The translations under genes and the position numbers were made by a program. The notes below the pieces were generated by a model. That model saw only the letters and a list, made by a program, of their open reading frames with translations. It had not been told where the DNA came from and did not search any database. Of a DNA stretch of 64,000 nt, positions 1-64,000 are shown in pieces. The DNA comes from Ignavibacteria bacterium (lineage in GTDB: Bacteria > Bacteroidota > Ignavibacteria > Tepidaquicellales > Tepidaquicellaceae): contig DATAJP010000003.1 in NCBI GenBank assembly GCA_036262055.1, forward strand, positions 806,001-870,000, in the 5' to 3' direction. Within the stretch, counting starts at the first letter, position 1; the number at the start of each line of letters is the position of its first letter.

Positions 1-905
1 GTTGTTCTGTAAATTCCACCAAAGGTTGCACCGTTGTTATTAACGGCAAATAAAATTTCTGACGGGGTCATAGCAATTACATCTGTCGGATTAAAATAGT
101 TATCCGCAAAAGTAGAGGAGCTTATTTTTGTCCAGCTGGTTCCGGAATTTGTGCTTTTAAATAACCCTCCTGCGAGTGTATATTCACCACCGCCTTGTTT
201 TGTGTTTATGCTTTTTGTTGCAGCGTAAATATTTCCGGCAGTATCTGAAGCCATCCGCAGAACATTTCTGAAAGATGTTGAAGTTGTAGCAGCGAGAAGC
301 TCCCAGGTGTCTCCGAAGTTTGTCGAACGGTAAATTCCATTTCCATAAACTGCATCTGAGTTTCCCCAACCTTCGCCGGTACCTGCAAATACCGTGTCAG
401 GATGTTTGGGGTCGAATACCATGCTTCCGATTGCAATGGGGTCAAGCTCATCCATTGTTGGTGTCCAGTTAAGACCTGCATTTGTTGATTTCCAAACCCC
501 TCCTGCAACTGCTCCAATTAAAATGGTAGATGGAGATGACGGCTTTATTAATATAGACCTTATTCTTCCGCCTATATTTCCGGGTCCAATCGGAACCCAG
601 TCGGTTCCAGCGCTTGAATTATCTCCCTGCGGTGTTAAATTTTGCTTAAAAAATTCAACCGCTTCCCGTCGCAATTCCGGCAAGTCTACAAATTTGTCTT
701 TGGAATCTTTCGTGGTGGCAAGCATTTTGTATCTGAACTCTGCGGCTTCATAAGGATTATCTTCCTTGCCCTGAATCATTTTCAGAGGTTCTTTTAGTTC
801 AGAAGATTTATTGTCAGATGGGAAATATTTAAAATCGGTAATGAGAGATAAGAAAAAAAGAACGAACAGGAAAGGCGTGAAGATATACAGGAAAAACTTC
901 TTCAT
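1..905 (-). CDS. Secreted BNR/sortilin-like beta-propeller protein (5' part only)
   Basis: The reading frame opens with ATG at 903-905, preceded on the minus strand by a strong TTGGAGGAAA ribosome site, and runs without a stop to the window edge, so about 301 N-terminal residues are visible and the C-terminus is missing. It starts with a signal peptide (MKKFFLYIFTPFLFVLFFLS). A charged segment follows, then from about residue 103 the pattern WVPIGPGNIGGRIRSI, which introduces BNR/VPS10-type propellers in this phylum. Repeats of the Asp-box form are visible (GGVWKSTNAGLNWTP, GNGIYRSTNFGDTWELL, GGLFKSTNSGTSWTK). It is probably an extracellular beta-propeller exported by the T9SS like its downstream neighbours, but its sorting tail would lie outside the window. 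It has its own copy of the 11-bp repeat promoter upstream. Confidence 0.85.
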   Translation of the reverse strand, partial: MKKFFLYIFTPFLFVLFFLSLITDFKYFPSDNKSSELKEPLKMIQGKEDNPYEAAEFRYKMLATTKDSKDKFVDLPELRREAVEFFKQNLTPQGDNSSAGTDWVPIGPGNIGGRIRSILIKPSSPSTILIGAVAGGVWKSTNAGLNWTPTMDELDPIAIGSMVFDPKHPDTVFAGTGEGWGNSDAVYGNGIYRSTNFGDTWELLAATTSTSFRNVLRMASDTAGNIYAATKSINTKQGGGEYTLAGGLFKSTNSGTSWTKISSSTFADNYFNPTDVIAMTPSEILFAVNNNGATFGGIYRT

Positions 906-932
906 TTTTCCTCCAATTTTATGTTAGGTAAT

Positions 933-970
933 ATTATAAACTTAAATATTATCCTAACAAAAACCTAACA
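933..970 (-). promoter_or_regulatory. Direct-repeat promoter box, copy A
   Basis: On the minus strand TGTTAGG occurs at 964-970 and again at 953-959, exactly 11 bp apart, followed after 14 nt by TATAAT (933-938). It drives the partial propeller gene that starts at 905. The box is TGTTAGGTTTTTGTTAGGAT, matching four further copies in the window. The role as an activator-dependent promoter is inferred from repetition and geometry. Confidence 0.6.
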
Positions 971-1012
971 AAGCAAACAAAATAGGAAGAATTGTTTTGA
1001 ACCTATATTAAT

Positions 1013-1039
1013 AAAAAAGGGGCTTGAAAGCCCCTTTTT
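1013..1039 (-). terminator. Rho-independent terminator, GGGGCT type
   Basis: The hairpin GGGGCT-TGAA-AGCCCC (1019-1034) has an A-run on one side and a T-run on the other, so it could stop transcription in both directions. It follows the stop codon of the minus-strand gene ending at 1064. Confidence 0.8.
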
Positions 1040-1063
1040 GTAAGAAATTATGTGAATTAAGAA

Positions 1064-4000
1064 TTATTTTACAAGAACCATCTTTTTAGTCATTACAAAC
1101 TGCTGACCTGCAGTTCCTTCAGAAATAATTCTATAGAAATAAACACCGCTGGCGAAATTAGAAGCATTGAACTGAATTGTATAATAACCTGCAGTCTGAA
1201 TTCCGTTTACCAGATTTGCTACTTCTCTACCTGTAATATCATAAATTCTCAAATTAACTTTACCGTCAACAGGCAAATCATAATTTATTTTTGTTACAGG
1301 GTTGAACGGATTCGGATAATTTTGTGATAAGTCGAATTTACCCGGAACACCAACAATAACTTCACCTGAAAGATTATGGTATTCATAATTTCCATTGAAG
1401 TCAATTTGTTTTAAACGATAATTATATTTTCCGGTTTGCAATCCGTTATCGGTGAATGAATAATTTTTTGGTTCGTTAGTATTTCCTGAACCTTCAACAT
1501 TTCCAATTTTTGACCATGTGTTTGATCCGGCAATTCTTCTTTCGATGTCGAAACCGGAATTATTTATTTCAGAGTTAGTAGACCAGTTTAAATTTACAAT
1601 GTTTCTATTAACATTATAAGTAAAGGACATTAGCTCAACAGGCAATATACCGCCGTTTGCTTCTATCCAGTCTTTGATGGCAACGAAGATACCAAGCGGA
1701 TTATCAACAACTCCTATTCTGGTTCTATATGCAGAATATGTATTTGTTCCGTAGAAGAGATTATAAGTTCCGGAATAATATAATGCGCAAGCAGAGTCAC
1801 CGCTACTTGAAGAATCAACCGTAAGCGGATAGAAACCTGACGTACGTTGTCCTTGAGGATTTGAATCAGAAGGTCTGACCATGTCAGGGAAAGAATCTGA
1901 ACTTGAATCAGCAGTTACTGAAGAAAATGGTCCTGCTCCGTAAAACTTTCTGGTAGCAGTAGGAACTGCCGTAAGCCAGCTATCTGCCATATAGGTTCCA
2001 CCAAGATATTGTCTATAGAAAAGTGTATCGGCGGCAAGAGCTGCACCATTTCTTATTGGGTCGTTGTTATACCCTAAGTCATTACCAAAAATTACAAGCG
2101 TTCTTTTGGTGGTTAACCCTTCAAACGGCGAAGCATCAAGATAAGCTTTTAATGAATCTCTGATAGCGGCTGTCCAGTTACCGGTTGAAGCCAGCACATA
2201 AAATACAGTTTTCCATGCACGGAACGAACCGGTGAAACCGGTTGCACTGACTACATCATAATCTGATGTATAAGTATTCATTTGAGCAATCAATGAATCT
2301 CTGCTTCCGGCATCTGCCCACAGAATACATGCAGTCTTAGCAACAAAAGGTGTGAATGTTGAACTGAATCTATTGTTAGGGATATTTTGATCTGTTCCCA
2401 GTCTCGTTGAGTCAACAATGGTATAAGTAGTTCCGGAAACAAAAGTCGTGAAGTTAGCGAATGTAGTTACTGCAGAAGCATTTGATGCAAGGTTATTTAC
2501 TGTAATAGTATTGTCATAAACAACAGTATTGCCGTCATAAACTTTCCTGTTTACATCAAAAGTTTCAGTACTTGTGCCAAGATTAATAACACTTCCGGTC
2601 ATTGGAATTGCGATTGTTCCCGGGTTGTAATAATTCGTTCCTACCTGGTCAATTCCATCCGCGCTGACATCATGTGCCAGAGCAAATTTTGGTGAAATCA
2701 TAAATCTGAAGAAATTATTCGGGGCAAAATCATTCCATGTTGTGCTTCCTGTTGGTGATGCAAAATAGAATGTTCCGCTCCTGATAGGATTTTCAGTTTG
2801 ATATGCAAACGAAACGTTAACTGTTCCAATTTGTCTGACGCCAACATAGAAGCTGCCTGCTGGTATTGCTAAAGCCGGGTTTATAATAACAGTGAATACA
2901 CCAGAAGCAGATGTCATTGTATCGGTTTCATACATTAATGTTCCGGGAGAGCCTCCTAAACCAGTAGCATCCCATACACCAACTATAAATGGTTGCCCGC
3001 CATTAACAAAATTTACATCTACCTGGTTTAAACTTCCGGCAATAGCAGTTGTAAATTTAGCGACAAAATCACCGGTACCGCCATTAAAACCAACACCACC
3101 TGTTGCAACTGTTCCAATTGCATAGGAGAATTGATTTACGGTTGCCTCTTGAGTTACAGAAAATGAATTTGCACCTGCGTTATCATTTTCAACTTCAGGT
3201 TTTTCCCAAACTAATGTTTCCATTTCAGCTGATGCAGATTTTTTATTCATATCACGCACCGGCGGAGTTAAGGAATATACCGGCAAGTTAGGTCTCTCAA
3301 AATAACCGTATTGAGGTGTTGTTGAGATAATTTTTGAATCATATGAAGATGGGTCTTCAAAAGGACGGTCAGGGGTAATAGGCACGGATACCATAACGTT
3401 ATTAGTTCCTGTAGCCGTAGGAGTAAATGGATCAAAAGTTACCGTTTCTGATGCGCCAATCGGCAATGAAGCGACTACTTTAACATTATTAAAAGAGTTT
3501 GCGCCACTAATATCCAAAGTTACATTGAGATTAGTTATTGCCTGATTTCCTAAGTTTGAAACAATTGCAGTAATAACATGGTTAGCACCGAAGTTAACCG
3601 GAATGTAACCTAATGTATAAAGAATGGTAACACCTGCATCAGAGACATTTACAGGGTTTTCATAGGCACCAATGGTTGGAGTTGTTACGTTTCTTGTAAC
3701 ACCCAAAATATCAGTTGTAACAGCAATCGGCGTTCCTGCGTTTAAACATGGAGATGTAGAGCCAACAGGAAGATAATTCAAAGCATTTGCAAACAACGGG
3801 TTTCCGTTAATGGAATTTGCATCTTGGGTTGTTGCTGCTTGCCAGTCAGCCAAAGTTGCTCTGTCAGCACTTGTGATAAATCCCGTAAAAACTCTAGTTC
3901 CTGAAATATAAAAATCATTATAGTTTGAAGTAAGGTTTGCAACTGTTGCAACAGAATAAATATTATAAGAACCTCCCGAAGTTACATTTCCCGGTGGACG

Positions 4001-5173
4001 TGTGTTATAAAAAATATTGTTATTAACTACCAAACCTGTTGAGGCAGCACTGTTAAAAGCCAAGCAACCTAATCTATCTACAGAACCGGTTGCAGGAGGA
4101 GTTCCTGTTATACTAATTGAATTATAAAAAATGTTATAGGAGTTTCCGGCAGCAACCATTATTCCCCAGACATTATTTGTTGCAGTTCCTGAACCAAGAC
4201 CACCTGAAATTCCTGCGATTGAGTTATTGGAGATTGTTGCATTAACAGCTCCGGTTCCTGAAATAAAAATACCCTGACCTGATACGAAGCTGCCTGTTGT
4301 ATTATTTTTAATATCAAGAATAACGTTAGCATTAATAGTAACGTTTGTCATACCTGCCGATAAATTGATTGCTCTTACGATTGCAGTATGAACAACAATC
4401 ATATTATAAATTCTATTGTTTGATATGGTAACGAGATTGGAATTTGTCATGTCAATTCCATTCACAACTACATAATCAGCAGCAATATCACCGCCAATAA
4501 TATTATTTGTAATGGCTGTGTTCTGATTTGGATTTGCAGTTGAAGTTCCGCGTGTATAAATTCCATGCGCGGCTTTTGATATTGCGTTGTTAGAGATTGT
4601 ATTATTATCATTATCTGCACCTGTTCCGGTTGCAGTCATCGTTAATCCTGCAATATAAATACCGTAGGATGCAACCGTAGGCAAGTTTTGTCCGGTCTTA
4701 ATATTACAATACTGAACTATATTGTTTGTGGCACCAAGACCGACTCCCATACTAGACATTTTAATAACTGCTGACAGTGTTGTTGTAGCATTATTTAATA
4801 TCGTTAGTTCTCTTGTAACGCCAACACCAACTCTACCGTCGATTGTTACGTTATCTGCGCCAAGCAAATTGATTACAGCTCTTACGGTATTACCTGTGAT
4901 TGTCAAGCCGGGAGCAGTAGGTTTGATTAATACGGAAGTATAACTTGCGCTTCCGGTTCCGCTTGCATTTAATGTAGCTGAATCCGGTTCAGTGAAACTG
5001 GAGTTAATGTTAATAGTAATAGCTCCGGTTTCAACGCCGTTGTTGATTGCAGTAAATGCACTTTTCAAATCAGTATATGGGTTTGCACCTATAGTGATTT
5101 GCGCGTTTGAGTTTGATGCGAAAAAGGACATCATCATAAACACCAAAATAGAAAAATAAAGAACTTTCTTCAT
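1064..5173 (-). CDS. T9SS-exported beta-helix protein with an embedded alpha/beta domain
   Basis: This 1369-aa protein starts at ATG 5173 behind AAAGGAGAA. Residues 1-25 are a signal peptide (MKKVLYFSILVFMMMSFFAS, cleavage after SNA). Residues about 95-500 are an Asn-rich right-handed parallel beta-helix (repeated NNxI turns) ending in the usual TPTIGAYENP cap. CARDB-like Ig domains follow at about 510-620 and 860-945, with another beta-sandwich between them (about 700-850). Residues about 950-1170 look like an alpha/beta domain of the glutamine-amidotransferase-like kind (CILWADAG, then KTVFYVLAS, then RTLVIFGNDLGY). A fibronectin-like module (about 1178-1275) and the sorting tail (LSQNYPNPFNPVTKINYDLP, from about 1283) finish it. 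The role is probably surface-attached or released adhesin or glycan-interacting protein; no catalytic residues are assigned. Confidence 0.85.
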   Translation of the reverse strand: MKKVLYFSILVFMMMSFFASNSNAQITIGANPYTDLKSAFTAINNGVETGAITININSSFTEPDSATLNASGTGSASYTSVLIKPTAPGLTITGNTVRAVINLLGADNVTIDGRVGVGVTRELTILNNATTTLSAVIKMSSMGVGLGATNNIVQYCNIKTGQNLPTVASYGIYIAGLTMTATGTGADNDNNTISNNAISKAAHGIYTRGTSTANPNQNTAITNNIIGGDIAADYVVVNGIDMTNSNLVTISNNRIYNMIVVHTAIVRAINLSAGMTNVTINANVILDIKNNTTGSFVSGQGIFISGTGAVNATISNNSIAGISGGLGSGTATNNVWGIMVAAGNSYNIFYNSISITGTPPATGSVDRLGCLAFNSAASTGLVVNNNIFYNTRPPGNVTSGGSYNIYSVATVANLTSNYNDFYISGTRVFTGFITSADRATLADWQAATTQDANSINGNPLFANALNYLPVGSTSPCLNAGTPIAVTTDILGVTRNVTTPTIGAYENPVNVSDAGVTILYTLGYIPVNFGANHVITAIVSNLGNQAITNLNVTLDISGANSFNNVKVVASLPIGASETVTFDPFTPTATGTNNVMVSVPITPDRPFEDPSSYDSKIISTTPQYGYFERPNLPVYSLTPPVRDMNKKSASAEMETLVWEKPEVENDNAGANSFSVTQEATVNQFSYAIGTVATGGVGFNGGTGDFVAKFTTAIAGSLNQVDVNFVNGGQPFIVGVWDATGLGGSPGTLMYETDTMTSASGVFTVIINPALAIPAGSFYVGVRQIGTVNVSFAYQTENPIRSGTFYFASPTGSTTWNDFAPNNFFRFMISPKFALAHDVSADGIDQVGTNYYNPGTIAIPMTGSVINLGTSTETFDVNRKVYDGNTVVYDNTITVNNLASNASAVTTFANFTTFVSGTTYTIVDSTRLGTDQNIPNNRFSSTFTPFVAKTACILWADAGSRDSLIAQMNTYTSDYDVVSATGFTGSFRAWKTVFYVLASTGNWTAAIRDSLKAYLDASPFEGLTTKRTLVIFGNDLGYNNDPIRNGAALAADTLFYRQYLGGTYMADSWLTAVPTATRKFYGAGPFSSVTADSSSDSFPDMVRPSDSNPQGQRTSGFYPLTVDSSSSGDSACALYYSGTYNLFYGTNTYSAYRTRIGVVDNPLGIFVAIKDWIEANGGILPVELMSFTYNVNRNIVNLNWSTNSEINNSGFDIERRIAGSNTWSKIGNVEGSGNTNEPKNYSFTDNGLQTGKYNYRLKQIDFNGNYEYHNLSGEVIVGVPGKFDLSQNYPNPFNPVTKINYDLPVDGKVNLRIYDITGREVANLVNGIQTAGYYTIQFNASNFASGVYFYRIISEGTAGQQFVMTKKMVLVK

Positions 5174-5228
5174 AGTATTCTCCTTTATGAAGTTAGATTA
5201 ATTAAATATCAATTATTAAAAACTGATT

Positions 5229-5265
5229 AATATAATTTAAATTAAATCCTAACAAAATCCTAACA
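5229..5265 (-). promoter_or_regulatory. Direct-repeat promoter box, copy B
   Basis: TGTTAGGATTTTGTTAGGAT reads on the minus strand with its heptamers at 5259-5265 and 5248-5254. It is followed after 13 nt by TATATT (5229-5234), about 55 nt before the start codon of the gene beginning at 5173. Confidence 0.6.
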
Positions 5266-5360
5266 AAATCAAGTTTTTTTTAGGATTTGACTATTTTTTA
5301 TAATTTTAACTATAGTGAAAACAAATATTTATTTTTATTGTAAGTATTTATATAGAAAAT

Positions 5361-5388
5361 AAAAAAAGGGGCTTAAAAGCCCCTTTTT
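5361..5388 (-). terminator. Rho-independent terminator, GGGGCT type
   Basis: GGGGCT-TAAA-AGCCCC at 5368-5383 is flanked by A7 and T5 runs, just past the stop of the gene ending at 5419. It is nearly the same sequence as the terminators at 1013, 7889 and 13904. Confidence 0.8.
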
Positions 5389-5418
5389 GAAGAAATTTAC
5401 AACAGTAATATTTATGAA

Positions 5419-7740
5419 TTATTTAATCAACTGCATCTTTTTTGTCATCACAAATTCTTTTCCATTTGCACCCTGCGCAATTATTCTGAAGAAATATGTT
5501 CCGCTTGCAAAATTGATTGCATTCATCTGAACTGTATAATAACCGGCTTTCATCTGGTCATTTACGAGAACTGCAACTTCACGACCAAGCATATCATAAA
5601 TTCTGATACCGACTTTGCTGTCGAACGGAAGGTCGTAATCAATTTTCGTTGTCGGGTTAAATGGGTTAGGATAATTTTGCGACAGTCTGTATTCATTCGG
5701 AACTCCAACAATTACTTCACCTGAAAGAGTAAAGTATTTGAAGTTTCCGTTGTAATCAATTTGTTTCAATCTGTAATTATATTTACCTGTGTTCAAACCT
5801 CTATCGTTGAAAGAATAATTCTTTGGCTGTGTAGAGTTACCTGAACCCACAACATTTCCAATTTTGTTCCAAACTTCAGATCCGGCAGGTTTTCTTTCGA
5901 TATCGAATCCTGCATTATTAATTTCACTTGCAGTTGCCCAATTCAGATTAACATTATTTCGATTTATATTTGAAGTAAATGAAGCAAGTTCAACAGGAAG
6001 AGCTCCCTGATTTTGTCCGAATTCTACTGCAATAGGAGAAGAGAACATTGGACCACCAGAGCCCTCAACTCTATATTGCAGACCATTTGTACCGTCACTG
6101 TTTTGCATACCTATATCACAGAATGGCGTGAATGTTGTAGTATAGTTGAATGATTCAGCATCATTATATTGGAATTTTATATTTCCATTTGCAAAGAAAA
6201 TAATCTGCATTGTTATGTAATCGGTTGAAGTACCGCCAGATACCCATCTATATCCATGATAGTATGTTACTACAAACTTGGAAGCATCACCGCCATAGTA
6301 AACTTTTGCCGCGGGATAAAATGTATTGGTAAAATCCAAATCAATTAGCCCCAAAGCAATTAAATTAAAAGTTGTAGTTGGATTTGGGAAAGATGTTACG
6401 CCGTAAAATGCACCTGATACTGGAGTACCTAAGTTTAAAAATCCATTTGTGTAAATATTTAGATTTGTTGCTCCGGTATTATAGGTAGTTCCCATGTAAG
6501 TAAAATTAAATCCCATATCCACCGGGAAAGTCCCATCATCCGGATCGGCAAAAGTAATAGGCGTATGACCCGCCGCAACGGGGTCAATCCAGTTAAATTC
6601 AGGCGATGATGGTGCACCGCTGCCAATAATTGAGTTTGAATAATAATAACCACCACTGTTCGAGAATCCGCCTCCATAATTAGGATTGGCTACATTAAAT
6701 GTGCTCCATGTAGTGTCATTAGCATGGTCCATATCACCTGCTAACTGAGTATATGTTTTCATTGTGTAAGTTCCATATGTAGGTGTAAATGTCGAATCAA
6801 ATGTCAGAGTAGTTGCACCCGATGCTGCCAGTGATGAAACGCTCTTAGTATTTGTATATGGCACAGGACCAGTTATTTCAGTTGTTACATTAAAAGGTCC
6901 CTGAGTGGTAAAACCAAAATTCTTAATTGATGCCTTTGGAGCATAGGTATATGTAACGAAATTATTAGCTGTTCCAGTTGGTGAAAGATTTGTTTGAGCA
7001 CCAACGTCTGCTGCAAGAAGAATTGTATTGCCAAGTCTTGTTTCCGGGCGGAATGCAGATGCTGAACCTGTTACTCCAGGAACCGTTTGAGATTGATATG
7101 TTAATAATGCACCCGAATTTAGGCAGTATACGTTAGGAGCTGCAGCAGGTGTTCCGAGTGTTCCAAGTGTTTGGTAAACAAAAATTACCATCACGGCGTT
7201 ACCAGGAGTAGGTGTAAATAGTGAAGTTCCAGGTCCGCCAACGGGAACATCGATATTAATTTCGTCTGTACCCGCAGGAATAGTTATTGTGCCTTCTATA
7301 ATTTTTGTATATCCCGTACCGTTAGTATCGATGAAAGTTCCTCCAATTGTAGTACCTACTGTATCTCTTAAATAAACTATTAATCTTCCGGTTGTTTCAA
7401 TACCCTGACTGACAGGAACAGTTGCTGCAGGAGGGGAAGGAACGTTCCATCTCCATCCAATAGAATAAACAGTACCAGTAAATCCTGAAGCTGTCATTTC
7501 AGCAGCTGTAATTAAATATTTCGTATTTATATATTTTCTTCCGCCTTGAGGCGCTCTTCCGTTTGCTGAAGTCGAACCATTACTGGTCACAACCGTAAAA
7601 AGAGACATATTGTTATCACCGGTAGTAAGTTTCTGAATTTTTTGTCCGCTGTTTTTTGATGCAACATCCTGAGAAAAAGATGTTTGAGTTAAAGATATTA
7701 TAAAGAGAACAAATAAAAAAAGTGATATAAATTTTTTCAT
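5419..7740 (-). CDS. T9SS-exported beta-sandwich protein
   Basis: This 773-aa protein has a signal peptide (MKKFISLFLFVLFIISLTQ, cleavage near SFSQ). An N-terminal beta-rich domain (about 40-235) follows, then an Ig-like stretch (about 260-345). A central domain (about 370-565) carries DMGFNFTYMGTTYN, LNIYTNGFLNLG and KVYYGGDASKFVVTYYHGYR; this resembles the nidogen-like beta-sandwich often seen in T9SS cargo. The fibronectin-like module starts at LPVELASF (about 578) and the sorting tail at LSQNYPNPFNPTTKIDYDLP (about 683). Its C-terminal 190 residues match the neighbours closely. No enzyme motif is recognised. It is a single-gene unit between its own repeat-box promoter and its own GGGGCT terminator. 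Confidence 0.85.
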   Translation of the reverse strand: MKKFISLFLFVLFIISLTQTSFSQDVASKNSGQKIQKLTTGDNNMSLFTVVTSNGSTSANGRAPQGGRKYINTKYLITAAEMTASGFTGTVYSIGWRWNVPSPPAATVPVSQGIETTGRLIVYLRDTVGTTIGGTFIDTNGTGYTKIIEGTITIPAGTDEINIDVPVGGPGTSLFTPTPGNAVMVIFVYQTLGTLGTPAAAPNVYCLNSGALLTYQSQTVPGVTGSASAFRPETRLGNTILLAADVGAQTNLSPTGTANNFVTYTYAPKASIKNFGFTTQGPFNVTTEITGPVPYTNTKSVSSLAASGATTLTFDSTFTPTYGTYTMKTYTQLAGDMDHANDTTWSTFNVANPNYGGGFSNSGGYYYSNSIIGSGAPSSPEFNWIDPVAAGHTPITFADPDDGTFPVDMGFNFTYMGTTYNTGATNLNIYTNGFLNLGTPVSGAFYGVTSFPNPTTTFNLIALGLIDLDFTNTFYPAAKVYYGGDASKFVVTYYHGYRWVSGGTSTDYITMQIIFFANGNIKFQYNDAESFNYTTTFTPFCDIGMQNSDGTNGLQYRVEGSGGPMFSSPIAVEFGQNQGALPVELASFTSNINRNNVNLNWATASEINNAGFDIERKPAGSEVWNKIGNVVGSGNSTQPKNYSFNDRGLNTGKYNYRLKQIDYNGNFKYFTLSGEVIVGVPNEYRLSQNYPNPFNPTTKIDYDLPFDSKVGIRIYDMLGREVAVLVNDQMKAGYYTVQMNAINFASGTYFFRIIAQGANGKEFVMTKKMQLIK

Positions 7741-7765
7741 ATGTTTTTATAATTTTTAATTATCA

Positions 7766-7802
7766 TTAATAATTAAATATTAATCCTAACAAAATCCTAA
7801 CA
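7766..7802 (-). promoter_or_regulatory. Direct-repeat promoter box, copy C
   Basis: TGTTAGG heptamers lie at 7796-7802 and 7785-7791 (minus strand, 11-bp period), followed after 13 nt by TATTAA (7766-7771). The start codon at 7740 is 44 bp beyond the box. The 20-bp core is identical to copy B. Confidence 0.6.
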
Positions 7803-7888
7803 AATTTATTTGAAAAGTAATAAAAAATACTACAAACAAAATATTTAAGTTATTGTTATTTTAAAATTTAAAATTATTTTTGCTAAAT

Positions 7889-7918
7889 AAAAAAGGGGCT
7901 TTAAAAAGCCCCTTTTTT
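7889..7918 (-). terminator. Rho-independent terminator, GGGGCT type
   Basis: GGGGCTT-TAAA-AAGCCCC (7895-7912) is followed by T6 in the plus reading and by an A-run on the other side. It lies 44 bp past the stop of the minus-strand gene ending at 7962. Confidence 0.8.
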
Positions 7919-7961
7919 GAACAAATTTTACTAAAATATTTTTTTTTTGAAATTATTTCAT

Positions 7962-10900
7962 CTATTTAATTAATTGCATCTTTTTTGTCATCACAAATTC
8001 TTTTCCGTTTGTTCCTTGAGCAACTAATCTGAAGAAGTAGGTTCCGCTTGCAAAATTTGTTGCGTTAAGTTGAACGGTATAATATCCTGCTGTTACCTGT
8101 TCGTTTACGATGCTTGCAACTTCACGACCAAGCATGTCATAAACTCTCAAGTTAACTTTGCTGTCAACCGGCAAGTCATAATCAATCTTCGTTGTCGGGT
8201 TGAAAGGATTAGGATAGTTTTGTGACAATTTGAAATCAGAAGGAACTCCGACTATTACTTCACCTGAGAGGTTATAGTATTCGAAATTTCCGTTGAAGTC
8301 AATTTGTTTCAATCTATAGTTATAGCTTCCGGTATTAAGTCCGTTGTCAGTGAAAGAATAATTCTTCGGTTGTGAAGAATTACCGCTGCCGGCTACATTA
8401 CCGATTTTACTCCAGGTTTCAGAACCCGCAGGTTTTCTTTCGACGTCAAATCCTGCATTGTTTTGTTCTTCAGATGTTGTCCAGTTAAGTTTAACAATAT
8501 TTCTGTTAACATTTGAAGTAAATGAAGCAAGTTCAACAGGAAGCGGAGCATCTGTTGTTGTTACCGCAAACAATGAGAATGAGGTTAAACCTGTTGCATA
8601 AGCATATCCCATAGGATATCCCGGGACGTAATCATTGGTTGTTCCAGGAGCATCCTGCCAAACCGCACCATTGCTGTTTGTTTTTGCAAGAATAATATTA
8701 TTTGTATCTGATATGTTATAAAAACTATTCTTATTAACGTTGACACGAAGTTCATAGCTTGTAGCGCTGAATGAGCCGTTTGATATCCATATGCTGTCAT
8801 ATCCAATTGCATACTGAGAACCACCCGGAGCTCCCGGAGGTGTCTGGCCTGAATAGCGAATCCATGTAATATCGAAAGGAGCATCTGCTGTATATCCTGT
8901 AATTATAATCGAACCGACTATTGTGCCGCCGAATCCGAAATTATAGGTTCCATCAGCATTGATTGTTTGAACCATTGAAGTGGTTGTTCCACCGCTCTTT
9001 TCAAAAGCGCCGATGTCTGTAGGACCATTTGCTACCGATGTGCTTCTTGAGTTTCCTAATATGTCGTTATTGACACTTGAAATCGGTATTCCGGTTCCGT
9101 TAAAAGCTCCGCTTTGCGGCAATAAGAAATCATTTGATAAATACTGCGGATCCCATGAAATTGAATTTGCATCAGTAGATGAGAAAGTTCTCCAATCTTG
9201 GATGGTAGCGTAGTTAGTAGTTGCTGCTTTTCCAACAACCTTAATACCTGAACCTGATGGGTTTACATAAATATTATTATAATCCGAACTTTCAAGCTGT
9301 GAGGCACCAGTCTGCAAATAAATACCTGTGGAACCGTTGCCTGTTGCAGCTAATAAACCAAGATTATTAACAATGTTATTGTTTTTTAATTCAGCAGTTG
9401 AACCGGTTGCAACACAAATACCGGTTGAAAGTGCATCGGTCTGGTTTAATGTGTTTCCGTATAAGTTTATCGAATTATAGAACACATCAACACCGGTTTG
9501 TCCAGCTGAAAACACATAAATACCATGATTATTATCACCAATAATACTTGCAAAGTTCCATCCGTCACCCATAAGTCCTGAGATGGAATTATTTTTTATA
9601 ACGTTATTGCAATTAGTTGTACCAGATGACACTGCAATACCATAGCATCCATACCCGCCTGTTCCGGTATATCTTAAAGAATCAACGAAGTTACGCTCAA
9701 AAACAGAGTTTCTGGTAGATGTAGCAAACCATGTACCTCTGTCATCCTCAGAACTTGTTCCGTCAAAATTTGCAAATGCATTTAGTGAAATATTTGCACC
9801 GTCCACACCTTGAACATATATACCGGTGAATCTAATAGAATTTGCACCTGAGGTTGTTAAGTCATTACCTGAATAAACCAATCCGCTTCCATTTCCGGGT
9901 GCAACAACTGCAATATTATATGCACCTATGTAAGCTTTTTGTATAGAATTATTCTGAACTGTAATATCATTAAAATATCCTGCTGTACCCAAAGTATTAT
10001 CAGAAACAACGACAGCGGTTGCAGAATTAATACCATTTATTATAATACAGTTTTCAATCATTCCGTTTGTAATCGGAGTTGTACCATTTGAAGCAAAATG
10101 AATTACTGATGGAGATGTAGCTGAAATATTTGTGATGGTCATGTCTTTAGAAGTACCATCAACAACATTTGAACCATCAATTGCTACATAATTGTTCATA
10201 ATTTTTATTAATCCTGCAGAAGCCAATGAACCCGAAATAGTAGGGCTTACACCGGTTGCAGGTTTAAGTGTAATTGTTGCACTTGAACTTGGCATAGCGA
10301 CGTTACTGATATTAAACATTAATGGGAAAGTTTCCGTCGGGTATGTTGCATCAACAAGTGAAAGAGTAGTATGACCACCAACTCCTCTTGCATTAAGATC
10401 TGCAAGAGCAGCAGTTATTGTTGCATAAACAGCCATATTATCTGATGACAACCCAAATTGTTGTCTCTCTGCATTTGTTAACTCATGATATAAAGAACCA
10501 TTATATTCACGATCATTTTCGATAAGAACAGAGTATTTCTCTTCAACTGTAACAGTTGTGGTTCTTACTTTTTCATCATTAAGTGAAGCAGTTACAGATT
10601 CAACACTATTTTTTTGAACTGGTTGGTCTTCAATAACAGGCATTTCTTTTGTTACTGTTCTGGTTCTCTCTTGAACAGAGATATTTTTTCCTGTAACTCT
10701 ATTAAATAAAGTAAGTCCTACTGTATATGTACCTGAAAGCGGAGCACTAGTTATGTTATAAGTATTAGGTGACCCCGGAGGAGTTGTTCCGGGAGGATTA
10801 ACCCCGCTACCACCTGTAGGATTTGTTCTCACGTTTGGAATCAAATCTTGAGCTGCGACATAATACTGGATTATATCGCCGGCGGTTACTCCGCCAAGTG

Positions 10901-13625
10901 CAGCATTATTTATTGTAAAGGTATAATCATCACCTAAAACAACAGGAGAAGCATCGAATTGATAGGAGACATCTGTTGATTTTTTATAATAAAGTCTTGG
11001 TCCGTTTGCACCGGTAGCCACACCTGAAGGGTCAGTTATTGTTGCAGTTAATGACCTGTTTGATGTGCTTGATGTGCTAATTAAAGTTGAGTATGAAATA
11101 GTTGGTCCATTTACATCGTTCCAGATACCACCAAATTCATACGCACCTATATCAGGAGCAAAAGCCGGGAAGCTTGGATTATTCGGATATCCTGCATTAG
11201 GATATCTTGCAATGCCTCTGAAGTCAATTGTAATTCCACCCACAGTTGTAGCACCGCTTTCAAGAAAAGTAGCAATGGTTGAATCAGGACGCAAAAAGTC
11301 TGAATTTGATGCTGTTGTGCTTAAGAAAGTAGGGCTTTCAGTTACAGAGTTTTGTTCACGCGGAGAAACTCTGGTTTTAAAAGCAGCTAAAGTCTGGTCA
11401 GAATTTGTTCCATCATAGAAAATCAAGTTTTGAGCACCGGGGGTTCCTGCATAAAATAGATTATAGTCAGATGTATTTGTATAGTTAGTTAATGTAGTTG
11501 AAGAACGCTGGTATGCATTTGTAGAACCTGTAGCACCCGGAGTAGAAATGTTAATCAAAACGTTACCTCTCATAGTTAATGCAGCAGTTGTAGCTGTTGC
11601 TGAGGTTGTTACCCAAAGAGCAGTAGAAGTAAAATTAGCTCCTCCAACAGGCGCATTAAGGTATACTGAATTATTCGACAAATTAACCTGCGAAGTTGCT
11701 GTTGCAGAAGTTATATTAATACCTCTGACAACAGGAGCAATTAATGTTCCTGTTCCCGAAGCTCTGATATCGCCAATAATATTGTTATAAATATTTGCAA
11801 CACCTGCAGTCCCGACACTTCCAAGAATCATACCTGAAACAACCGGTGATGCGGTATTTGTGCTGTTTATGTTATAAATTTTATTTCCGAAAACTGTCGG
11901 AGAACTGCTTAACATATTAAGACCTGCAACAGTTGTTCCTGTACTATTTATGTTATTAATGTTATTGTAAGAAACAGTTCTTACACCGGTTACGGTATTA
12001 AGGTACATTCCGTAAGTAATACCCGTTCCTAAATGAGAAATGTTGTAAACGGTATTATAATTAAAATTTTCATTTGTAGGAGAGGCGATATTGTAAATAC
12101 CATAAAGCACGCCGGTTCCTGTTGTTTTATTATTTACGATACTATGAACAGTATTACTATCGCAAACGATTGTTCCGGTTGATGTCTGGATACCATACAT
12201 TATACCACCGGTACCTGTTCCGAAATGGCTTAGATTAGTAACAGTATTTTTCTTTGCAGTTTGGTTCGTTCCGGCAGCAAAATAAATACCAATAAGAGTT
12301 CCTCCGGTTGTTCCCGTTCTTGTTATGCTGTTAACCAAATTCTCTCTTGCAGTTACATTTGTAGCTAATGCAGAATTATATATCATATAATTTACACCGG
12401 TTCCTGTTAGTCCGGCAGCACTATAACTCATATTAGTAACACTGTTATTATTCATGTTAACATTAGCCGCGGTTGCACTATTAAATAGTCCATAAAACAC
12501 ACCTGATGTAGCAGTTAGATAATCACCAGTGACAGTGTTATTATTAATATTTACAGTATTTCCGGCTGCAGTTGAACCGATAACATTTTCAAGAGCGGCA
12601 ACCTGTGATGTTGTTCCACCACCATGAATTGTCAAAGTATTATTATTCATAGTAACGTTAGCACTTGTTCCTGCCTGTCCATAGATACCTCTTAAAGTGG
12701 TAACGTGGTTAACACCTGCACCGTCATTATTATTTACTGTATTATAAGAAATGTTAATGCTCCATTGATTGTTAGCACGGACACCTGCTGCAGGATTTGT
12801 TGCTGCAGGAGCTCCACCGAAGTTTAAAATTGTATTACCTGTTGCTAAGCTTGAACCCCCTATATCGTTTCCTGTATCACCTCTATCGAAAGGTGATGGA
12901 GCTGCATAACCTGAAAGCGCTATTCCATAGTTACCGCTGTTAATTGCATTAGCATAAAATTTATTATTTGAGTTTGAACCGGCTGCTGCATCGGGAACGA
13001 GAGCGGTAGTTGCAGCAGTATTTGTTGAATTGATAACCAAAATACCGACAGACCCTTCTACCATTGGTGCAGTTCCTGAAGCATTATTGATACGCTGCAT
13101 ATTAATAGTACAATTTTGGATTGTATTATTTTGAGCACCATCTGATAAGCTGAGTTTAAATAATCCGATACCAAATTCCATTGTTGCCGGATTGGCAACG
13201 TTACCATCTGTTAGTGTGAGACCGTCAATTGTAATATAGTTTGCACCAACAATTGCAATCATACCGTCAGGAGCAGCACTTGTTGGTGTTGCAGTTCCGA
13301 TGCCTGCATTGATTGTAACAGTTCCACCTGATTTAACAATCGTAACTGTATTTGTTGCGCTTAACACAGGATTGAGACTTGCACTACCTATTACAAATCC
13401 TGTAGGCGGAGCAGTTTCAGAACCGCCGGCAGTTAATGTCAAGACTACAGGACCTGTCATTGCATTAACATTGTTTAAATCCGTAAGAGCCAGCGCTAAT
13501 GAAGGATATGCTGGCAATAGGTTTGGTGTTGTATTTGTTGCACCAGTTACCGTAACTGCAATCTGTCCGAATGCATTTACTGAAACAAAGATGCTAAACA
13601 CCAAAATGAGGAATAGCTTTTTCAT
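7962..13625 (-). CDS. Giant T9SS-exported double beta-helix protein
   Basis: This 1887-aa protein has a signal peptide (MKKLFLILVFSIFVSVNAFG). A first Asn-rich beta-helix (about 60-810) is capped by DIGAYEFGG (about 825). An Ig-like domain (about 835-960: LTATITDPSG, GPRLYYKKST, IIQYYVAAQD, NPPGTTPPGSPN) is shared with the two giant genes upstream. A charged insert at about 972-1065 is found only here. A second beta-helix (about 1080-1525) is capped by DIGAFEKSGG, then come a beta domain, the fibronectin-like module (about 1693) and the sorting tail (LSQNYPNPFNPTTKIDYDLP, about 1800). It is probably a surface-displayed fibrous protein that binds or acts on polysaccharide; the substrate is unknown. 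There is no Shine-Dalgarno site at the ATG and a leader of roughly 190 nt is predicted. Confidence 0.85.
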   Translation of the reverse strand: MKKLFLILVFSIFVSVNAFGQIAVTVTGATNTTPNLLPAYPSLALALTDLNNVNAMTGPVVLTLTAGGSETAPPTGFVIGSASLNPVLSATNTVTIVKSGGTVTINAGIGTATPTSAAPDGMIAIVGANYITIDGLTLTDGNVANPATMEFGIGLFKLSLSDGAQNNTIQNCTINMQRINNASGTAPMVEGSVGILVINSTNTAATTALVPDAAAGSNSNNKFYANAINSGNYGIALSGYAAPSPFDRGDTGNDIGGSSLATGNTILNFGGAPAATNPAAGVRANNQWSINISYNTVNNNDGAGVNHVTTLRGIYGQAGTSANVTMNNNTLTIHGGGTTSQVAALENVIGSTAAGNTVNINNNTVTGDYLTATSGVFYGLFNSATAANVNMNNNSVTNMSYSAAGLTGTGVNYMIYNSALATNVTARENLVNSITRTGTTGGTLIGIYFAAGTNQTAKKNTVTNLSHFGTGTGGIMYGIQTSTGTIVCDSNTVHSIVNNKTTGTGVLYGIYNIASPTNENFNYNTVYNISHLGTGITYGMYLNTVTGVRTVSYNNINNINSTGTTVAGLNMLSSSPTVFGNKIYNINSTNTASPVVSGMILGSVGTAGVANIYNNIIGDIRASGTGTLIAPVVRGINITSATATSQVNLSNNSVYLNAPVGGANFTSTALWVTTSATATTAALTMRGNVLINISTPGATGSTNAYQRSSTTLTNYTNTSDYNLFYAGTPGAQNLIFYDGTNSDQTLAAFKTRVSPREQNSVTESPTFLSTTASNSDFLRPDSTIATFLESGATTVGGITIDFRGIARYPNAGYPNNPSFPAFAPDIGAYEFGGIWNDVNGPTISYSTLISTSSTSNRSLTATITDPSGVATGANGPRLYYKKSTDVSYQFDASPVVLGDDYTFTINNAALGGVTAGDIIQYYVAAQDLIPNVRTNPTGGSGVNPPGTTPPGSPNTYNITSAPLSGTYTVGLTLFNRVTGKNISVQERTRTVTKEMPVIEDQPVQKNSVESVTASLNDEKVRTTTVTVEEKYSVLIENDREYNGSLYHELTNAERQQFGLSSDNMAVYATITAALADLNARGVGGHTTLSLVDATYPTETFPLMFNISNVAMPSSSATITLKPATGVSPTISGSLASAGLIKIMNNYVAIDGSNVVDGTSKDMTITNISATSPSVIHFASNGTTPITNGMIENCIIINGINSATAVVVSDNTLGTAGYFNDITVQNNSIQKAYIGAYNIAVVAPGNGSGLVYSGNDLTTSGANSIRFTGIYVQGVDGANISLNAFANFDGTSSEDDRGTWFATSTRNSVFERNFVDSLRYTGTGGYGCYGIAVSSGTTNCNNVIKNNSISGLMGDGWNFASIIGDNNHGIYVFSAGQTGVDVFYNSINLYGNTLNQTDALSTGICVATGSTAELKNNNIVNNLGLLAATGNGSTGIYLQTGASQLESSDYNNIYVNPSGSGIKVVGKAATTNYATIQDWRTFSSTDANSISWDPQYLSNDFLLPQSGAFNGTGIPISSVNNDILGNSRSTSVANGPTDIGAFEKSGGTTTSMVQTINADGTYNFGFGGTIVGSIIITGYTADAPFDITWIRYSGQTPPGAPGGSQYAIGYDSIWISNGSFSATSYELRVNVNKNSFYNISDTNNIILAKTNSNGAVWQDAPGTTNDYVPGYPMGYAYATGLTSFSLFAVTTTDAPLPVELASFTSNVNRNIVKLNWTTSEEQNNAGFDVERKPAGSETWSKIGNVAGSGNSSQPKNYSFTDNGLNTGSYNYRLKQIDFNGNFEYYNLSGEVIVGVPSDFKLSQNYPNPFNPTTKIDYDLPVDSKVNLRVYDMLGREVASIVNEQVTAGYYTVQLNATNFASGTYFFRLVAQGTNGKEFVMTKKMQLIK

Positions 13626-13834
13626 AAAAGTTTTATGTTTTGTTTTTTAAAGAAAATAATTTTTGATTTTTTTAAAAAAGTAATTGAGGGAATATTACTA
13701 AATTAAGATAATTCTGAAAATTCTTAGCAGAAATTTCGGTGGATTATCCGATTTTGTGTATCCTCCAAATTAAAAAATGAAAAAATTTACTGAATTGTCC
13801 TGGAATTAAAATAACTATATAATTAAAAAAAAAT
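13626..13834 (-). promoter_or_regulatory. Long 5' leader of the giant beta-helix gene
   Basis: No gene is seen here. The distance between the promoter box at 13816-13852 and the ATG at 13625 is about 190 nt, against 20-60 nt for the other box-driven genes. On the minus strand it contains TTGGAGGATACAC, which looks like a ribosome site with no start codon at the right distance, and this can pair imperfectly with ATCCACC about 20 nt further on. Confidence 0.35.
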
Positions 13835-13852
13835 CCTAACAATAACCTAACA
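13816..13852 (-). promoter_or_regulatory. Direct-repeat promoter box, copy D
   Basis: TGTTAGGTTATTGTTAGGAT reads on the minus strand (heptamers 13846-13852 and 13835-13841), with TATATA (13816-13821) after a 13-nt spacer. It lies upstream of the gene starting at 13625. Confidence 0.6.
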
Positions 13853-13903
13853 AAAATGGGAAATTCGAAAAATTGACTCTTAAAAAAACAGTAAAATAAC
13901 TCC

Positions 13904-13930
13904 AAAAAAGGGGCTTTATAGCCCCTTTTT
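13904..13930 (-). terminator. Rho-independent terminator, GGGGCT type
   Basis: GGGGCT-TTAT-AGCCCC (13910-13925) is flanked by A6 and T5, 36 bp past the stop of the minus-strand gene ending at 13966. Confidence 0.8.
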
Positions 13931-13965
13931 GAATTTAAAGAAATATTTTTGAAATGTTTGTTTTG

Positions 13966-16900
13966 TTACTTAATAAGCACCATTTTCTTGGTCATCACAA
14001 AATCCTTACCGCTGCCCTGCGCAATGATTCTGAAGAAGTATGTTCCGCTTGCCATGTTGATTCCGTTAAGCTGAACTGTGTAATAACCCGCTTTCTGCAA
14101 ATCGTTGTTCACAAGACTTGCGACTTCACGTCCGAGCATGTCATATACTTTCAGATTTACTTTGCTGTCGAACGGAATGTCGTAATTAATTTTCGTTACA
14201 GGATTAAACGGATTAGGATAGTTCTGTGATAAAGCAAATTCTTTCGGTACTCCGACTTCAATTTCACTGCTGAGATTAAAATATTGGAAGTGCCCGTTAT
14301 AATCAGTCTGCTTCAATCTGTAAGCATATTTTCCTGTCTGAAGTCCGTTATCATTGAAAGAATAATTTTTTGGTTCGCTTGAGTTTCCGTGTCCCTGAAC
14401 ATTTCCAATTTTTACAAATGTATTTATTCCCTGTTCATCGATTAATTTTCTTTCAATATCGAAACCGGAATTGTTTATTTCAGTTAAAGTCGTCCAGTTT
14501 AATTTAACATTATTTCTCTCAGAAGATGCAGTGAAAGATGCAAGCTCAACAGGAAGCGGAGCTGTAGCGTCGGTTAAAGCAAAGACTGAGAATGAATTCA
14601 GACCATAAAGCGTAATGAAATTATTATTTGAATCAAGTTGATACTGTCCTGCCCCTGTACCCGGGATGAGATACGGAGTCCATGTAACTCCTAAGTCGTT
14701 GCTTTTTGCTAATCTTATATTGCTTTCAAATTGGATAGTTCCCAAGACTTCATTTATATAATAGAAAGTTATGTCATAAGTATAACCGGCTGCGCCAACA
14801 TTCGGGTTGATTATTATATAACCGTTTCCATATAAAGTGCTTGGCGGAGGAGTCGGAGGATTTGCTCCCGAATAGTATAATATGTCAATGCTTGTAAGCG
14901 TGCCTGCTGATACAACGTTTAAAATACCCAGCGGTTTTCCACCTATTGAAAGGTTATTAGGACCTGGAACTACAGGGAAATTAATGATAGGCGGTGTAAC
15001 AGAATTTGGAGTAAATTCATCCGAACCGATGTCGGTCGCGCCACCTGCTATGGTTGTGCTTCGTGAGTTACCATCAAAGTCATTATTTACAGATGGAGTT
15101 GTCAATTGGCTCGCACTTCCGTTTATATACCAGCAAGGTTCATTTGTATTTACAATATTGAGATTACCGGTCGCCGTATTTACGAAGAATGAGTTTGCGG
15201 GTATAAACAAACTGGCGAAACTCATACTGATTAAATCGCAAGTTGCTGATGCTTTCCATGCAGCAAATGTTTGATTCACTCCGGTTCCCCATTCACCCAT
15301 GGTGGATGGGTCAGTATTAATAAACATGTTAAATTCGCTCGCTTGCACACCCCAGCCGGTTGCAGGTGCTGCGACGTTGTTACCAATTGCATAATTGAAT
15401 CCCGAGCCGCCTGTTCTCTGGTTATATAGTAAATTATTTCTGAAATAAATCGTGCTTGCTGAATTGCTTCTTAAAAATCCATAAGAATTAGTAGTTGCTG
15501 AAACATCATTTGAGCCGGAAATAAACACACTGTTATAAATATATGTTGCATTCCTCGCGGTCGTTGAAGAAGAATCAAAAATTCCAACATTTCTGCATCC
15601 GATGGTATTCTGATCAATTGTAACCTGGTTATTTGTAGCAGTCCATTGCCCCAGGAAGAAATGAATACCGAATATATCCCCCGCTGTTGAGCTTGTTGCA
15701 TTTTTTAGTCCGTATATTCTGTTTCGTGAAACAGTACCGCTTGATGTTGCAAGGGTTGTGATGATGCCCTGAGCAGTAACAGCCGCTGTTGTATGTGTAG
15801 CTTCAAGACCGTAGATGGTATTCCCTTCAATCAATTGTGATGTATTTGCAGATGAAGTATAAATACCCAGCACAGATGAAGTTGCATCGGCAGATGTTGA
15901 TGCATCGGACTTGTTATTAAATATTGTATTATTCGAAACCAGAAGATTGCCTGCTCCTGTATGTGAAATTCCTCTGTTTCCAATACCAGTTCCTGTGCCT
16001 GAGCTGTAAAGGTTTTGAATTATATTATTAGAAATGGTTATACCGCCTGCAGCGCCAACAGTGCTTGAAATCCCTATAGTAGTTGAGTTGCCTGCATTTT
16101 TTATCTGCTCACCGGCAGTAGGACCTCCGATGTTATTTGATGCATCAACACCGACTTCGACCAGCCCGTTTGTAACGCAGCTAATTCCATTAAATGCAGC
16201 TGTACCAGTTGCCTGCATATCAATGTTCTTAATTGTATTGTTATTTATTTTGGTAGCACCGGTTGTACCTACGTTAGTGGAAATTGCCGTATAAGTTGCA
16301 GCACCGGTTGTAACAAATGGAGTTCCTCCGCAATTAATTGCCGAGCCGCCAATTTTGTTTGACAAAATAAAGTTTGAATTTGAGTTCACACCCGGAATAA
16401 AGTTTATAACAGTGATAGCAGTTGATGGAGGAGTAGTATAATTATTGTAAAAATTATTTCCGGAAATAGTCCATCCGTCTCCATTTCCCGTGGCTGTTAC
16501 AGATACTCCGCTTGTTGTAAAATTATAAATATTATTATTAGAGATTACATTACCTGAATTTGAATTTGCTGCAGTTCCGCTTGAATAAATTGCAACTGCG
16601 TAAGCATTAGGAGAAGCGGCAATGTGTCTTATTTCACAATTCTGAATTGTGTTATTATCGTTTCCGGTTGTTCCTGAAACCGATGTACTGAACTGTATTG
16701 CACCTTCGGTTGTCGTTATATTATCCGATTCTATGATACATCCGTCTATGATGTTATTTGTAGCATCATTTATAAAAATGATTCCCGGCTCAGTTGCGGT
16801 TGCACCTCCGTTTCTTAGTGTTAAAGATTCAACTCCGTCAGATGTAGGATTGCTTCCGTTGATTCTTATGTAATCAGCTCCGTTGAGAGTAAACAAACCT

Positions 16901-19680
16901 GTTCCCAAAGCATTATGAACCAGAGCATTAACACCGCTTGCAGGTCTGAAAGTAATGGTATTTGTCGAGCTCATTCCCGGAATTTCAGTAATTACAATTG
17001 GGAAAGTCTCAGTAGGATATGCTGCATCTAATAAATTAAACGTTACCGGTCCGCTTACAGCTCCCCCTGTAATTGCAGTAACTGCCGCGGTTATAGTTGT
17101 ATAATCCCCCGCAAGACCAATTGAATAAGGTCCTGAAAAAGATGTCAGAACGGTATAAGAATTAGGTGAACCCGGAGGCGTTGTGCCGGGAGGATTAATA
17201 CCTGAACCACCGCCCGGACTTGTTCCTACATTTCCTGCGAGATCCTGTGCTGCTAAATAATATTGAACTATTGTTCCCGGTGCAACTCCACCAATGGAGG
17301 CATTATTAATAGTAAATGTATAGTCATTTCCTGAAACAGAAGGGGTTGCATCAAAAACAAATGAAGGGTCAGTGCTTTTCTTATAATATAATCGTGGTCC
17401 GTTTGCACCTGTCTGAACACCCGACGGGTCTGTTATTGTAGCAGTTAGCTGCCTGTTAGAAAGAGAGCCTGTGTTCGTTAATGCATCATACACTATTGTT
17501 GGTCCGCTGAAATCCGCAGGTTCGCCGCCGAACTCATCAGCACCAACATCAGGTGCAGTTGGAGGAAAACCGGGTTTTTCAGGATAGCCAACATTAGGAT
17601 ATCTTGCATGTCCGTCATAATCTGTTGTAATCGAAAGCGGTGAAGATACTACCGAGCCGCCGCTCTCGCATTGAGTAGGAATGGCGCTATTCAAATGCAA
17701 ATCATAAGGTGCAACAGCAATATTCAAGAATGGAGGAAGCTCTCTGAAGGATTGTGCATCGCTTGGTGATACTCTTGTGCGGTAATCACCCATAGTCTGG
17801 TCTGCGTTTGTGCCGTCATAAAATATCAGATTAGAAGGACCGGGTGTTCCTGCATAAAAATTATTATTGTTTGAAGCAGCTGCATAAGTAGTTAATAAAG
17901 TTGAGCTTCTTCTATGTGCGACTGTAAATCCACCTGTAGGTCCGGGAGTAGAATTATTAACAATATTATTGTTTCTAACTTCCACATTAGGTGTAGTAGA
18001 AATTGATATGCCTGAACTTCCGAAAGTTGTTGCAGAAGAGCTTACTGCATTCAAATAAATTGAATTATAGAATAAGAATGATGCACCTGCAGAGACAAAA
18101 ATACCTCTTACAGCTTCCGAATTAGTTGAGGATGGGGCTCTTAAATCGGAAATATAATTATTATAGATATAAGTAAATGGTGCAGAGCCAATCTGATAAA
18201 TTCCATAAAGCTGACCTCCGGTTGATTCGCTGGATAAATTATAAATTCTATTATTGAAAACAGCATTTCCAATCGTTGTGGATACTGTAATCCCTGATAA
18301 AATGCCTGAAGTTCCCACATGAGAAAGAGTATGAATCGTATTTCCGCTAATTGTGGCATTGGCAGCCGTAGATACGGATGTATTATAAATGCCATAGAAA
18401 GCAGATGTTCCTGAGCCCGCACGATTTATGTTTGAAATTGTATTATTAGTAATATTTACATTTACGGGATTACTTAATTGATAAATCCCATATATTATAC
18501 CTGTTCCCGGGAAGTTATGGTTTGAGATATTATTACCCGATATATTAAGAATGAAAGGGTAGTTTGAAGTTGAATAAATAAAGTATGTTGGACCGGTTGT
18601 GTGAGTAGGTCTTGTAAAATTTGTAATTGTATTATTATTTACATTAATAGTATTCGTAGTTCCTGAGGTTGTACCTGAATTTAAACCTACTGCAGTTAAC
18701 TGTGATGTTGGCGAATTACTTGTTAATTCAAAAGAATTACTATTAATATCAATGTTAGCATTCGTTGCTGTTCCGATAAACACGCCATACATTACCGCAC
18801 CAGTGACGTTTGAATTATTAAAAATATTGTTATTTATTTTCAGATTATTTTGATAGATTGCATATAGACCATAAACAAGAGTTGATGCAGCTCCTCCAAA
18901 ATTTGTAATTGTATTTGCGCCATCCTGACCGATTTCAATTCCCTGGTCATATAAATCAAAAGGTGTTGTTGCAGCAAAACCACGAATTTGTACAGGGTCG
19001 TAAGCACCTGTTATAGTGCTGTTAAAAAATTTTACATTTTCAGTTCTGCCGCCTGTGGTTGTCACAGTTACAGAAGAAGTTCCTGAAATATTGGAAATGT
19101 AAAGACCGTTTCCGATAGTAACAATTGTTCCTGTATTATGATACATTGTTATCACACAGTTTTTAATTGTAACATTTTTACAGGCATCGGTTCCTGAAGC
19201 TTTTTTCAGGTAATAACCATATTCATATTTTTCTACTAACGTTGCGAAAGTTGAATTTGCATCAAGGTCTATTCCGTCAAATGTTATGTAATCACCCCCA
19301 TTGATTATAAAAATACCATCGGCATTATTGCCAAACGTTGTAGTAGTTAATGTTCCTACTGCAGAAGGAATGATTTTAGGATTAGTACCCACGCCTGATT
19401 TTTGAAAAACTATCGGGTCTGCTAATGTTCCGGTAGCATTTAGGACCGGAGGATTTTCGTTAAATGTTTGTCCTGCAAAAACATTGAACGTAACTCCGCC
19501 TGCGCCAACACCTGAACCGTTCAAGGCTGTTATTGCATCAGTAAATGTCTGATAATTATTTCCACCAGTCGGAGTGGTATTATCAATGGTTTTTATTCCT
19601 GTTAATTGTGCAAAAGTCGTTGAAAAAGATAATGTGAAGAATAAGAATAAGGAAAGGAGAAAAAGGTAGAGCCTGTTCAT
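13966..19680 (-). CDS. Giant T9SS-exported double beta-helix protein
   Basis: At 1904 aa this is the longest gene in the window. The signal peptide is MNRLYLFLLSLFLFFTLSFS. Beta-helix 1 (about 60-700) ends in PDVGADEFGG. An Ig-like domain (about 715-830) carries LTATITDPSG and NPPGTTPPGSPN. Beta-helix 2 (about 840-1540) ends in TDIGSDEFTPN. A beta domain, the fibronectin-like module (about 1711) and the sorting tail (LSQNYPNPFNPVTKINYDIP, about 1815) follow. The first 110 residues and the last 200 are nearly the same as in the gene at 20783-25882, at DNA level too, so the two are recent paralogues or have exchanged sequence. The start codon has AAAAGGGG 8-9 nt upstream. No repeat-box promoter is found in the 122-bp spacer, so it differs from its neighbours in control. 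Confidence 0.85.
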   Translation of the reverse strand: MNRLYLFLLSLFLFFTLSFSTTFAQLTGIKTIDNTTPTGGNNYQTFTDAITALNGSGVGAGGVTFNVFAGQTFNENPPVLNATGTLADPIVFQKSGVGTNPKIIPSAVGTLTTTTFGNNADGIFIINGGDYITFDGIDLDANSTFATLVEKYEYGYYLKKASGTDACKNVTIKNCVITMYHNTGTIVTIGNGLYISNISGTSSVTVTTTGGRTENVKFFNSTITGAYDPVQIRGFAATTPFDLYDQGIEIGQDGANTITNFGGAASTLVYGLYAIYQNNLKINNNIFNNSNVTGAVMYGVFIGTATNANIDINSNSFELTSNSPTSQLTAVGLNSGTTSGTTNTINVNNNTITNFTRPTHTTGPTYFIYSTSNYPFILNISGNNISNHNFPGTGIIYGIYQLSNPVNVNITNNTISNINRAGSGTSAFYGIYNTSVSTAANATISGNTIHTLSHVGTSGILSGITVSTTIGNAVFNNRIYNLSSESTGGQLYGIYQIGSAPFTYIYNNYISDLRAPSSTNSEAVRGIFVSAGASFLFYNSIYLNAVSSSATTFGSSGISISTTPNVEVRNNNIVNNSTPGPTGGFTVAHRRSSTLLTTYAAASNNNNFYAGTPGPSNLIFYDGTNADQTMGDYRTRVSPSDAQSFRELPPFLNIAVAPYDLHLNSAIPTQCESGGSVVSSPLSITTDYDGHARYPNVGYPEKPGFPPTAPDVGADEFGGEPADFSGPTIVYDALTNTGSLSNRQLTATITDPSGVQTGANGPRLYYKKSTDPSFVFDATPSVSGNDYTFTINNASIGGVAPGTIVQYYLAAQDLAGNVGTSPGGGSGINPPGTTPPGSPNSYTVLTSFSGPYSIGLAGDYTTITAAVTAITGGAVSGPVTFNLLDAAYPTETFPIVITEIPGMSSTNTITFRPASGVNALVHNALGTGLFTLNGADYIRINGSNPTSDGVESLTLRNGGATATEPGIIFINDATNNIIDGCIIESDNITTTEGAIQFSTSVSGTTGNDNNTIQNCEIRHIAASPNAYAVAIYSSGTAANSNSGNVISNNNIYNFTTSGVSVTATGNGDGWTISGNNFYNNYTTPPSTAITVINFIPGVNSNSNFILSNKIGGSAINCGGTPFVTTGAATYTAISTNVGTTGATKINNNTIKNIDMQATGTAAFNGISCVTNGLVEVGVDASNNIGGPTAGEQIKNAGNSTTIGISSTVGAAGGITISNNIIQNLYSSGTGTGIGNRGISHTGAGNLLVSNNTIFNNKSDASTSADATSSVLGIYTSSANTSQLIEGNTIYGLEATHTTAAVTAQGIITTLATSSGTVSRNRIYGLKNATSSTAGDIFGIHFFLGQWTATNNQVTIDQNTIGCRNVGIFDSSSTTARNATYIYNSVFISGSNDVSATTNSYGFLRSNSASTIYFRNNLLYNQRTGGSGFNYAIGNNVAAPATGWGVQASEFNMFINTDPSTMGEWGTGVNQTFAAWKASATCDLISMSFASLFIPANSFFVNTATGNLNIVNTNEPCWYINGSASQLTTPSVNNDFDGNSRSTTIAGGATDIGSDEFTPNSVTPPIINFPVVPGPNNLSIGGKPLGILNVVSAGTLTSIDILYYSGANPPTPPPSTLYGNGYIIINPNVGAAGYTYDITFYYINEVLGTIQFESNIRLAKSNDLGVTWTPYLIPGTGAGQYQLDSNNNFITLYGLNSFSVFALTDATAPLPVELASFTASSERNNVKLNWTTLTEINNSGFDIERKLIDEQGINTFVKIGNVQGHGNSSEPKNYSFNDNGLQTGKYAYRLKQTDYNGHFQYFNLSSEIEVGVPKEFALSQNYPNPFNPVTKINYDIPFDSKVNLKVYDMLGREVASLVNNDLQKAGYYTVQLNGINMASGTYFFRIIAQGSGKDFVMTKKMVLIK

Positions 19681-19741
19681 TCTATAACCCCTTTTAATTT
19701 TAGAAAAGTCTTCAAAGTTATATATAATTAATTGAAAATAA

Positions 19742-19767
19742 AATGCCCTGTTTTTAAACAGGGCATT
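19742..19767 (-). terminator. Rho-independent terminator after the 316-aa T9SS gene
   Basis: AATGCCCTGTTT at 19742-19753 pairs perfectly with AAACAGGGCATT at 19756-19767. On the minus strand it is followed by TTATTTTC. It ends the unit of the genes at 20783-25882 and 19803-20753. Confidence 0.75.
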
Positions 19768-19802
19768 CTATTTACTTCTTAAAATGTTAGGATTTCAAAA
19801 AA

Positions 19803-20753
19803 TTATTTGATAAGCATCATTTTTTTAGTTTCCGTGAAATCACCCGCTTGAATTTTATAGAAATAAATTCCGCTTGCCAAATCGTCAGCAAAGAAGTTGA
19901 CATAGTGATTGCCTGCAGTTTTCATTTCATTAACCAATGTTGCAATTTCCCTTCCGAGTTTATCAAAGACTTTTAATGTTACAAACTGATTAGTAGGGAC
20001 TGCAAAGTTGATAGTTGTGGCAGGATTAAAAGGATTGGGGTAATTTTGTTTTAAGCTGTATTCTGCCGGTATTCCCGGTTCTGTATGAATGCCGGTAACT
20101 AATGAAGTAAGCTGGACAACTGAAAAGTTTCCCTGCGAACCTGCGGTACCTGTATAGTTTCCCGTCCAACAAGCACTGAAATCTGTTCCATAACCGGGGA
20201 TTGCAGTTCCGATTGCATCGGTACTTCTTGATGTGCCTGTAAAACCCGTATGTCTTATTTCAACAAGCAAATGTCCGCCTGTATAATGATATGGTGTATT
20301 AAACATTATTTCAGGACCGAAACGATTTGGTATTTCATTGAAAGGGTAAGCATCCGGAGCAACGGTTAAGCCGCCTGAACGAACCTGAGTTTGTGTGCCG
20401 ACAATGTTTAGAGCAAAAGTCAAGCTTCTGTCTGAAGGAGGCACACTTCCGCTTAGATATATGTCATAACTTGAAAATATGGTTTCTGAAGCAGGCCACG
20501 CAGATGTTGAAGAAACCGGAATTCTCCAGGCGATTGCAGTTATATATTGACCAACTATTCCGGTTAACTGATTTGAATTAATTAATAATTGATAAGTTCT
20601 CGGAGCATTTGCAAGAGGTCCGAGGAAAGTAGCTGTTCCGGGCAGATTTCCATAAGTGTTGGGAACCACAGTTCCTACTTGATTTGCCTTAATTGATGAA
20701 GTTATAACCGCAAAACAAAAAATGAGAGAAAGTATTTTAAAAAGATTTTTCAT
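19803..20753 (-). CDS. Small T9SS-exported beta-sandwich protein
   Basis: This 316-aa protein has a signal peptide (MKNLFKILSLIFCFAVITSS). A single beta-rich domain (about 30-215) carries ITAIAWRIP, YDIYLSGS and TPYHYTGGHLLVEIRHTG. This pattern occurs in T9SS cargo of unknown function and resembles the N-terminal part of the 773-aa protein. The sorting tail starts at LKQNYPNPFNPATTINFAVP (about 234). It lacks the fibronectin-like module of the larger proteins. Only 29 bp separate it from the stop of the giant gene 20783-25882, so the two are probably co-transcribed. That would make this the minor partner in a two-gene secreted unit. Confidence 0.8.
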   Translation of the reverse strand: MKNLFKILSLIFCFAVITSSIKANQVGTVVPNTYGNLPGTATFLGPLANAPRTYQLLINSNQLTGIVGQYITAIAWRIPVSSTSAWPASETIFSSYDIYLSGSVPPSDRSLTFALNIVGTQTQVRSGGLTVAPDAYPFNEIPNRFGPEIMFNTPYHYTGGHLLVEIRHTGFTGTSRSTDAIGTAIPGYGTDFSACWTGNYTGTAGSQGNFSVVQLTSLVTGIHTEPGIPAEYSLKQNYPNPFNPATTINFAVPTNQFVTLKVFDKLGREIATLVNEMKTAGNHYVNFFADDLASGIYFYKIQAGDFTETKKMMLIK

Positions 20754-20782
20754 TTTTATTTTTTATTTATGTTGATATAAAA

Positions 20783-23700
20783 TTATTTTATTAAAACCAT
20801 TTTCTTGGTCATCACAAAATCCTTACCGCCGCCTTGGGCAATGATTCTGAAGAAGTATGTTCCGCTTGCCATATTAATTCCATTAAGCTGAACAGTATAA
20901 TAACCTGCCTTCTGCAAGTCATTATGGACAAGGCTTGCAACTTCTCTTCCGAGCATGTCATATACTTTCAGATTTACTTTGCTGTCAAACGGAATGTCGT
21001 AATTAATTTTAGTTACAGGATTAAACGGATTCGGGTAATTTTGTGACAAAGAGAATTCCTTCGGAACACCTACTTCAATATCCGAACTAAGTGTGAAGTA
21101 TTCAAAGTTTCCATTATAATCAGTCTGTTTTAATCTGTATGCATATTTTCCTGTCTGCAGACCGTTATCATTAAAAGAATAATTCTGGGGTTCGTTTGAA
21201 TTTCCGTGTCCCTGAACATTTCCAATTTTTGTAAATGTATTTAATCCCTGTTCATCAATTAATTTTCTTTCGATGTCGAAACCGGAATTATTCATTTCAG
21301 TTAAAGTCGTCCAATTAAGCATTACATTGTTTCTGTTTACCGAAGCAGTGAAAGATGCAAGCTCAACAGGCAGCGGGATTGAACCCTCATCAGCTCCCAT
21401 ATAAGGCTGGTCGGGATTTCTTGTGTCACCATCAATATCAGTAGTAATACCTGATATCGGCGAACCTGTAAGCAATAAATCTCCGTTAGACGAACCCGTC
21501 ACATGGAGGTTGCCGGATGTTGTATCTGCAAAAAATACCGGCGTTGATACCGAATTTGCATCTCCTGAGGTAACTAATTGCCATGATGCAAATGTTTGCG
21601 GAAGCACTCCCCATAATCCGATAGTTGCGGCAATTGGGTTATAAAGGTCATTGTAATTTGAATTCCAGCCCGGACCCGGAGTTGTTGCTTTATTTCCAAT
21701 CGCATAATTAACGGAAGCTCCACCGATTCTTGTGTTAATAATTATGTTATCTATTAAAGTTGATACTTGATTTTGGGTATTAGTGGTATCAGTTCCTCTT
21801 AGGAATCCGAAAGAACCAATATCACCTCCCGCTGTTCCGCCTACATAAATAGTATTATAATAATAGAGGTGAACATTACTTGTTCCTGGACCTAATTGCC
21901 ATATACCATTGAATTGAGTATTAGTATTTTCGCCAACTCCGATTGTAACAAAATTATTTACGACAACACCATTGCTGAAGTATGAAGTGAAAATTCCGCA
22001 AGCCATAGGAAGCTGACCGGCTGTCGTTCCCGTACTTTTATTTTTTATATTAGATACTTTATTATTTGCAACTACAGTGTTCTGTAAATTATACAAAGAC
22101 ATTCCTGCTGCAACGTTTGTGGTTGTCAAAGCTGAAACATTTTCAATAGATATATTATCAATGGTATTTCCTATAACACTCGAACCTACAAACTGACCGC
22201 TCGGACCGATGTAAATTCCCCTTGCAGTATGATTTCCAAAAGCTGTTCCTACTGCTGCGCCTGTTGTTGAAAGATTTGTTATAGTATTATTAGAGATAAC
22301 ATATGCGCCGAAAGTGCTTGTTTGAGATATTCCCTGGATTCTTGTTGAAGTTCCGGTTCCTGTTCCTGACATATTGGAAACGACATTATTAGTTATCGTT
22401 CCGGTTCCGCCTGCGCATGATATTCCCGAGAAAAGAACATTCCCAGTATTAACCCAAGGTGCACCTCCGGCAAGTGAATCACTGCCTCCCACATAGTTAC
22501 CTGTAATTATTGTATTAGTGTTAAATTCAGAAGCAACAGAAATTCCTGACACTGTTGCAGTAGAAGGAACGCCCAAAGGATTGTAAATATTATTATCAGT
22601 AATAGTCCAGTTTGGTCCGTTGCCGTCATTGGTTGCAACCAAGCTGATTCCCGAACCGGTGAAATTATAAATATGGTTGCTTGTAATGGTGTTGTTGCTG
22701 TTTGGCGCTGCTAAACTTCCGTTTGATAAGATACCGTTAGAAATTGTCATACCTGCCGAGTCTGTTCTTCCGCGTAAATTATTTTGACGAACGATATTAA
22801 ATGAATTTCCATCCGATGCTGTTGATGTGTGGAAAAATATTGCACCGGTTGTGGTTAAAGATGCCTTACTTTCGATATTAAGGAATTGGAAAATATTGTT
22901 GGTAGCCCCATTGACGCATCTTAATACAGGACCTATTGTTCCCGAACCTCTTGAGTTTCTTATTGTCCATTCATTAACAGTACCAAGACCGCCCGGTCTT
23001 CCATCTAATATATAATAATCACCTCCTTCAAAATTAATAACTGCAAAAGCAAAGTTAGCGCCGGGGTCACCCGAAGTAACTTTTCCTGTTACACCCGAAG
23101 CAGGTCTTATGGTAACAGTGAAAGCTCCCCCTCTGAACAAACCTCCGTTATTAAACTCAGGCATGTTTATCGGGACAGTTTCAGTTGTTCCGTCGTAGTC
23201 AGCCTGCAATTCAAAAATTACATTACCTGTAACTTCACTATTTGCACTGTTTAAAAGCGTTGCAACAGAAGTTAAATTCGGATAGGTACCGGTTGCTCCT
23301 ACGGTATAAGTTCCGCTAATCTGTGGAACAACAGTATAAGAATTTGGAGAACCCGGAGGTGTTGTTCCCGGAGGGTTTATTCCCGAACCACCAGCGGGAT
23401 TTGTTCCGCCATTTCCTGCTGAGTCCTGAGCAGCAACATAATATTGGATTATTGTACCTGTTACTACTCCTCCTAAAGCTGCAGTATTTAAAGTGAAAGT
23501 ATAATCATCCCCTGCAATTAACGGATTGTTATCGAATATATATGAAGGGTCTGTGCTTTTCTTATAATATAATCTTGGTCCGTTGGCGCCAACCTGAACT
23601 CCGGCAGGATCGGTAATTTCTGCCGTTAAAGTTCTATTGCCGGTTGAAGCTGTGTTAGTAAGTTGTGTGTAAAATATCGTAGGCGGAGTTAAATCTGCCG

Positions 23701-25882
23701 GGATTCCTCCAAACTCATCGGCACCAATGTCAGGCTGAGTAGGCGGATAGCTCGGGTTAAAAGGATAACCAGGGTTTGGATATCTTGGCGTATTATCATA
23801 GTCTGCCGTAATTGCTAATGGAGCATCGACAGGTGTCCCAGCACTCTCAAGCTGAGTTGGGGATGCTACATTAATATGCAAATCATAAGGAGCAACCGTA
23901 GAGTTTACAAAAGGAGGATTTCCAGTTAGCGAAGCCGATTCTCTAGGGTCGAGGTGTAATTTCAAATCTCCTATTGTTTGAATTGCATTTGTTCCGTCAG
24001 AGAAGAGAAGATTACTTGGACCGGGTGTTCCTGCATAAAAGTTATTATTATTCGAGGTTGTGGAATAATTATTGAGATTCGTTGCCGCACTTCTTCTGAA
24101 TGCAACCGTAAGACCCGTTCCGTTATTAATGGAACTGTTAACAACATTATTATTTCTCATATCAAGCGTACTTGATGTAGCTGTCGCGCTGTAAATATGG
24201 AAAATACCGGAAGAACCAAAATTAGCTCCTCCAGCCGAAGCATTAAGAAAAATTGTATTATAATAGACGCCTCTTGTTGCGTTTGTGGTTGCAGTTGTAA
24301 GACTAATACCCCGCACGGCATCGGTTGCTGCAGAGTTTGGTGCTTTCAAATCGGAAATATAGTTGTTATAAACATAAACGTTTGTTCCCGAACCGACTGT
24401 GATTCCCGAACTATATGGTGATGTAGTAAGAGTTGTTGTTGAAGTTATATCATAAATATTATTTCTATATATATGAGCCAAAAGACCTAACGTAGAATTT
24501 ATACCATGAATGTCATCATTTCCCGAATTATTATACACAGAATTATTATAAATCATTTTAGTAGCTGTAGCAACTTCGTTACTGTATATACAGAACACAT
24601 CACCCGTTGCTGCTGTATTTGAGTTTCCATATACTGAGTTATTATAAATATTGGAGAATCCATCTACTCCGGTACTTGAATTATAAAGTAAATAGAGAAC
24701 CCCCGAAGTTCCGGCTCTGTTATTATTCCTTACAGTATTTCCATACATATTTACATTGAGAGCAGAAGCTGAATTATAAATACCGTACATTGAGCCACTG
24801 GTTGCAGTTGCATAAGTAGAATTCTCTACAATGTTGTTATAAATGTTTACCGTATTACTTGTGCCGGTGCTTCCCATGCCATTGTTTATTGCATATATTG
24901 TGCTTGTCGTTCCGCCGCCGTGAATTGTTACAGTGTTATTGTAAATATCAACATTAGAGTTTGTACCGGTTGACATAAACATTCCGTATAATGTGGTTGT
25001 AGTAACACTTGAACCTGTATTAATAATATTATTGGCTATCTCAGCATTGTTCTGGTAAATGCCATAAATACCATATGCAGTGCTTGAGCTGCCTCCATAA
25101 TTATTTATATTGTTTGCGCCGTCTACACCGATATCAATATTCTGGTCATAAAAATCGAATGGTGTTAATGCGGCGTATCCTCTCAACTGAACGCCGATAT
25201 AACATCCTGTAAGAGTATTATTATGGATTTTTATGTTTTCCGAACGACCTCCGACATCGGTTACTACCACTGTTGCGGTTCCCGAAATGTTTGAAATAAA
25301 AACTCCCGAACCAATTGTAACAAAAGGTGTAACACCATGATACATTGTTACGGTGCTGTTTCTTATTATTACATTTTTGCAGGCATCTGTTGCTGATGCT
25401 TTTTTAGTATAATAACCGTATTCAAATTTTTCGGTAGCATTTGCGACAAATGCAGCATTTCCGTCGAGGTCAATGCCGTCAAACGTTATGTAATCACCTC
25501 CGTTAATAATAATAATTCCATCTGCATTAGCTCCTAATGATGTAGTTGTTAAGGTTCCTGCAACACTTGGAACAATTTTTGGATTTGTTCCTACACCTGA
25601 TTTTTGAAAAACTATCGGGTCTGCTAACGTTCCGGTTGCATTAAGAACTGGAGGATTTTCGTTAAATGTTTGTCCTGCAAAAACATTGAACGTAACTCCG
25701 CCTGCACCAACACCTGAACCGTTCAAGGCAGTTATTGCATCGGTAAATGTCTGATAATTATTTCCACCTGTCGGAGTGGTATTATCAATCGTTTTTATTC
25801 CCGATAATTGTGCAAATGATGTTGAGAAGGTAAAGACAAAAAAAAGAACCGAGGAAAGGAAGTAAGTGTAAAGCTTAAGCAT
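20783..25882 (-). CDS. Giant T9SS-exported double beta-helix protein
   Basis: This 1699-aa protein starts at ATG 25882 behind AAAAAAGGAG. The signal peptide is MLKLYTYFLSSVLFFVFTFS. Beta-helix 1 (about 60-705) is capped by PDIGADEFGG (about 716). An Ig-like domain follows (about 725-840; GPRLYYKKST, NPPGTTPPGSPN). Beta-helix 2 (about 850-1490) is capped by PYMGADEGS. The fibronectin-like module (about 1504) and sorting tail (LSQNYPNPFNPVTKINYDIP, about 1606) follow directly, without the extra beta domain present in its paralogue at 13966-19680. The N-terminus (GIKTIDNTTPTGGNNYQTFT) is shared almost exactly with that gene. The function is probably extracellular or surface, likely carbohydrate-directed; that is inference from the fold only. 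Confidence 0.85.
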   Translation of the reverse strand: MLKLYTYFLSSVLFFVFTFSTSFAQLSGIKTIDNTTPTGGNNYQTFTDAITALNGSGVGAGGVTFNVFAGQTFNENPPVLNATGTLADPIVFQKSGVGTNPKIVPSVAGTLTTTSLGANADGIIIINGGDYITFDGIDLDGNAAFVANATEKFEYGYYTKKASATDACKNVIIRNSTVTMYHGVTPFVTIGSGVFISNISGTATVVVTDVGGRSENIKIHNNTLTGCYIGVQLRGYAALTPFDFYDQNIDIGVDGANNINNYGGSSSTAYGIYGIYQNNAEIANNIINTGSSVTTTTLYGMFMSTGTNSNVDIYNNTVTIHGGGTTSTIYAINNGMGSTGTSNTVNIYNNIVENSTYATATSGSMYGIYNSASALNVNMYGNTVRNNNRAGTSGVLYLLYNSSTGVDGFSNIYNNSVYGNSNTAATGDVFCIYSNEVATATKMIYNNSVYNNSGNDDIHGINSTLGLLAHIYRNNIYDITSTTTLTTSPYSSGITVGSGTNVYVYNNYISDLKAPNSAATDAVRGISLTTATTNATRGVYYNTIFLNASAGGANFGSSGIFHIYSATATSSTLDMRNNNVVNSSINNGTGLTVAFRRSAATNLNNYSTTSNNNNFYAGTPGPSNLLFSDGTNAIQTIGDLKLHLDPRESASLTGNPPFVNSTVAPYDLHINVASPTQLESAGTPVDAPLAITADYDNTPRYPNPGYPFNPSYPPTQPDIGADEFGGIPADLTPPTIFYTQLTNTASTGNRTLTAEITDPAGVQVGANGPRLYYKKSTDPSYIFDNNPLIAGDDYTFTLNTAALGGVVTGTIIQYYVAAQDSAGNGGTNPAGGSGINPPGTTPPGSPNSYTVVPQISGTYTVGATGTYPNLTSVATLLNSANSEVTGNVIFELQADYDGTTETVPINMPEFNNGGLFRGGAFTVTIRPASGVTGKVTSGDPGANFAFAVINFEGGDYYILDGRPGGLGTVNEWTIRNSRGSGTIGPVLRCVNGATNNIFQFLNIESKASLTTTGAIFFHTSTASDGNSFNIVRQNNLRGRTDSAGMTISNGILSNGSLAAPNSNNTITSNHIYNFTGSGISLVATNDGNGPNWTITDNNIYNPLGVPSTATVSGISVASEFNTNTIITGNYVGGSDSLAGGAPWVNTGNVLFSGISCAGGTGTITNNVVSNMSGTGTGTSTRIQGISQTSTFGAYVISNNTITNLSTTGAAVGTAFGNHTARGIYIGPSGQFVGSSVIGNTIDNISIENVSALTTTNVAAGMSLYNLQNTVVANNKVSNIKNKSTGTTAGQLPMACGIFTSYFSNGVVVNNFVTIGVGENTNTQFNGIWQLGPGTSNVHLYYYNTIYVGGTAGGDIGSFGFLRGTDTTNTQNQVSTLIDNIIINTRIGGASVNYAIGNKATTPGPGWNSNYNDLYNPIAATIGLWGVLPQTFASWQLVTSGDANSVSTPVFFADTTSGNLHVTGSSNGDLLLTGSPISGITTDIDGDTRNPDQPYMGADEGSIPLPVELASFTASVNRNNVMLNWTTLTEMNNSGFDIERKLIDEQGLNTFTKIGNVQGHGNSNEPQNYSFNDNGLQTGKYAYRLKQTDYNGNFEYFTLSSDIEVGVPKEFSLSQNYPNPFNPVTKINYDIPFDSKVNLKVYDMLGREVASLVHNDLQKAGYYTVQLNGINMASGTYFFRIIAQGGGKDFVMTKKMVLIK

Positions 25883-25932
25883 TGCTAACTCCTTTTTTAT
25901 TTGGTTAATAAAAAATTATATGCTTCAGGGTA

Positions 25933-25969
25933 TTATTAATTTAAAACTTATCCTAACAAAAACCTAACA
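25933..25969 (-). promoter_or_regulatory. Direct-repeat promoter box, copy E
   Basis: TGTTAGGTTTTTGTTAGGAT reads on the minus strand with heptamers at 25963-25969 and 25952-25958, then TAATAA (25933-25938) after 13 nt. It drives the gene starting at 25882. The first heptamer overlaps the hairpin at 25966-25983. Confidence 0.6.
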
Positions 25970-25983
25970 GCTTTTTAGCTGTT
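25966..25983 (-). terminator. Hairpin after the 492-aa T9SS gene
   Basis: AACAGCT-TTTT-AGCTGTT is a perfect 7-bp stem. It starts 10 bp past the stop at 25994 and on the minus strand is followed by AGGTTTTTG, a weak T-run. It shares bases with promoter box E, so termination and activator binding may interact. Confidence 0.5.
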
Positions 25984-25993
25984 TTGTAAACTA

Positions 25994-27472
25994 TTATTTT
26001 ACCAATAACATCTTTTTAGTTTCGGAAAATTTATCAGTCTCAAGTTTGTAAAAATATGTTCCGCTGGTGAGTGCACTTCCATCGAAAGTAACATTATATG
26101 TTCCCGCAGTCATTTGTTGATTTAACAGAATTGAAATTTCTTTTCCATTAATATCATATATGGTTAACTTGACAAATCCTGAGTTTGGAATTTTAAATTC
26201 AAAGTTAGTCGATGGATTAAAAGGATTCGGATAGTTCTGAGAAAGCTCGTAACCTTCAACAACTTCATTTACAGGTTCGATGTTTGTTAAGTTCAGTATT
26301 CCTTTCTTCATAAAGATGTCGGAGATGACCTGTCCGTTTCTTGAACCTGCGGGCTCGAACGTTATTGCAATTTCACCATTGCCTCTTGCCGCAACAGATG
26401 AATTTCCTCGCGTGACATAGCTTGAGGTGCTGTCTTCAAAAATCAAAATCGGCTGAACAAAATTTGTTCCGACTCCGTGCACAAGGAAAAATCCGCGCGG
26501 CGCAGATGAAATGCTGTTCTGGTAAGTAACATACAGTCTGCCGTTATCATCGGTATCAATCGTGCGCCAATAAGCCGGGTTGCCGATACCTGAGGGTGTA
26601 ATTGCAACGGGAGATGCGAATGGATTTCCGGTTCCTGCAGTCCTGCGAAGAACATAAAGGACGTGGTCGGTTGCAAAACGATAAACGATGTTTATAACAT
26701 TATTGTTGTCTATTGTTATGTCGGGATATTCTCCGTTTGCAGAAATACCCGTCGGCATTTCAACAAGGGAGCCGCTTTCATTTGTCCAATAGCGGAGTGC
26801 TCCTCCGTTTATATTAACATTCGTAGAATATACAATATGAATTTTATTATTGTTATCAACTGCAACCTCAATGTCATTTTCGCTTCCGGTCATTGCTGCG
26901 CTTAAAAAAACTTCAGGACCAAGAACGCGGGTAATATAATTATAGCTTCTGTAGTATGCGTTGTTGTTTCCGGTTACAAAAGTATAATATACAAAATGCA
27001 CTAAGCTGTCGCCTCTTCCGACTGCCATGAACGGAGTTGCTTTGTTAACACCGCCTGTTGTTATCCATACTGTGTCGTTAAAATTTCCATTCCGGTTGTT
27101 TGCGTAAATGAGCTGGAAGTTTGTGGGGTCTCGGCGTTCCCAGCCGATGTGCACAAATCCCTGCGCATCGAATCCCATAGTTGCGTAGTTATCATCAACG
27201 TTATTATTCGTAACGCGAGTTGTTACGAAGCTTCCTGAAACATTATTGCGGTAAAATATTTCCCTCGTATTGCTCGGTGTTCCGAGTGTGCGCGAATTGA
27301 CCATGTGAATTTTTCCGTTTGCATCGAACTTTGTCATTGTGCGGTAATTGTAATACTCGTCTCTTGCAAGAGTATCAATAGGAAAGTTAAGGTATGATTG
27401 AGAAAAAACAGGATATGAAAATGAGGAAATAATTGTAATTGTTATTACAATTGACAGAAGAAATCTAAACAC
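25994..27472 (-). CDS. T9SS-exported propeller-like repeat protein
   Basis: The frame gives 492 aa from a GTG start at 27472, with AAAGGGG upstream; no ATG fits better. The signal peptide is MFRFLLSIVITITIISSFSY. Residues about 30-390 consist of repeats of about 50 residues of the form NNNKIHIVYSTN, DNNNVINIVYRF and DNGRLYVTYQNS, as in sialidase-like or BNR-type six-bladed propellers, but without clear Asp boxes. The sorting tail starts at LSQNYPNPFNPSTNFEFKIP (about 407) and lacks the fibronectin-like module. No catalytic residues are assigned. It lies at the upstream edge of the secreted array and is divergent from the GH5 gene. Confidence 0.8.
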   Translation of the reverse strand: MFRFLLSIVITITIISSFSYPVFSQSYLNFPIDTLARDEYYNYRTMTKFDANGKIHMVNSRTLGTPSNTREIFYRNNVSGSFVTTRVTNNNVDDNYATMGFDAQGFVHIGWERRDPTNFQLIYANNRNGNFNDTVWITTGGVNKATPFMAVGRGDSLVHFVYYTFVTGNNNAYYRSYNYITRVLGPEVFLSAAMTGSENDIEVAVDNNNKIHIVYSTNVNINGGALRYWTNESGSLVEMPTGISANGEYPDITIDNNNVINIVYRFATDHVLYVLRRTAGTGNPFASPVAITPSGIGNPAYWRTIDTDDNGRLYVTYQNSISSAPRGFFLVHGVGTNFVQPILIFEDSTSSYVTRGNSSVAARGNGEIAITFEPAGSRNGQVISDIFMKKGILNLTNIEPVNEVVEGYELSQNYPNPFNPSTNFEFKIPNSGFVKLTIYDINGKEISILLNQQMTAGTYNVTFDGSALTSGTYFYKLETDKFSETKKMLLVK

Positions 27473-27776
27473 GTGACAACCCCTTTACAGATTGATTACT
27501 AAAGTAATAAATTAATAAGAATGAATAGGAAAAGAAAGGGTTTTGTCTGGATTCCTGCCTTCGCGGGAATGACAGGTTTTATATTTAGTTATTAATATCA
27601 CTTCAACTAATAGCATCTCAACATATTATCCTTCTCCCTTCCCCATTGACTTTTAATAAGAACTTTGTGAAGTTACGCAATCACGTCTTATAGCTTTTAG
27701 CATCACATTTATTATATTATTAACAACATTTTTTAGTATTATCATTTAGACTTTTAAACTAAAACCATATACATAA
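27473..27776. other. Divergent intergenic region
   Basis: This stretch of 304 bp lies between the divergent propeller and GH5 genes and holds no gene. Besides the palindrome at 27547-27575 it is A+T-rich. The repeat box found upstream of other secreted genes is absent here. No certain promoter is seen. Confidence 0.5.
27547..27575. repeat. Dispersed GCGGGAAT-type palindrome
   Basis: ATTCCTGC-CTTC-GCGGGAAT (27551-27570) sits in the context TGG...GACAG. It belongs to the same family as the copies at 47918-47943 and 53449-53490. Confidence 0.6.
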
Positions 27777-29264
27777 ATGAAAACATTGAATCGTTTTTGT
27801 TTTGTTGTGATTGTTTTAATTGTCTTAACGATTGTAAGCTGTTCGAAGAATACTCAGCAGAATAATTCCGCGTCTGACAATTCGAAAAATAAAACATCAG
27901 ACGATGCTGTTTCAAGCTCAAATAGCAACAGATTGAATCCTTCAGGTAGATGGTTAACCGACAGCAAAGGTCGGACGGTTATATTGCATGGTTTTAACAT
28001 GATGAATAAATTTCCTCCTTATACTATATCTTCAACAGGTTTTAATGAAGAAGATGCGAAGATGATTGCAGATGCGGGGTTCAATGCGATGCGTGTGGGA
28101 ATAATTTACAGCGGAGTTGAGCCGACTCCCGGAGTTTACGATGATAATTACATTAACGACATAGTTAAAACTGTCGAGATGCTGAACAAGTATGGAATTT
28201 TATCTTTAGTGGACATGCATCAGGATATATATGGCTCTGTTTTTCATGGAGAAGGTTTTCCTGCATGGGCAACTTTAACAGACGGACTGCCGATTGATTC
28301 AAACTATAATTTTCCGAATGCATATTTTGAGTCGCCTGCCATTCAAAGAGCGTTCGATAATTTCTGGAACAACAAACCCGGTCCTGACGGCATTGGTTTG
28401 CAAGACCATTACACAGCTGCGTGGGCTCATGTTGCAAAACGTTTTGCAAATGTTGAGGGAGTTATGGGCTATGATTTAATGAACGAACCTTTTCCCGGAA
28501 GCAGATGGAAAGAGTGCAGCGCAATCGGCTGCGGTGATTTTGACGAGAAGTTTTTAACGGGACTTTATAATAAATTAATACCTGCAATCCGTAAGAATGA
28601 TGCATCGACAATAATTTTTTATGAACCGAACGTTTTGTTTGATTTCGGTGTTGCGACAACAGTGCCTGTGATTAATGGCGAAAGATTAGGGTTCAGTTTT
28701 CATCCTTATGTCCAGACTCCTCGCGGACTTGGCATGGCGCAGCAGCATTCAATTGCAACCGGCACTGCCCTGCTTGCTTCGGAATGGGGTGCAACTACGG
28801 ATACATCTGCAATTCTTGCGGGAGTAAACGACATGGACGTTGCAATGATGTCGTGGTTATACTGGGCATGGGCAAATAAAACTCCGTTCAATATTCCCGG
28901 CGGTGTCGGCGGACTTCCCGGAGGAAGTGAAAATCAGGGAATTGTTTTAGATTTAACAAAACCGCGAACATCGGGCAATGTTCATATGGATAGATTAAAT
29001 GCGTTAACGAGAGTTTATCCAAGGGCTATTACGGGAATACCTGTAAGTTTTTCTTTTAATCACACAAGTAAAGTTTTTGAAATGGTTTATAAACCGTCAA
29101 ATGCTCAGGGCGAGACTGAAATTTTCTGTCCGAAGATTTTTTATCCGAATGGTTATACCGTCACCGTCAAAGGTGCAACGGTTGCTTCCGGGCAGAATGA
29201 TATAATATTAAAATTAAAAAATGATTCCGGTGCTGATGTTGTTGAGGTGGAGGTGAAGCCATAG
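27777..29264 (+). CDS. GH5 endoglycoceramidase-like glycosidase, lipoprotein
   Basis: This 495-aa protein has a lipoprotein signal with lipobox IVSC (Cys22), so it is probably anchored to the outer or inner membrane facing outward. A low-complexity Ser/Asn linker follows to about residue 50. The catalytic domain is glycoside hydrolase family 5: GFNAMRVGIIYSGVEP, LVDMHQD, YDLMNEPFPG with the acid/base Glu237, and LLASEWGATTD with the nucleophile Glu336. The sequence style (HGFNMMNKFPPY, GFPAWAT) is closest to endoglycoceramidase-like members, which release oligosaccharide from glycolipids. The actual substrate is uncertain and could be another beta-glycoside. Residues about 420-495 are a C-terminal beta domain typical of this subgroup. 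The gene stands alone, facing the tail of a small convergent gene. Confidence 0.85.
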   Translation: MKTLNRFCFVVIVLIVLTIVSCSKNTQQNNSASDNSKNKTSDDAVSSSNSNRLNPSGRWLTDSKGRTVILHGFNMMNKFPPYTISSTGFNEEDAKMIADAGFNAMRVGIIYSGVEPTPGVYDDNYINDIVKTVEMLNKYGILSLVDMHQDIYGSVFHGEGFPAWATLTDGLPIDSNYNFPNAYFESPAIQRAFDNFWNNKPGPDGIGLQDHYTAAWAHVAKRFANVEGVMGYDLMNEPFPGSRWKECSAIGCGDFDEKFLTGLYNKLIPAIRKNDASTIIFYEPNVLFDFGVATTVPVINGERLGFSFHPYVQTPRGLGMAQQHSIATGTALLASEWGATTDTSAILAGVNDMDVAMMSWLYWAWANKTPFNIPGGVGGLPGGSENQGIVLDLTKPRTSGNVHMDRLNALTRVYPRAITGIPVSFSFNHTSKVFEMVYKPSNAQGETEIFCPKIFYPNGYTVTVKGATVASGQNDIILKLKNDSGADVVEVEVKP

Positions 29265-29298
29265 GATTTATTGACAAGATATTTCTATGTTTGGAATC

Positions 29299-29535
29299 CT
29301 AATTTGAAAGCGAAGATTTTGAATCTTGAGAAGCGGTTTTGATTTTTTTTATGGATTCATTTAATGAATCCCATTGCTTAAGCCGTGCATTTTTAATTCG
29401 TTCGCTATCTTCTCCGGGCGTTTTATAATTTCTTCTGACAAATTTAACTATACGCTTTATTGCAATATATAAACCCATTGCAATGAAGCACGCGGTTAAT
29501 ACGAACACAAAAATTGTTCCGATTAATTCCATCAT
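29299..29535 (-). CDS. Small single-pass membrane protein, unknown
   Basis: This 78-residue frame begins with two adjacent ATGs. It has one hydrophobic segment (about 5-29, IGTIFVFVLTACFIAMGLYI) followed by a basic stretch (KRIVKFVRRNYK) and a charged, probably helical tail rich in Lys and Ser. No family is recognised and no ribosome site is evident. Its TM-plus-amphipathic-tail layout is credible for a real protein, but the call rests on frame length and composition only. Confidence 0.5.
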   Translation of the reverse strand: MMELIGTIFVFVLTACFIAMGLYIAIKRIVKFVRRNYKTPGEDSERIKNARLKQWDSLNESIKKIKTASQDSKSSLSN

Positions 29536-29853
29536 GCTATAATATAAAAAGCATAACTAAATACTTTTACCTAACTGTTAATTAATTATAATTATTCAAA
29601 ATTTAAATATAGAGCAATTTAGGATAGAAAAATTTTGAATAAGAATTGATTTTTGATATCTTTTTGAAGTTAAATAAAATGTTTTTAAACAAACCCTAAA
29701 AAAAATAAATTAAAAGAGTTGTAAAACTAATATTCATACAAAGTTTAGTATGCAAAAAATACCAAAAAATTAAAATATTTCGTTCTCTAACTTCCTTTTA
29801 AGATTTGTATTTAAATTAAATAAATAAAGTATTATTTTAAGTGAATGTATGAC
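29536..29853. other. A+T-rich spacer upstream of tRNA-Leu
   Basis: No gene was found in this stretch. A perfect 11-bp inverted repeat, ATTCAAAATTT at 29594-29604 with AAATTTTGAAT at 29630-29640, is the only structure noticed. The tRNA promoter must lie near the 3' end but cannot be placed with confidence. Confidence 0.4.
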
Positions 29854-29935
29854 GCGTGATTGGCGGAACTGGCAGACGCACTAGACTTAGGATCTAGCGC
29901 CGCAAGGCGTGGGGGTTCGACTCCCTCATCACGCA
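29854..29935 (+). tRNA. tRNA-Leu(UAG)
   Basis: The sequence folds into a complete class II tRNA. The acceptor stem GCGTGAT pairs perfectly with ATCACGC, the anticodon stem is CTAGA/TCTAG with loop CTTAGGA (anticodon TAG), a long variable arm GCGCCGCAAGGCGT is present, and the T-loop is GTTCGACTC. It decodes CUA. The CCA end is not encoded. Confidence 0.95.
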
Positions 29936-29942
29936 CGATTTT

Positions 29943-30209
29943 AAATGGCGAAGTGGTGAAATGATGAAGTTGTGAATGAAAAATGTGCAATTAAAAATTA
30001 GTAATGAATAATTAATAATCCCATAGGGATAAATGAGTAATTTTAAATAATTAGAATAATTTTTGAATAATCTGAATAAAATTTATAGTTTATTCATTCC
30101 TCAAATAAGTTCTTCATTAAGATTTTCAATTCTGTTTATTAATTTCACAAATTCGCAAATTCACGACTTCGCATTTAAATTTTCGCCACATCACAACTTC
30201 ACAACTTAA
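29943..30209. repeat. Imperfect inverted repeat flanking an A+T-rich core
   Basis: The left arm (29943-29978) is made of units like GAAGTGGTGAAATGATGAAG. The right arm (30144-30209) reads as its approximate complement (TTCGCCACATCACAACTTCA). The roughly 165-bp core has no convincing gene and contains ATCCCATAGGGAT. It abuts the start of clpX and resembles in style the arms around the cassette at 31497-31935. Confidence 0.45.
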
Positions 30210-30214
30210 AACTT

Positions 30215-31498
30215 ATGGCAAAAAATCTAACACCGAGAAATTCCCAGCCCAAATGTTCTTTCTGCGGAAGAACAGCGGATAAAGTTACGAACATGATTAA
30301 AGGTCCTGCCAATACTTTCGGCGATGACGTTTACATATGTGAAATCTGCGTAGGTGCAGCGATGCAAATCATAAAGCAGAACTCGATTTCCGCAAAGAGC
30401 AAGAACGTGAACAAGCTGCGCACTAATATGGTGCCGCAGACAATTAAGAAATTTTTAGATGAATATGTAATAGGTCAGGACAGGGCAAAGAAAAATTTAT
30501 CGGTTGCAGTTTATAATCATTACAAAAGAATTGATTCACAGGTTTATAATTACATAGATGATGTTGAAATTGACAAGAGTAATATTTTATTAATAGGTCC
30601 GACAGGAACCGGTAAAACTTATCTTGCGCAGACTCTTGCAAAGATGCTTAATGTTCCGTTTGCAATTGCAGATGCAACAACTTTGACTGAAGCAGGTTAT
30701 GTAGGTGATGACGTTGAATCCATACTTGTTCATTTATTGCAGAATGCTGACTTTGACTTAAATAAAGCTGAACGCGGAATAATTTATCTTGATGAAATCG
30801 ACAAGATTGCGCGCAAAGGCGACAGCGCATCGATTACCAGAGACGTATCGGGTGAAGGTGTTCAACAGGCATTGTTAAAACTTCTCGAAGGCACAGTCGC
30901 AGGTGTTCCACCGCGTGGAGGCAGAAAACATCCTGAACAGCCGCTTATTAATATCAACACAAAAAATATTTTATTCATCTGCGGCGGTGCATTTGACGGT
31001 CTCGAAAAAATTATTGAAAGCAGAACAGATGCTTCTTCTATGGGATTCGGCGCTGAAGTCAAATCAAAACGCGACGCAAAACGCGACAATATAATGCAAA
31101 GAGTTGAACCCGATGATTTGGTTAAGTTCGGATTGATTCCCGAGCTTGTCGGAAGACTGCCGGTGATGGCAACACTTGATTCACTCGATAAAAAAGCATT
31201 GCTTTCGATTTTGCAGGAACCAAAAAATGCAATCGTAAAGCAATATCAGAAACTCATGAGAATGGAAGGCGTTGATTTGGAATTCACCGAGCCTGCTCTT
31301 GCAGAGATTGCAGAGATTGCAATGAAACGAGGCACGGGAGCAAGAGCTCTGCGTTCGATACTCGAAGAAATCATGCTCGATATAATGTATGAGATACCTT
31401 CAAAGGAAAATGTTTCAAGATGTATCGTTGATGAAGAAGTAATTCAAGGAAAGAAAAAAGCAGTTTATCTGAATGAAGGGAAGAAGAACTTCGCATAA
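30215..31498 (+). CDS. clpX: ATP-dependent protease ATP-binding subunit ClpX
   Basis: ClpX is the AAA+ unfoldase that delivers proteins to ClpP in the cytosol. The 427-aa product has the N-terminal C4 zinc finger (Cys14, Cys17, Cys42, Cys45), Walker A GPTGTGKT (about 129-136), Walker B YLDEIDK (about 191-197), the ClpX loop RKHPEQ, and the C-terminal sensor-2 region GARALRS. Length is normal for the family. ATG 30215 fits the family N-terminus. No clpP lies beside it here, so the protease partner must be elsewhere. Both flanks carry inverted-repeat elements. Confidence 0.97.
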
Positions 31499-31935
31499 AA
31501 AGCAAAAGGCAAAAGTAAAAAAGCAAAAATAAATTGGACGAACCAAAATTCCTTAAGTTAAATCACAAAAATTTAAAAGCATGGGAATTAGGTGTTAGTC
31601 TCGTCAAAGAAATTTACAATGCTACTTCAAATTTTCCTAAAACTGAGACTTTTGGATTAACAAACCAGATAAGACGCGCAAGTGTCTCAATTGTTTCAAA
31701 TATTTCAGAAGGAGCTTCTCGAAGTTCTTTAATCGAAAGAAAGAGGTTTTATCAAATCGCGAGGTCGTCATTAGTTGAACTGGACACTCAACTCGAAATT
31801 TCATTTAAATTAAATTTTTTAAGTAAAGATAATTGTGATAAAATTTATGAATATCTTAATCAAGTATTTGCTCTGCTAACTAAAATGTTACAATCAACTA
31901 AATAATTTTTTGCCTTTTTACTTTTGCTTTTTGAC
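31497..31935. mobile_element. Inverted-repeat-flanked cassette carrying a four-helix-bundle gene
   Basis: The left flank (31497-31530) has AAAAAGCAAAAGGCAAAAG followed by TAAAAAAGC. The right flank (31906-31935) is its reverse complement with a 7-nt gap (TTTTTTGCCTTTTTACTTTT then GCTTTTTGAC). Between them is exactly one gene. The left arm begins at the clpX stop codon and the right arm ends about 10 bp before the carboxylase start. The mobile nature is inference: no transposase and no clear target-site duplication were seen. Confidence 0.5.
31534..31905 (+). CDS. Four-helix-bundle protein of the S23/IVP family
   Basis: The product is 123 aa, starting at TTG 31534 (no ATG is available upstream of the conserved core). 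It matches the family first found in 23S rRNA intervening sequences (TIGR02436-type). Matching segments are LKAWELGVSLVKEIY, FGLTNQIRRASVSIVSNISE, ERKRFYQIARSSLVELDTQL, and an amphipathic last helix ending in LTKMLQ. Members form homopentameric helical bundles. Their role is unknown; nucleic-acid binding has been proposed from the basic surface. The intact family core and the tight inverted repeats suggest the gene and its arms move together. Confidence 0.8.
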   Translation: MDEPKFLKLNHKNLKAWELGVSLVKEIYNATSNFPKTETFGLTNQIRRASVSIVSNISEGASRSSLIERKRFYQIARSSLVELDTQLEISFKLNFLSKDNCDKIYEYLNQVFALLTKMLQSTK

Positions 31936-31945
31936 TAAATAATTA

Positions 31946-33598
31946 ATGATACTGAAATCCACCATAAAAAAAGACAATCAGTTTAATGCTCGGGAAGATT
32001 ACCAAAAAAATCTTCTTCGCAAAATAAATTCCACCGGTGATAAGATTAAGCTTGGAGGCGGTGAGAAAGCCATTCAAAAACTTCACGAAAAGAAAAAACT
32101 ACACTGCCGTGAGAGAATTAATTTATTAATAGATAAAGATTCGTATTTTCAGGAAATAGGTTTATTCACAGGATACGGAATGTATGAAGAATACGGCGGC
32201 GCTCCGTCATCGGGAACGGTATTTGGTATCGGAAAAGTATCGGGGCGTGACTGCGTTATCGTTGCTAATGATGCGACAGTGAAAGCAGGAGCATGGTTCC
32301 CTATCACGGGAAAGAAAAATCTTCGCGCACAGGAAATCGCGATGGAGAATCATCTGCCGATAATTTATCTTGTTGACTCTGCTGGAGTTTTTCTTCCAAT
32401 GCAGGATGAGATTTTTCCTGACAAAGAACACTTCGGAAGAATTTTCAGAAATAATGCTGTGATGAGCTCGATTGGCATTCCGCAGATTGCAGCAATTATG
32501 GGACCATGTGTAGCGGGCGGCGCTTACCTCCCTATTATGAGTGATGAAGCATTAATCGTTGATAAAACCGGAAGCATATTTCTTGCAGGCTCGCATTTGG
32601 TTAAAGCAGCGATTGGTGAAAGCATTGATAATGAATCTTTAGGCGGAGCAACTGTTACAACTGAAATTTCAGGAATAACAGATGAAAAAATGCCCGATGA
32701 TGAAACATGCATAGAAAAAATCAGAAGTCTTGTAAGCAAGTTCGGCGACTTCCCTGTTGCAGGATTTGACAGAGTAGAAAGTGTTAAACCAAAATATCCG
32801 GTTAATGAAATTTATGGTTGCTTAGGTGATGACCCTGCAAAGCCGTATGATATGTATGAAGTCATTGCAAGAATTATTGATAACAGCGATTTTGATGAAT
32901 ACAAGCCGGAGTATGGAAAAACGATAATCACGGGTTATGCAAGAATCAACGGATGGGCGGTTGGTATTGTTGCCAATCAGCGCAGCATAGTTAAATCAAA
33001 AAAAGGCGAGATGCAGTTCGGCGGAGTTATTTATTCCGACAGCGCCGACAAAGGTGCGAGATTTATAATGAACTGCAATCAACGGCGAATACCGATTTTA
33101 TTTTTGCAGGACGTAACAGGGTTTATGGTTGGCTCACGCTCTGAGCAAGGCGGAATTATTAAAGACGGTGCGAAGATGGTTAATGCTGTCGCAAACTCTA
33201 CTGTTCCGAAAATTACAATTATTGTAGGCAACAGTTACGGCGCGGGAAATTACGCAATGTGCGGAAAAGCTTATGACCCAAGATTTATTTTTGCGTATCC
33301 AAATGCGCAGATTGCCGTTATGGGGGGCTCACAGGCAAGCAATGTACTTCTGGATATAAAACTCGGTCAATTGAAAAAAGAAGGCAAGGAAATTACCGAG
33401 AAAGAAAAAAAGGAGTTTCTCGAAGAAATCAAAAAAAGATATGACGAGCAAACTCATGTTCTTTATGCTGCAAGCAGATTATGGATTGATGGAATAATTG
33501 ACCCTGCCCAAACACGGGAGGTTGTTTCTTATTGCATTGAGCTTTCAAATCATAATCCAGACATTCCTAAGTTCAATCCCGGTGTAATACAAACCTGA
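31946..33598 (+). CDS. Acyl-CoA carboxylase carboxyltransferase (beta) subunit
   Basis: This 550-aa enzyme transfers carboxyl from carboxybiotin to an acyl-CoA. The two crotonase-fold halves are visible: GRDCVIVANDATVKAGAWFP with the oxyanion region GPCVAGGAYLP (about 190-200), and FLQDVTGFMVGSRSEQGGII with GNSYGAGNYAMCG (about 425-440). The long form and the motif order are closest to methylcrotonyl-CoA carboxylase beta, pointing to leucine degradation. Propionyl- or geranyl-type substrates cannot be excluded. The biotin carboxylase alpha subunit is not adjacent; downstream genes are unrelated. The ATG at 31946 is 10 bp after the cassette's right arm, so the native promoter may have been displaced. 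Confidence 0.9.
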   Translation: MILKSTIKKDNQFNAREDYQKNLLRKINSTGDKIKLGGGEKAIQKLHEKKKLHCRERINLLIDKDSYFQEIGLFTGYGMYEEYGGAPSSGTVFGIGKVSGRDCVIVANDATVKAGAWFPITGKKNLRAQEIAMENHLPIIYLVDSAGVFLPMQDEIFPDKEHFGRIFRNNAVMSSIGIPQIAAIMGPCVAGGAYLPIMSDEALIVDKTGSIFLAGSHLVKAAIGESIDNESLGGATVTTEISGITDEKMPDDETCIEKIRSLVSKFGDFPVAGFDRVESVKPKYPVNEIYGCLGDDPAKPYDMYEVIARIIDNSDFDEYKPEYGKTIITGYARINGWAVGIVANQRSIVKSKKGEMQFGGVIYSDSADKGARFIMNCNQRRIPILFLQDVTGFMVGSRSEQGGIIKDGAKMVNAVANSTVPKITIIVGNSYGAGNYAMCGKAYDPRFIFAYPNAQIAVMGGSQASNVLLDIKLGQLKKEGKEITEKEKKEFLEEIKKRYDEQTHVLYAASRLWIDGIIDPAQTREVVSYCIELSNHNPDIPKFNPGVIQT

Positions 33599-33675
33599 AT
33601 ACTTACTTTTCGATTATTATTTGCTTAGTGAATTTTGTTCTAATTTATTAATTTGTGAAAATTAACCAATAAAAT

Positions 33676-34173
33676 ATGACGCTCTTCTTTTTTGTTTTAG
33701 GTATGGTTTTTGCAGCAATACATATCTTCAGGAAACCTGCAAATGTTCAAGAGAAGCATAAAAAACTGGAAATCATTCTGATGTATTATATCGTATTTAC
33801 CATTGGTATCACCGGTTTGTTTGCTGCATATGCGCATATTTTTATGGCAAATGAAGTTGCTCAGTCAATCGGATGGCCAACGGGTAGTCCTTTTCAGACA
33901 GAAGTTGCTTTTGCCAATCTTGCGTTCGGAGTTTTAGGAGTTTTATGCATATGGATTAGAGAAAAATTCTGGTTAGCAACAATCATCGGCAGTGGGGTAT
34001 TTTTGTTTGCAGATGGAATCGGGCACGTAGTTCAAATTGTAAACAATCACGATTATGCCCCGAACAATGCGGGCATAATTTTATATACCGACTTAATATT
34101 TCCCATCCTTGGATTGATATTATATTTCTTTTATGACCTTCAACTAAAGAAAGCTCAACGACAAACTAACTAA
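33676..34173 (+). CDS. Four-TM membrane protein (DUF6790-like)
   Basis: The 165-aa product has four hydrophobic segments at about 2-17, 33-55, 80-100 and 130-153, with a conserved-looking WPTGSPFQTEVAFANLAFG and DGIGHVVQI. This pattern agrees with my recollection of the DUF6790 family; the biochemical role is not known. It lies 78 bp after the carboxylase gene and its stop is followed at once by the TTG start of the histidine kinase gene, so those two may be translationally linked. Confidence 0.7.
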   Translation: MTLFFFVLGMVFAAIHIFRKPANVQEKHKKLEIILMYYIVFTIGITGLFAAYAHIFMANEVAQSIGWPTGSPFQTEVAFANLAFGVLGVLCIWIREKFWLATIIGSGVFLFADGIGHVVQIVNNHDYAPNNAGIILYTDLIFPILGLILYFFYDLQLKKAQRQTN

Positions 34174-34174
34174 T

Positions 34175-36271
34175 TTGAAAGAAAAAAAAGCTGACACCTT
34201 AACCCAGGCAAATTCACTTTTAGAACAAGCTCAGACTGCTTTAAAGAACGAACATTTCAATGATTCTCTTGAGCTCCTCGACAAGGCTCATGCATTATAT
34301 AAAAAGGCAGATGATGATGAAGGCATAGCAAATTGTCTTGGTGACATCGGAATGATAAACTCACGCCTCGGCAACTTCAAAGTCGCTCTCGATAGTCTTC
34401 TCAAATGTGTTGAGATTCGTGAAAGATTAAATAATGAGATTCAGACAAGCAGAACATATAATCAGCTTGCAAATTGCTTTGTCAATCTCGGCGAGACCGA
34501 CGAAGCAATTAAATACTACCAGCAATCCTTAACCATAAATGAGAAAATAAATTATACGAAGGGCATAAGCACAAACAGCTTAAATCTTGGTAATTTATAT
34601 AAAGACATCGGAAAGTTCGACGATGCAACGAAATTATTTTATAAAGCTCTCGAGATTGACTTAAAAAATAATGACAAGGAAGGTCTTGCGCTTTCTTACA
34701 GCAGTATCGGGAATCTAAATGCGCATACAGGTGATTTATACTCAGCTCTGGATTTTTATTTTAAAGCATTAAACGTTCAGGAAGAACTTAACCGCAACCA
34801 GTCAAGAGCGATTACTCTCAATAACATTGGAAACGTTTACAAAAACCTTGAGGAATATGACCTTGCACTCGAGAATTATAAGAAAGCATATGACATTCTC
34901 AATTCTCTCGGAATAAAAAGATGGCTTTCGCAGATTCTTAACAATATGGGTGTGATTCACTCACTTAAAAAAGATTTTAATCAGGCATTTCTTTATCAGG
35001 AAAAATCACTTGCACTTGCAAAAGAAATCGGCGATAAGAACGCATCCGGCTATGCACTTACAAAAATCGCTGAGGTTGTATCGGAGCTGAAGCATGAAAA
35101 CCCCGATAAATATTTTGATGAAGCAATTGCAATAAATAGTGAACTGAAAAATCAGACAGGGCTTGCAAATGTTTATCTAAACATGGGAGTATATTATTTC
35201 AGAATTAAAAATTACAAAAAAGCCGAAGAGTACTTTATTTTATCACTTAAAATTTCAAAAGAAAATAAGCTTAACACGGTTTTAATTGATATTTATAAAT
35301 ATATGTCCGAATTAAGCTCGATAAAAAAAGATTTTGAGAATGCTTATGTGTATCATGAGAAATATTCGCAGATAAAAGATGCGCTATTCAAGGACGAGTA
35401 CAATAAGAGAATTTCCGACATGAAGATTAAATATGAAAAAGAAAAACAGGAAAAACTTTTATATAATGAAATCGAAGAACAAAAAAATAAGCTCGAAATT
35501 TTTTATAATGAGCTTAAGATAAAAAATGAAATTCTTCTTGAAAATGAAAAGATGCTTAAGGAGTCCAAAGAAAAAGCTGAGGAAATGAGCAAGCTCAAAT
35601 CTAATTTTCTTGCGAATATGAGTCACGAGTTAAGGACACCTATGAACGGAATTTTGGGATTATCGGTAATTTTGAAAGAGCTTTCAGGAAAAAACACTGA
35701 AGAATATGAGCTTTCAGAGACTATAAACGAAAGTGCTGAAAGATTAATGAACTCGATTAATCAGCTTCTTGAATTTTCAGAGCTTGAGAACAGTGATTAC
35801 AATCTGAAATATGCAAAGTTCAATCTGATGGATTTGATTTATGAACTGATGACAACGTTCAAGAAAAAAGCCGAGAAGAAAAAAATCAGCTTGAACCTGA
35901 TAACATCGAAACCTCTTATCATAGTCAACCTTGATAAATATGCCTTAAGAAAAATACTTGTCAACATAATAGATAATGCAATTAAGTTCACAAGCTCAAA
36001 AGGAAAGGTTGATATTATTCTTTATCAGGATGAAAATTTTTTGATTATAAAAGTTTCCGATACGGGAATCGGCATTGCTCCTGACCAGATGGAATTTATT
36101 TTTGATTCTTTCAGACAAGGAAGCGAGGGCTTAGTCAGAAAATATGAGGGTTCGGGACTCGGTCTTTCCATTACAAAAAGATTGGTTGAATCTATGAAAG
36201 GTAAAATCGAAGTTGAGAGCAAAGAAGGAAAAGGCGCAACGTTTATTATAAAGTTTAAAAAAGTTTTTTAA
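34175..36271 (+). CDS. Cytosolic TPR sensor histidine kinase
   Basis: The product is 698 aa, starting at TTG 34175, one base after the previous stop. Residues about 8-400 are TPR repeats (for example GIANCLGDIGMINSRLGNFK, LNNIGNVYKNLEEYDLALEN). Residues about 410-475 form a coiled coil. The HisKA domain carries FLANMSHELRTPMNG with phosphoacceptor His484. The HATPase has the N box NIIDNAIKF, G1 DTGIGI, F box FDSFRQ and G2 GSGLGLSI. There is no signal peptide, TM helix or receiver domain, so it senses something inside the cell, probably by protein contact through the TPRs. No response regulator gene lies beside it. Confidence 0.88.
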   Translation: MKEKKADTLTQANSLLEQAQTALKNEHFNDSLELLDKAHALYKKADDDEGIANCLGDIGMINSRLGNFKVALDSLLKCVEIRERLNNEIQTSRTYNQLANCFVNLGETDEAIKYYQQSLTINEKINYTKGISTNSLNLGNLYKDIGKFDDATKLFYKALEIDLKNNDKEGLALSYSSIGNLNAHTGDLYSALDFYFKALNVQEELNRNQSRAITLNNIGNVYKNLEEYDLALENYKKAYDILNSLGIKRWLSQILNNMGVIHSLKKDFNQAFLYQEKSLALAKEIGDKNASGYALTKIAEVVSELKHENPDKYFDEAIAINSELKNQTGLANVYLNMGVYYFRIKNYKKAEEYFILSLKISKENKLNTVLIDIYKYMSELSSIKKDFENAYVYHEKYSQIKDALFKDEYNKRISDMKIKYEKEKQEKLLYNEIEEQKNKLEIFYNELKIKNEILLENEKMLKESKEKAEEMSKLKSNFLANMSHELRTPMNGILGLSVILKELSGKNTEEYELSETINESAERLMNSINQLLEFSELENSDYNLKYAKFNLMDLIYELMTTFKKKAEKKKISLNLITSKPLIIVNLDKYALRKILVNIIDNAIKFTSSKGKVDIILYQDENFLIIKVSDTGIGIAPDQMEFIFDSFRQGSEGLVRKYEGSGLGLSITKRLVESMKGKIEVESKEGKGATFIIKFKKVF

Positions 36272-36280
36272 TCCACGAAA

Positions 36281-36604
36281 TTATTTCGTTACGAATTTCA
36301 ATCCTGCAATTCCCGCTACTATCAGAAGTATAAAAACAATCCGCAAAACATCCTTTGATTCGTTGAATAAAAACATTCCAAGTATTGCCGTGCCGATTGC
36401 TCCGATGCCTGTCCATACTGCATAAGCCGTTCCCACAGGCAATGATTTTAATGAGTACGCAAGGAGGAGCATACTAATTGCAAGCGTGATAATGGTAAAA
36501 ATGCTCCATCCGAGTTTTGTGAAACCTTCGGAATATTTCAATCCGATTGCCCAACAGACTTCAAAAAGTCCCGCGATGATGAGTATAAGCCATTGGATGT
36601 TCAT
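36281..36604 (-). CDS. sugE: SMR-family exporter, SugE/Gdx type
   Basis: The product is 107 aa with four TM helices. The substrate Glu sits in [18 protein letters not shown] (Glu15), and the signature [20 protein letters not shown] is characteristic of the SugE/Gdx branch, which exports guanidinium in exchange for protons, rather than the EmrE multidrug branch. No guanidine riboswitch is recognisable in the 90 bp upstream, which instead hold the REPIN-like element and the end of truncated clpB. Length is normal. The inner-membrane protein probably acts as an antiparallel dimer. Confidence 0.88.
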
Positions 36605-36637
36605 CTCGAATATTTAATCTTTGTAAATAATTATTTA

Positions 36638-36687
36638 GTACGACAGGCATTCTTGCCTGTCGGGACAGACAGGAATGTCTGTCCTAC
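36638..36687. repeat. REPIN-like double palindrome
   Basis: The order is GTAC, GACAGGCATTCTTGCCTGTC, GG, GACAGACAGGAATGTCTGTC, CTAC. Two 20-bp hairpins stand side by side with a GTA(C/G)-type tetranucleotide at each outer edge. This is the layout of REP doublets moved by RAYT transposases. No RAYT gene is in the window. Confidence 0.65.
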
Positions 36688-36696
36688 CAACTAAAA

Positions 36697-38010
36697 CTAC
36701 AATTCCCTCTTTAGTGCCTCTCGTTCGATTTCAAGCTGTTTAATTTTTCGTTCAATGGTATCGAGTTCTTCAGGCATTGAATCTATTTCAATTCGAAGCT
36801 TTGAAGCAGCTTCATCGACTAAATCGATTGCTTTATCCGGCAAAAATCTATCGGCAATGTATCTGTCGGATAGTTGCGCGGCGGCAACAATTGCGCCGTC
36901 AGTTATTCTAACACCGTGATGAACTTCATATTTTTCTTTTAAACCGCGAAGAATCGTTATTGTGTCCTCAACATCGGGTTGTGCTACAAATACCGGCTGG
37001 AATCTTCTTTCAAGCGCAGGGTCTTTCTCTATGTATTTTCTATATTCATCAAGAGTCGTTGCCCCGATACAGCGCAAGTCCCCTCTTGCAAGTTCAGGCT
37101 TAAGCATGTTAGATGCATCCATTGAGCCTTCCGATGCGCCTGCGCCGACTACAGTATGAAGCTCATCAATGAACAAAATTATTTTTCCTTCGGATTCTTT
37201 CACTTCCTTGAGAACAGCTTTAAGTCGCTCTTCAAACTGCCCTCGATATTGAGCGCCTGCTATGAGCGCAGCCATATCCAAAGCAATAATTTGTCTGTCA
37301 CGCAAATTTTCAGGAATGTCCCCCTGAATTATCCTGTGAGCAATGCCCTCTGCGATTGCAGTCTTGCCGACACCCGGCTCGCCGATGAGAACAGGATTGT
37401 TTTTAGTCCTGCGTGAAAGCACCTGAAGCACTCTGCGGATTTCTTCATCGCGTCCGATTACAGGGTCAAGCTTTCCTTTTGCAGCAAGCTCGTTTAAGTT
37501 GCGTCCGTATTTTTGAAGCGCCTGAAAAGTTTCTTCAGGATTTTGTCCCGTTACTCTTCCGGAACCGCGAACATCTTTTAAAACTTTTAGTATATTATTT
37601 TTATTTGCACCTTCGGTTCGAAGCAGTTCCCCTATTTTACTTCTTTTATTTTCAGCAATGCCTAATAATAAATGTTCAATGGAAACATATTCATCTTTCA
37701 TTGCAGATGCTTCCTTAGAAGCTGCATCGAGAACATCAGAGGTATCTCTTGAAATTGTTGCGCTGCCTGCGCTTGCACCTGAAACTTTAGGGAATGCACG
37801 GATAAATTCCTCATTACGTGAAGCCATTAAATCTTTATTTACTCCAAGCTTCATCAAGATTGAGGAAGTTATTCCTGCAGGGTCTTTAATTAATGCTGCA
37901 AATAAATGTTCGGGTTCGATTTGCTGATTTGAATTGTCAGCAGCAATCTGCTGAGCTTCCTGAAGGGCTTCCTGAGATTTTAGCGTGAGTTTATTGAAAT
38001 TAAATGCCAT
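36697..38010 (-). pseudogene. clpB: Truncated ClpB chaperone (N domain and first ATPase only)
   Basis: The frame matches ClpB from its true start ([19 protein letters not shown]). It covers the Clp N domain (about 1-150), the first AAA+ domain with Walker A GEPGVGKT and Walker B LFIDELHT, and the first part of the coiled-coil M domain ([17 protein letters not shown]). It then stops after 437 residues, where ClpB normally runs to about 860. The rest of the M domain and the second ATPase are absent from the following sequence. The REPIN-like palindrome begins 10 bp after the stop. The protein could still fold as an N-NBD1 fragment, but disaggregase activity with ClpB's normal two-ring mechanism is not expected. 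A complete clpB may exist elsewhere in the genome. Confidence 0.85.
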
Positions 38011-38086
38011 ATTTATTGTCGAATTAATGTATTTATGTAAATATAATTAACTGTAAGATTTATGTATATATACATATTTTAACAGT

Positions 38087-38914
38087 ATGTTCGATGCTAC
38101 AGTTGTAATTTCGGTATATAATAAGGTTCGTGAGCTCGAACTTGTTCTTTCAGGACTTAAAATTCAGACCGTTAAAAATTTTGAAATAATAATTGCTGAC
38201 GACGGCTCAGCTGACGAAATGAAAAAGTTTATTAGTGGCTACAACAGTAGTTCAAGTTTATCCATTAATCACGTCTGGCAAGAGGATGACGGATTTCGCA
38301 AGAACAAAATTTTAAATGAATCAATCAGGCAGGCGAAAGCGCATTATATGATTTTTATTGACGGCGATTGCATTCCGCATAGTGATTTTGTGAACTCGCA
38401 TCTACAAAATAAAGAAAAAGATGCAGTGCTTGGAGGAAGAAGAGTATATCTTGGTGAAAGAGTTTCGGAAAGCTTAACTCCCGAACTCATTGAAAAAAAA
38501 TATCTCGAGAGAAAAAATATCACGGTGTATATAGATAATTTTCTGAAAAAGAAAACGAGTACTTATGCACTTGAAGAAGGATTGCTGATAAAAAATAAAA
38601 TGGTGAGAGATACGATTTTGAGAAAGGACATTCATTTGCTTGGCTCAAATTTTTCTTTACATAGAGATGCCTTGATTAAGATAAACGGCTTTGATGAAAA
38701 TTATATAGGTCCGGGGATTGGCGAAGACACTGATATTGAATTCAGATTGCGCAAAGCCGGATATAAAATGAAATCAGTCCGCAATCTTGCAATTCAATAT
38801 CATTTATATCATCCTAAGACAAAAGAAGAGCATAAAAATTTGAAATACTTTAATGAAGAAGTAAAACAAAGAGATGATTTTATGTGCCAAAATGGATTAA
38901 CTAAAACCGCTTAA
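38087..38914 (+). CDS. Family 2 glycosyltransferase (surface glycan)
   Basis: The 275-aa product has a GT-A fold: ATVVISVYNKVRELELVLSG at the N-terminus, IIIADDGSADE for nucleotide-sugar binding, MIFIDGDCIPH as the DxD metal site (about 95-97), and GFDENYIGPGIGEDTDIEFR, typical of the C-terminal part of galactosyl- or chondroitin-type transferases. It opens a six-gene plus-strand operon whose members overlap or touch. It probably adds a sugar to an LPS core or glycolipid on the cytoplasmic side. Donor and acceptor are unknown. Confidence 0.88.
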   Translation: MFDATVVISVYNKVRELELVLSGLKIQTVKNFEIIIADDGSADEMKKFISGYNSSSSLSINHVWQEDDGFRKNKILNESIRQAKAHYMIFIDGDCIPHSDFVNSHLQNKEKDAVLGGRRVYLGERVSESLTPELIEKKYLERKNITVYIDNFLKKKTSTYALEEGLLIKNKMVRDTILRKDIHLLGSNFSLHRDALIKINGFDENYIGPGIGEDTDIEFRLRKAGYKMKSVRNLAIQYHLYHPKTKEEHKNLKYFNEEVKQRDDFMCQNGLTKTA

Positions 38915-39726
38915 TGAAACTATCAGTTATAATACTCACATACAACAGCGGTGAATATCTCGAGCGGTGTTTAAACAGCGTAAAGTGGGCAGATGAAATT
39001 ATTGTAATAGATTCATTCAGTAAAGATAATACTCTTGAGCTTCTCAACAAGTTTGATGTTAAGCTTGAGCAAAAAGAATATTTAGGTTACAGCAGACAGC
39101 TTGAATATGGAATCAGGAAAGCTTCTAACGAGTGGATTTTAGTTTTGGATCACGATGAAGAGCTCAGTCCTGAATTAATCTCAGAAATACAAAATTTGGA
39201 TGCAAACTCTCTAAGTAATTACTGCGGTTTTGAAATTAACAGGCAGGTATATTTTCTCGGGAAATGGATATCTCATGGCGGGTGGTATCCCGATTATCAA
39301 TTCAGGTTATTCAATAAAAGAAAAATTAAGTTCAATCATCTTGAAGTGCATGGTTCGGTTCGTCCAAATGGTACGGCAGGAAAGCTTCAAAACAAGATTT
39401 ATCATTACACATATTCAAATTTATTTGCATATCTTGAAAGAATAAATAGCTATACATCATTGCACGTTTCCGAAAGGATAGATAAAAACAAAAAATTTAA
39501 ATGGTATAAGTTAATTTTAAATCCTCTATCAACTTTTTTGAGAATGTTTATCGGGCAAAAAGGTTATAAGGATAAAATGCAGGGATTTATTCTTGCATTA
39601 TATTCTGCCATTTATAATTTAGTTTTGTATTCAAAACTTTGGGAATATCAGTATTCAGCTGCAAATAAACTGGAGCTTCCACCGATTACCGTTTCCGATT
39701 TTCAAAAGCAAAAAAGCCGGGTCTGA
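38914..39726 (+). CDS. Family 2 glycosyltransferase, WaaE/KdtX-like
   Basis: The 270-aa product starts at ATG 38914, sharing one base with the previous stop codon. It carries LSVIILTYNSGEYLERCLNS, IIVIDSFSKDNT and the conserved WILVLDHDEELSPEL. The segment FLGKWISHGGWYPDYQFRLF is the signature of the LPS-core beta-1,4-glucosyltransferase (WaaE) group. A membrane-proximal helix near the C-terminus (FILALYSAIYNLVLY) suggests peripheral inner-membrane attachment. It is a paralogue of the next gene. Confidence 0.87.
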   Translation: MKLSVIILTYNSGEYLERCLNSVKWADEIIVIDSFSKDNTLELLNKFDVKLEQKEYLGYSRQLEYGIRKASNEWILVLDHDEELSPELISEIQNLDANSLSNYCGFEINRQVYFLGKWISHGGWYPDYQFRLFNKRKIKFNHLEVHGSVRPNGTAGKLQNKIYHYTYSNLFAYLERINSYTSLHVSERIDKNKKFKWYKLILNPLSTFLRMFIGQKGYKDKMQGFILALYSAIYNLVLYSKLWEYQYSAANKLELPPITVSDFQKQKSRV

Positions 39727-39728
39727 TT

Positions 39729-40487
39729 ATGCAAAAAATTTCCGGTATTATAATCTGTAAAAACGAAGAAAAGAACATTGAAGAGTGTTTGAAAAGCATT
39801 CAATGGTTCGATGAAATCGTGGTTGTTGATTCAGGAAGCACCGATAAAACAGTTGAGATAGCAAAAAAATATACGGATAAGTTTTTTTTTAATGAGTGGA
39901 AAGGATTTTCCAATCAAAGAAAATTTGCATTAACGAAAGTCTCAAATGACTGGGTGTTTGTTCTTGATGCCGATGAAAGATGCACGGGTGATTTAGCAAC
40001 TGAAATAAAAACAATTTTGTCACCGGCTAATTTACAGACAAAAGGGTTTTATATTCCGCGCAAAAGTTTTTTTCTTAATAAATGGGTAAAGCACTGCGGA
40101 TGGTATCCTGATTATAAATTAAGATTATTTGATAAAAATTTTGTGAAAATCACTGACCGACTTGTTCACGAGGGTTATGAAGTAAAAGGTGATACCGGAA
40201 AATTAAAAAATGATATTTTGCATTATACTGTAAATTCAATTTCAGAATTTACGGAGAAGATAAATCATTATTCCTCCCTGTCAGCAATTGAAAAATCAAA
40301 TAAGAAAAAAATTACTTTTTTATATTTATTTTTCATTCCGTCTTTTGAATTCATTAAAAAGTTTGTCTTCCAGGCAGGATTTCTTGAAGGAATAACAGGC
40401 TTGATGGTTTCATATTTTCACATGATAACAAAACTTTTGACATATATGAAGATGCGTGAAATACAAAATAAACCTGAAGCTAAATGA
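39729..40487 (+). CDS. Family 2 glycosyltransferase, WaaE/KdtX-like
   Basis: The 252-aa product has the same layout as the preceding gene: ISGIIICKNEEKNIEECLKS, IVVVDSGSTDKT, WVFVLDADERCTGDL and FLNKWVKHCGWYPDYKLRLF. The HCGWYPD motif is closer to standard WaaE than the upstream paralogue. Its stop overlaps the start of the ABC flippase gene by four bases (ATGA). It probably transfers glucose or a related sugar to the inner LPS core. The donor is unverified. Confidence 0.88.
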   Translation: MQKISGIIICKNEEKNIEECLKSIQWFDEIVVVDSGSTDKTVEIAKKYTDKFFFNEWKGFSNQRKFALTKVSNDWVFVLDADERCTGDLATEIKTILSPANLQTKGFYIPRKSFFLNKWVKHCGWYPDYKLRLFDKNFVKITDRLVHEGYEVKGDTGKLKNDILHYTVNSISEFTEKINHYSSLSAIEKSNKKKITFLYLFFIPSFEFIKKFVFQAGFLEGITGLMVSYFHMITKLLTYMKMREIQNKPEAK

Positions 40488-42316
40488 AAATTTACAGAAG
40501 AATATTCAGATACGTAAAGCCGTATTTTAAGAAGCTGATGCTGTCAAATGTTTTTACGGTGCTGACTGTCATCTTCAACCTTCTCTCATTAATGATGATT
40601 TTTCCGTTTATTGATTTATTGTTTAAAGAAACTCCGACCGTTGCGCCCTCACAGGTAACATCTGTCTTTGACATTAAGGACATGATTGTAAATTATTTCG
40701 GACAGATTGTAACGCAATATGATAAGCTTGATGTTCTGAAATATTTATGTTTGCTGATTCTCATCACATTCGCGTTAAAAAATCTTTTCAGTTACCTGCA
40801 GTCATATTATATGGCGTTTGTCGAACAAGGAATTCTAAAAGATTTGAGATTCGACTTATATAAACATTACCTTGAATTACCTCTGAGCTTTTTCACAGAA
40901 GAGCGCAAAGGAAATTTAATATCGCGTATAATAAATGACATTCAGATTATAAAAGACTCGGTGATAGCAGTTATGAACAGCTTGTTCCGCGACCCTCCGA
41001 CGATAATCGTGTTTTCGATTGTATTATTTTTATTCAACTGGAAACTGACACTTATAATTTTTCTTCTTTCACCGGTAACAGCTTTTATTTTAAGTAAAAT
41101 CGGCAACTCGCTGAAGCGAAGCAGCAGAAAGTCACAGGAAAAGATTTCCGATATTACATCTACACTCGATGAAACGCTTGGCGCTATCAGGATAGTGAAG
41201 GCATTCGGAATGGAAAATTATGAGAAGAAAAAATTCAATGAGGAAAATAATTCTTATTTTGATTTGATGGTAAAGATTTTCAGGAAAAGAGCATTAGCTT
41301 CACCTATATCGGAAACAATTGGAGTTCTTACCATAGTTATTATTCTTTATTTCTTTGGACAGGAAATTCTTTTAGGGCAAAGTGACATGACGCCGGGAGG
41401 ATTTATTTTTTATCTTGCAGTGTTTTTTCAGATGATGCCTTCGCTGAAACTTTTCGGACAAGTTTTTAACAGCTACAAAGAAGGTTCTGCGGCTGCAGAG
41501 AGAGTTTTTGACCTTCTTGATACGGAAACAAAAATAAAAGATGCACCTGATGCAGTTGAGCTGAAAGAGTTCAAGAATAATATCGAGTTCAAAGATGCTT
41601 CATTTAAATATGAGAGAAGTGATTACATACTTAAAAATATAAATCTTGAAGTTAAGAAAGGACAAATCATTGCCATTGTTGGTCCAAGCGGTGCGGGAAA
41701 GACTTCGCTTGTAGATTTGATTCCGAGATTTTATGATTTAACTGAAGGAAATTTATTTTTTGACGGAACAAACATTAAAAAGATTAAGATTGAATCGCTC
41801 AGAAGTTTGATGGGCATTGTAAATCAGGAAACGATTTTGTTTAATGATACTGTTCAAAATAATATTGCTTATGGTGAAAATGAAATTCCAATTGAAAAAA
41901 TTGTTGAAGCTGCAAAGGCTGCCAACGCGCATAAGTTCATCGAAAAACTGTCGAACGGTTATGATACATTAATCGGTGACCGCGGAGTAAAACTTTCCGG
42001 CGGTGAAAGACAGCGATTATCTATTGCAAGAGCACTCTTGAAAAATCCTCCGATACTTATTCTGGATGAAGCAACGTCTGCGCTCGATACGGAATCTGAA
42101 ATACTTGTCCAGCAGGCAATTGAAACCCTTATGCAGGGCAGAACTTCAATTGTTATTGCTCACCGTCTTTCGACAATACAAAATGCAGACAAGATAATTG
42201 TTCTTGAAAGAGGAAAAATTGTAGAAACCGGAACGCATCAGGAACTGCTTCTCACAAGCGGGCTTTACAAAAAACTTTATAACATGCAGTTCAGATTTCA
42301 GGAAACAAATTTATGA
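40484..42316 (+). CDS. MsbA-like ABC lipid exporter (TM and ATPase fused)
   Basis: The product is 610 aa. The N-terminal half (about 15-320) has six TM helices of the ABC type I exporter fold. The C-terminal ATPase has Walker A GPSGAGKTS (about 405), signature LSGGERQRLSIARALL, Walker B ILILDEATSAL and an H-loop IAHRLSTI. Length and context in a glycan operon favour flipping of lipid A-core or another lipid-linked glycan across the inner membrane. Drug export is a less likely alternative. Four-base overlaps on both sides indicate translational coupling with its glycosyltransferase neighbours. Confidence 0.88.
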   Translation: MKIYRRIFRYVKPYFKKLMLSNVFTVLTVIFNLLSLMMIFPFIDLLFKETPTVAPSQVTSVFDIKDMIVNYFGQIVTQYDKLDVLKYLCLLILITFALKNLFSYLQSYYMAFVEQGILKDLRFDLYKHYLELPLSFFTEERKGNLISRIINDIQIIKDSVIAVMNSLFRDPPTIIVFSIVLFLFNWKLTLIIFLLSPVTAFILSKIGNSLKRSSRKSQEKISDITSTLDETLGAIRIVKAFGMENYEKKKFNEENNSYFDLMVKIFRKRALASPISETIGVLTIVIILYFFGQEILLGQSDMTPGGFIFYLAVFFQMMPSLKLFGQVFNSYKEGSAAAERVFDLLDTETKIKDAPDAVELKEFKNNIEFKDASFKYERSDYILKNINLEVKKGQIIAIVGPSGAGKTSLVDLIPRFYDLTEGNLFFDGTNIKKIKIESLRSLMGIVNQETILFNDTVQNNIAYGENEIPIEKIVEAAKAANAHKFIEKLSNGYDTLIGDRGVKLSGGERQRLSIARALLKNPPILILDEATSALDTESEILVQQAIETLMQGRTSIVIAHRLSTIQNADKIIVLERGKIVETGTHQELLLTSGLYKKLYNMQFRFQETNL

Positions 42317-43170
42317 GAGTTTCCGGATTTACGATTATTAGAAACGGGATTATGTATGTTTATCCGTTTAAGGAAGCCATTCTTTCCATTCTTCCCTTAT
42401 GCGATGAGATGATTATTAACGTTGGTAAGTCAAAGGATGGAACTCTTGAAGCAGTTAAATCAATCGCTGAAACAATTAATGACAAGAAGATAAAAATTTT
42501 TGAAAGCGAATGGGATGACAAGCTGAAGGACGGATTGGTTTTATCCGAAGAAACTAATAAAGCATTAAAAAAATGTTCCGGCGATTGGTGCTTTTATATT
42601 CAGTCGGATGAAGTCTTGCATGAAAAATATTATCCTGTAGTCCGTAATGCGATGGAAAAATATTTGAATGAGGAAAAAGTTGAGGGATTAAGATTCAGAT
42701 ATAAACATTTTTACGGAAGCTATGACTACTATCAGGATAATTACCGGAAATGGTACCCAAAAGAATCACGGGTCATCAGAAGAAGAGATGACATAGTTTC
42801 ATGGGGTGATGCGATGGATTTCAGGCATAAAGATGGGAGCAAGCTGTTTGTCAAAGATATTAATGCAGAGATTTATCATTACGGTTGGGTTCGTCCGCCT
42901 GAAAAGCTTATTAAAAAACGAATAGACTTTGAGCTGCTATATAATGATTCTGAGAAAATTCAGGAAAAAATTTCAAAGCTTCAGAATTATGATGAAATTG
43001 GCAATCTGAAAAAATTTAATGAACCGCATCCTGAAGTTATGAAGGAACGCATAGCAGAAAGCCGTTGGAATTTTGATGCTCAATTAGACAAACAAAAACC
43101 CGATTGGATAAGAAAAATTCTGATTTTTTTTCATCCGGTAACTAAAAGACTTAAGAAAATTTTCAACTAA
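42313..43170 (+). CDS. Glycosyltransferase-like protein, GT2-related
   Basis: The 285-aa product starts at ATG 42313 inside the flippase stop. A GT-A type N-terminus is visible (VSGFTIIRNGIMYVYPFKEA, IINVGKSKDGTLE, WCFYIQSDEVLHEKYYP, where QSDE stands in place of a DxD). The middle part contains FRYKHFYGSYDYY and the end is basic. The family occurs in LPS and capsule clusters; activity is inferred from fold and position. The absence of a canonical DxD leaves open a metal-independent mechanism. Confidence 0.75.
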   Translation: MRVSGFTIIRNGIMYVYPFKEAILSILPLCDEMIINVGKSKDGTLEAVKSIAETINDKKIKIFESEWDDKLKDGLVLSEETNKALKKCSGDWCFYIQSDEVLHEKYYPVVRNAMEKYLNEEKVEGLRFRYKHFYGSYDYYQDNYRKWYPKESRVIRRRDDIVSWGDAMDFRHKDGSKLFVKDINAEIYHYGWVRPPEKLIKKRIDFELLYNDSEKIQEKISKLQNYDEIGNLKKFNEPHPEVMKERIAESRWNFDAQLDKQKPDWIRKILIFFHPVTKRLKKIFN

Positions 43171-43174
43171 ACGA

Positions 43175-44350
43175 TTGAATAAATTAAGCTCTTACTTACA
43201 ACTCGATTCGTACGATTCTACAAGCAGAAGAATTCTATGGATTTTATTTCTTTTGCTTATAACTTTTAATATTTTTTCTACCGCGGCAGGGCAGTTTTTA
43301 GTTTCACTCACTATAATTTTTTCGTTTGCATTAATAATTTTTAAGAAGAATTTTTCTTTTTTAAAAAATACTCTTGTTTATCTGTATTCACTATTTGCGG
43401 TACTTAGCCTTATATCGGTTTTTTTATCAGTTGATTTTACCGCAAGCAGCAAAAATATTCCTTTCATAATTATTTTTAATTTTTCATTCATTGCCTGCCT
43501 GTATGCGATTAATAACCTTAATTCAGAAAAATTAAATTTAATTTTTTCTTTTCTTTTTACTACAGCTTTAATTGCATCGATATACGGTTCTTTGAGTTTT
43601 TTTCTTGAATGGTCTGAAAGAGCGCAATCAACTACAAGCGGATATTACACACTGGGAATATATTTAACTTCTGTGTTATCACTTGGACTTTTTTCAGCAA
43701 AGAACGAAAAAATATTCCCGAAAAAAATTTATTGGTATATATTTATCATCATAATTTTTGCCGGAATTTTCTTTACTTTAAACCGTGTGCATTGGGTTGC
43801 CGCAGGAATTTTGATTTTAATATGCGGGATTATGAAAGAAAGATTTTTGCTTTTATTACTAATAATTGTTTCTGTTCTTGCACTAATTTTCGTTCCCGAA
43901 GTGAATGAACGGTTCAGTATGCTGTTAAACATTACCGAGTTTACAAGTGACAGGAATTTTCTGTGGCAGGGATTTATACAGCTAATGGGGCAACGTCCTG
44001 TTACAGGTTTTGGTCCTAACACCTTTAGCATTATTTTTCCATTAAAGAATGAAATTGTCGATAAAAGCATCAATAGCTGGCACAATGACTTTGTACAAAT
44101 TTATATGGAACGCGGGATATTTGCTTTATTGATTTATGTCTCAATATATGTATTTGTGTGTATTAATTTTTTGAAATATATCCGCGATAAAAAAATACTT
44201 CAAAATTATAAGTATGTGTTAACCGGAATTTTTCTTGCATTATCAGTTTTCTTTTTTGCAGGGGGTTCATTTGACCCGATAGGAAATATTACTTACAGTG
44301 TAATCCTTAGTATTTTTATTTTATATACAAAACCAAATAGCTTTACGTAA
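43175..44350 (+). CDS. O-antigen ligase-like membrane protein
   Basis: The product is 391 aa from TTG 43175. It has about ten to twelve hydrophobic segments and a periplasmic loop between about 255 and 310 containing RNFLWQGFIQL, RPVTGFGPNTF and SWHNDFVQIYMERG. The W-H-N-(D/x)-x-x-x-x-x-x-E pattern in this loop is the hallmark of the Wzy_C/WaaL superfamily, which joins or polymerises undecaprenyl-linked glycans at the outer face of the inner membrane. It closes the operon, which supports ligation of a surface glycan to lipid A-core. Polymerase activity is the alternative. Confidence 0.82.
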   Translation: MNKLSSYLQLDSYDSTSRRILWILFLLLITFNIFSTAAGQFLVSLTIIFSFALIIFKKNFSFLKNTLVYLYSLFAVLSLISVFLSVDFTASSKNIPFIIIFNFSFIACLYAINNLNSEKLNLIFSFLFTTALIASIYGSLSFFLEWSERAQSTTSGYYTLGIYLTSVLSLGLFSAKNEKIFPKKIYWYIFIIIIFAGIFFTLNRVHWVAAGILILICGIMKERFLLLLLIIVSVLALIFVPEVNERFSMLLNITEFTSDRNFLWQGFIQLMGQRPVTGFGPNTFSIIFPLKNEIVDKSINSWHNDFVQIYMERGIFALLIYVSIYVFVCINFLKYIRDKKILQNYKYVLTGIFLALSVFFFAGGSFDPIGNITYSVILSIFILYTKPNSFT

Positions 44351-44456
44351 ATTAAATTTACAATTAGGGTTACGTGATTAGGATTTATGATTACACTATT
44401 AATTAGTAATTTAAGATTAAACAGTTTGCAAATTAAAAAAAGATTAAAAAATAAGA

Positions 44457-45563
44457 ATGAGAAAAATCATTTTTTCTATTTTTTTAATTTTTATCAGTTT
44501 TAATTTTGTTACCGCACAGAATAAATTGCAGCCGTATTTTGACCCTGTAGAATATTCTGCAATGCTCAGCATAACAGATCATCAGGTCGATACTTCAATA
44601 TGGAATACACTGCCATTTGCTGTGCCTCAGGGATATGAAATGGTTTACCGGTCTGATTCAGTCGGGCTCGATAACCGCTGGGATTTGTGGCTGAGAGATG
44701 ATTCTGTCGGAGTTATAAGCATCAGAGGAACAACGCTTCAGACGAATTCATGGGCTGAGGATTTTTATGCCGCAATGACCCCTGCAACGGGAACAATAAT
44801 AATATCTCCTGAAAATATTTTTGCATATAAGCTCGCAGAGCATCCGCGGGCATTTGTGCATTCAGGATGGCTCATCGGCATGGCAAGTCTCGCACCTGAC
44901 ATTGTAAAAAAAATAAATGAATATTATAGTAAAGGCGTGAAAGACTATCTTATAATGGGTCACAGCCAGGGAGGCGCAATCTCATATTTGCTTACTTCTT
45001 ATTTGTATTATTTCAGGGAAGGACAGATTCCTGGTGATGTAAAGTTCAAAACATACTCAAGCGCTCCGCCGAAACCCGGAAATCTTTTTTATGCTTATGA
45101 TTATGATAACATTACCAAAGGCGGATGGTCTCTGAGAGTTTATAATTCAGAAGACTGGGTGCCTGAAACTCCTTTGACTGTTCAAACGTTAGATGATTTC
45201 AGTAAGGTAAATCCTTACAGTGATTTGGATTCCATTACTTCTAAAATGGGCTTGATAGATAAAATAATATTTGATTTGATGGTAGGTGAAATTGCAAATT
45301 CGCTTACCAACGCGCGGGATATTCTGAATGATTATATGGGAAATTTAATATACATGACTTCAATCAGTAAATATCTTCCAAAGCTTGGCGAGCCGAGCTA
45401 CGCGAAGACAATGGATTATTATCCTGCAGGTGTTCCTATTGTTTTGATGGTTACACCGGATTATTATGATTATGTTAAAACGTTAAACTTGCCTTATTTA
45501 TTTGAGAATCATCTGATTCAACCTTATATGTATTTGCTACAAAAAAATTATTTAGATAAATAA
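44457..45563 (+). CDS. Secreted class 3 lipase-type hydrolase
   Basis: The 368-aa product has a signal peptide (MRKIIFSIFLIFISFNFVTA, cleavage before QNK). The nucleophile elbow is GHSQGGAISYL (Ser about 171). VGVISIRGTT matches the oxyanion strand of class 3 lipases, a likely Asp lies in NSEDWVPETP and the His in the final FENHLIQPYMYLL. No T9SS tail is present, so it should be periplasmic or secreted by another path. The substrate (acylglycerol or another ester) is not deducible. It is preceded by a 106-bp A+T-rich gap and followed closely by the DUF1844 gene. Confidence 0.82.
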   Translation: MRKIIFSIFLIFISFNFVTAQNKLQPYFDPVEYSAMLSITDHQVDTSIWNTLPFAVPQGYEMVYRSDSVGLDNRWDLWLRDDSVGVISIRGTTLQTNSWAEDFYAAMTPATGTIIISPENIFAYKLAEHPRAFVHSGWLIGMASLAPDIVKKINEYYSKGVKDYLIMGHSQGGAISYLLTSYLYYFREGQIPGDVKFKTYSSAPPKPGNLFYAYDYDNITKGGWSLRVYNSEDWVPETPLTVQTLDDFSKVNPYSDLDSITSKMGLIDKIIFDLMVGEIANSLTNARDILNDYMGNLIYMTSISKYLPKLGEPSYAKTMDYYPAGVPIVLMVTPDYYDYVKTLNLPYLFENHLIQPYMYLLQKNYLDK

Positions 45564-45573
45564 AATTTATATA

Positions 45574-45894
45574 ATGAGCGAAGAAAAGAATTTAGATTTA
45601 TTTAGAGCACTCATTCACAGTTTTCACCTGCAGACCATGATGCAGCTTGGCAAGATTCATAATCCGATGACAAATAAAATCGAGCGTGATTTAGGGCAGG
45701 CTGAAATTTCAATTGACATGGTCGAAATGCTGAAAAACAAAACTGCAGGTAATCTGGATGAATCCGAAACCAGATTTATTGATGCTGTTTTGGCTGAATT
45801 GAAACTTAATTATGTCAATGAGAAAAATAAAGAAAGCGCAGGAGCATCTGAATTACCGTCACAGGATTCCGCATCAAGCGAAGAAAACAAATGA
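45574..45894 (+). CDS. DUF1844 protein
   Basis: The 106-aa soluble protein has the family core FRALIHSFHLQTMMQLGKI, then DLGQAEISIDMVEMLKNKT and a short acidic/Ser-rich tail. DUF1844 proteins are small helical proteins of unknown role, common in the FCB group and often near nadK or translation factors. Its stop overlaps the NAD kinase start (ATGA), so the two are probably translated together. Confidence 0.85.
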   Translation: MSEEKNLDLFRALIHSFHLQTMMQLGKIHNPMTNKIERDLGQAEISIDMVEMLKNKTAGNLDESETRFIDAVLAELKLNYVNEKNKESAGASELPSQDSASSEENK

Positions 45895-46745
45895 TTTTCG
45901 GAATAACGGGAAATATAAATAAAGAGCAGGTCTGCATAATCTTAAATCAGGTTGCAAATCTTTTTGCTAAAAAAGATATTGAGTTTTATATAGATGATTC
46001 TTTTAAAAACAGACTTGATAAATCTTTATCGAGGCATTGCACAAAGTTTTCAAACATTCTTAAAAAAGTAAATTTTATTATTTCTTTAGGTGGAGATGGA
46101 ACTTTCCTTTATACCGCCCGGAAAATAGGTGCCAGCGGGATACCCATACTTGGCATCAATGCAGGTAACCTCGGTTTTATGGCTGAGTTTTCGGTGAAGG
46201 ACCTTTCGGAATTATTGAAAGATATTCTGAACGAAAATTATAGATTAAGCGAAAGGGTTGTTCTAAAAACGAGATTGCCGGGAGGTAAATTTTTTTACTC
46301 GTTGAATGACATTGTTATTGACCGCGCGAATTCGATAAGAATGATAGAACTTGAGGTTGATTATAGTTCAAATAAAGTTGTCAAGTTTGTTGCCGATGGG
46401 ATTATTCTTTCAACTCCGACCGGCTCAACCGGGTATTCAATGTCAGCCGGAGGACCGATTATCACGCTTGACAGCAAAGTTTTTATATCTACTCCGATTT
46501 GTCCGCATACCTTGACCGTAAGACCGATTATTTTCCCTGATAATGGAGAGATAAACATTCGTGTAAATAAAAATGTTGACGTGCGCGTTACATCTGACGG
46601 ACAGGAATTCAAAAATTTTAAAGCTCCGGCAGAATTTAAAATTACTAAAGCCGATTACTCGATTAAGATAATAAAACGTAAGCGTTCGAATTATTTTAAT
46701 ACCTTGAATAGAAAATTGTTCTGGGGTAAAGATGTAAGAAACTAA
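45891..46745 (+). CDS. nadK: NAD kinase
   Basis: NadK makes NADP from NAD and ATP (or polyphosphate) in the cytosol. The 284-aa product has the catalytic SLGGDGTFLYTAR (GGDGT, about 66-70), GINAGNLGFMAEF, the NAD-binding LSTPTGSTGYSMSAGGP and HTLTVRPII. Length is normal for the family. It is coupled to the DUF1844 gene by a four-base overlap. The palindrome-rich block begins about 20 bp after its stop. Confidence 0.95.
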   Translation: MIFGITGNINKEQVCIILNQVANLFAKKDIEFYIDDSFKNRLDKSLSRHCTKFSNILKKVNFIISLGGDGTFLYTARKIGASGIPILGINAGNLGFMAEFSVKDLSELLKDILNENYRLSERVVLKTRLPGGKFFYSLNDIVIDRANSIRMIELEVDYSSNKVVKFVADGIILSTPTGSTGYSMSAGGPIITLDSKVFISTPICPHTLTVRPIIFPDNGEINIRVNKNVDVRVTSDGQEFKNFKAPAEFKITKADYSIKIIKRKRSNYFNTLNRKLFWGKDVRN

Positions 46746-46767
46746 TTTTTACAACTCCCTTTGTTCC

Positions 46768-46970
46768 CCTTTATTAAGATGACTATATATTATTTTGGAT
46801 AAAAATACTTTGCCATGAGTTTTAACTCGTGGAGTAAAGATTTTGAAGTTTAGGGCTTTAGCCATTAATTTATTTGCGGCTAAAGCCAAAATTTTTAACA
46901 ATAAGCAACCACGAGCTAAAGCTCGTGGCTATTTAAATTTTCTCCAAATTTTGTATTTACCTTTATTAAG
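46768..46970. mobile_element. Palindrome-rich block framed by an 11-bp direct repeat
   Basis: CCTTTATTAAG occurs at 46768-46778 and again at 46960-46970. Between them are CCATGAGTT/AACTCGTGG (46813-46832), GGCTTTAGCC (46854-46863) matched by GGCTAAAGCC (46878-46887), and the perfect palindrome CCACGAGCTAAAGCTCGTGG (46909-46928). The layout suggests a small non-autonomous insertion whose direct repeats are the duplicated target, though the repeats could be coincidental. No open reading frame of note lies within. Confidence 0.5.
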
Positions 46971-46995
46971 GAGGATACTTTATTATTTAAAAAAA

Positions 46996-47904
46996 TTAAT
47001 AAGGCACGCCATCTGCGGCAGGCGGTTTCGTCTTACCGATAAATCCAATCAAAACCAAAATCGTTATTAAATAAGGAAGCATTTGTATAAACTGCGTTGG
47101 GAATCCTGTTTCCACAATCTGCAGGCTGATTTCAAGCGCTTCAAAGAAAGCGAAAAGTAAACACGCAAAGAAAATATTGACAGGTTTCCACTTCCCGATT
47201 ATCATTGCGGCAATTGCGATGTATCCCCTGCCAGCAATCATTCCATCGGAGTAACTATTCTGTACTGATGCAAGCCAGATTCCGCCAAGCCCGCTGAGAA
47301 ATCCGCTTAATAAAATTCCATACAGCTTATAAAGATGAACATTCACGCCTGATGACTCTGCAGCTTCGGGATTTTCTCCGCACGCGCGCAGTCTCAAACC
47401 AAACTTCGTTTTATAGAGAAGGAAATTAGAAATGAAAATCAGAGCAATGGCAAAAAGAATAATAAAGTCGGACAGCACATCACCAACAAAAGGAATGATT
47501 CTTAAAAATTCTAATCTTGGAAGCTCATCAAATCTTGAGGTGTTGCTTGAGCTTTGAAAAATTAACATCATAAAAAATTTTGCAAGTCCGGTAATAAGCA
47601 TATTAAACCCGACACCGATTAAAATCTGGTTAAGCTTTAATTTCAGCGCAAACAAAGAATAAAAACCTGCAAGAAGTAAATTTATTAGAAGAGTTAAAAA
47701 TAATGCGAGCATTGAATTGCCGAATGTTATGCTGAATAAGGCAAAGCAAAATGCCCCTGAAATCATAAATCCTTCTATTGCAATGTTTATTACTCCCCCA
47801 CGTTCGGAAAAATTCGCACCGGAAGCACCGAGATAATACGGAGTCATCAGGCGGATTACCTGCGCTAAAAATGCAACTGAAAATATTGTTGAAAGAATTT
47901 CCAA
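46996..47904 (-). CDS. ABC permease, nucleoside-type importer (YufQ-like)
   Basis: The product is 302 aa from TTG 47904. It has about nine TM segments of the BPD_transp_2 fold and the signature SERGGVINIAIEGFMISGAF at about 35-55, which marks the second permease of basic membrane protein-dependent nucleoside importers (YufQ/NupQ, RnsD type). RACGENPEAAESSGVNV is the EAA-like coupling loop to the ATPase. It is the last gene of a three-gene unit. A GCGGGAAT-type palindrome sits between it and the other permease gene. Confidence 0.87.
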   Translation of the reverse strand: MEILSTIFSVAFLAQVIRLMTPYYLGASGANFSERGGVINIAIEGFMISGAFCFALFSITFGNSMLALFLTLLINLLLAGFYSLFALKLKLNQILIGVGFNMLITGLAKFFMMLIFQSSSNTSRFDELPRLEFLRIIPFVGDVLSDFIILFAIALIFISNFLLYKTKFGLRLRACGENPEAAESSGVNVHLYKLYGILLSGFLSGLGGIWLASVQNSYSDGMIAGRGYIAIAAMIIGKWKPVNIFFACLLFAFFEALEISLQIVETGFPTQFIQMLPYLITILVLIGFIGKTKPPAADGVPY

Positions 47905-47917
47905 ATTCTGACGTATT

Positions 47918-47943
47918 GGGATCCCCGCTTTCGCGAGGATGAC
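47918..47943. repeat. Dispersed GCGGGAAT-type palindrome
   Basis: GGGATCCCCGCTTTCGCGAG followed by GATGAC lies in the 42-bp gap between the two permease genes. It is a diverged member of the family seen at 27547-27575 and 53449-53490. Confidence 0.5.
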
Positions 47944-47946
47944 TTC

Positions 47947-48981
47947 TTAAGTTTTATTAAAATAATTTTCGGTTAGTTTATTAACCGATATGATGCTCAA
48001 AATTACAAGCGCCTCAATTACAAGAATCACTTCTTTTGGAATTATCTGATTAACTGCCAATCCACCAAAATCCAAAAATGCAAATAGTAGGGCTGAAAAA
48101 ATTATTCCAATGGGATGATTGCGAGCAAGAAGCGCAACTGCAATTGCAGTAAAGCCGATATTGTTTGTGTAACCGAATTCGTAATAACCTTTATAACCCA
48201 TTACGAAATTAATTCCCGCAAGGGAAATTACACCTGCTCCGATAAAAAATGAAAGCAAAGTTATTCTTGCAGGCTTCAAACCTATGTATGCGGATGCAAT
48301 TTCATTAAAGCCAACCGCGCGGATGTTGTAGCCAAATCTTGTTTTGTAAATAATAAAATAAATTATCAAAGCAAGAAGGATTGCAAATATGAAAGTTATG
48401 TTTAATGCAGAACCCTGAAAAGCGGAAATTAAATCGGATGCCTGCGGCAACATAAAACTCTCAGGAATTTTTATCGTTCGCTGGGTTGCAGGAACTGTAA
48501 AGAAATTCATTAAAAAATAATTTACAAGATAAAGAATTATGAAATTCATCATTATAGTTGTAATGACTTCATTTACACCTTTTTTGATTTTTATGATTGC
48601 AGGAATAAGCCCGAACAATCCGCTAACTAAAAAACCGCAGGCAACAGAGATAATAAATGCTAATATAAACGGCAGGTCACTCAATGCAACAAGAACAATT
48701 GCTGTAACAAACGAACCTGCATTTAATTGTCCTTCTGCGCCGATGTTAAACAACGATGCGTGAAAACAAATTGCAAGTCCGCATCCGATGATAATTAATG
48801 GTGTTGCCTTAAAAAGCATTTGTCCGAAGCCGTAAAAACTCCCGAACACTTCACCGAGCATAACGGAATATATTTCAAAAGGATTTTTTGAGAGCGTAAA
48901 CAGGAATAAAGTAATTATTACGAGAGTAATAATTAAAGAAAGCGAGATTGAAATGGTATTTATCTTTAATTCTTTATTCAA
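47947..48981 (-). CDS. ABC permease, nucleoside-type importer (YufP-like)
   Basis: The 344-aa product has eight to ten TM segments and the hallmark HASLFNIGAEGQLNAGSFVT (about 79-98) of the first permease in nucleoside/BMP-type importers. The coupling loop is RAVGFNEIASAYIGL. Only two bases separate its start from the ATPase gene's stop. With the other two genes it forms a complete inner-membrane translocator. The substrate-binding lipoprotein expected for this family is not in the window. Confidence 0.88.
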   Translation of the reverse strand: MNKELKINTISISLSLIITLVIITLFLFTLSKNPFEIYSVMLGEVFGSFYGFGQMLFKATPLIIIGCGLAICFHASLFNIGAEGQLNAGSFVTAIVLVALSDLPFILAFIISVACGFLVSGLFGLIPAIIKIKKGVNEVITTIMMNFIILYLVNYFLMNFFTVPATQRTIKIPESFMLPQASDLISAFQGSALNITFIFAILLALIIYFIIYKTRFGYNIRAVGFNEIASAYIGLKPARITLLSFFIGAGVISLAGINFVMGYKGYYEFGYTNNIGFTAIAVALLARNHPIGIIFSALLFAFLDFGGLAVNQIIPKEVILVIEALVILSIISVNKLTENYFNKT

Positions 48982-48983
48982 TT

Positions 48984-50537
48984 TTATTTAAGCTTTATTC
49001 CAATCATTAATTTTCCTATTTCCTGCTGAAGAAGATTTCTATCCTCCTGCAATAAATTCTGAAATTCATTTTTTTCATAGGTCTTAATTATCTCACCGCG
49101 ATAAATGATGCTTAATCTATCAGACAAAGATAGTAACTCATCAATATCCGATGAGATTAGCAAAACTGCTTTGCCTTTATTGCGTTCATCGATAATTTTT
49201 GACTGAATTGAATAAGTGGCTTTGATATCTATGCCTCGCGTCGGGTTATAAAAGACAAGAATGTCATTACCAAGCTCAATTTCACGAGCGCAAATTACTT
49301 TTTGCTGATTTCCTCCCGACAAGTATTTTGTTTTTTGAAGAACATCGGGAGTCCGGATATCATATTTCGAAATTAACCTTAGAGAGTTATCTCTATGCTC
49401 GCTTTTATTATAAATATTTTGTGAAGATTTAATAAAAATATTTTCCGGAATATCATATTCGGCAATTAATCCTTTTTTTATTCTGTCATCAGGAACAACC
49501 GAGATTTTTTTTGTTTTTAAATTTAATTCCCCTGAAAAGTCTTCATCCAATCCGGCAAGAATATCAACAAGTTCACTTTGGCCGTTTCCTTCAACACCGC
49601 AAATACCGTGAATTTCGTATTTATTTAAGTTAAATGAAAAATTTTTGAGATTATTTTTTTCAATCGAGGAAGTGTTCACATTTAGAAATTCAAGAAGAAC
49701 GCTTTCATCATCAATTATTTGTTTTTCAAAATCTGAAATTTCAAACTTCTCTCCTATTATTTCAAATGCAAGTTTATCTATATCAAGATTTTTTGTTTCA
49801 GAGGTAAAAACTAACTCGCCTCTTCGCAGAACCGAGACATAGTCGCTGATTTCTTTTACTTCATTAAGCTTGTGAGTTATGAGAATAACGGTTTTATTTT
49901 CTTCCTTAAATCTTTTTATAATTGCAAACAGGTTTTTAATTTCATCGGGAGACAAAACTGCGGTCGGCTCATCGAGAATTATTATATCGGGATTTCTATA
50001 AAGTATTTTAAGTATCTCAACTTTTTGCTGTTCACCTACGCTCAACGTAGAAATTTTTTTCTTTAAATCGAGATTTAAATTATATTTTGCAATTAAATCA
50101 TTTAAAATTTTATATGTTTTTTTGAAATCTATTTTGGCATTTTTTACAAACTCATTGCCCAGAATCACATTTTCAAGAACGGTAAAGTCCTCGATAAGCA
50201 TAAAATGCTGATAAATCATCCCGATTCCCTTATCAATTGCATCATGCGGCGAAGAAAAATTTATTTCACTGCCACTTAAATAAATGCTTCCGGAATCCGG
50301 CTGATAAACGCCTGCAAGGATTTTCATTAACGTAGACTTTCCCGCGCCGTTTTCTCCGAGAAGGCAATAAATTGAATTAACGGGAATTTGAAGAGAAATA
50401 TTTTTTAATGCGCAAAAATTACCGAAGTTTTTTGAGATGTTTCTAAACTCTAAAGACTGCACTGGACTGTAGATGCTTGTTTCAATTGGCTTTAATATAC
50501 TAAACAATTGATTTATATTTAATGAATTAATAATCAT
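48984..50537 (-). CDS. Double-ATPase subunit of the nucleoside-type ABC importer
   Basis: From ATG 50537 the product is 517 aa with two ABC domains, as in YufO, RbsA and MglA. Domain 1 has Walker A GENGAGKSTLMK and signature LSVGEQQKVEIL. Domain 2 has a degenerate Walker A (GVEGNGQSELVD) and signature LSGGNQQKVICARE, also usual for the family. The frame stays open to 50624 but that would run into the divergent gene, so I prefer 50537; GTG 50462, just before LEFRNISKNFG, is an equally plausible start. It powers nucleoside or purine uptake with the two downstream permeases. Only 7 bp separate it from the divergent TTG start if 50537 is right. Confidence 0.87.
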   Translation of the reverse strand: MIINSLNINQLFSILKPIETSIYSPVQSLEFRNISKNFGNFCALKNISLQIPVNSIYCLLGENGAGKSTLMKILAGVYQPDSGSIYLSGSEINFSSPHDAIDKGIGMIYQHFMLIEDFTVLENVILGNEFVKNAKIDFKKTYKILNDLIAKYNLNLDLKKKISTLSVGEQQKVEILKILYRNPDIIILDEPTAVLSPDEIKNLFAIIKRFKEENKTVILITHKLNEVKEISDYVSVLRRGELVFTSETKNLDIDKLAFEIIGEKFEISDFEKQIIDDESVLLEFLNVNTSSIEKNNLKNFSFNLNKYEIHGICGVEGNGQSELVDILAGLDEDFSGELNLKTKKISVVPDDRIKKGLIAEYDIPENIFIKSSQNIYNKSEHRDNSLRLISKYDIRTPDVLQKTKYLSGGNQQKVICAREIELGNDILVFYNPTRGIDIKATYSIQSKIIDERNKGKAVLLISSDIDELLSLSDRLSIIYRGEIIKTYEKNEFQNLLQEDRNLLQQEIGKLMIGIKLK

Positions 50538-50544
50538 TAGCTTA

Positions 50545-51609
50545 TTGGAACAGGAACGAAAAAGGTCAAATAAGAAAAAACCCGTTACCGATAATCTCTG
50601 CGGTCTCTCCGAGATACAATTCAAGGAAATTTATAAATTTTTGGTTTTATACTCATCAATCCAAAATCAATCATCAGGTATTACTCAGGCTATTCTTTGC
50701 CTGCTCCTGAAGCATAACAGCGATTGGGTTTATACGGATAACGACACATCGATTTATAAAATGTTATGGGGTTCAAATGAAAAAAATAAAATTTTCAGAA
50801 ACTCAAACGACATTACGAAATATTTAATACCAATGAAGACAGCGTTTGAGCATAAAGAAAATTTAAGTGATGAAATTGTTCTTGTTGATTTGAGTTATGA
50901 CTCAAATGCGAAAGGAGAATTATTGGATAATTTATTAACTTCACGCGAGCATGAATTAAATATTATTTTTAATATTAATACTGATGACATTAATAATTTG
51001 AATATTTTGAATCCTGCGGTTATTAATTTAATTGAAGTTGATGAAAACAATTTTTTTGAAACATTTAATCATATAAAATCCGGAGTTAATAGCTTCAAAA
51101 AAGGGAATAAACCTCTGGTGATTCTTAATCAAGTAACCGGAATTACTTCATTGGAAAGTTTTGAAAATTACTTAAAAGAAAATAAAATTTTTTCAAAAAA
51201 AGAACTTGATACGATTAAAGAAGAAGCTCTTAATGATAATCCCGGCTCAGCAGAGGAATTTAATGCTTATGAACTAAGCGGCGAAAGTGATGAGCTATTG
51301 GTGATATTAATCGGCAAGAGTAAATTAAACGATGATGTTCAGAAGCTTTATAGTGACGATTTAAAATTCAACCTTCTTACAATTTTAAACATTTCTGATG
51401 TAAACGAAGGATTAATATGCGGTTCAGTAAATAAATGCGGAAAGGTATTAATTATTTATGACCATAAAGAACTTGAAATTATTTCAAACCGCGTATTAAG
51501 GATGGTTATTGAAAATTGTTTTGAGAATTTAGACGCACCCGTGAGGACATTAAATTCCTCCGACATAAAACAAATTAAAAATAAAATCGAAGAATTATTG
51601 AGTTACTAA
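50545..51609 (+). CDS. Decayed transketolase-family protein (DXS/E1-like), probable pseudoenzyme
   Basis: The product is 354 aa from TTG 50545. The N-terminal part (about 38-150) can be aligned by eye with the TPP domain of DXS or E1 proteins: ITQAILCLLLKHNSDWVYTD, then EIVLVDLS where GDG would be, then GELLDNLLTSREHELNIIFN. The pyrimidine-binding domain expected next is missing. Residues about 245-350 resemble the transketolase C-terminal domain (KCGKVLIIYDHKELEI, FENLDAPVRTLNSSD). The cofactor motif GDG-N is not present, so catalysis is unlikely. A regulatory or structural role beside lpdA is possible. The assignment is tentative and rests on remembered family patterns. Its stop overlaps the convergent DUF2905 stop. 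Confidence 0.5.
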   Translation: MEQERKRSNKKKPVTDNLCGLSEIQFKEIYKFLVLYSSIQNQSSGITQAILCLLLKHNSDWVYTDNDTSIYKMLWGSNEKNKIFRNSNDITKYLIPMKTAFEHKENLSDEIVLVDLSYDSNAKGELLDNLLTSREHELNIIFNINTDDINNLNILNPAVINLIEVDENNFFETFNHIKSGVNSFKKGNKPLVILNQVTGITSLESFENYLKENKIFSKKELDTIKEEALNDNPGSAEEFNAYELSGESDELLVILIGKSKLNDDVQKLYSDDLKFNLLTILNISDVNEGLICGSVNKCGKVLIIYDHKELEIISNRVLRMVIENCFENLDAPVRTLNSSDIKQIKNKIEELLSY

Positions 51610-51836
51610 TTTGATTTAAAATATCTTATCAAGTAAAAAATAAGAGAAAGAATTATACTGATTACAATGCACGTTACAATCGGGAAATAAATCTCAAAGT
51701 TTTTTCCTTTGATTGAAATGTCGCCGGGCAACTTGCCGATAAAAGGAATACGATTGAAGAGCATTAAAATCCCTCCAACTACAACAATTACAATCCCCGT
51801 ATAAATTAATATTTTTCCTAAATTATAAGAGTTCAT
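51606..51836 (-). CDS. DUF2905 membrane protein
   Basis: The product is 76 aa, taking ATG 51836 as start because the conserved family sequence begins NLGKILIYTGI. A frame extension upstream to 51863 adds only MLFLFIIIS. It has two TM helices around the conserved RIPFIGKLPGDISIKGKNFE and YFPIVTCIVISIILSLIFY. DUF2905 proteins are small inner-membrane proteins of unknown role. Its start lies inside the end of a 33-codon frame, and its stop overlaps the stop of the convergent gene by four bases. Confidence 0.8.
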   Translation of the reverse strand: MNSYNLGKILIYTGIVIVVVGGILMLFNRIPFIGKLPGDISIKGKNFEIYFPIVTCIVISIILSLIFYLIRYFKSN

Positions 51837-51924
51837 CGAAATAATTATAAATAAGAATAACAATTGCGATTATTATGATAATCGATGTAATAAACAAGAT
51901 GGATTTAAAGAGTTTTTCGAACAT
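51823..51924 (-). CDS. Putative 33-aa membrane peptide
   Basis: Starting at ATG 51924, the frame encodes 33 residues (MFEKLFKSILFITS, then a run of Ile/Val, then YNYFDELL) and stops at 51823. A basic-aromatic N-terminus, one TM helix and an acidic end look like a genuine micro-protein. It overlaps the DUF2905 start by 14 bp in another frame, which would couple translation. Such short A+T-rich frames also arise by chance, so confidence is limited. Confidence 0.4.
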   Translation of the reverse strand: MFEKLFKSILFITSIIIIIAIVILIYNYFDELL

Positions 51925-52031
51925 TTTTTACAAGTTTCGCTTTAGATTTCGTATTACATTGAGTTAAAAAAAGAGTATAGTTAATTTATATATTCTCATA
52001 ATATTATTAAACACAAAACATACTATAAAAG

Positions 52032-53438
52032 ATGCAAGAATTTGACGTGGTTGTAATAGGAAGCGGACCGGGCGGCTACACCGCAGCGGTGAGAGCGGCA
52101 CAATTAGGATTTAAAACTGCAATTATTGAACGCGACCGTTTGGGCGGAGTTTGTCTTAATTGGGGATGTATCCCGACAAAAGCATTGCTGAAAAATGCGG
52201 AAATAATGAATACGCTTGGACATTTGAAAGATTATGCTCTCAGCGCTGATAATATTTCATTTGATTTTCCAAAAATCATTGCAAGGTCAAGAGGTGTTGC
52301 CGATAAATCTGAGCAGGGTGTAAAATATTTGATGAAGAAAAATAAAATTACCGTTTTTGTAGGAAGTGCATACATAAATAAAGATAAGACAATAAAAATT
52401 ACAGGCAAAGACGGAAAAGTGCTTGAGACAATTAAAAGCAAGCATACGATTATTGCAACAGGCGCAAGAGCAAGGACTCTGCCCGGAATAAAATTCGATG
52501 AGAAAAAAATTCTTTCATCAACCGGAGCAATGATTCAGGAAAAAGTGCCCAAAACAATGGTTATCGTCGGAAGCGGAGCAATCGGAGCTGAATTTGCATA
52601 CTTCTATAATGCTTTCGGAACTGAAGTTACAATAATTGAAATGCTTCCAAGCATTTTACCTGTAGAAGATAAAGAAATTTCAGACGTTGTTGCAAAGGAG
52701 TTCAAGAAAAAAGGAATCAAGATTTTTACAGACACAAAGACAGAATCAATAGAAGTGAAAGGCAACAAAGTTCTTACAAAAGTTTCAGGCAAGACAAATG
52801 AAACCCTTGAATCCGATTGTGTGTTGCTTGCAATAGGTGTTATGGGAAACATTGAAGACATGGGACTTGAAAATGCCGGAATTGAGCTTTACAAAAATAC
52901 TGTTAAGGTTGATAAGGATTACAAAACAAACGTTCCCGGATTTTATGCAATCGGCGACTGCGCATTGATTGACGCGAAAGGAAAACCATTTCTTGCTCAT
53001 GTTGCCTCTGCTGAGGCAGTTAATTGCGTAGAAAAAATAAAAGGGCTGGATGCAATCGATTTAGACTATTTAAACATTCCGGGATGTACATATTGCATAC
53101 CGCAGGTTGCATCAGTCGGTTTAACCGAGGAAAAAGCAAAAGCGACAGGATACGAAGTTAAAGTTGGCAAGTTTCCTTATTCTGCAAACGGAAAAGCGCG
53201 CGGAACTGGAGAAACTGCAGGTATGGTAAAACTGATTTTTGACAAGAAATTTGATGAGCTAATCGGAGCGCATATTGTTGGAGCTGAAGCAACTGAGATT
53301 ATCAGTGAGCTTGTGATGGCAAAAACACTTGAAGGAACAGGAAAAAGCATAATTCAGACTGTTCATGCGCATCCTTCATATGCGGAGTCTATTCTTGAGG
53401 CAGCAGGCGTGGCTCACGGCGAGGCAATAAATATATAA
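52032..53438 (+). CDS. lpdA: Dihydrolipoyl dehydrogenase
   Basis: This flavoprotein reoxidises dihydrolipoamide in the 2-oxo acid dehydrogenase complexes and the glycine cleavage system. The 468-aa product has FAD-binding GSGPGGYTAAVRAAQ, the redox disulfide GGVCLNWGCIPTK (Cys41, Cys46), NAD-binding VGSGAIGAEFAYF, GDCALID, and the catalytic His-Glu dyad in HAHPSYAESILEAA (about 446-451). All key residues are present. E1 and E2 subunits are not adjacent, except for the decayed E1-like gene upstream on the same strand. Confidence 0.96.
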   Translation: MQEFDVVVIGSGPGGYTAAVRAAQLGFKTAIIERDRLGGVCLNWGCIPTKALLKNAEIMNTLGHLKDYALSADNISFDFPKIIARSRGVADKSEQGVKYLMKKNKITVFVGSAYINKDKTIKITGKDGKVLETIKSKHTIIATGARARTLPGIKFDEKKILSSTGAMIQEKVPKTMVIVGSGAIGAEFAYFYNAFGTEVTIIEMLPSILPVEDKEISDVVAKEFKKKGIKIFTDTKTESIEVKGNKVLTKVSGKTNETLESDCVLLAIGVMGNIEDMGLENAGIELYKNTVKVDKDYKTNVPGFYAIGDCALIDAKGKPFLAHVASAEAVNCVEKIKGLDAIDLDYLNIPGCTYCIPQVASVGLTEEKAKATGYEVKVGKFPYSANGKARGTGETAGMVKLIFDKKFDELIGAHIVGAEATEIISELVMAKTLEGTGKSIIQTVHAHPSYAESILEAAGVAHGEAINI

Positions 53439-53448
53439 AACTCCCGGT

Positions 53449-53490
53449 TGTCATTCCCGCGGGGTACCCTATGGGTCACGCGGGAATCCA
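53449..53490. repeat. Dispersed GCGGGAAT-type palindrome with inner palindrome
   Basis: ATTCCCGCG at 53453-53461 pairs with CGCGGGAAT at 53479-53487, and GGGTACCC (53462-53469) lies within. It starts 10 bp after the lpdA stop and could act as its terminator or be a REP-like insertion. Confidence 0.6.
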
Positions 53491-53615
53491 AGCAAAAATT
53501 CATAAAGAAATTAAAGTTTTTGGCTCTGAAACCAGTACAGGGTGACATTTTTACTTTCGGGTATATAATCTTTTCAATTGATTAATATCCAATATATACA
53601 TAAATTTTTATACGT

Positions 53616-53654
53616 CTATAGTGGTTATAATTTGATAAGTTATAATTACTATAG
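53616..53654 (+). promoter_or_regulatory. 15-bp inverted repeat upstream of the YtxH gene
   Basis: CTATAGTGGTTATAA at 53616-53630 pairs with TTATAATTACTATAG at 53640-53654, with two G-T pairs only. It lies 31 bp upstream of the ATG and may be an operator or an mRNA hairpin. Confidence 0.45.
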
Positions 53655-53685
53655 ATGAAAACTTTATAAAATTAAGGAGATTTAA

Positions 53686-54111
53686 ATGGAAGACAATAAC
53701 AGAGGAACAAAAGGATTCTTACTCGGATTACTTGCAGGCGGCATAGTTGGAGGCATTGTAGCTTTACTATATGCGCCTAAAAGCGGACGTGAATTGCGAG
53801 CAGACATCAAAATCAAAAAAGATGAATTCATTGACGATACATCTGAATTTATGCAGATTGCAAAAGAAAGAGCCCAGACAATGATTAATGAAGGGAAGAA
53901 AAAATCGGAGAAGCTCATTCACGAAGCAAAGGAAAAAGCAAATTCTTTAATTCATGATGCCAACAAAATCTTAACCGATGCAAAAGGCAAAGCTTCAGAT
54001 TCTTTTTCAACTGCAAAAGATAAAATGAACGTTGAAGCAAGCAAGATAAAAGATGCTTTCAATGCAGGTGTAGAGGCTTACAACAAAGAAAAAAATAAGT
54101 CCGATAATTAA
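53686..54111 (+). CDS. YtxH-type envelope protein
   Basis: The 141-aa product starts at ATG 53686 with a clear AAGGAG site nine bases upstream. The N-terminal glycine-zipper TM helix GLLAGGIVGGIVALLYAPKS followed by GRELRADI is the YtxH signature. The rest is a long, charged helix with heptad-like pattern and LEA-like repeats (AKEKANSLIHDANKIL). Such proteins are associated with envelope or general stress; the role is not established. The next gene is another TM-plus-coiled-coil protein and the pair may act together. Confidence 0.85.
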   Translation: MEDNNRGTKGFLLGLLAGGIVGGIVALLYAPKSGRELRADIKIKKDEFIDDTSEFMQIAKERAQTMINEGKKKSEKLIHEAKEKANSLIHDANKILTDAKGKASDSFSTAKDKMNVEASKIKDAFNAGVEAYNKEKNKSDN

Positions 54112-54129
54112 TCTTTTATAATCTTTAAA

Positions 54130-54162
54130 ATATCCCCGTTCATTACTTATGAGCGGGGATAT
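54130..54162 (+). terminator. Hairpin between the YtxH and DUF948-like genes
   Basis: ATATCCCCGTTCAT-TACTT-ATGAGCGGGGATAT is a 14-bp stem with one G-T pair, followed by CTCTTTCTT. It is probably a terminator or attenuator after the YtxH gene. It rules out the upstream ATG at 54149 as start of the next gene. Confidence 0.6.
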
Positions 54163-54190
54163 CTCTTTCTTAACTTTCAATTTTATAACG

Positions 54191-54766
54191 ATGGGAAACG
54201 AAATCTTAACTTATACACAGATTGCAATTAACATTATCGTGCTTTTGCTTTTTCTCTTTTTTGTAATTTTGGTTTCAAAGTTGATAAAAGGCGTTGATGC
54301 CGTGAAAGTTAAAGTTGATGACTTAAATAAAAACTTCGCCGAAATTAAGACAAAAATTGAACCATCAATTGAAAAATTTAACACATTCATTGATACGGCA
54401 AATATGATTACCGAAAAAGCTAATACCACGATGGATACAGTCAACTCAGCCGTTGACAAAGTGAAATATGCTGTCGATGATATCGTTGAATTTGAACAGA
54501 AGATTAAGCGCAACATCGAGCCGAGCATTATGGATACCATCCACACATATAGCGGCATCGTTCAGGGAGTAAAAACATTTATTGAGAAATATAAATCATT
54601 CAAAGCTACACGCAAATCCCCCTCTTTAAAACTTTCCGCTGAAGTTGATATACCTGAAAAGAAAGAAGATTATTTTTCTTCACAGGAATTTCAGAATGAA
54701 TTTGATGATATAGATAAGGAATTGAATGAAGTGAGAAAAAAACTCGAGGAATTAAGAAAAGATTAG
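54191..54766 (+). CDS. DUF948-like membrane-anchored coiled-coil protein
   Basis: I take ATG 54191 as the start (191 aa), since the frame's earlier ATG at 54149 lies in the hairpin. One TM helix (AINIIVLLLFLFFVILVSKL, about 8-28) is followed by long helices with methyl-accepting-like heptads (KVDDLNKNFAEIKTKIEPSI, TMDTVNSAVDKVKYAV) and an acidic C-terminal helix. This is the DUF948 pattern of general-stress envelope proteins. It follows YtxH, which is a common pairing. Its last four bases overlap the stop of the convergent oxidoreductase gene. Confidence 0.75.
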   Translation: MGNEILTYTQIAINIIVLLLFLFFVILVSKLIKGVDAVKVKVDDLNKNFAEIKTKIEPSIEKFNTFIDTANMITEKANTTMDTVNSAVDKVKYAVDDIVEFEQKIKRNIEPSIMDTIHTYSGIVQGVKTFIEKYKSFKATRKSPSLKLSAEVDIPEKKEDYFSSQEFQNEFDDIDKELNEVRKKLEELRKD

Positions 54767-55875
54767 TTTATTTTTATTACAATTTTCCCAAACTGCTGAC
54801 CGGATTCCATTCTTTTAAACGCTTTCGCAATATTATTTAACTCAAATACATCATCGATAACGGGTTTTATGTTATTGACCTCAACATATTCCAGCATTTT
54901 TTTGAAATCTTTGTCAGAAGCCATAGTAGTGCCCAATAACTGAAGCTGTTTCCAGAAAATTCTGCGCACTGCAAAGTTCGGAATATCACCAAGCGTTGCG
55001 CCATAAGAAACAATCCTTGCTCCATAAGAGCACATTTCCATAAGCTTTGCTAATGGTTCACCGCCTGTTCCATCGATAATCACATCGATTTTATAATTCA
55101 TTTTTTGCAGAAGCTCTTTAGACCAGTTTTCGTTTTTATAATTCACACCATCTATTGCTCCGAGATGTTTTGCTTTCTGAATTTTAGAATCCTTACCCGA
55201 AGTTACAAAAACATTCGGTGTTCTTGAAAGAGCAAACAGTAATGCAAACGTTGCGACTCCCCCGCCGATTCCCGTTACTAAAACATTTTCATTATTTTTA
55301 ATATTTGATTTTATAATCATACTTTGCGAAGTAACAGCACTGTAACCAAGTTTGCCTTTTCTTGCGGCTAAAAGATTTTCATTTTTTTTAATATCACCTT
55401 TTAAAATCGTTGCACGGTAAGCGGTTGCACCGCCAAGAGGAAGAGCGCCTGCCTCGAGCATTGAAAGATTGCCGGGTTTTTTGTGAACGAAATATTTATT
55501 GATTTTAAGATACTCTGCAAACGTTCCGTTATCGGGAAGTCCGAGTATTTTATAATTTTTTTCTATTTGGTGTTTTTCGTTATCACCCCAATTGAGTGAC
55601 GGATTAACAACCACTTCATCGCCTTCGGAAACATTTTTAACATTACTTCCTTTTTCAACAACTACACCGCTGCAATCTGAACCAAGAATACACGGGAGAT
55701 TTATGCCCGAATACAATCCTTGAGTAATAAATACATCACGGTGATTTAAAGCAGCATAATTAATTTGGATTAAAACTTCATCGGAATTTATTTGGGGGGT
55801 GTCAACTTCTTCGACAAGAAGATTTTTTTCTAAGTCTTCAATTTTTCCAACCTGATGCAGGACTGCAGCTTTCAT
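54763..55875 (-). CDS. MDR-family alcohol dehydrogenase/quinone reductase with internal duplication
   Basis: The product is 370 aa. The GroES-like N-terminal part has ALNHRDVFITQG and LGSDCSGVVVEKGSNVKNVSEGDEV. The Rossmann part has VLVTGIGGGVATFALLFAL and ends with GKIVIK. The four-Cys structural zinc loop is absent (NPSLNWGDNEKHQ in its place), as in the quinone-reductase-like branch. Residues 147-171 and 176-202 are two versions of the same segment, ILKGDIKKNENLLAA and IIKSNIKNNENVLVTG, giving about 30 extra residues just before the nucleotide-binding loop. This is unusual for the family and might impair or modify folding. NAD(P)H use is expected; the substrate is unknown. Confidence 0.8.
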   Translation of the reverse strand: MKAAVLHQVGKIEDLEKNLLVEEVDTPQINSDEVLIQINYAALNHRDVFITQGLYSGINLPCILGSDCSGVVVEKGSNVKNVSEGDEVVVNPSLNWGDNEKHQIEKNYKILGLPDNGTFAEYLKINKYFVHKKPGNLSMLEAGALPLGGATAYRATILKGDIKKNENLLAARKGKLGYSAVTSQSMIIKSNIKNNENVLVTGIGGGVATFALLFALSRTPNVFVTSGKDSKIQKAKHLGAIDGVNYKNENWSKELLQKMNYKIDVIIDGTGGEPLAKLMEMCSYGARIVSYGATLGDIPNFAVRRIFWKQLQLLGTTMASDKDFKKMLEYVEVNNIKPVIDDVFELNNIAKAFKRMESGQQFGKIVIKIN

Positions 55876-55890
55876 TTTGATTTAATTGAC

Positions 55891-56733
55891 TTAGACTTCA
55901 ATTGTTACACTGATTGGACAATGGTCGCTGCCCATAATCTCGGGATAAATTCTGCAATCTTTTACATAAGGCACAAACTCATTTGACACCATAAAATAAT
56001 CAATTCGCCAGCCCTCGTTGCGGTCGCGGCTTCTCGAAATCTGGTCCCAATATGTATATTGTCCGCCTTCTTTATTAAATAATCTGAACACATCGGTGTA
56101 ACCAAGATTCACAATATGGTCAATCCATTTTCTTTCTTCGGGAAGGTAACCGGAAACCTTGCTCCATCTGTCGGGTTTTGCAAGGTCAATATCCTGATGC
56201 GCGGTGTTATAATCACCCGTTACGATAATTCCTTTTCTGCCTTTGAAATTTCTGTTAAGATAATAAAATAAACCGTCATAAAAATCTAATTTGAATTCAA
56301 CACGCTCAGGTCCTCTGCCGCCGTTCGGGAAATAAACATTCGCAAGAACAAACTTATCGTACTCGGCAAAAATAACGCGACCTTCGACGTCAAATTTCTC
56401 GACGTTAAGACCATTAACGATTGCCTGCGGCTCAATAGTTGAATAAATCGCAACGCTTGAATAACCTTTTTTCTGCGCAGAAAACCAATAAGATTTATAA
56501 CTGCCGATGTTTTTTAAGCTGTCGGTAATCTGGTCGGGCTGCGCTTTTGTTTCCTGCAAACAAACAATGTCACCTGCGCAGTTATTTATCCAGTCGCGAA
56601 AACCTTTTTTCTCGATAGCACGGATTCCGTTCACGTTCCAGGAATAAATTTTAATCTGATTTCCTTTGGAGCTTTTGGAAGGTTTCTTTGTAGTAGTTTT
56701 GGTTACAGTCTTTGTAGTTTTTTTAACGGGCAT
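55891..56733 (-). CDS. xth: Exodeoxyribonuclease III / AP endonuclease
   Basis: The 280-aa repair nuclease cuts DNA at abasic sites. Motifs of the EEP fold in order are IYSWNVNGIRAIEKKGF, DIVCLQETKAQ (metal Glu), the catalytic Tyr region, VTGDYNTAHQDIDL, RIDYFMVS and GSDHCPISV (His). Residues 1-27 are an extra Lys/Thr-rich tail (MPVKKTTKTVTKTTTKKPSK), which may add DNA affinity; such basic extensions are common in this phylum. Its start lies inside the end of the M23 peptidase gene (11-bp overlap). Confidence 0.94.
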   Translation of the reverse strand: MPVKKTTKTVTKTTTKKPSKSSKGNQIKIYSWNVNGIRAIEKKGFRDWINNCAGDIVCLQETKAQPDQITDSLKNIGSYKSYWFSAQKKGYSSVAIYSTIEPQAIVNGLNVEKFDVEGRVIFAEYDKFVLANVYFPNGGRGPERVEFKLDFYDGLFYYLNRNFKGRKGIIVTGDYNTAHQDIDLAKPDRWSKVSGYLPEERKWIDHIVNLGYTDVFRLFNKEGGQYTYWDQISRSRDRNEGWRIDYFMVSNEFVPYVKDCRIYPEIMGSDHCPISVTIEV

Positions 56734-57484
56734 TTTCTTTCAAAAATTTTTCTTTTGTTGAAAAAATATCTTTTATAATCGGTTCAGGCATTGGATATCC
56801 ATCATCGAAATATAAAAGCGCAACATGCAAATGTGTCTTTCCTTCAGGCAAAATTGTCTTGCGTCCTGTTCTTCCAACCTCGCCAATTTTATCACCGGCA
56901 TTTATTATGTCACCGGGCTTGACATTGACAGTCGAAAGATGCGAATAATAAATCATCTTGTCGTTCGTTACATCGTAAATCTTAACATATTTCCCGCCGC
57001 GAAGCAGTGAGCCGATTTTCCAGGTTGTATCGGTTGCAACAACAATCCCTGATGACATGCTCACTATATCAACGGGCTTGCCTGTTGAATCATCAAGCAA
57101 ATCTTTATCGTTATCCAGAATCATAATATCATGCGCGGGATGACCTATTGTGTTGCTTCCATCAAAATAGTCAAACTTTTCTTCTATGTAATCATTGCCG
57201 TTCTGCCGATGAGAAATTGATGTCCAGTTCTTCAGAGGGAAAACCCAATCATTGCGCTTAACATTTTTTCCGCCTGATTTATAGTACAACTTTTTTAATT
57301 CAGCATTGAGATAATCAATTTCCTCAACTGCTTCATCTATATCTTCGACTTGTTTAAGAACGATTTTCTTATCAAGAGCATCCCATTTGTTTGCAAGGGA
57401 TTGCAGAGAATCCTGAGACAACCCCCCAACCCCCTTTTCTAAGGGGTAATTAAACATAAATACAAAACATAGAAATAAAATCAA
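56723..57484 (-). CDS. M23 family metallopeptidase
   Basis: The product is 253 aa from TTG 57484. A short hydrophobic stretch (ILFLCFVFMFNY) may be a signal or anchor, though it lacks basic residues; an internal ATG at 57457 is possible. The peptidase domain has the zinc ligands in GHPAHDIMILDNDKD (HxxxD) and HLHVALLYF, plus GKYVKIYD and YYSHLSTVNVKPGDIINAGD. It probably cleaves peptidoglycan cross-bridges or scaffolds division in the periplasm. The segment PLEKGVGGLSQ near the N-terminus is encoded by a CCCCTT/AAGGGG palindrome that looks like a captured intergenic repeat. Confidence 0.8.
   Translation of the reverse strand: MILFLCFVFMFNYPLEKGVGGLSQDSLQSLANKWDALDKKIVLKQVEDIDEAVEEIDYLNAELKKLYYKSGGKNVKRNDWVFPLKNWTSISHRQNGNDYIEEKFDYFDGSNTIGHPAHDIMILDNDKDLLDDSTGKPVDIVSMSSGIVVATDTTWKIGSLLRGGKYVKIYDVTNDKMIYYSHLSTVNVKPGDIINAGDKIGEVGRTGRKTILPEGKTHLHVALLYFDDGYPMPEPIIKDIFSTKEKFLKENAR
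57431..57446. repeat. CCCCTT/AAGGGG palindrome inside the peptidase 5' end
   Basis: CCCCTTTTCTAAGGGG is a perfect 6-bp-arm hairpin next to a C-run (57422-57434). This composition is typical of dispersed intergenic repeats, yet it is read here as codons 13-20 of the M23 gene. Confidence 0.5.
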
Positions 57485-57487
57485 TCC

Positions 57488-59746
57488 TTAACCTATTTTA
57501 TTTTTTGCAATCAAATTCAATGCGCTGCCGGCTTTGAACCATTCTATTTGCTGTTCGTTCATTGTATGGTTTAACCAAATTACATCAGCATCTTTTGTCG
57601 GGTCTTTATGAATTACTCTCATGCGGAGTCTTTCACCGGGTTTTAAATCTTCTATGTGTAAATCAAATCTGTCATCTTCATAAATTTTATCATAATCATT
57701 CGTATCGACAAAAGTCAGAGGAAGAACTCCCTGTTTCTTTAAATTAGTTTCGTGGATTCGGGCAAATGATTTTACTATAATCACTCTCGCACCAAGATAA
57801 CGCGGTTCCATCGCAGCGTGTTCGCGTGATGAACCTTCACCGTAATTTTCCTCACCGACTACAATCCATCCGATTCCGTTTGCTTTGTAATCCCGCGCAA
57901 CTTTCGGAACTTCGGAGTATTTTCCTGTCAGAGTATTTTTAACATGATTCATTTTATCGTTAAAATAATTCACAGCTCCGATGAACATATTATTGGAAAT
58001 ATTATCAAGGTGACCGCGGTATTTCAGCCATGGACCTGCCATTGAAATATGGTCGGTCGTGCATTTGCCTTTTACTTTCAGGAGCAGTGCAAGATTTTTG
58101 AAATCGTTATTTATATCAGGTGCTCTAAACGGTTCAAGCTTCTGCAAACGATTGCTATCAGGTTCTATAATTACCTGAATACCACTTCCATCAGCCGGAG
58201 GTGCCTGAAATCCTTCCTCATCTCTTATAAAACCATCCTGAGGTAGTTCATCACCTTCAGGTTCTTTAAGTTTTACAAGCTCACCTTTTTCATTTACAAG
58301 CATATCAGTAAGAGGATTAAACTCAAGCGTTCCAGCAAAAGCAAACGCAGTAACAATCTCAGGAGATGCAACGAATGAATGCGTTGCAGCATTGCCGTCA
58401 TTACGTTTTGAGAAATTTCTGTTATATGAAACTATGATAGAATTTTTTTCTCCGTCTTTTATGTCGTGGCGTTTCCATTGACCTATGCATGGACCGCAGG
58501 CATTTGCAAGAACCGTTCCACCGGCAGTTTCAAAAATTTTAAGATGCCCGTCACGCTCGATGGTTGCCTTAACCTGTTCAGAACCGGGAGTAATTCCAAA
58601 AATTGCTTTTGCCTTTAAGCCCTGCTCTACTGCCTGCTCGGCAACTGATGAAGCGCGCTCCATATCTTCATAAGAAGAATTCGTGCAGCTTCCGATTAAT
58701 GCCGCGCTTAACGATGCCGGGTAATTATTTTCTTTAACTGCTTCTTTGAATTTTGAAATTGGCCAAGCTAAATCCGGAGTATAAGGTCCGTTTATATGCG
58801 GTTCGAGTTCGCTTAAATTTATTTCAATCACCTGGTCATAATAAGCTTCGCTTCCTTCATCAGCAATTAAATATTCTTTATTCGCATCAGCTAAGTCACC
58901 GATTTCTTTTCTGCCTGTAGCAACAAGGTAGTCATACATTTTTTTATCATAAGGAAATAGCGAAGTTGTCGCGCCTATTTCAGCACCCATATTGCAAATC
59001 GTTCCTTTGCCTGTGCATGAAATTGTGTTAGCACCGTCGCCGTAATATTCAACGATACAGCCCGTTCCGCCTTTTACAGTAAGAATACCCGAGAGCTTTA
59101 AGATAATATCTTTTGCAGATGCCCAGCCGGAGAGTCTGCCTGTGAGCTTTACACCGATGAATTTAGGAAATTTCAATTCCCATGGAAGCCCCGCCATGAC
59201 ATCAACAGCATCAGCCCCTCCGACACCAATTGCAATCATTCCGAGACCGCCTGCGTTGGGAGTGTGCGAGTCCGTTCCAATCATCATTCCGCCGGGGAAC
59301 GCATAATTTTCGAGCACAACCTGATGGATAATTCCTGCACCGGGTTTCCAGTAACCTAAACCGTATTTAGCAGAAACGCTCTGAAGAAAATCATAAACTT
59401 CTTTGTTTTCTCTTTTTGCGCGCTCAATGTCGTGATGAAATCCTGTCTCCGCCTGAATCAGGTGGTCGCAGTGAACAGTCGATGGAACAGCAACCTTAGG
59501 GATTCCCGCCGACATAAACTGAAGCAACGCCATCTGCGCAGTCGCATCCTGCAACGCAACTCTATCGGGAGCAAAATCAGCGAAGTCTTGTCCACCATGG
59601 TAAGGTGCTCTTGCAGTTTCCCATAAGTGAGCATAAAGAATTTTTTCCGATAGCGTCATTGGCCTGTTAAGCATTGTTCTTGCTTCGGCAATTCTTTTTT
59701 TATTTTTCTCGTACACCGATTTGATGAGGTCTATATCGAATGTCAT
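57488..59746 (-). CDS. acn: Aconitate hydratase, mitochondrial type
   Basis: The enzyme interconverts citrate and isocitrate in the TCA cycle using a [4Fe-4S] cluster. The 752-aa product has the cluster cysteines in [12 protein letters not shown] (about 352) and [11 protein letters not shown] (about 413-416), the substrate region [15 protein letters not shown] and, in the C-terminal swivel domain, [19 protein letters not shown]. Sequence style ([20 protein letters not shown]) fits the mitochondrial-type subfamily rather than AcnB. It is spaced four bases from the YyaL gene upstream and three from the peptidase downstream. Confidence 0.95.
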
Positions 59747-59750
59747 ATAA

Positions 59751-61868
59751 TTAATTTTTTAAAAGATTATTTAATTCTTCAATATTGGAGACGGGTAATT
59801 CGCATTTGTAATTTTTGCAAACATACACCTTCGATTCTTCAAAATTAAAGGTTTTATTATTTATAAAAGATGAAATTTTTTCAATATTTTTATCAGCTTT
59901 CAGGATAATTCTGAAAGGCAGATAGGTCGCATATACCTGATTTAAAAGTTCTTTTGATTTGTCATCACCGCCTGTTATAATAATTTCCTTAGCTGAATTT
60001 AAGTAAAACATTAAATCAGAAATCGAACACGGGTAAGAGAACGGATACTTTTGAAGTTCATCAAAAAACAGTTTTATGGAGTTAACTGCCATATCAGTAA
60101 GTTCATTTTTCCCTGTAATGACGCCAAGCTTTAATAAATTCTGAATCTGAATTGCGTTGCCCGACGGCTCTGCACCGTCATAAATTTCTTTTGTGCGTAA
60201 AATTATATCATCATTTATCTCAGTATCAAAGAAACCTGAGTTTGTTTTGTCATAAAACTTGTTAATGGTGATTTCATTAATCTCAATCGCAAACTCAAGA
60301 TACGAAACATCAAAAGATGATTCGTAGAGGTTAATCAAGGCATCAATTAAGTAAGCATAATCCTCAAGCGAAGCAGTGAACTTTGACTCCCCCTCTCTGA
60401 ACCTGTGAAGCAAAGTTTTATTTTTCTTATCGAAGAGTTTTTCTTGAATAAATGCGGTTGCTTTTTTTGCAATGTTCAGATATTCATTATTTCCTGTTAC
60501 CTGATAAAGCTTACAGAATGCTTTTATCGTTAAGGCATTCCATGAAGTTAAAATTTTATCATCGAGATGCGGAGCAGGTCGTTTATTGCGAACTTCTAAC
60601 AACTTCTTTGTTGATGATGAAATAGTTTCAGATATTTCTTCAGGAGTTTTATCAAACTTTTTTGCAGTATCGAAAACATCGTTAGCTATATATAAAACGT
60701 TTTTGTTTCCAAAAACTTCATGAGGGTCGTTAAGAGTATTACCGTGAGGCAAGATTCCGAAATAACAATTAAAAATTTCCGCATCATCGCCTAAAATTTT
60801 ATCAAGTTCTTCCTTTGACCAGAGGTTATATGCACCTTCTGCTTTCTCATGTGGTTTATCAGCGTCCGTTGCACTCTCAGCATCTTCCGCAGAGTAAAAA
60901 GCACCTTCAGAACTTGCGAGGTTATTTAAAATAAACTTCGCAGTATCTTCTGCAACGCTCAAAAATAATTTATTGTCCGAAACAAGATATGCATCAATAT
61001 AAGTGCAAATTAACTGCGCCTGATCGTAAAGCATTTTTTCGAAATGCGGGACTCTCCAGATTGTATCGACAGAGTAGCGATGAAATCCCCCGCCGAGATG
61101 GTCATAGATTCCTCCCAGAAACATTTTCTGGCAGGTATATGTAACCATATCGAGAGCTTCAATGTCTTTATAAACTTTATTGTATGCTAATAAAAAATCG
61201 AGAACCGATGTTCTCGGAAACTTATTTCCCTCACCGAAACCACCGTTTTCATAATCAAAAATTTTCCTGCACAGCTCATAACAGCTTTTTGCAGGCATAT
61301 CGTTTATGATTTCATCTTTTTTATAAACGGAGTTTATTCTTTTTTCAAGATGCGCATAAATTTCATTACTGCTTTCAAGAATTTCATTTTGTTTTGTGTT
61401 CCATAATTCATTAACCTGTCCAATAATATCTTCAAAACCTGCGCGTCCGTATTTTGCTTTTGGCGGAATATATGTTGCACCATAAAACGGTTTCAAATCC
61501 GTCGTGAGAAACATGCTCATAGGCCATCCGCCTGCGCCTGTCATAGATTGCAAAGCCATCATATAAATTCTATCAATATCAGGACGTTCCTCGCGGTCAA
61601 CTTTGATATTAATGAAATATTTATTCATTAATTTGGCAATTTCCGGGTTTTCAAAAACTTCTCGTTCCATCACGTGACACCAGTAGCAAGTTGAATAGCC
61701 GATTGATAAAAAAATGGGTTTTTTTAGTTGTTTTGCAAGTTTTAGAGTATTTTCATTCCATGGATGCCAGTCAACGGGATTATAGGCATGCTGAAGCAAA
61801 TATGGACTTTTTTCGTGGATTAATGCGTTCGCTTTTAACTCTATAGGTGGGTGAACATTCGTAGTCAT
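59751..61868 (-). CDS. DUF255/YyaL protein (thioredoxin-like domain plus alpha-toroid)
   Basis: The 705-aa protein begins with the family signature [20 protein letters not shown], followed by a thioredoxin-like domain [20 protein letters not shown] (Cys about 61 and 64) and [15 protein letters not shown]. From about residue 220 there is an (alpha/alpha)6-toroid-like region with [21 protein letters not shown] and [11 protein letters not shown]. Relatives include spermatogenesis-associated protein 20. The function is unclear; a redox or glycan-epimerase-like role has been suggested from the folds. It starts at ATG 61868, directly after a hairpin. Confidence 0.9.
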
Positions 61869-61901
61869 AATCAGGAATTTAACGATTTTAAAATCCTGAT
61901 T
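61869..61901 (-). terminator. Hairpin between the TPR and YyaL genes
   Basis: AATCAGGA at 61869-61876 pairs with TCCTGATT at 61894-61901, with an inner A/T-rich part. It could terminate the TPR gene, but it also touches the ATG of the next gene, so it may limit its translation. Confidence 0.4.
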
Positions 61902-61931
61902 AAATGGATAAGAAATTACTTAGTTATTGGC

Positions 61932-63461
61932 TTAATATTTTTCACGGAAATTTTTTAGACGCATTTCAAGTGACTGTTTCATTTCAAACTCATCGAATTC
62001 TGAAATTTTCTCAAACATTTGATGGGCTTTTTGCCAATCACTTTTACGAGCATAAATTTTACCAAGCTCGAAATAAGAAAACGGCACGTACCAGTTTTCA
62101 GTTTTTGGTTTTAGATTTATTATTCTGCTGAAATAATCCTGAGCTAAATCGGCTTGGCCATTAACATTATATGTCAAGGCAGCTTCATAGTATAAACGCG
62201 CTTTATCATCATCGCTTTTATAAACATCGAGTATGTCCGATGCTAAAACATTTTCATAAAAATTTACTGCTTCGCTCAATTTATTTGATTCTCTTAAATT
62301 CAATCCAAGTGTAAGAATCGAATCAAGACGGTTCATAGGATTTTTGATTCTGTCCTGAGCAAACCTGTAAAACATTTTCTCCGTTTCGCCGTCGCGTTCA
62401 TTTATGAAATCTTTTCTTACTGCACGGTATTTTTCAAGAGCTTTTTCTCTGTTGCCTGACATTTCATAAGCAACCGCCAAGTTATAAACACTAATATTAT
62501 ATCTGTCTTCCGGATGAACATATTTTAAATGTTCTTCGAGATATTTTATCGCGTTAGCGTAATCATTGCGTTTAAAATACACGTTACCAAGCAGCCCGTT
62601 TGCACCTTTATTTACTTCATTCTGCATTGAGAACTTGTTTAATCTAAGAGCATCTTCAAGCAATGGAAGTGATTCTTCTGTTCTCCCGACCAACTGTAAA
62701 GCTCCGGCATGCATCATTTTAAACATGGGGCTTTCAGGATACTGCGCACAGATTGTTTCCATCGTTTTCACCATGCTTTCATCTTTTTCTTCTCTTTCCT
62801 GCAAAGTAAAAAGCGCAAGAGCAATCTTTGAATCTATCTTAGTAAACTTTCCGTTCTGTGCCGCTGTTTTTAAAAGATTAACACCTTCTTTTATGTCCCC
62901 GTCAAATCCGATTATCGATAAAAGCCATTTGAATTTTTCAGGAACAAGCCCAAGAAAAATCTTATATAAGCCAAGCCCCATATATGCATCATAATAATCC
63001 GGCTTACGTTTAATTACGTCACTTAAAATTCTGTAACCGTCATTTCCGTTAGAGGCAGCGCTGAGCAGATTTTTGTTAAGCGTTAAGAGAATCAATGACC
63101 TATAGCTGTGAGATTGTCCTTTATAATAAATCGCATCGAAATTATTTTCGTTATCATCGATGAGGTTGTCTGCAATATCAATTACTTTTTCGGAAGTATT
63201 CATATATTTTTCAAATTCCGATTCACTTCGCGAACCCATTGCAGAATAAAAATAGACCAGGGATTCATAAAAATACCCCTTTATGTCATTGGGATATTGC
63301 CGCTGAACTTCCTTGAAGGTTTTTACTGCATTATCAAATTTAAGATTATAAATATCAGCAAGACCTGAATTGATAAGACTTTCAGGTGAGTTGGATTGCG
63401 AATAAGAATTTGCAGAAAAGACGCAAAGAAATAATATGGACAGAAGCACTTTTTTACACAT
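61932..63461 (-). CDS. Exported TPR protein
   Basis: The 509-aa product has a signal peptide (MCKKVLLSILFLCVFSANSY, cleavage near SQS). TPR or TPR-like helix pairs follow over the remaining length, for example NAVKTFKEVQRQYPNDIKGY, NVYFKRNDYANAIKYLEEHL and ALTYNVNGQADLAQDYFSRI. No catalytic domain is present. Such proteins act as periplasmic or outer-membrane scaffolds. No further assignment is possible. Confidence 0.82.
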   Translation of the reverse strand: MCKKVLLSILFLCVFSANSYSQSNSPESLINSGLADIYNLKFDNAVKTFKEVQRQYPNDIKGYFYESLVYFYSAMGSRSESEFEKYMNTSEKVIDIADNLIDDNENNFDAIYYKGQSHSYRSLILLTLNKNLLSAASNGNDGYRILSDVIKRKPDYYDAYMGLGLYKIFLGLVPEKFKWLLSIIGFDGDIKEGVNLLKTAAQNGKFTKIDSKIALALFTLQEREEKDESMVKTMETICAQYPESPMFKMMHAGALQLVGRTEESLPLLEDALRLNKFSMQNEVNKGANGLLGNVYFKRNDYANAIKYLEEHLKYVHPEDRYNISVYNLAVAYEMSGNREKALEKYRAVRKDFINERDGETEKMFYRFAQDRIKNPMNRLDSILTLGLNLRESNKLSEAVNFYENVLASDILDVYKSDDDKARLYYEAALTYNVNGQADLAQDYFSRIINLKPKTENWYVPFSYFELGKIYARKSDWQKAHQMFEKISEFDEFEMKQSLEMRLKNFREKY

Positions 63462-63586
63462 ATTCTATAAATATCGGTGAAAAAAACTTATCAAAAAATA
63501 TATAAAACTTTACTCAAAAAACCAATTTCTATCTTTATTTTTCAATAAAACATATATAAATTGCACTTTATACATTAAATTATACG

Positions 63587-63880
63587 ATGGGGAAAGTAAT
63601 ATTCGAAATTAATTACAGCATAATTCCTGAAAAAAGAAGCGATTATATGGGAATTATAAATGATTTAAAAGATATTAACGAGCAATGCGGAATCAGCTAT
63701 TCGGCATTTGAGAACAAGAAAAATTCAAATAATTTTTCGGAAATATACTTTTGTAATTCCGAGGAAGATTTTGATTCACTCGAAGACAGACAGGACGAAA
63801 AAGTTCTTGAATTGAATGACAAGATAAACAACCTTGTTAAAGACAAAAAAATTACCTATTCGACGAAATACGAATTGTAA
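63587..63880 (+). CDS. Small protein, possible dimeric alpha/beta-barrel fold
   Basis: The 97-aa product begins with a strand (KVIFEINYSII), a helix (RSDYMGIINDLKDINEQC), then short strands (ISYSAFEN, FSEIYFC) and a long charged helix (EEDFDSLEDRQDEKVLELND), ending in a strand (ITYSTKYEL). The order strand-helix-strand-strand-helix-strand fits the ABM-like ferredoxin fold, but there is no motif match. The function is unknown. It is a single gene, opposite to the TPR gene, with its own terminator. Confidence 0.65.
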   Translation: MGKVIFEINYSIIPEKRSDYMGIINDLKDINEQCGISYSAFENKKNSNNFSEIYFCNSEEDFDSLEDRQDEKVLELNDKINNLVKDKKITYSTKYEL

Positions 63881-63930
63881 AAATAAATTTGTTTGTTTTT
63901 AAGGAACAAACACAGTATAAAATAATTTTA

Positions 63931-63968
63931 AAAAGTAGTTTCGAATTCATCGGGACTACTTTTTTTTT
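63931..63968 (+). terminator. Rho-independent terminator
   Basis: AAAAGTAGT at 63931-63939 pairs with ACTACTTTT at 63955-63963. The stem continues inward through TTCGA/TCGGG with two G-T pairs to the loop ATTCA, and a run of T follows. It lies 50 bp after the stop of the 97-aa gene. Confidence 0.75.
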
Positions 63969-64000
63969 ATATTTTTAGGTAATTTACTTTTTAGATTTTA

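Follow-up and report, generated by a model that had tools for sequence, protein, structure and literature searches.

Next to lpdA in the genome of an Ignavibacteria bacterium lies a reading frame whose product, here called pseudo-E1, was described in a first-pass annotation, made from the letters of the sequence, as a transketolase-family pseudoenzyme that could regulate a 2-oxo acid dehydrogenase or DXS by mimicking a subunit. Two questions follow: from which enzyme does this protein descend, and is its frame a decaying relic or one that selection has kept? The window that we analysed is a stretch of 64,000 nucleotides (contig DATAJP010000003.1 of assembly GCA_036262055.1).

Gene structure and neighbouring genes

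Table 1. Features of the pseudo-E1 locus, in positions of the window
Feature	Position	Strand	Remark or basis
ABC importer ATPase	48984..50462	-	likely GTG start at 50462
pseudo-E1, degenerate, shortened fused E1-alpha/beta, 354 aa	50545..51609	+	TTG start; start codon uncertain
E1-alpha (PP/TPP) domain remnant, residues 11-227	50575..51225	+	hhalign and multiple alignment
Junction; alpha C-terminal linker and entire beta pyrimidine-binding domain gone (about 180 + 29 residues)	51226..51333	+	alignment
E1-beta transketolase_C domain, residues 264-354	51334..51606	+	Pfam, PDB matches, hhalign, alignment
DUF2905 small membrane protein, positional marker	51606..51863	-	adjoins lpdA in several relatives
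lpdA, dihydrolipoyl dehydrogenase (E3)	52032..53438	+	linked to intact type III E1ab in relatives

The frame runs uninterrupted through 354 codons from its TTG to the stop. Both ends of the protein are retained and there are no internal stops and no frameshifts, so that the marks of a pseudogene are absent. Upstream of the TTG the frame stays open for 11 more codons, and this TTG is the sole usual start codon ahead of the conserved N-terminal block. Synonymous codon choice is mid-range among the long genes of the window, and codons 1-59 have poor coding statistics. The frame is real and codes like the neighbouring genes. A search for a promoter and a terminator of pseudo-E1 gave none above chance.

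The genes for lpdA and the importer lie where the first-pass annotation had placed them. As originally listed (window 48984-50624), the importer ATPase overlaps the 5' end of pseudo-E1, because the listed reading frame has an over-long start. Homology with the sister genus points to the GTG as the likely start, which would leave a divergent gap of 82 bp between the two genes. Elsewhere in the window (1064-27472), seven large minus-strand genes encoding 316 to 1904 aa lie in a run; five of them carry sorting tails of the Por secretion system (T9SS), and no further Pfam domain was found in these genes at E<=1e-6.

Domain organization and loss of catalytic residues

Single-sequence searches detect the C-terminal domain alone, and the N-terminal two thirds of pseudo-E1 give no match. 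Residues 266-341 match Pfam Transketolase_C (PF02780) with 22.0 bits (E=1.6e-4), slightly below the curated cut-off of 25.9 bits, and residues 263-342 match the NCBIfam PDH E1-beta model (E=1e-5). The E1-beta chains of BCKDH and PDH are weak matches in the PDB. The alpha part is revealed by profile alignment only, there being no Pfam match to PF00676 (E1_dh) even at E<=10. When compared by hhalign with a profile built from the fused E1-alpha/beta proteins of related genomes, residues 11-227 align with E1-alpha 10-312 (probability 97%; E=7e-11, a value that refers to one single comparison), and residues 264-354 align with the end of E1-beta up to its last residue. Apart from the deleted parts, pseudo-E1 is collinear with this profile over almost its full length.

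The multiple alignment of pseudo-E1 with fused E1s, which was built via bridging sequences and pieces, locates the losses. The alpha part misses 17, 28, 17 and 24 residues, the beta pyrimidine domain and its surroundings about 183 and 29, and the C-terminal part 24 and 16. Six of the 118 invariant columns of the beta Pyr domain are aligned in pseudo-E1, probably by chance. Conservation is strongest in the E1-beta C-terminal domain, which has the motif ENCFENLDAP; the protein ends in an aromatic residue (Y354), as nearly all fused E1s do.

In the Mg-TPP motif, where relatives have GEG...N, pseudo-E1 reads S117-Y118-D119 and has T146 in place of the Mg-ligand Asn. The deletions in the alpha part remove regions matching the inner and outer active-site loops, as defined for E1p (PMC2663715), and the catalytic Glu and His of the beta part are gone along with the pyrimidine-binding domain. 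With the Mg-TPP motif, the loops and the beta catalytic residues all lost, the anatomy of pseudo-E1 excludes catalysis by the protein itself. Pseudo-E1 is an enzyme homologue without catalytic residues, which is one of the marks of a pseudoenzyme.

These results bear out much of the earlier description. Membership of the transketolase superfamily and the pseudoenzyme state are supported by the Transketolase_C match, the alignment to E1-alpha and the lost residues. The "traces of a TPP domain" lacking GDG correspond to the alpha part with its altered motif; the whole beta Pyr domain is missing, as had been said; and the C-terminal domain is recognizably retained by the PF02780 and PDH E1-beta matches.

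An AF2 model (pLDDT 71.6, pTM 0.53), for which a shallow homologue alignment was supplied, has two Rossmann-like domains and resembles E1-alpha and E1-beta structures; a DXS structure stands low in its fold list, at rank 45. Modelling from the single sequence fails (pLDDT 33.6), which means that the better model depends on the homologues. An E1-like fold is plausible from this modelling.

Descent from a fused E1ab linked to lpdA

Some relatives in the family have an additional, lpdA-linked fused 2-oxoacid dehydrogenase E1ab, which we label type III. Fused E1ab proteins combine PF00676, PF02779 and PF02780, and the parent length is about 686 aa, twice that of pseudo-E1. Pseudo-E1 is 25-28% identical to type III, as against 19-21% to two other fused E1 types, and in a phylogenetic tree it groups with type III with support of 99/99. 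Its end branch is very long, at 8.3 changes per column compared with 0.04-0.2 for the orthologues, which makes the placement delicate and means that the support must be read with care.

Micro-synteny supports the same descent independently of the tree. In three relatives (G015, G023, G025), type III E1ab lies immediately upstream of lpdA, in the position and on the strand of pseudo-E1. In three others (G005, G008, G014) the two are separated by small genes and a gene for a TrkA-type channel, and in two more (G019, G027) lpdA is within reach of type III E1ab. The order in G014 is E1ab, channel, DUF2905, lpdA, and that in the window is pseudo-E1, DUF2905, lpdA, with equal relative strands. The DUF2905 gene stands divergently beside lpdA in the window and occurs near lpdA in six relatives (L091, L097, L098, L102, L104, L105). 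Both genomes of the sister genus (G003, G017) have an lpdA that is 80-81% identical, followed after about 200 bp by the importer ATPase gene, with no E1 left between the two. At one sister-genus locus (L089:9299-9505), pseudo-E1 and DUF2905 correspond to a reduced stretch of about 200 bp that separates lpdA from the importer operon, with nucleotide similarity confined to its edges.

Judged by alignment, tree and locus, pseudo-E1 descends from a pyruvate-dehydrogenase-type fused E1ab, the lpdA-linked type III. Besides a fused enzyme of 808 aa, the source genome has two other intact fused E1s, whose types occur in L106 and L107; with two intact fused E1s left, loss of the type III activity would be tolerable.

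In the intact type III E1ab proteins (L092:9419-11479, L095:7290-9371, L100:7509-9566 and others), GEG replaces GDG in the Mg-TPP motif, and this GEG is invariant across the type III E1ab of 12 genomes. The fused E1s of Flagellimonas (L039, L040) likewise read GEGA.

Decay or selection

The 321 residues that are invariant in 12 type III proteins divide in pseudo-E1 into 142 that are aligned and 179 that are deleted. Pseudo-E1 keeps 51 of the 142 (36%); a type III orthologue held out as a control keeps 97-100% of the residues common to the other eleven. For the neutral simulation, three type III genes were mutated to the retention of pseudo-E1 in 1800 runs under 18 settings that varied start gene, base composition and transition bias. 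The mean number of stops was 12-18 and the minimum 3, compared with none in pseudo-E1, so that the frame is open beyond chance, as the first-pass annotation had argued. There are at least seven large deletions, and every homologous block is still in frame; this would arise by chance with a probability of about 5e-4 for seven deletions, the number of separate events being uncertain. We also compared pseudo-E1 with stop-free neutral simulations that were aligned as it was. The hydrophobic pattern at changed positions is retained with r of 0.42-0.46, against 0.32 +/- 0.06 in these controls, and the excess of conservative substitutions ranges from about 1 sd by BLOSUM scores to 2 sd by hydrophobicity.

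The open frame, the in-frame deletions and the hydrophobic pattern make long selection on the frame probable. The constraint would be much weaker than that on the enzyme and of a different kind, and pseudo-E1 is probably a lineage-specific pseudoenzyme, present as a single copy, rather than a simple pseudogene. A recent pseudogene is disfavoured by the neutral simulations and the in-frame deletions.

In the first-pass annotation, finding the full-length enzyme in relatives at this site was to count as a sign of plain gene decay. Since relatives do have intact type III E1ab at the same site, the situation it described is the one we find. The conclusion it drew does not follow, because neutral decay would leave many stops where pseudo-E1 has none. 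A type III pseudogene in late decay, without function and with a frame open by accident, nevertheless agrees with that full-length gene, with the complete loss of the gene in the sister genus, the extremely long branch, the deletion of 179 of the 321 invariant residues and the poor 5' coding statistics. It would have to account for the missing stops, for large deletions that are all in frame, for codon usage that is normal across most of pseudo-E1, and for a hydrophobic pattern retained better than under neutrality. We consider it unlikely.

Searches for the short form returned normal E1s or nothing. No orthologue of pseudo-E1 was found in 29 genomes of the family, 44 of the order, 391 of the class and 395 of the phylum. 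Neither GTDB contigs and viral contigs searched with the pseudo-E1 protein, where very near records may lie outside the contig scans, nor viral contigs searched with the type III profile yielded one. Among the genomes searched, pseudo-E1 is a single copy in one species.

A possible role in the dehydrogenase complex

We favour, with moderate confidence, the explanation that pseudo-E1 is the remnant of a third, lpdA-linked fused E1ab that has lost catalysis while its reading frame stayed under selection. The starting point would have been a third copy of a fused pyruvate-type E1ab, linked to lpdA. In-frame deletions and very rapid substitution would then have stripped it, in this lineage, of the beta Pyr domain, the active-site loops of the alpha part and the Mg-TPP ligands, with selection keeping the reading frame throughout. 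The product would be an expressed, non-catalytic protein, folding as an alpha-like Rossmann domain and a transketolase_C domain. Several points count against this explanation: the single copy in one species, the poor first 59 codons, the TTG start, the lack of a clear promoter, the small excess of conservative substitutions and the failure of the single-sequence model. Having no counterpart in the sister genus, pseudo-E1 must be dispensable there.

The contact of the E2 peripheral domain on the E1 heterotetramer probably involves the C-terminal domains of E1-beta. In Geobacillus stearothermophilus, the E1 heterotetramer of the complex has one E2 peripheral domain on its two-fold axis (PMC2663715). 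Retention of the C-terminal domain therefore makes E2 contact or E1 pairing by pseudo-E1 possible. Perhaps the contact is with the binding domain of E2 or with the E1s that remain, and speculatively the protein might serve as a decoy or an assembly factor by touching E2 or by pairing with the intact fused E1s. We offer this PSBD-contact argument as a lead only, and regulation of the dehydrogenase complex by pseudo-E1 as a hypothesis.

The frame might instead have been selected for a role outside dehydrogenase complexes, such as binding of another ligand by the Rossmann domain or support of the nucleoside importer. Most of the former E1-specific surfaces and loops are lost, and the divergent importer operon is close by. 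The best-kept block is nevertheless the E1-beta C-terminal domain, together with the terminal aromatic residue; as for the importer, adjacency is its sole link to pseudo-E1, and the sister genus has the importer without pseudo-E1. Such a role appears rather improbable to us. A derivative of DXS or transketolase that mimics a subunit of those enzymes, for which the transketolase_C domain common to all these families and the low-ranking DXS structure might speak, is largely refuted and very improbable, and the suggested link to DXS falls with it: the best matches are to E1-beta and fused E1ab, the alignment of the alpha part leads to E1ab, as do tree and locus, and nothing favours DXS.

Relation to known pseudoenzymes

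Like type III fused E1ab, pseudo-E1 has collinear ends, the alpha-domain skeleton, transketolase_C and a site upstream of DUF2905 and lpdA; unlike it, pseudo-E1 is half as long, lacks the Pyr domain, the active-site loops and the Mg-TPP motif, and retains about a third of the invariant residues where aligned. The TKTL1-type transketolase-like proteins, which are eukaryotic and derive from a true transketolase, keep the Pyr domain and lack, through deletion, part of the TPP site. Pseudo-E1 shares with them the superfamily and a TPP site damaged by deletion, but it is bacterial, adjoins lpdA, to which they have no link, and has no Pyr domain. PDHX (protein X), the E3-binding protein of mammalian PDH, is a pseudo-E2, derived from a component of the complex and catalytically dead (PMC6270654). 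Pseudo-E1 likewise derives from a complex component and is catalytically dead, and PDHX is a model for the usefulness of such a relic; PDHX, however, comes from E2, is conserved across species and has known binding domains, whereas the parent of pseudo-E1 is an E1 and a single copy of it was found. In the open-access literature we found no description of a bacterial pseudo-E1.

Protein X shows that 2-oxoacid dehydrogenase complexes can include pseudoenzymes on the E2 side. In the case of pseudo-E1, comparison with the relatives reveals which enzyme was ancestral, where it lay and in which direction the loss went, so that the passage from enzyme to pseudoenzyme is traceable. If pseudo-E1 binds the complex, it would represent a new way of regulating the make-up of the complex.
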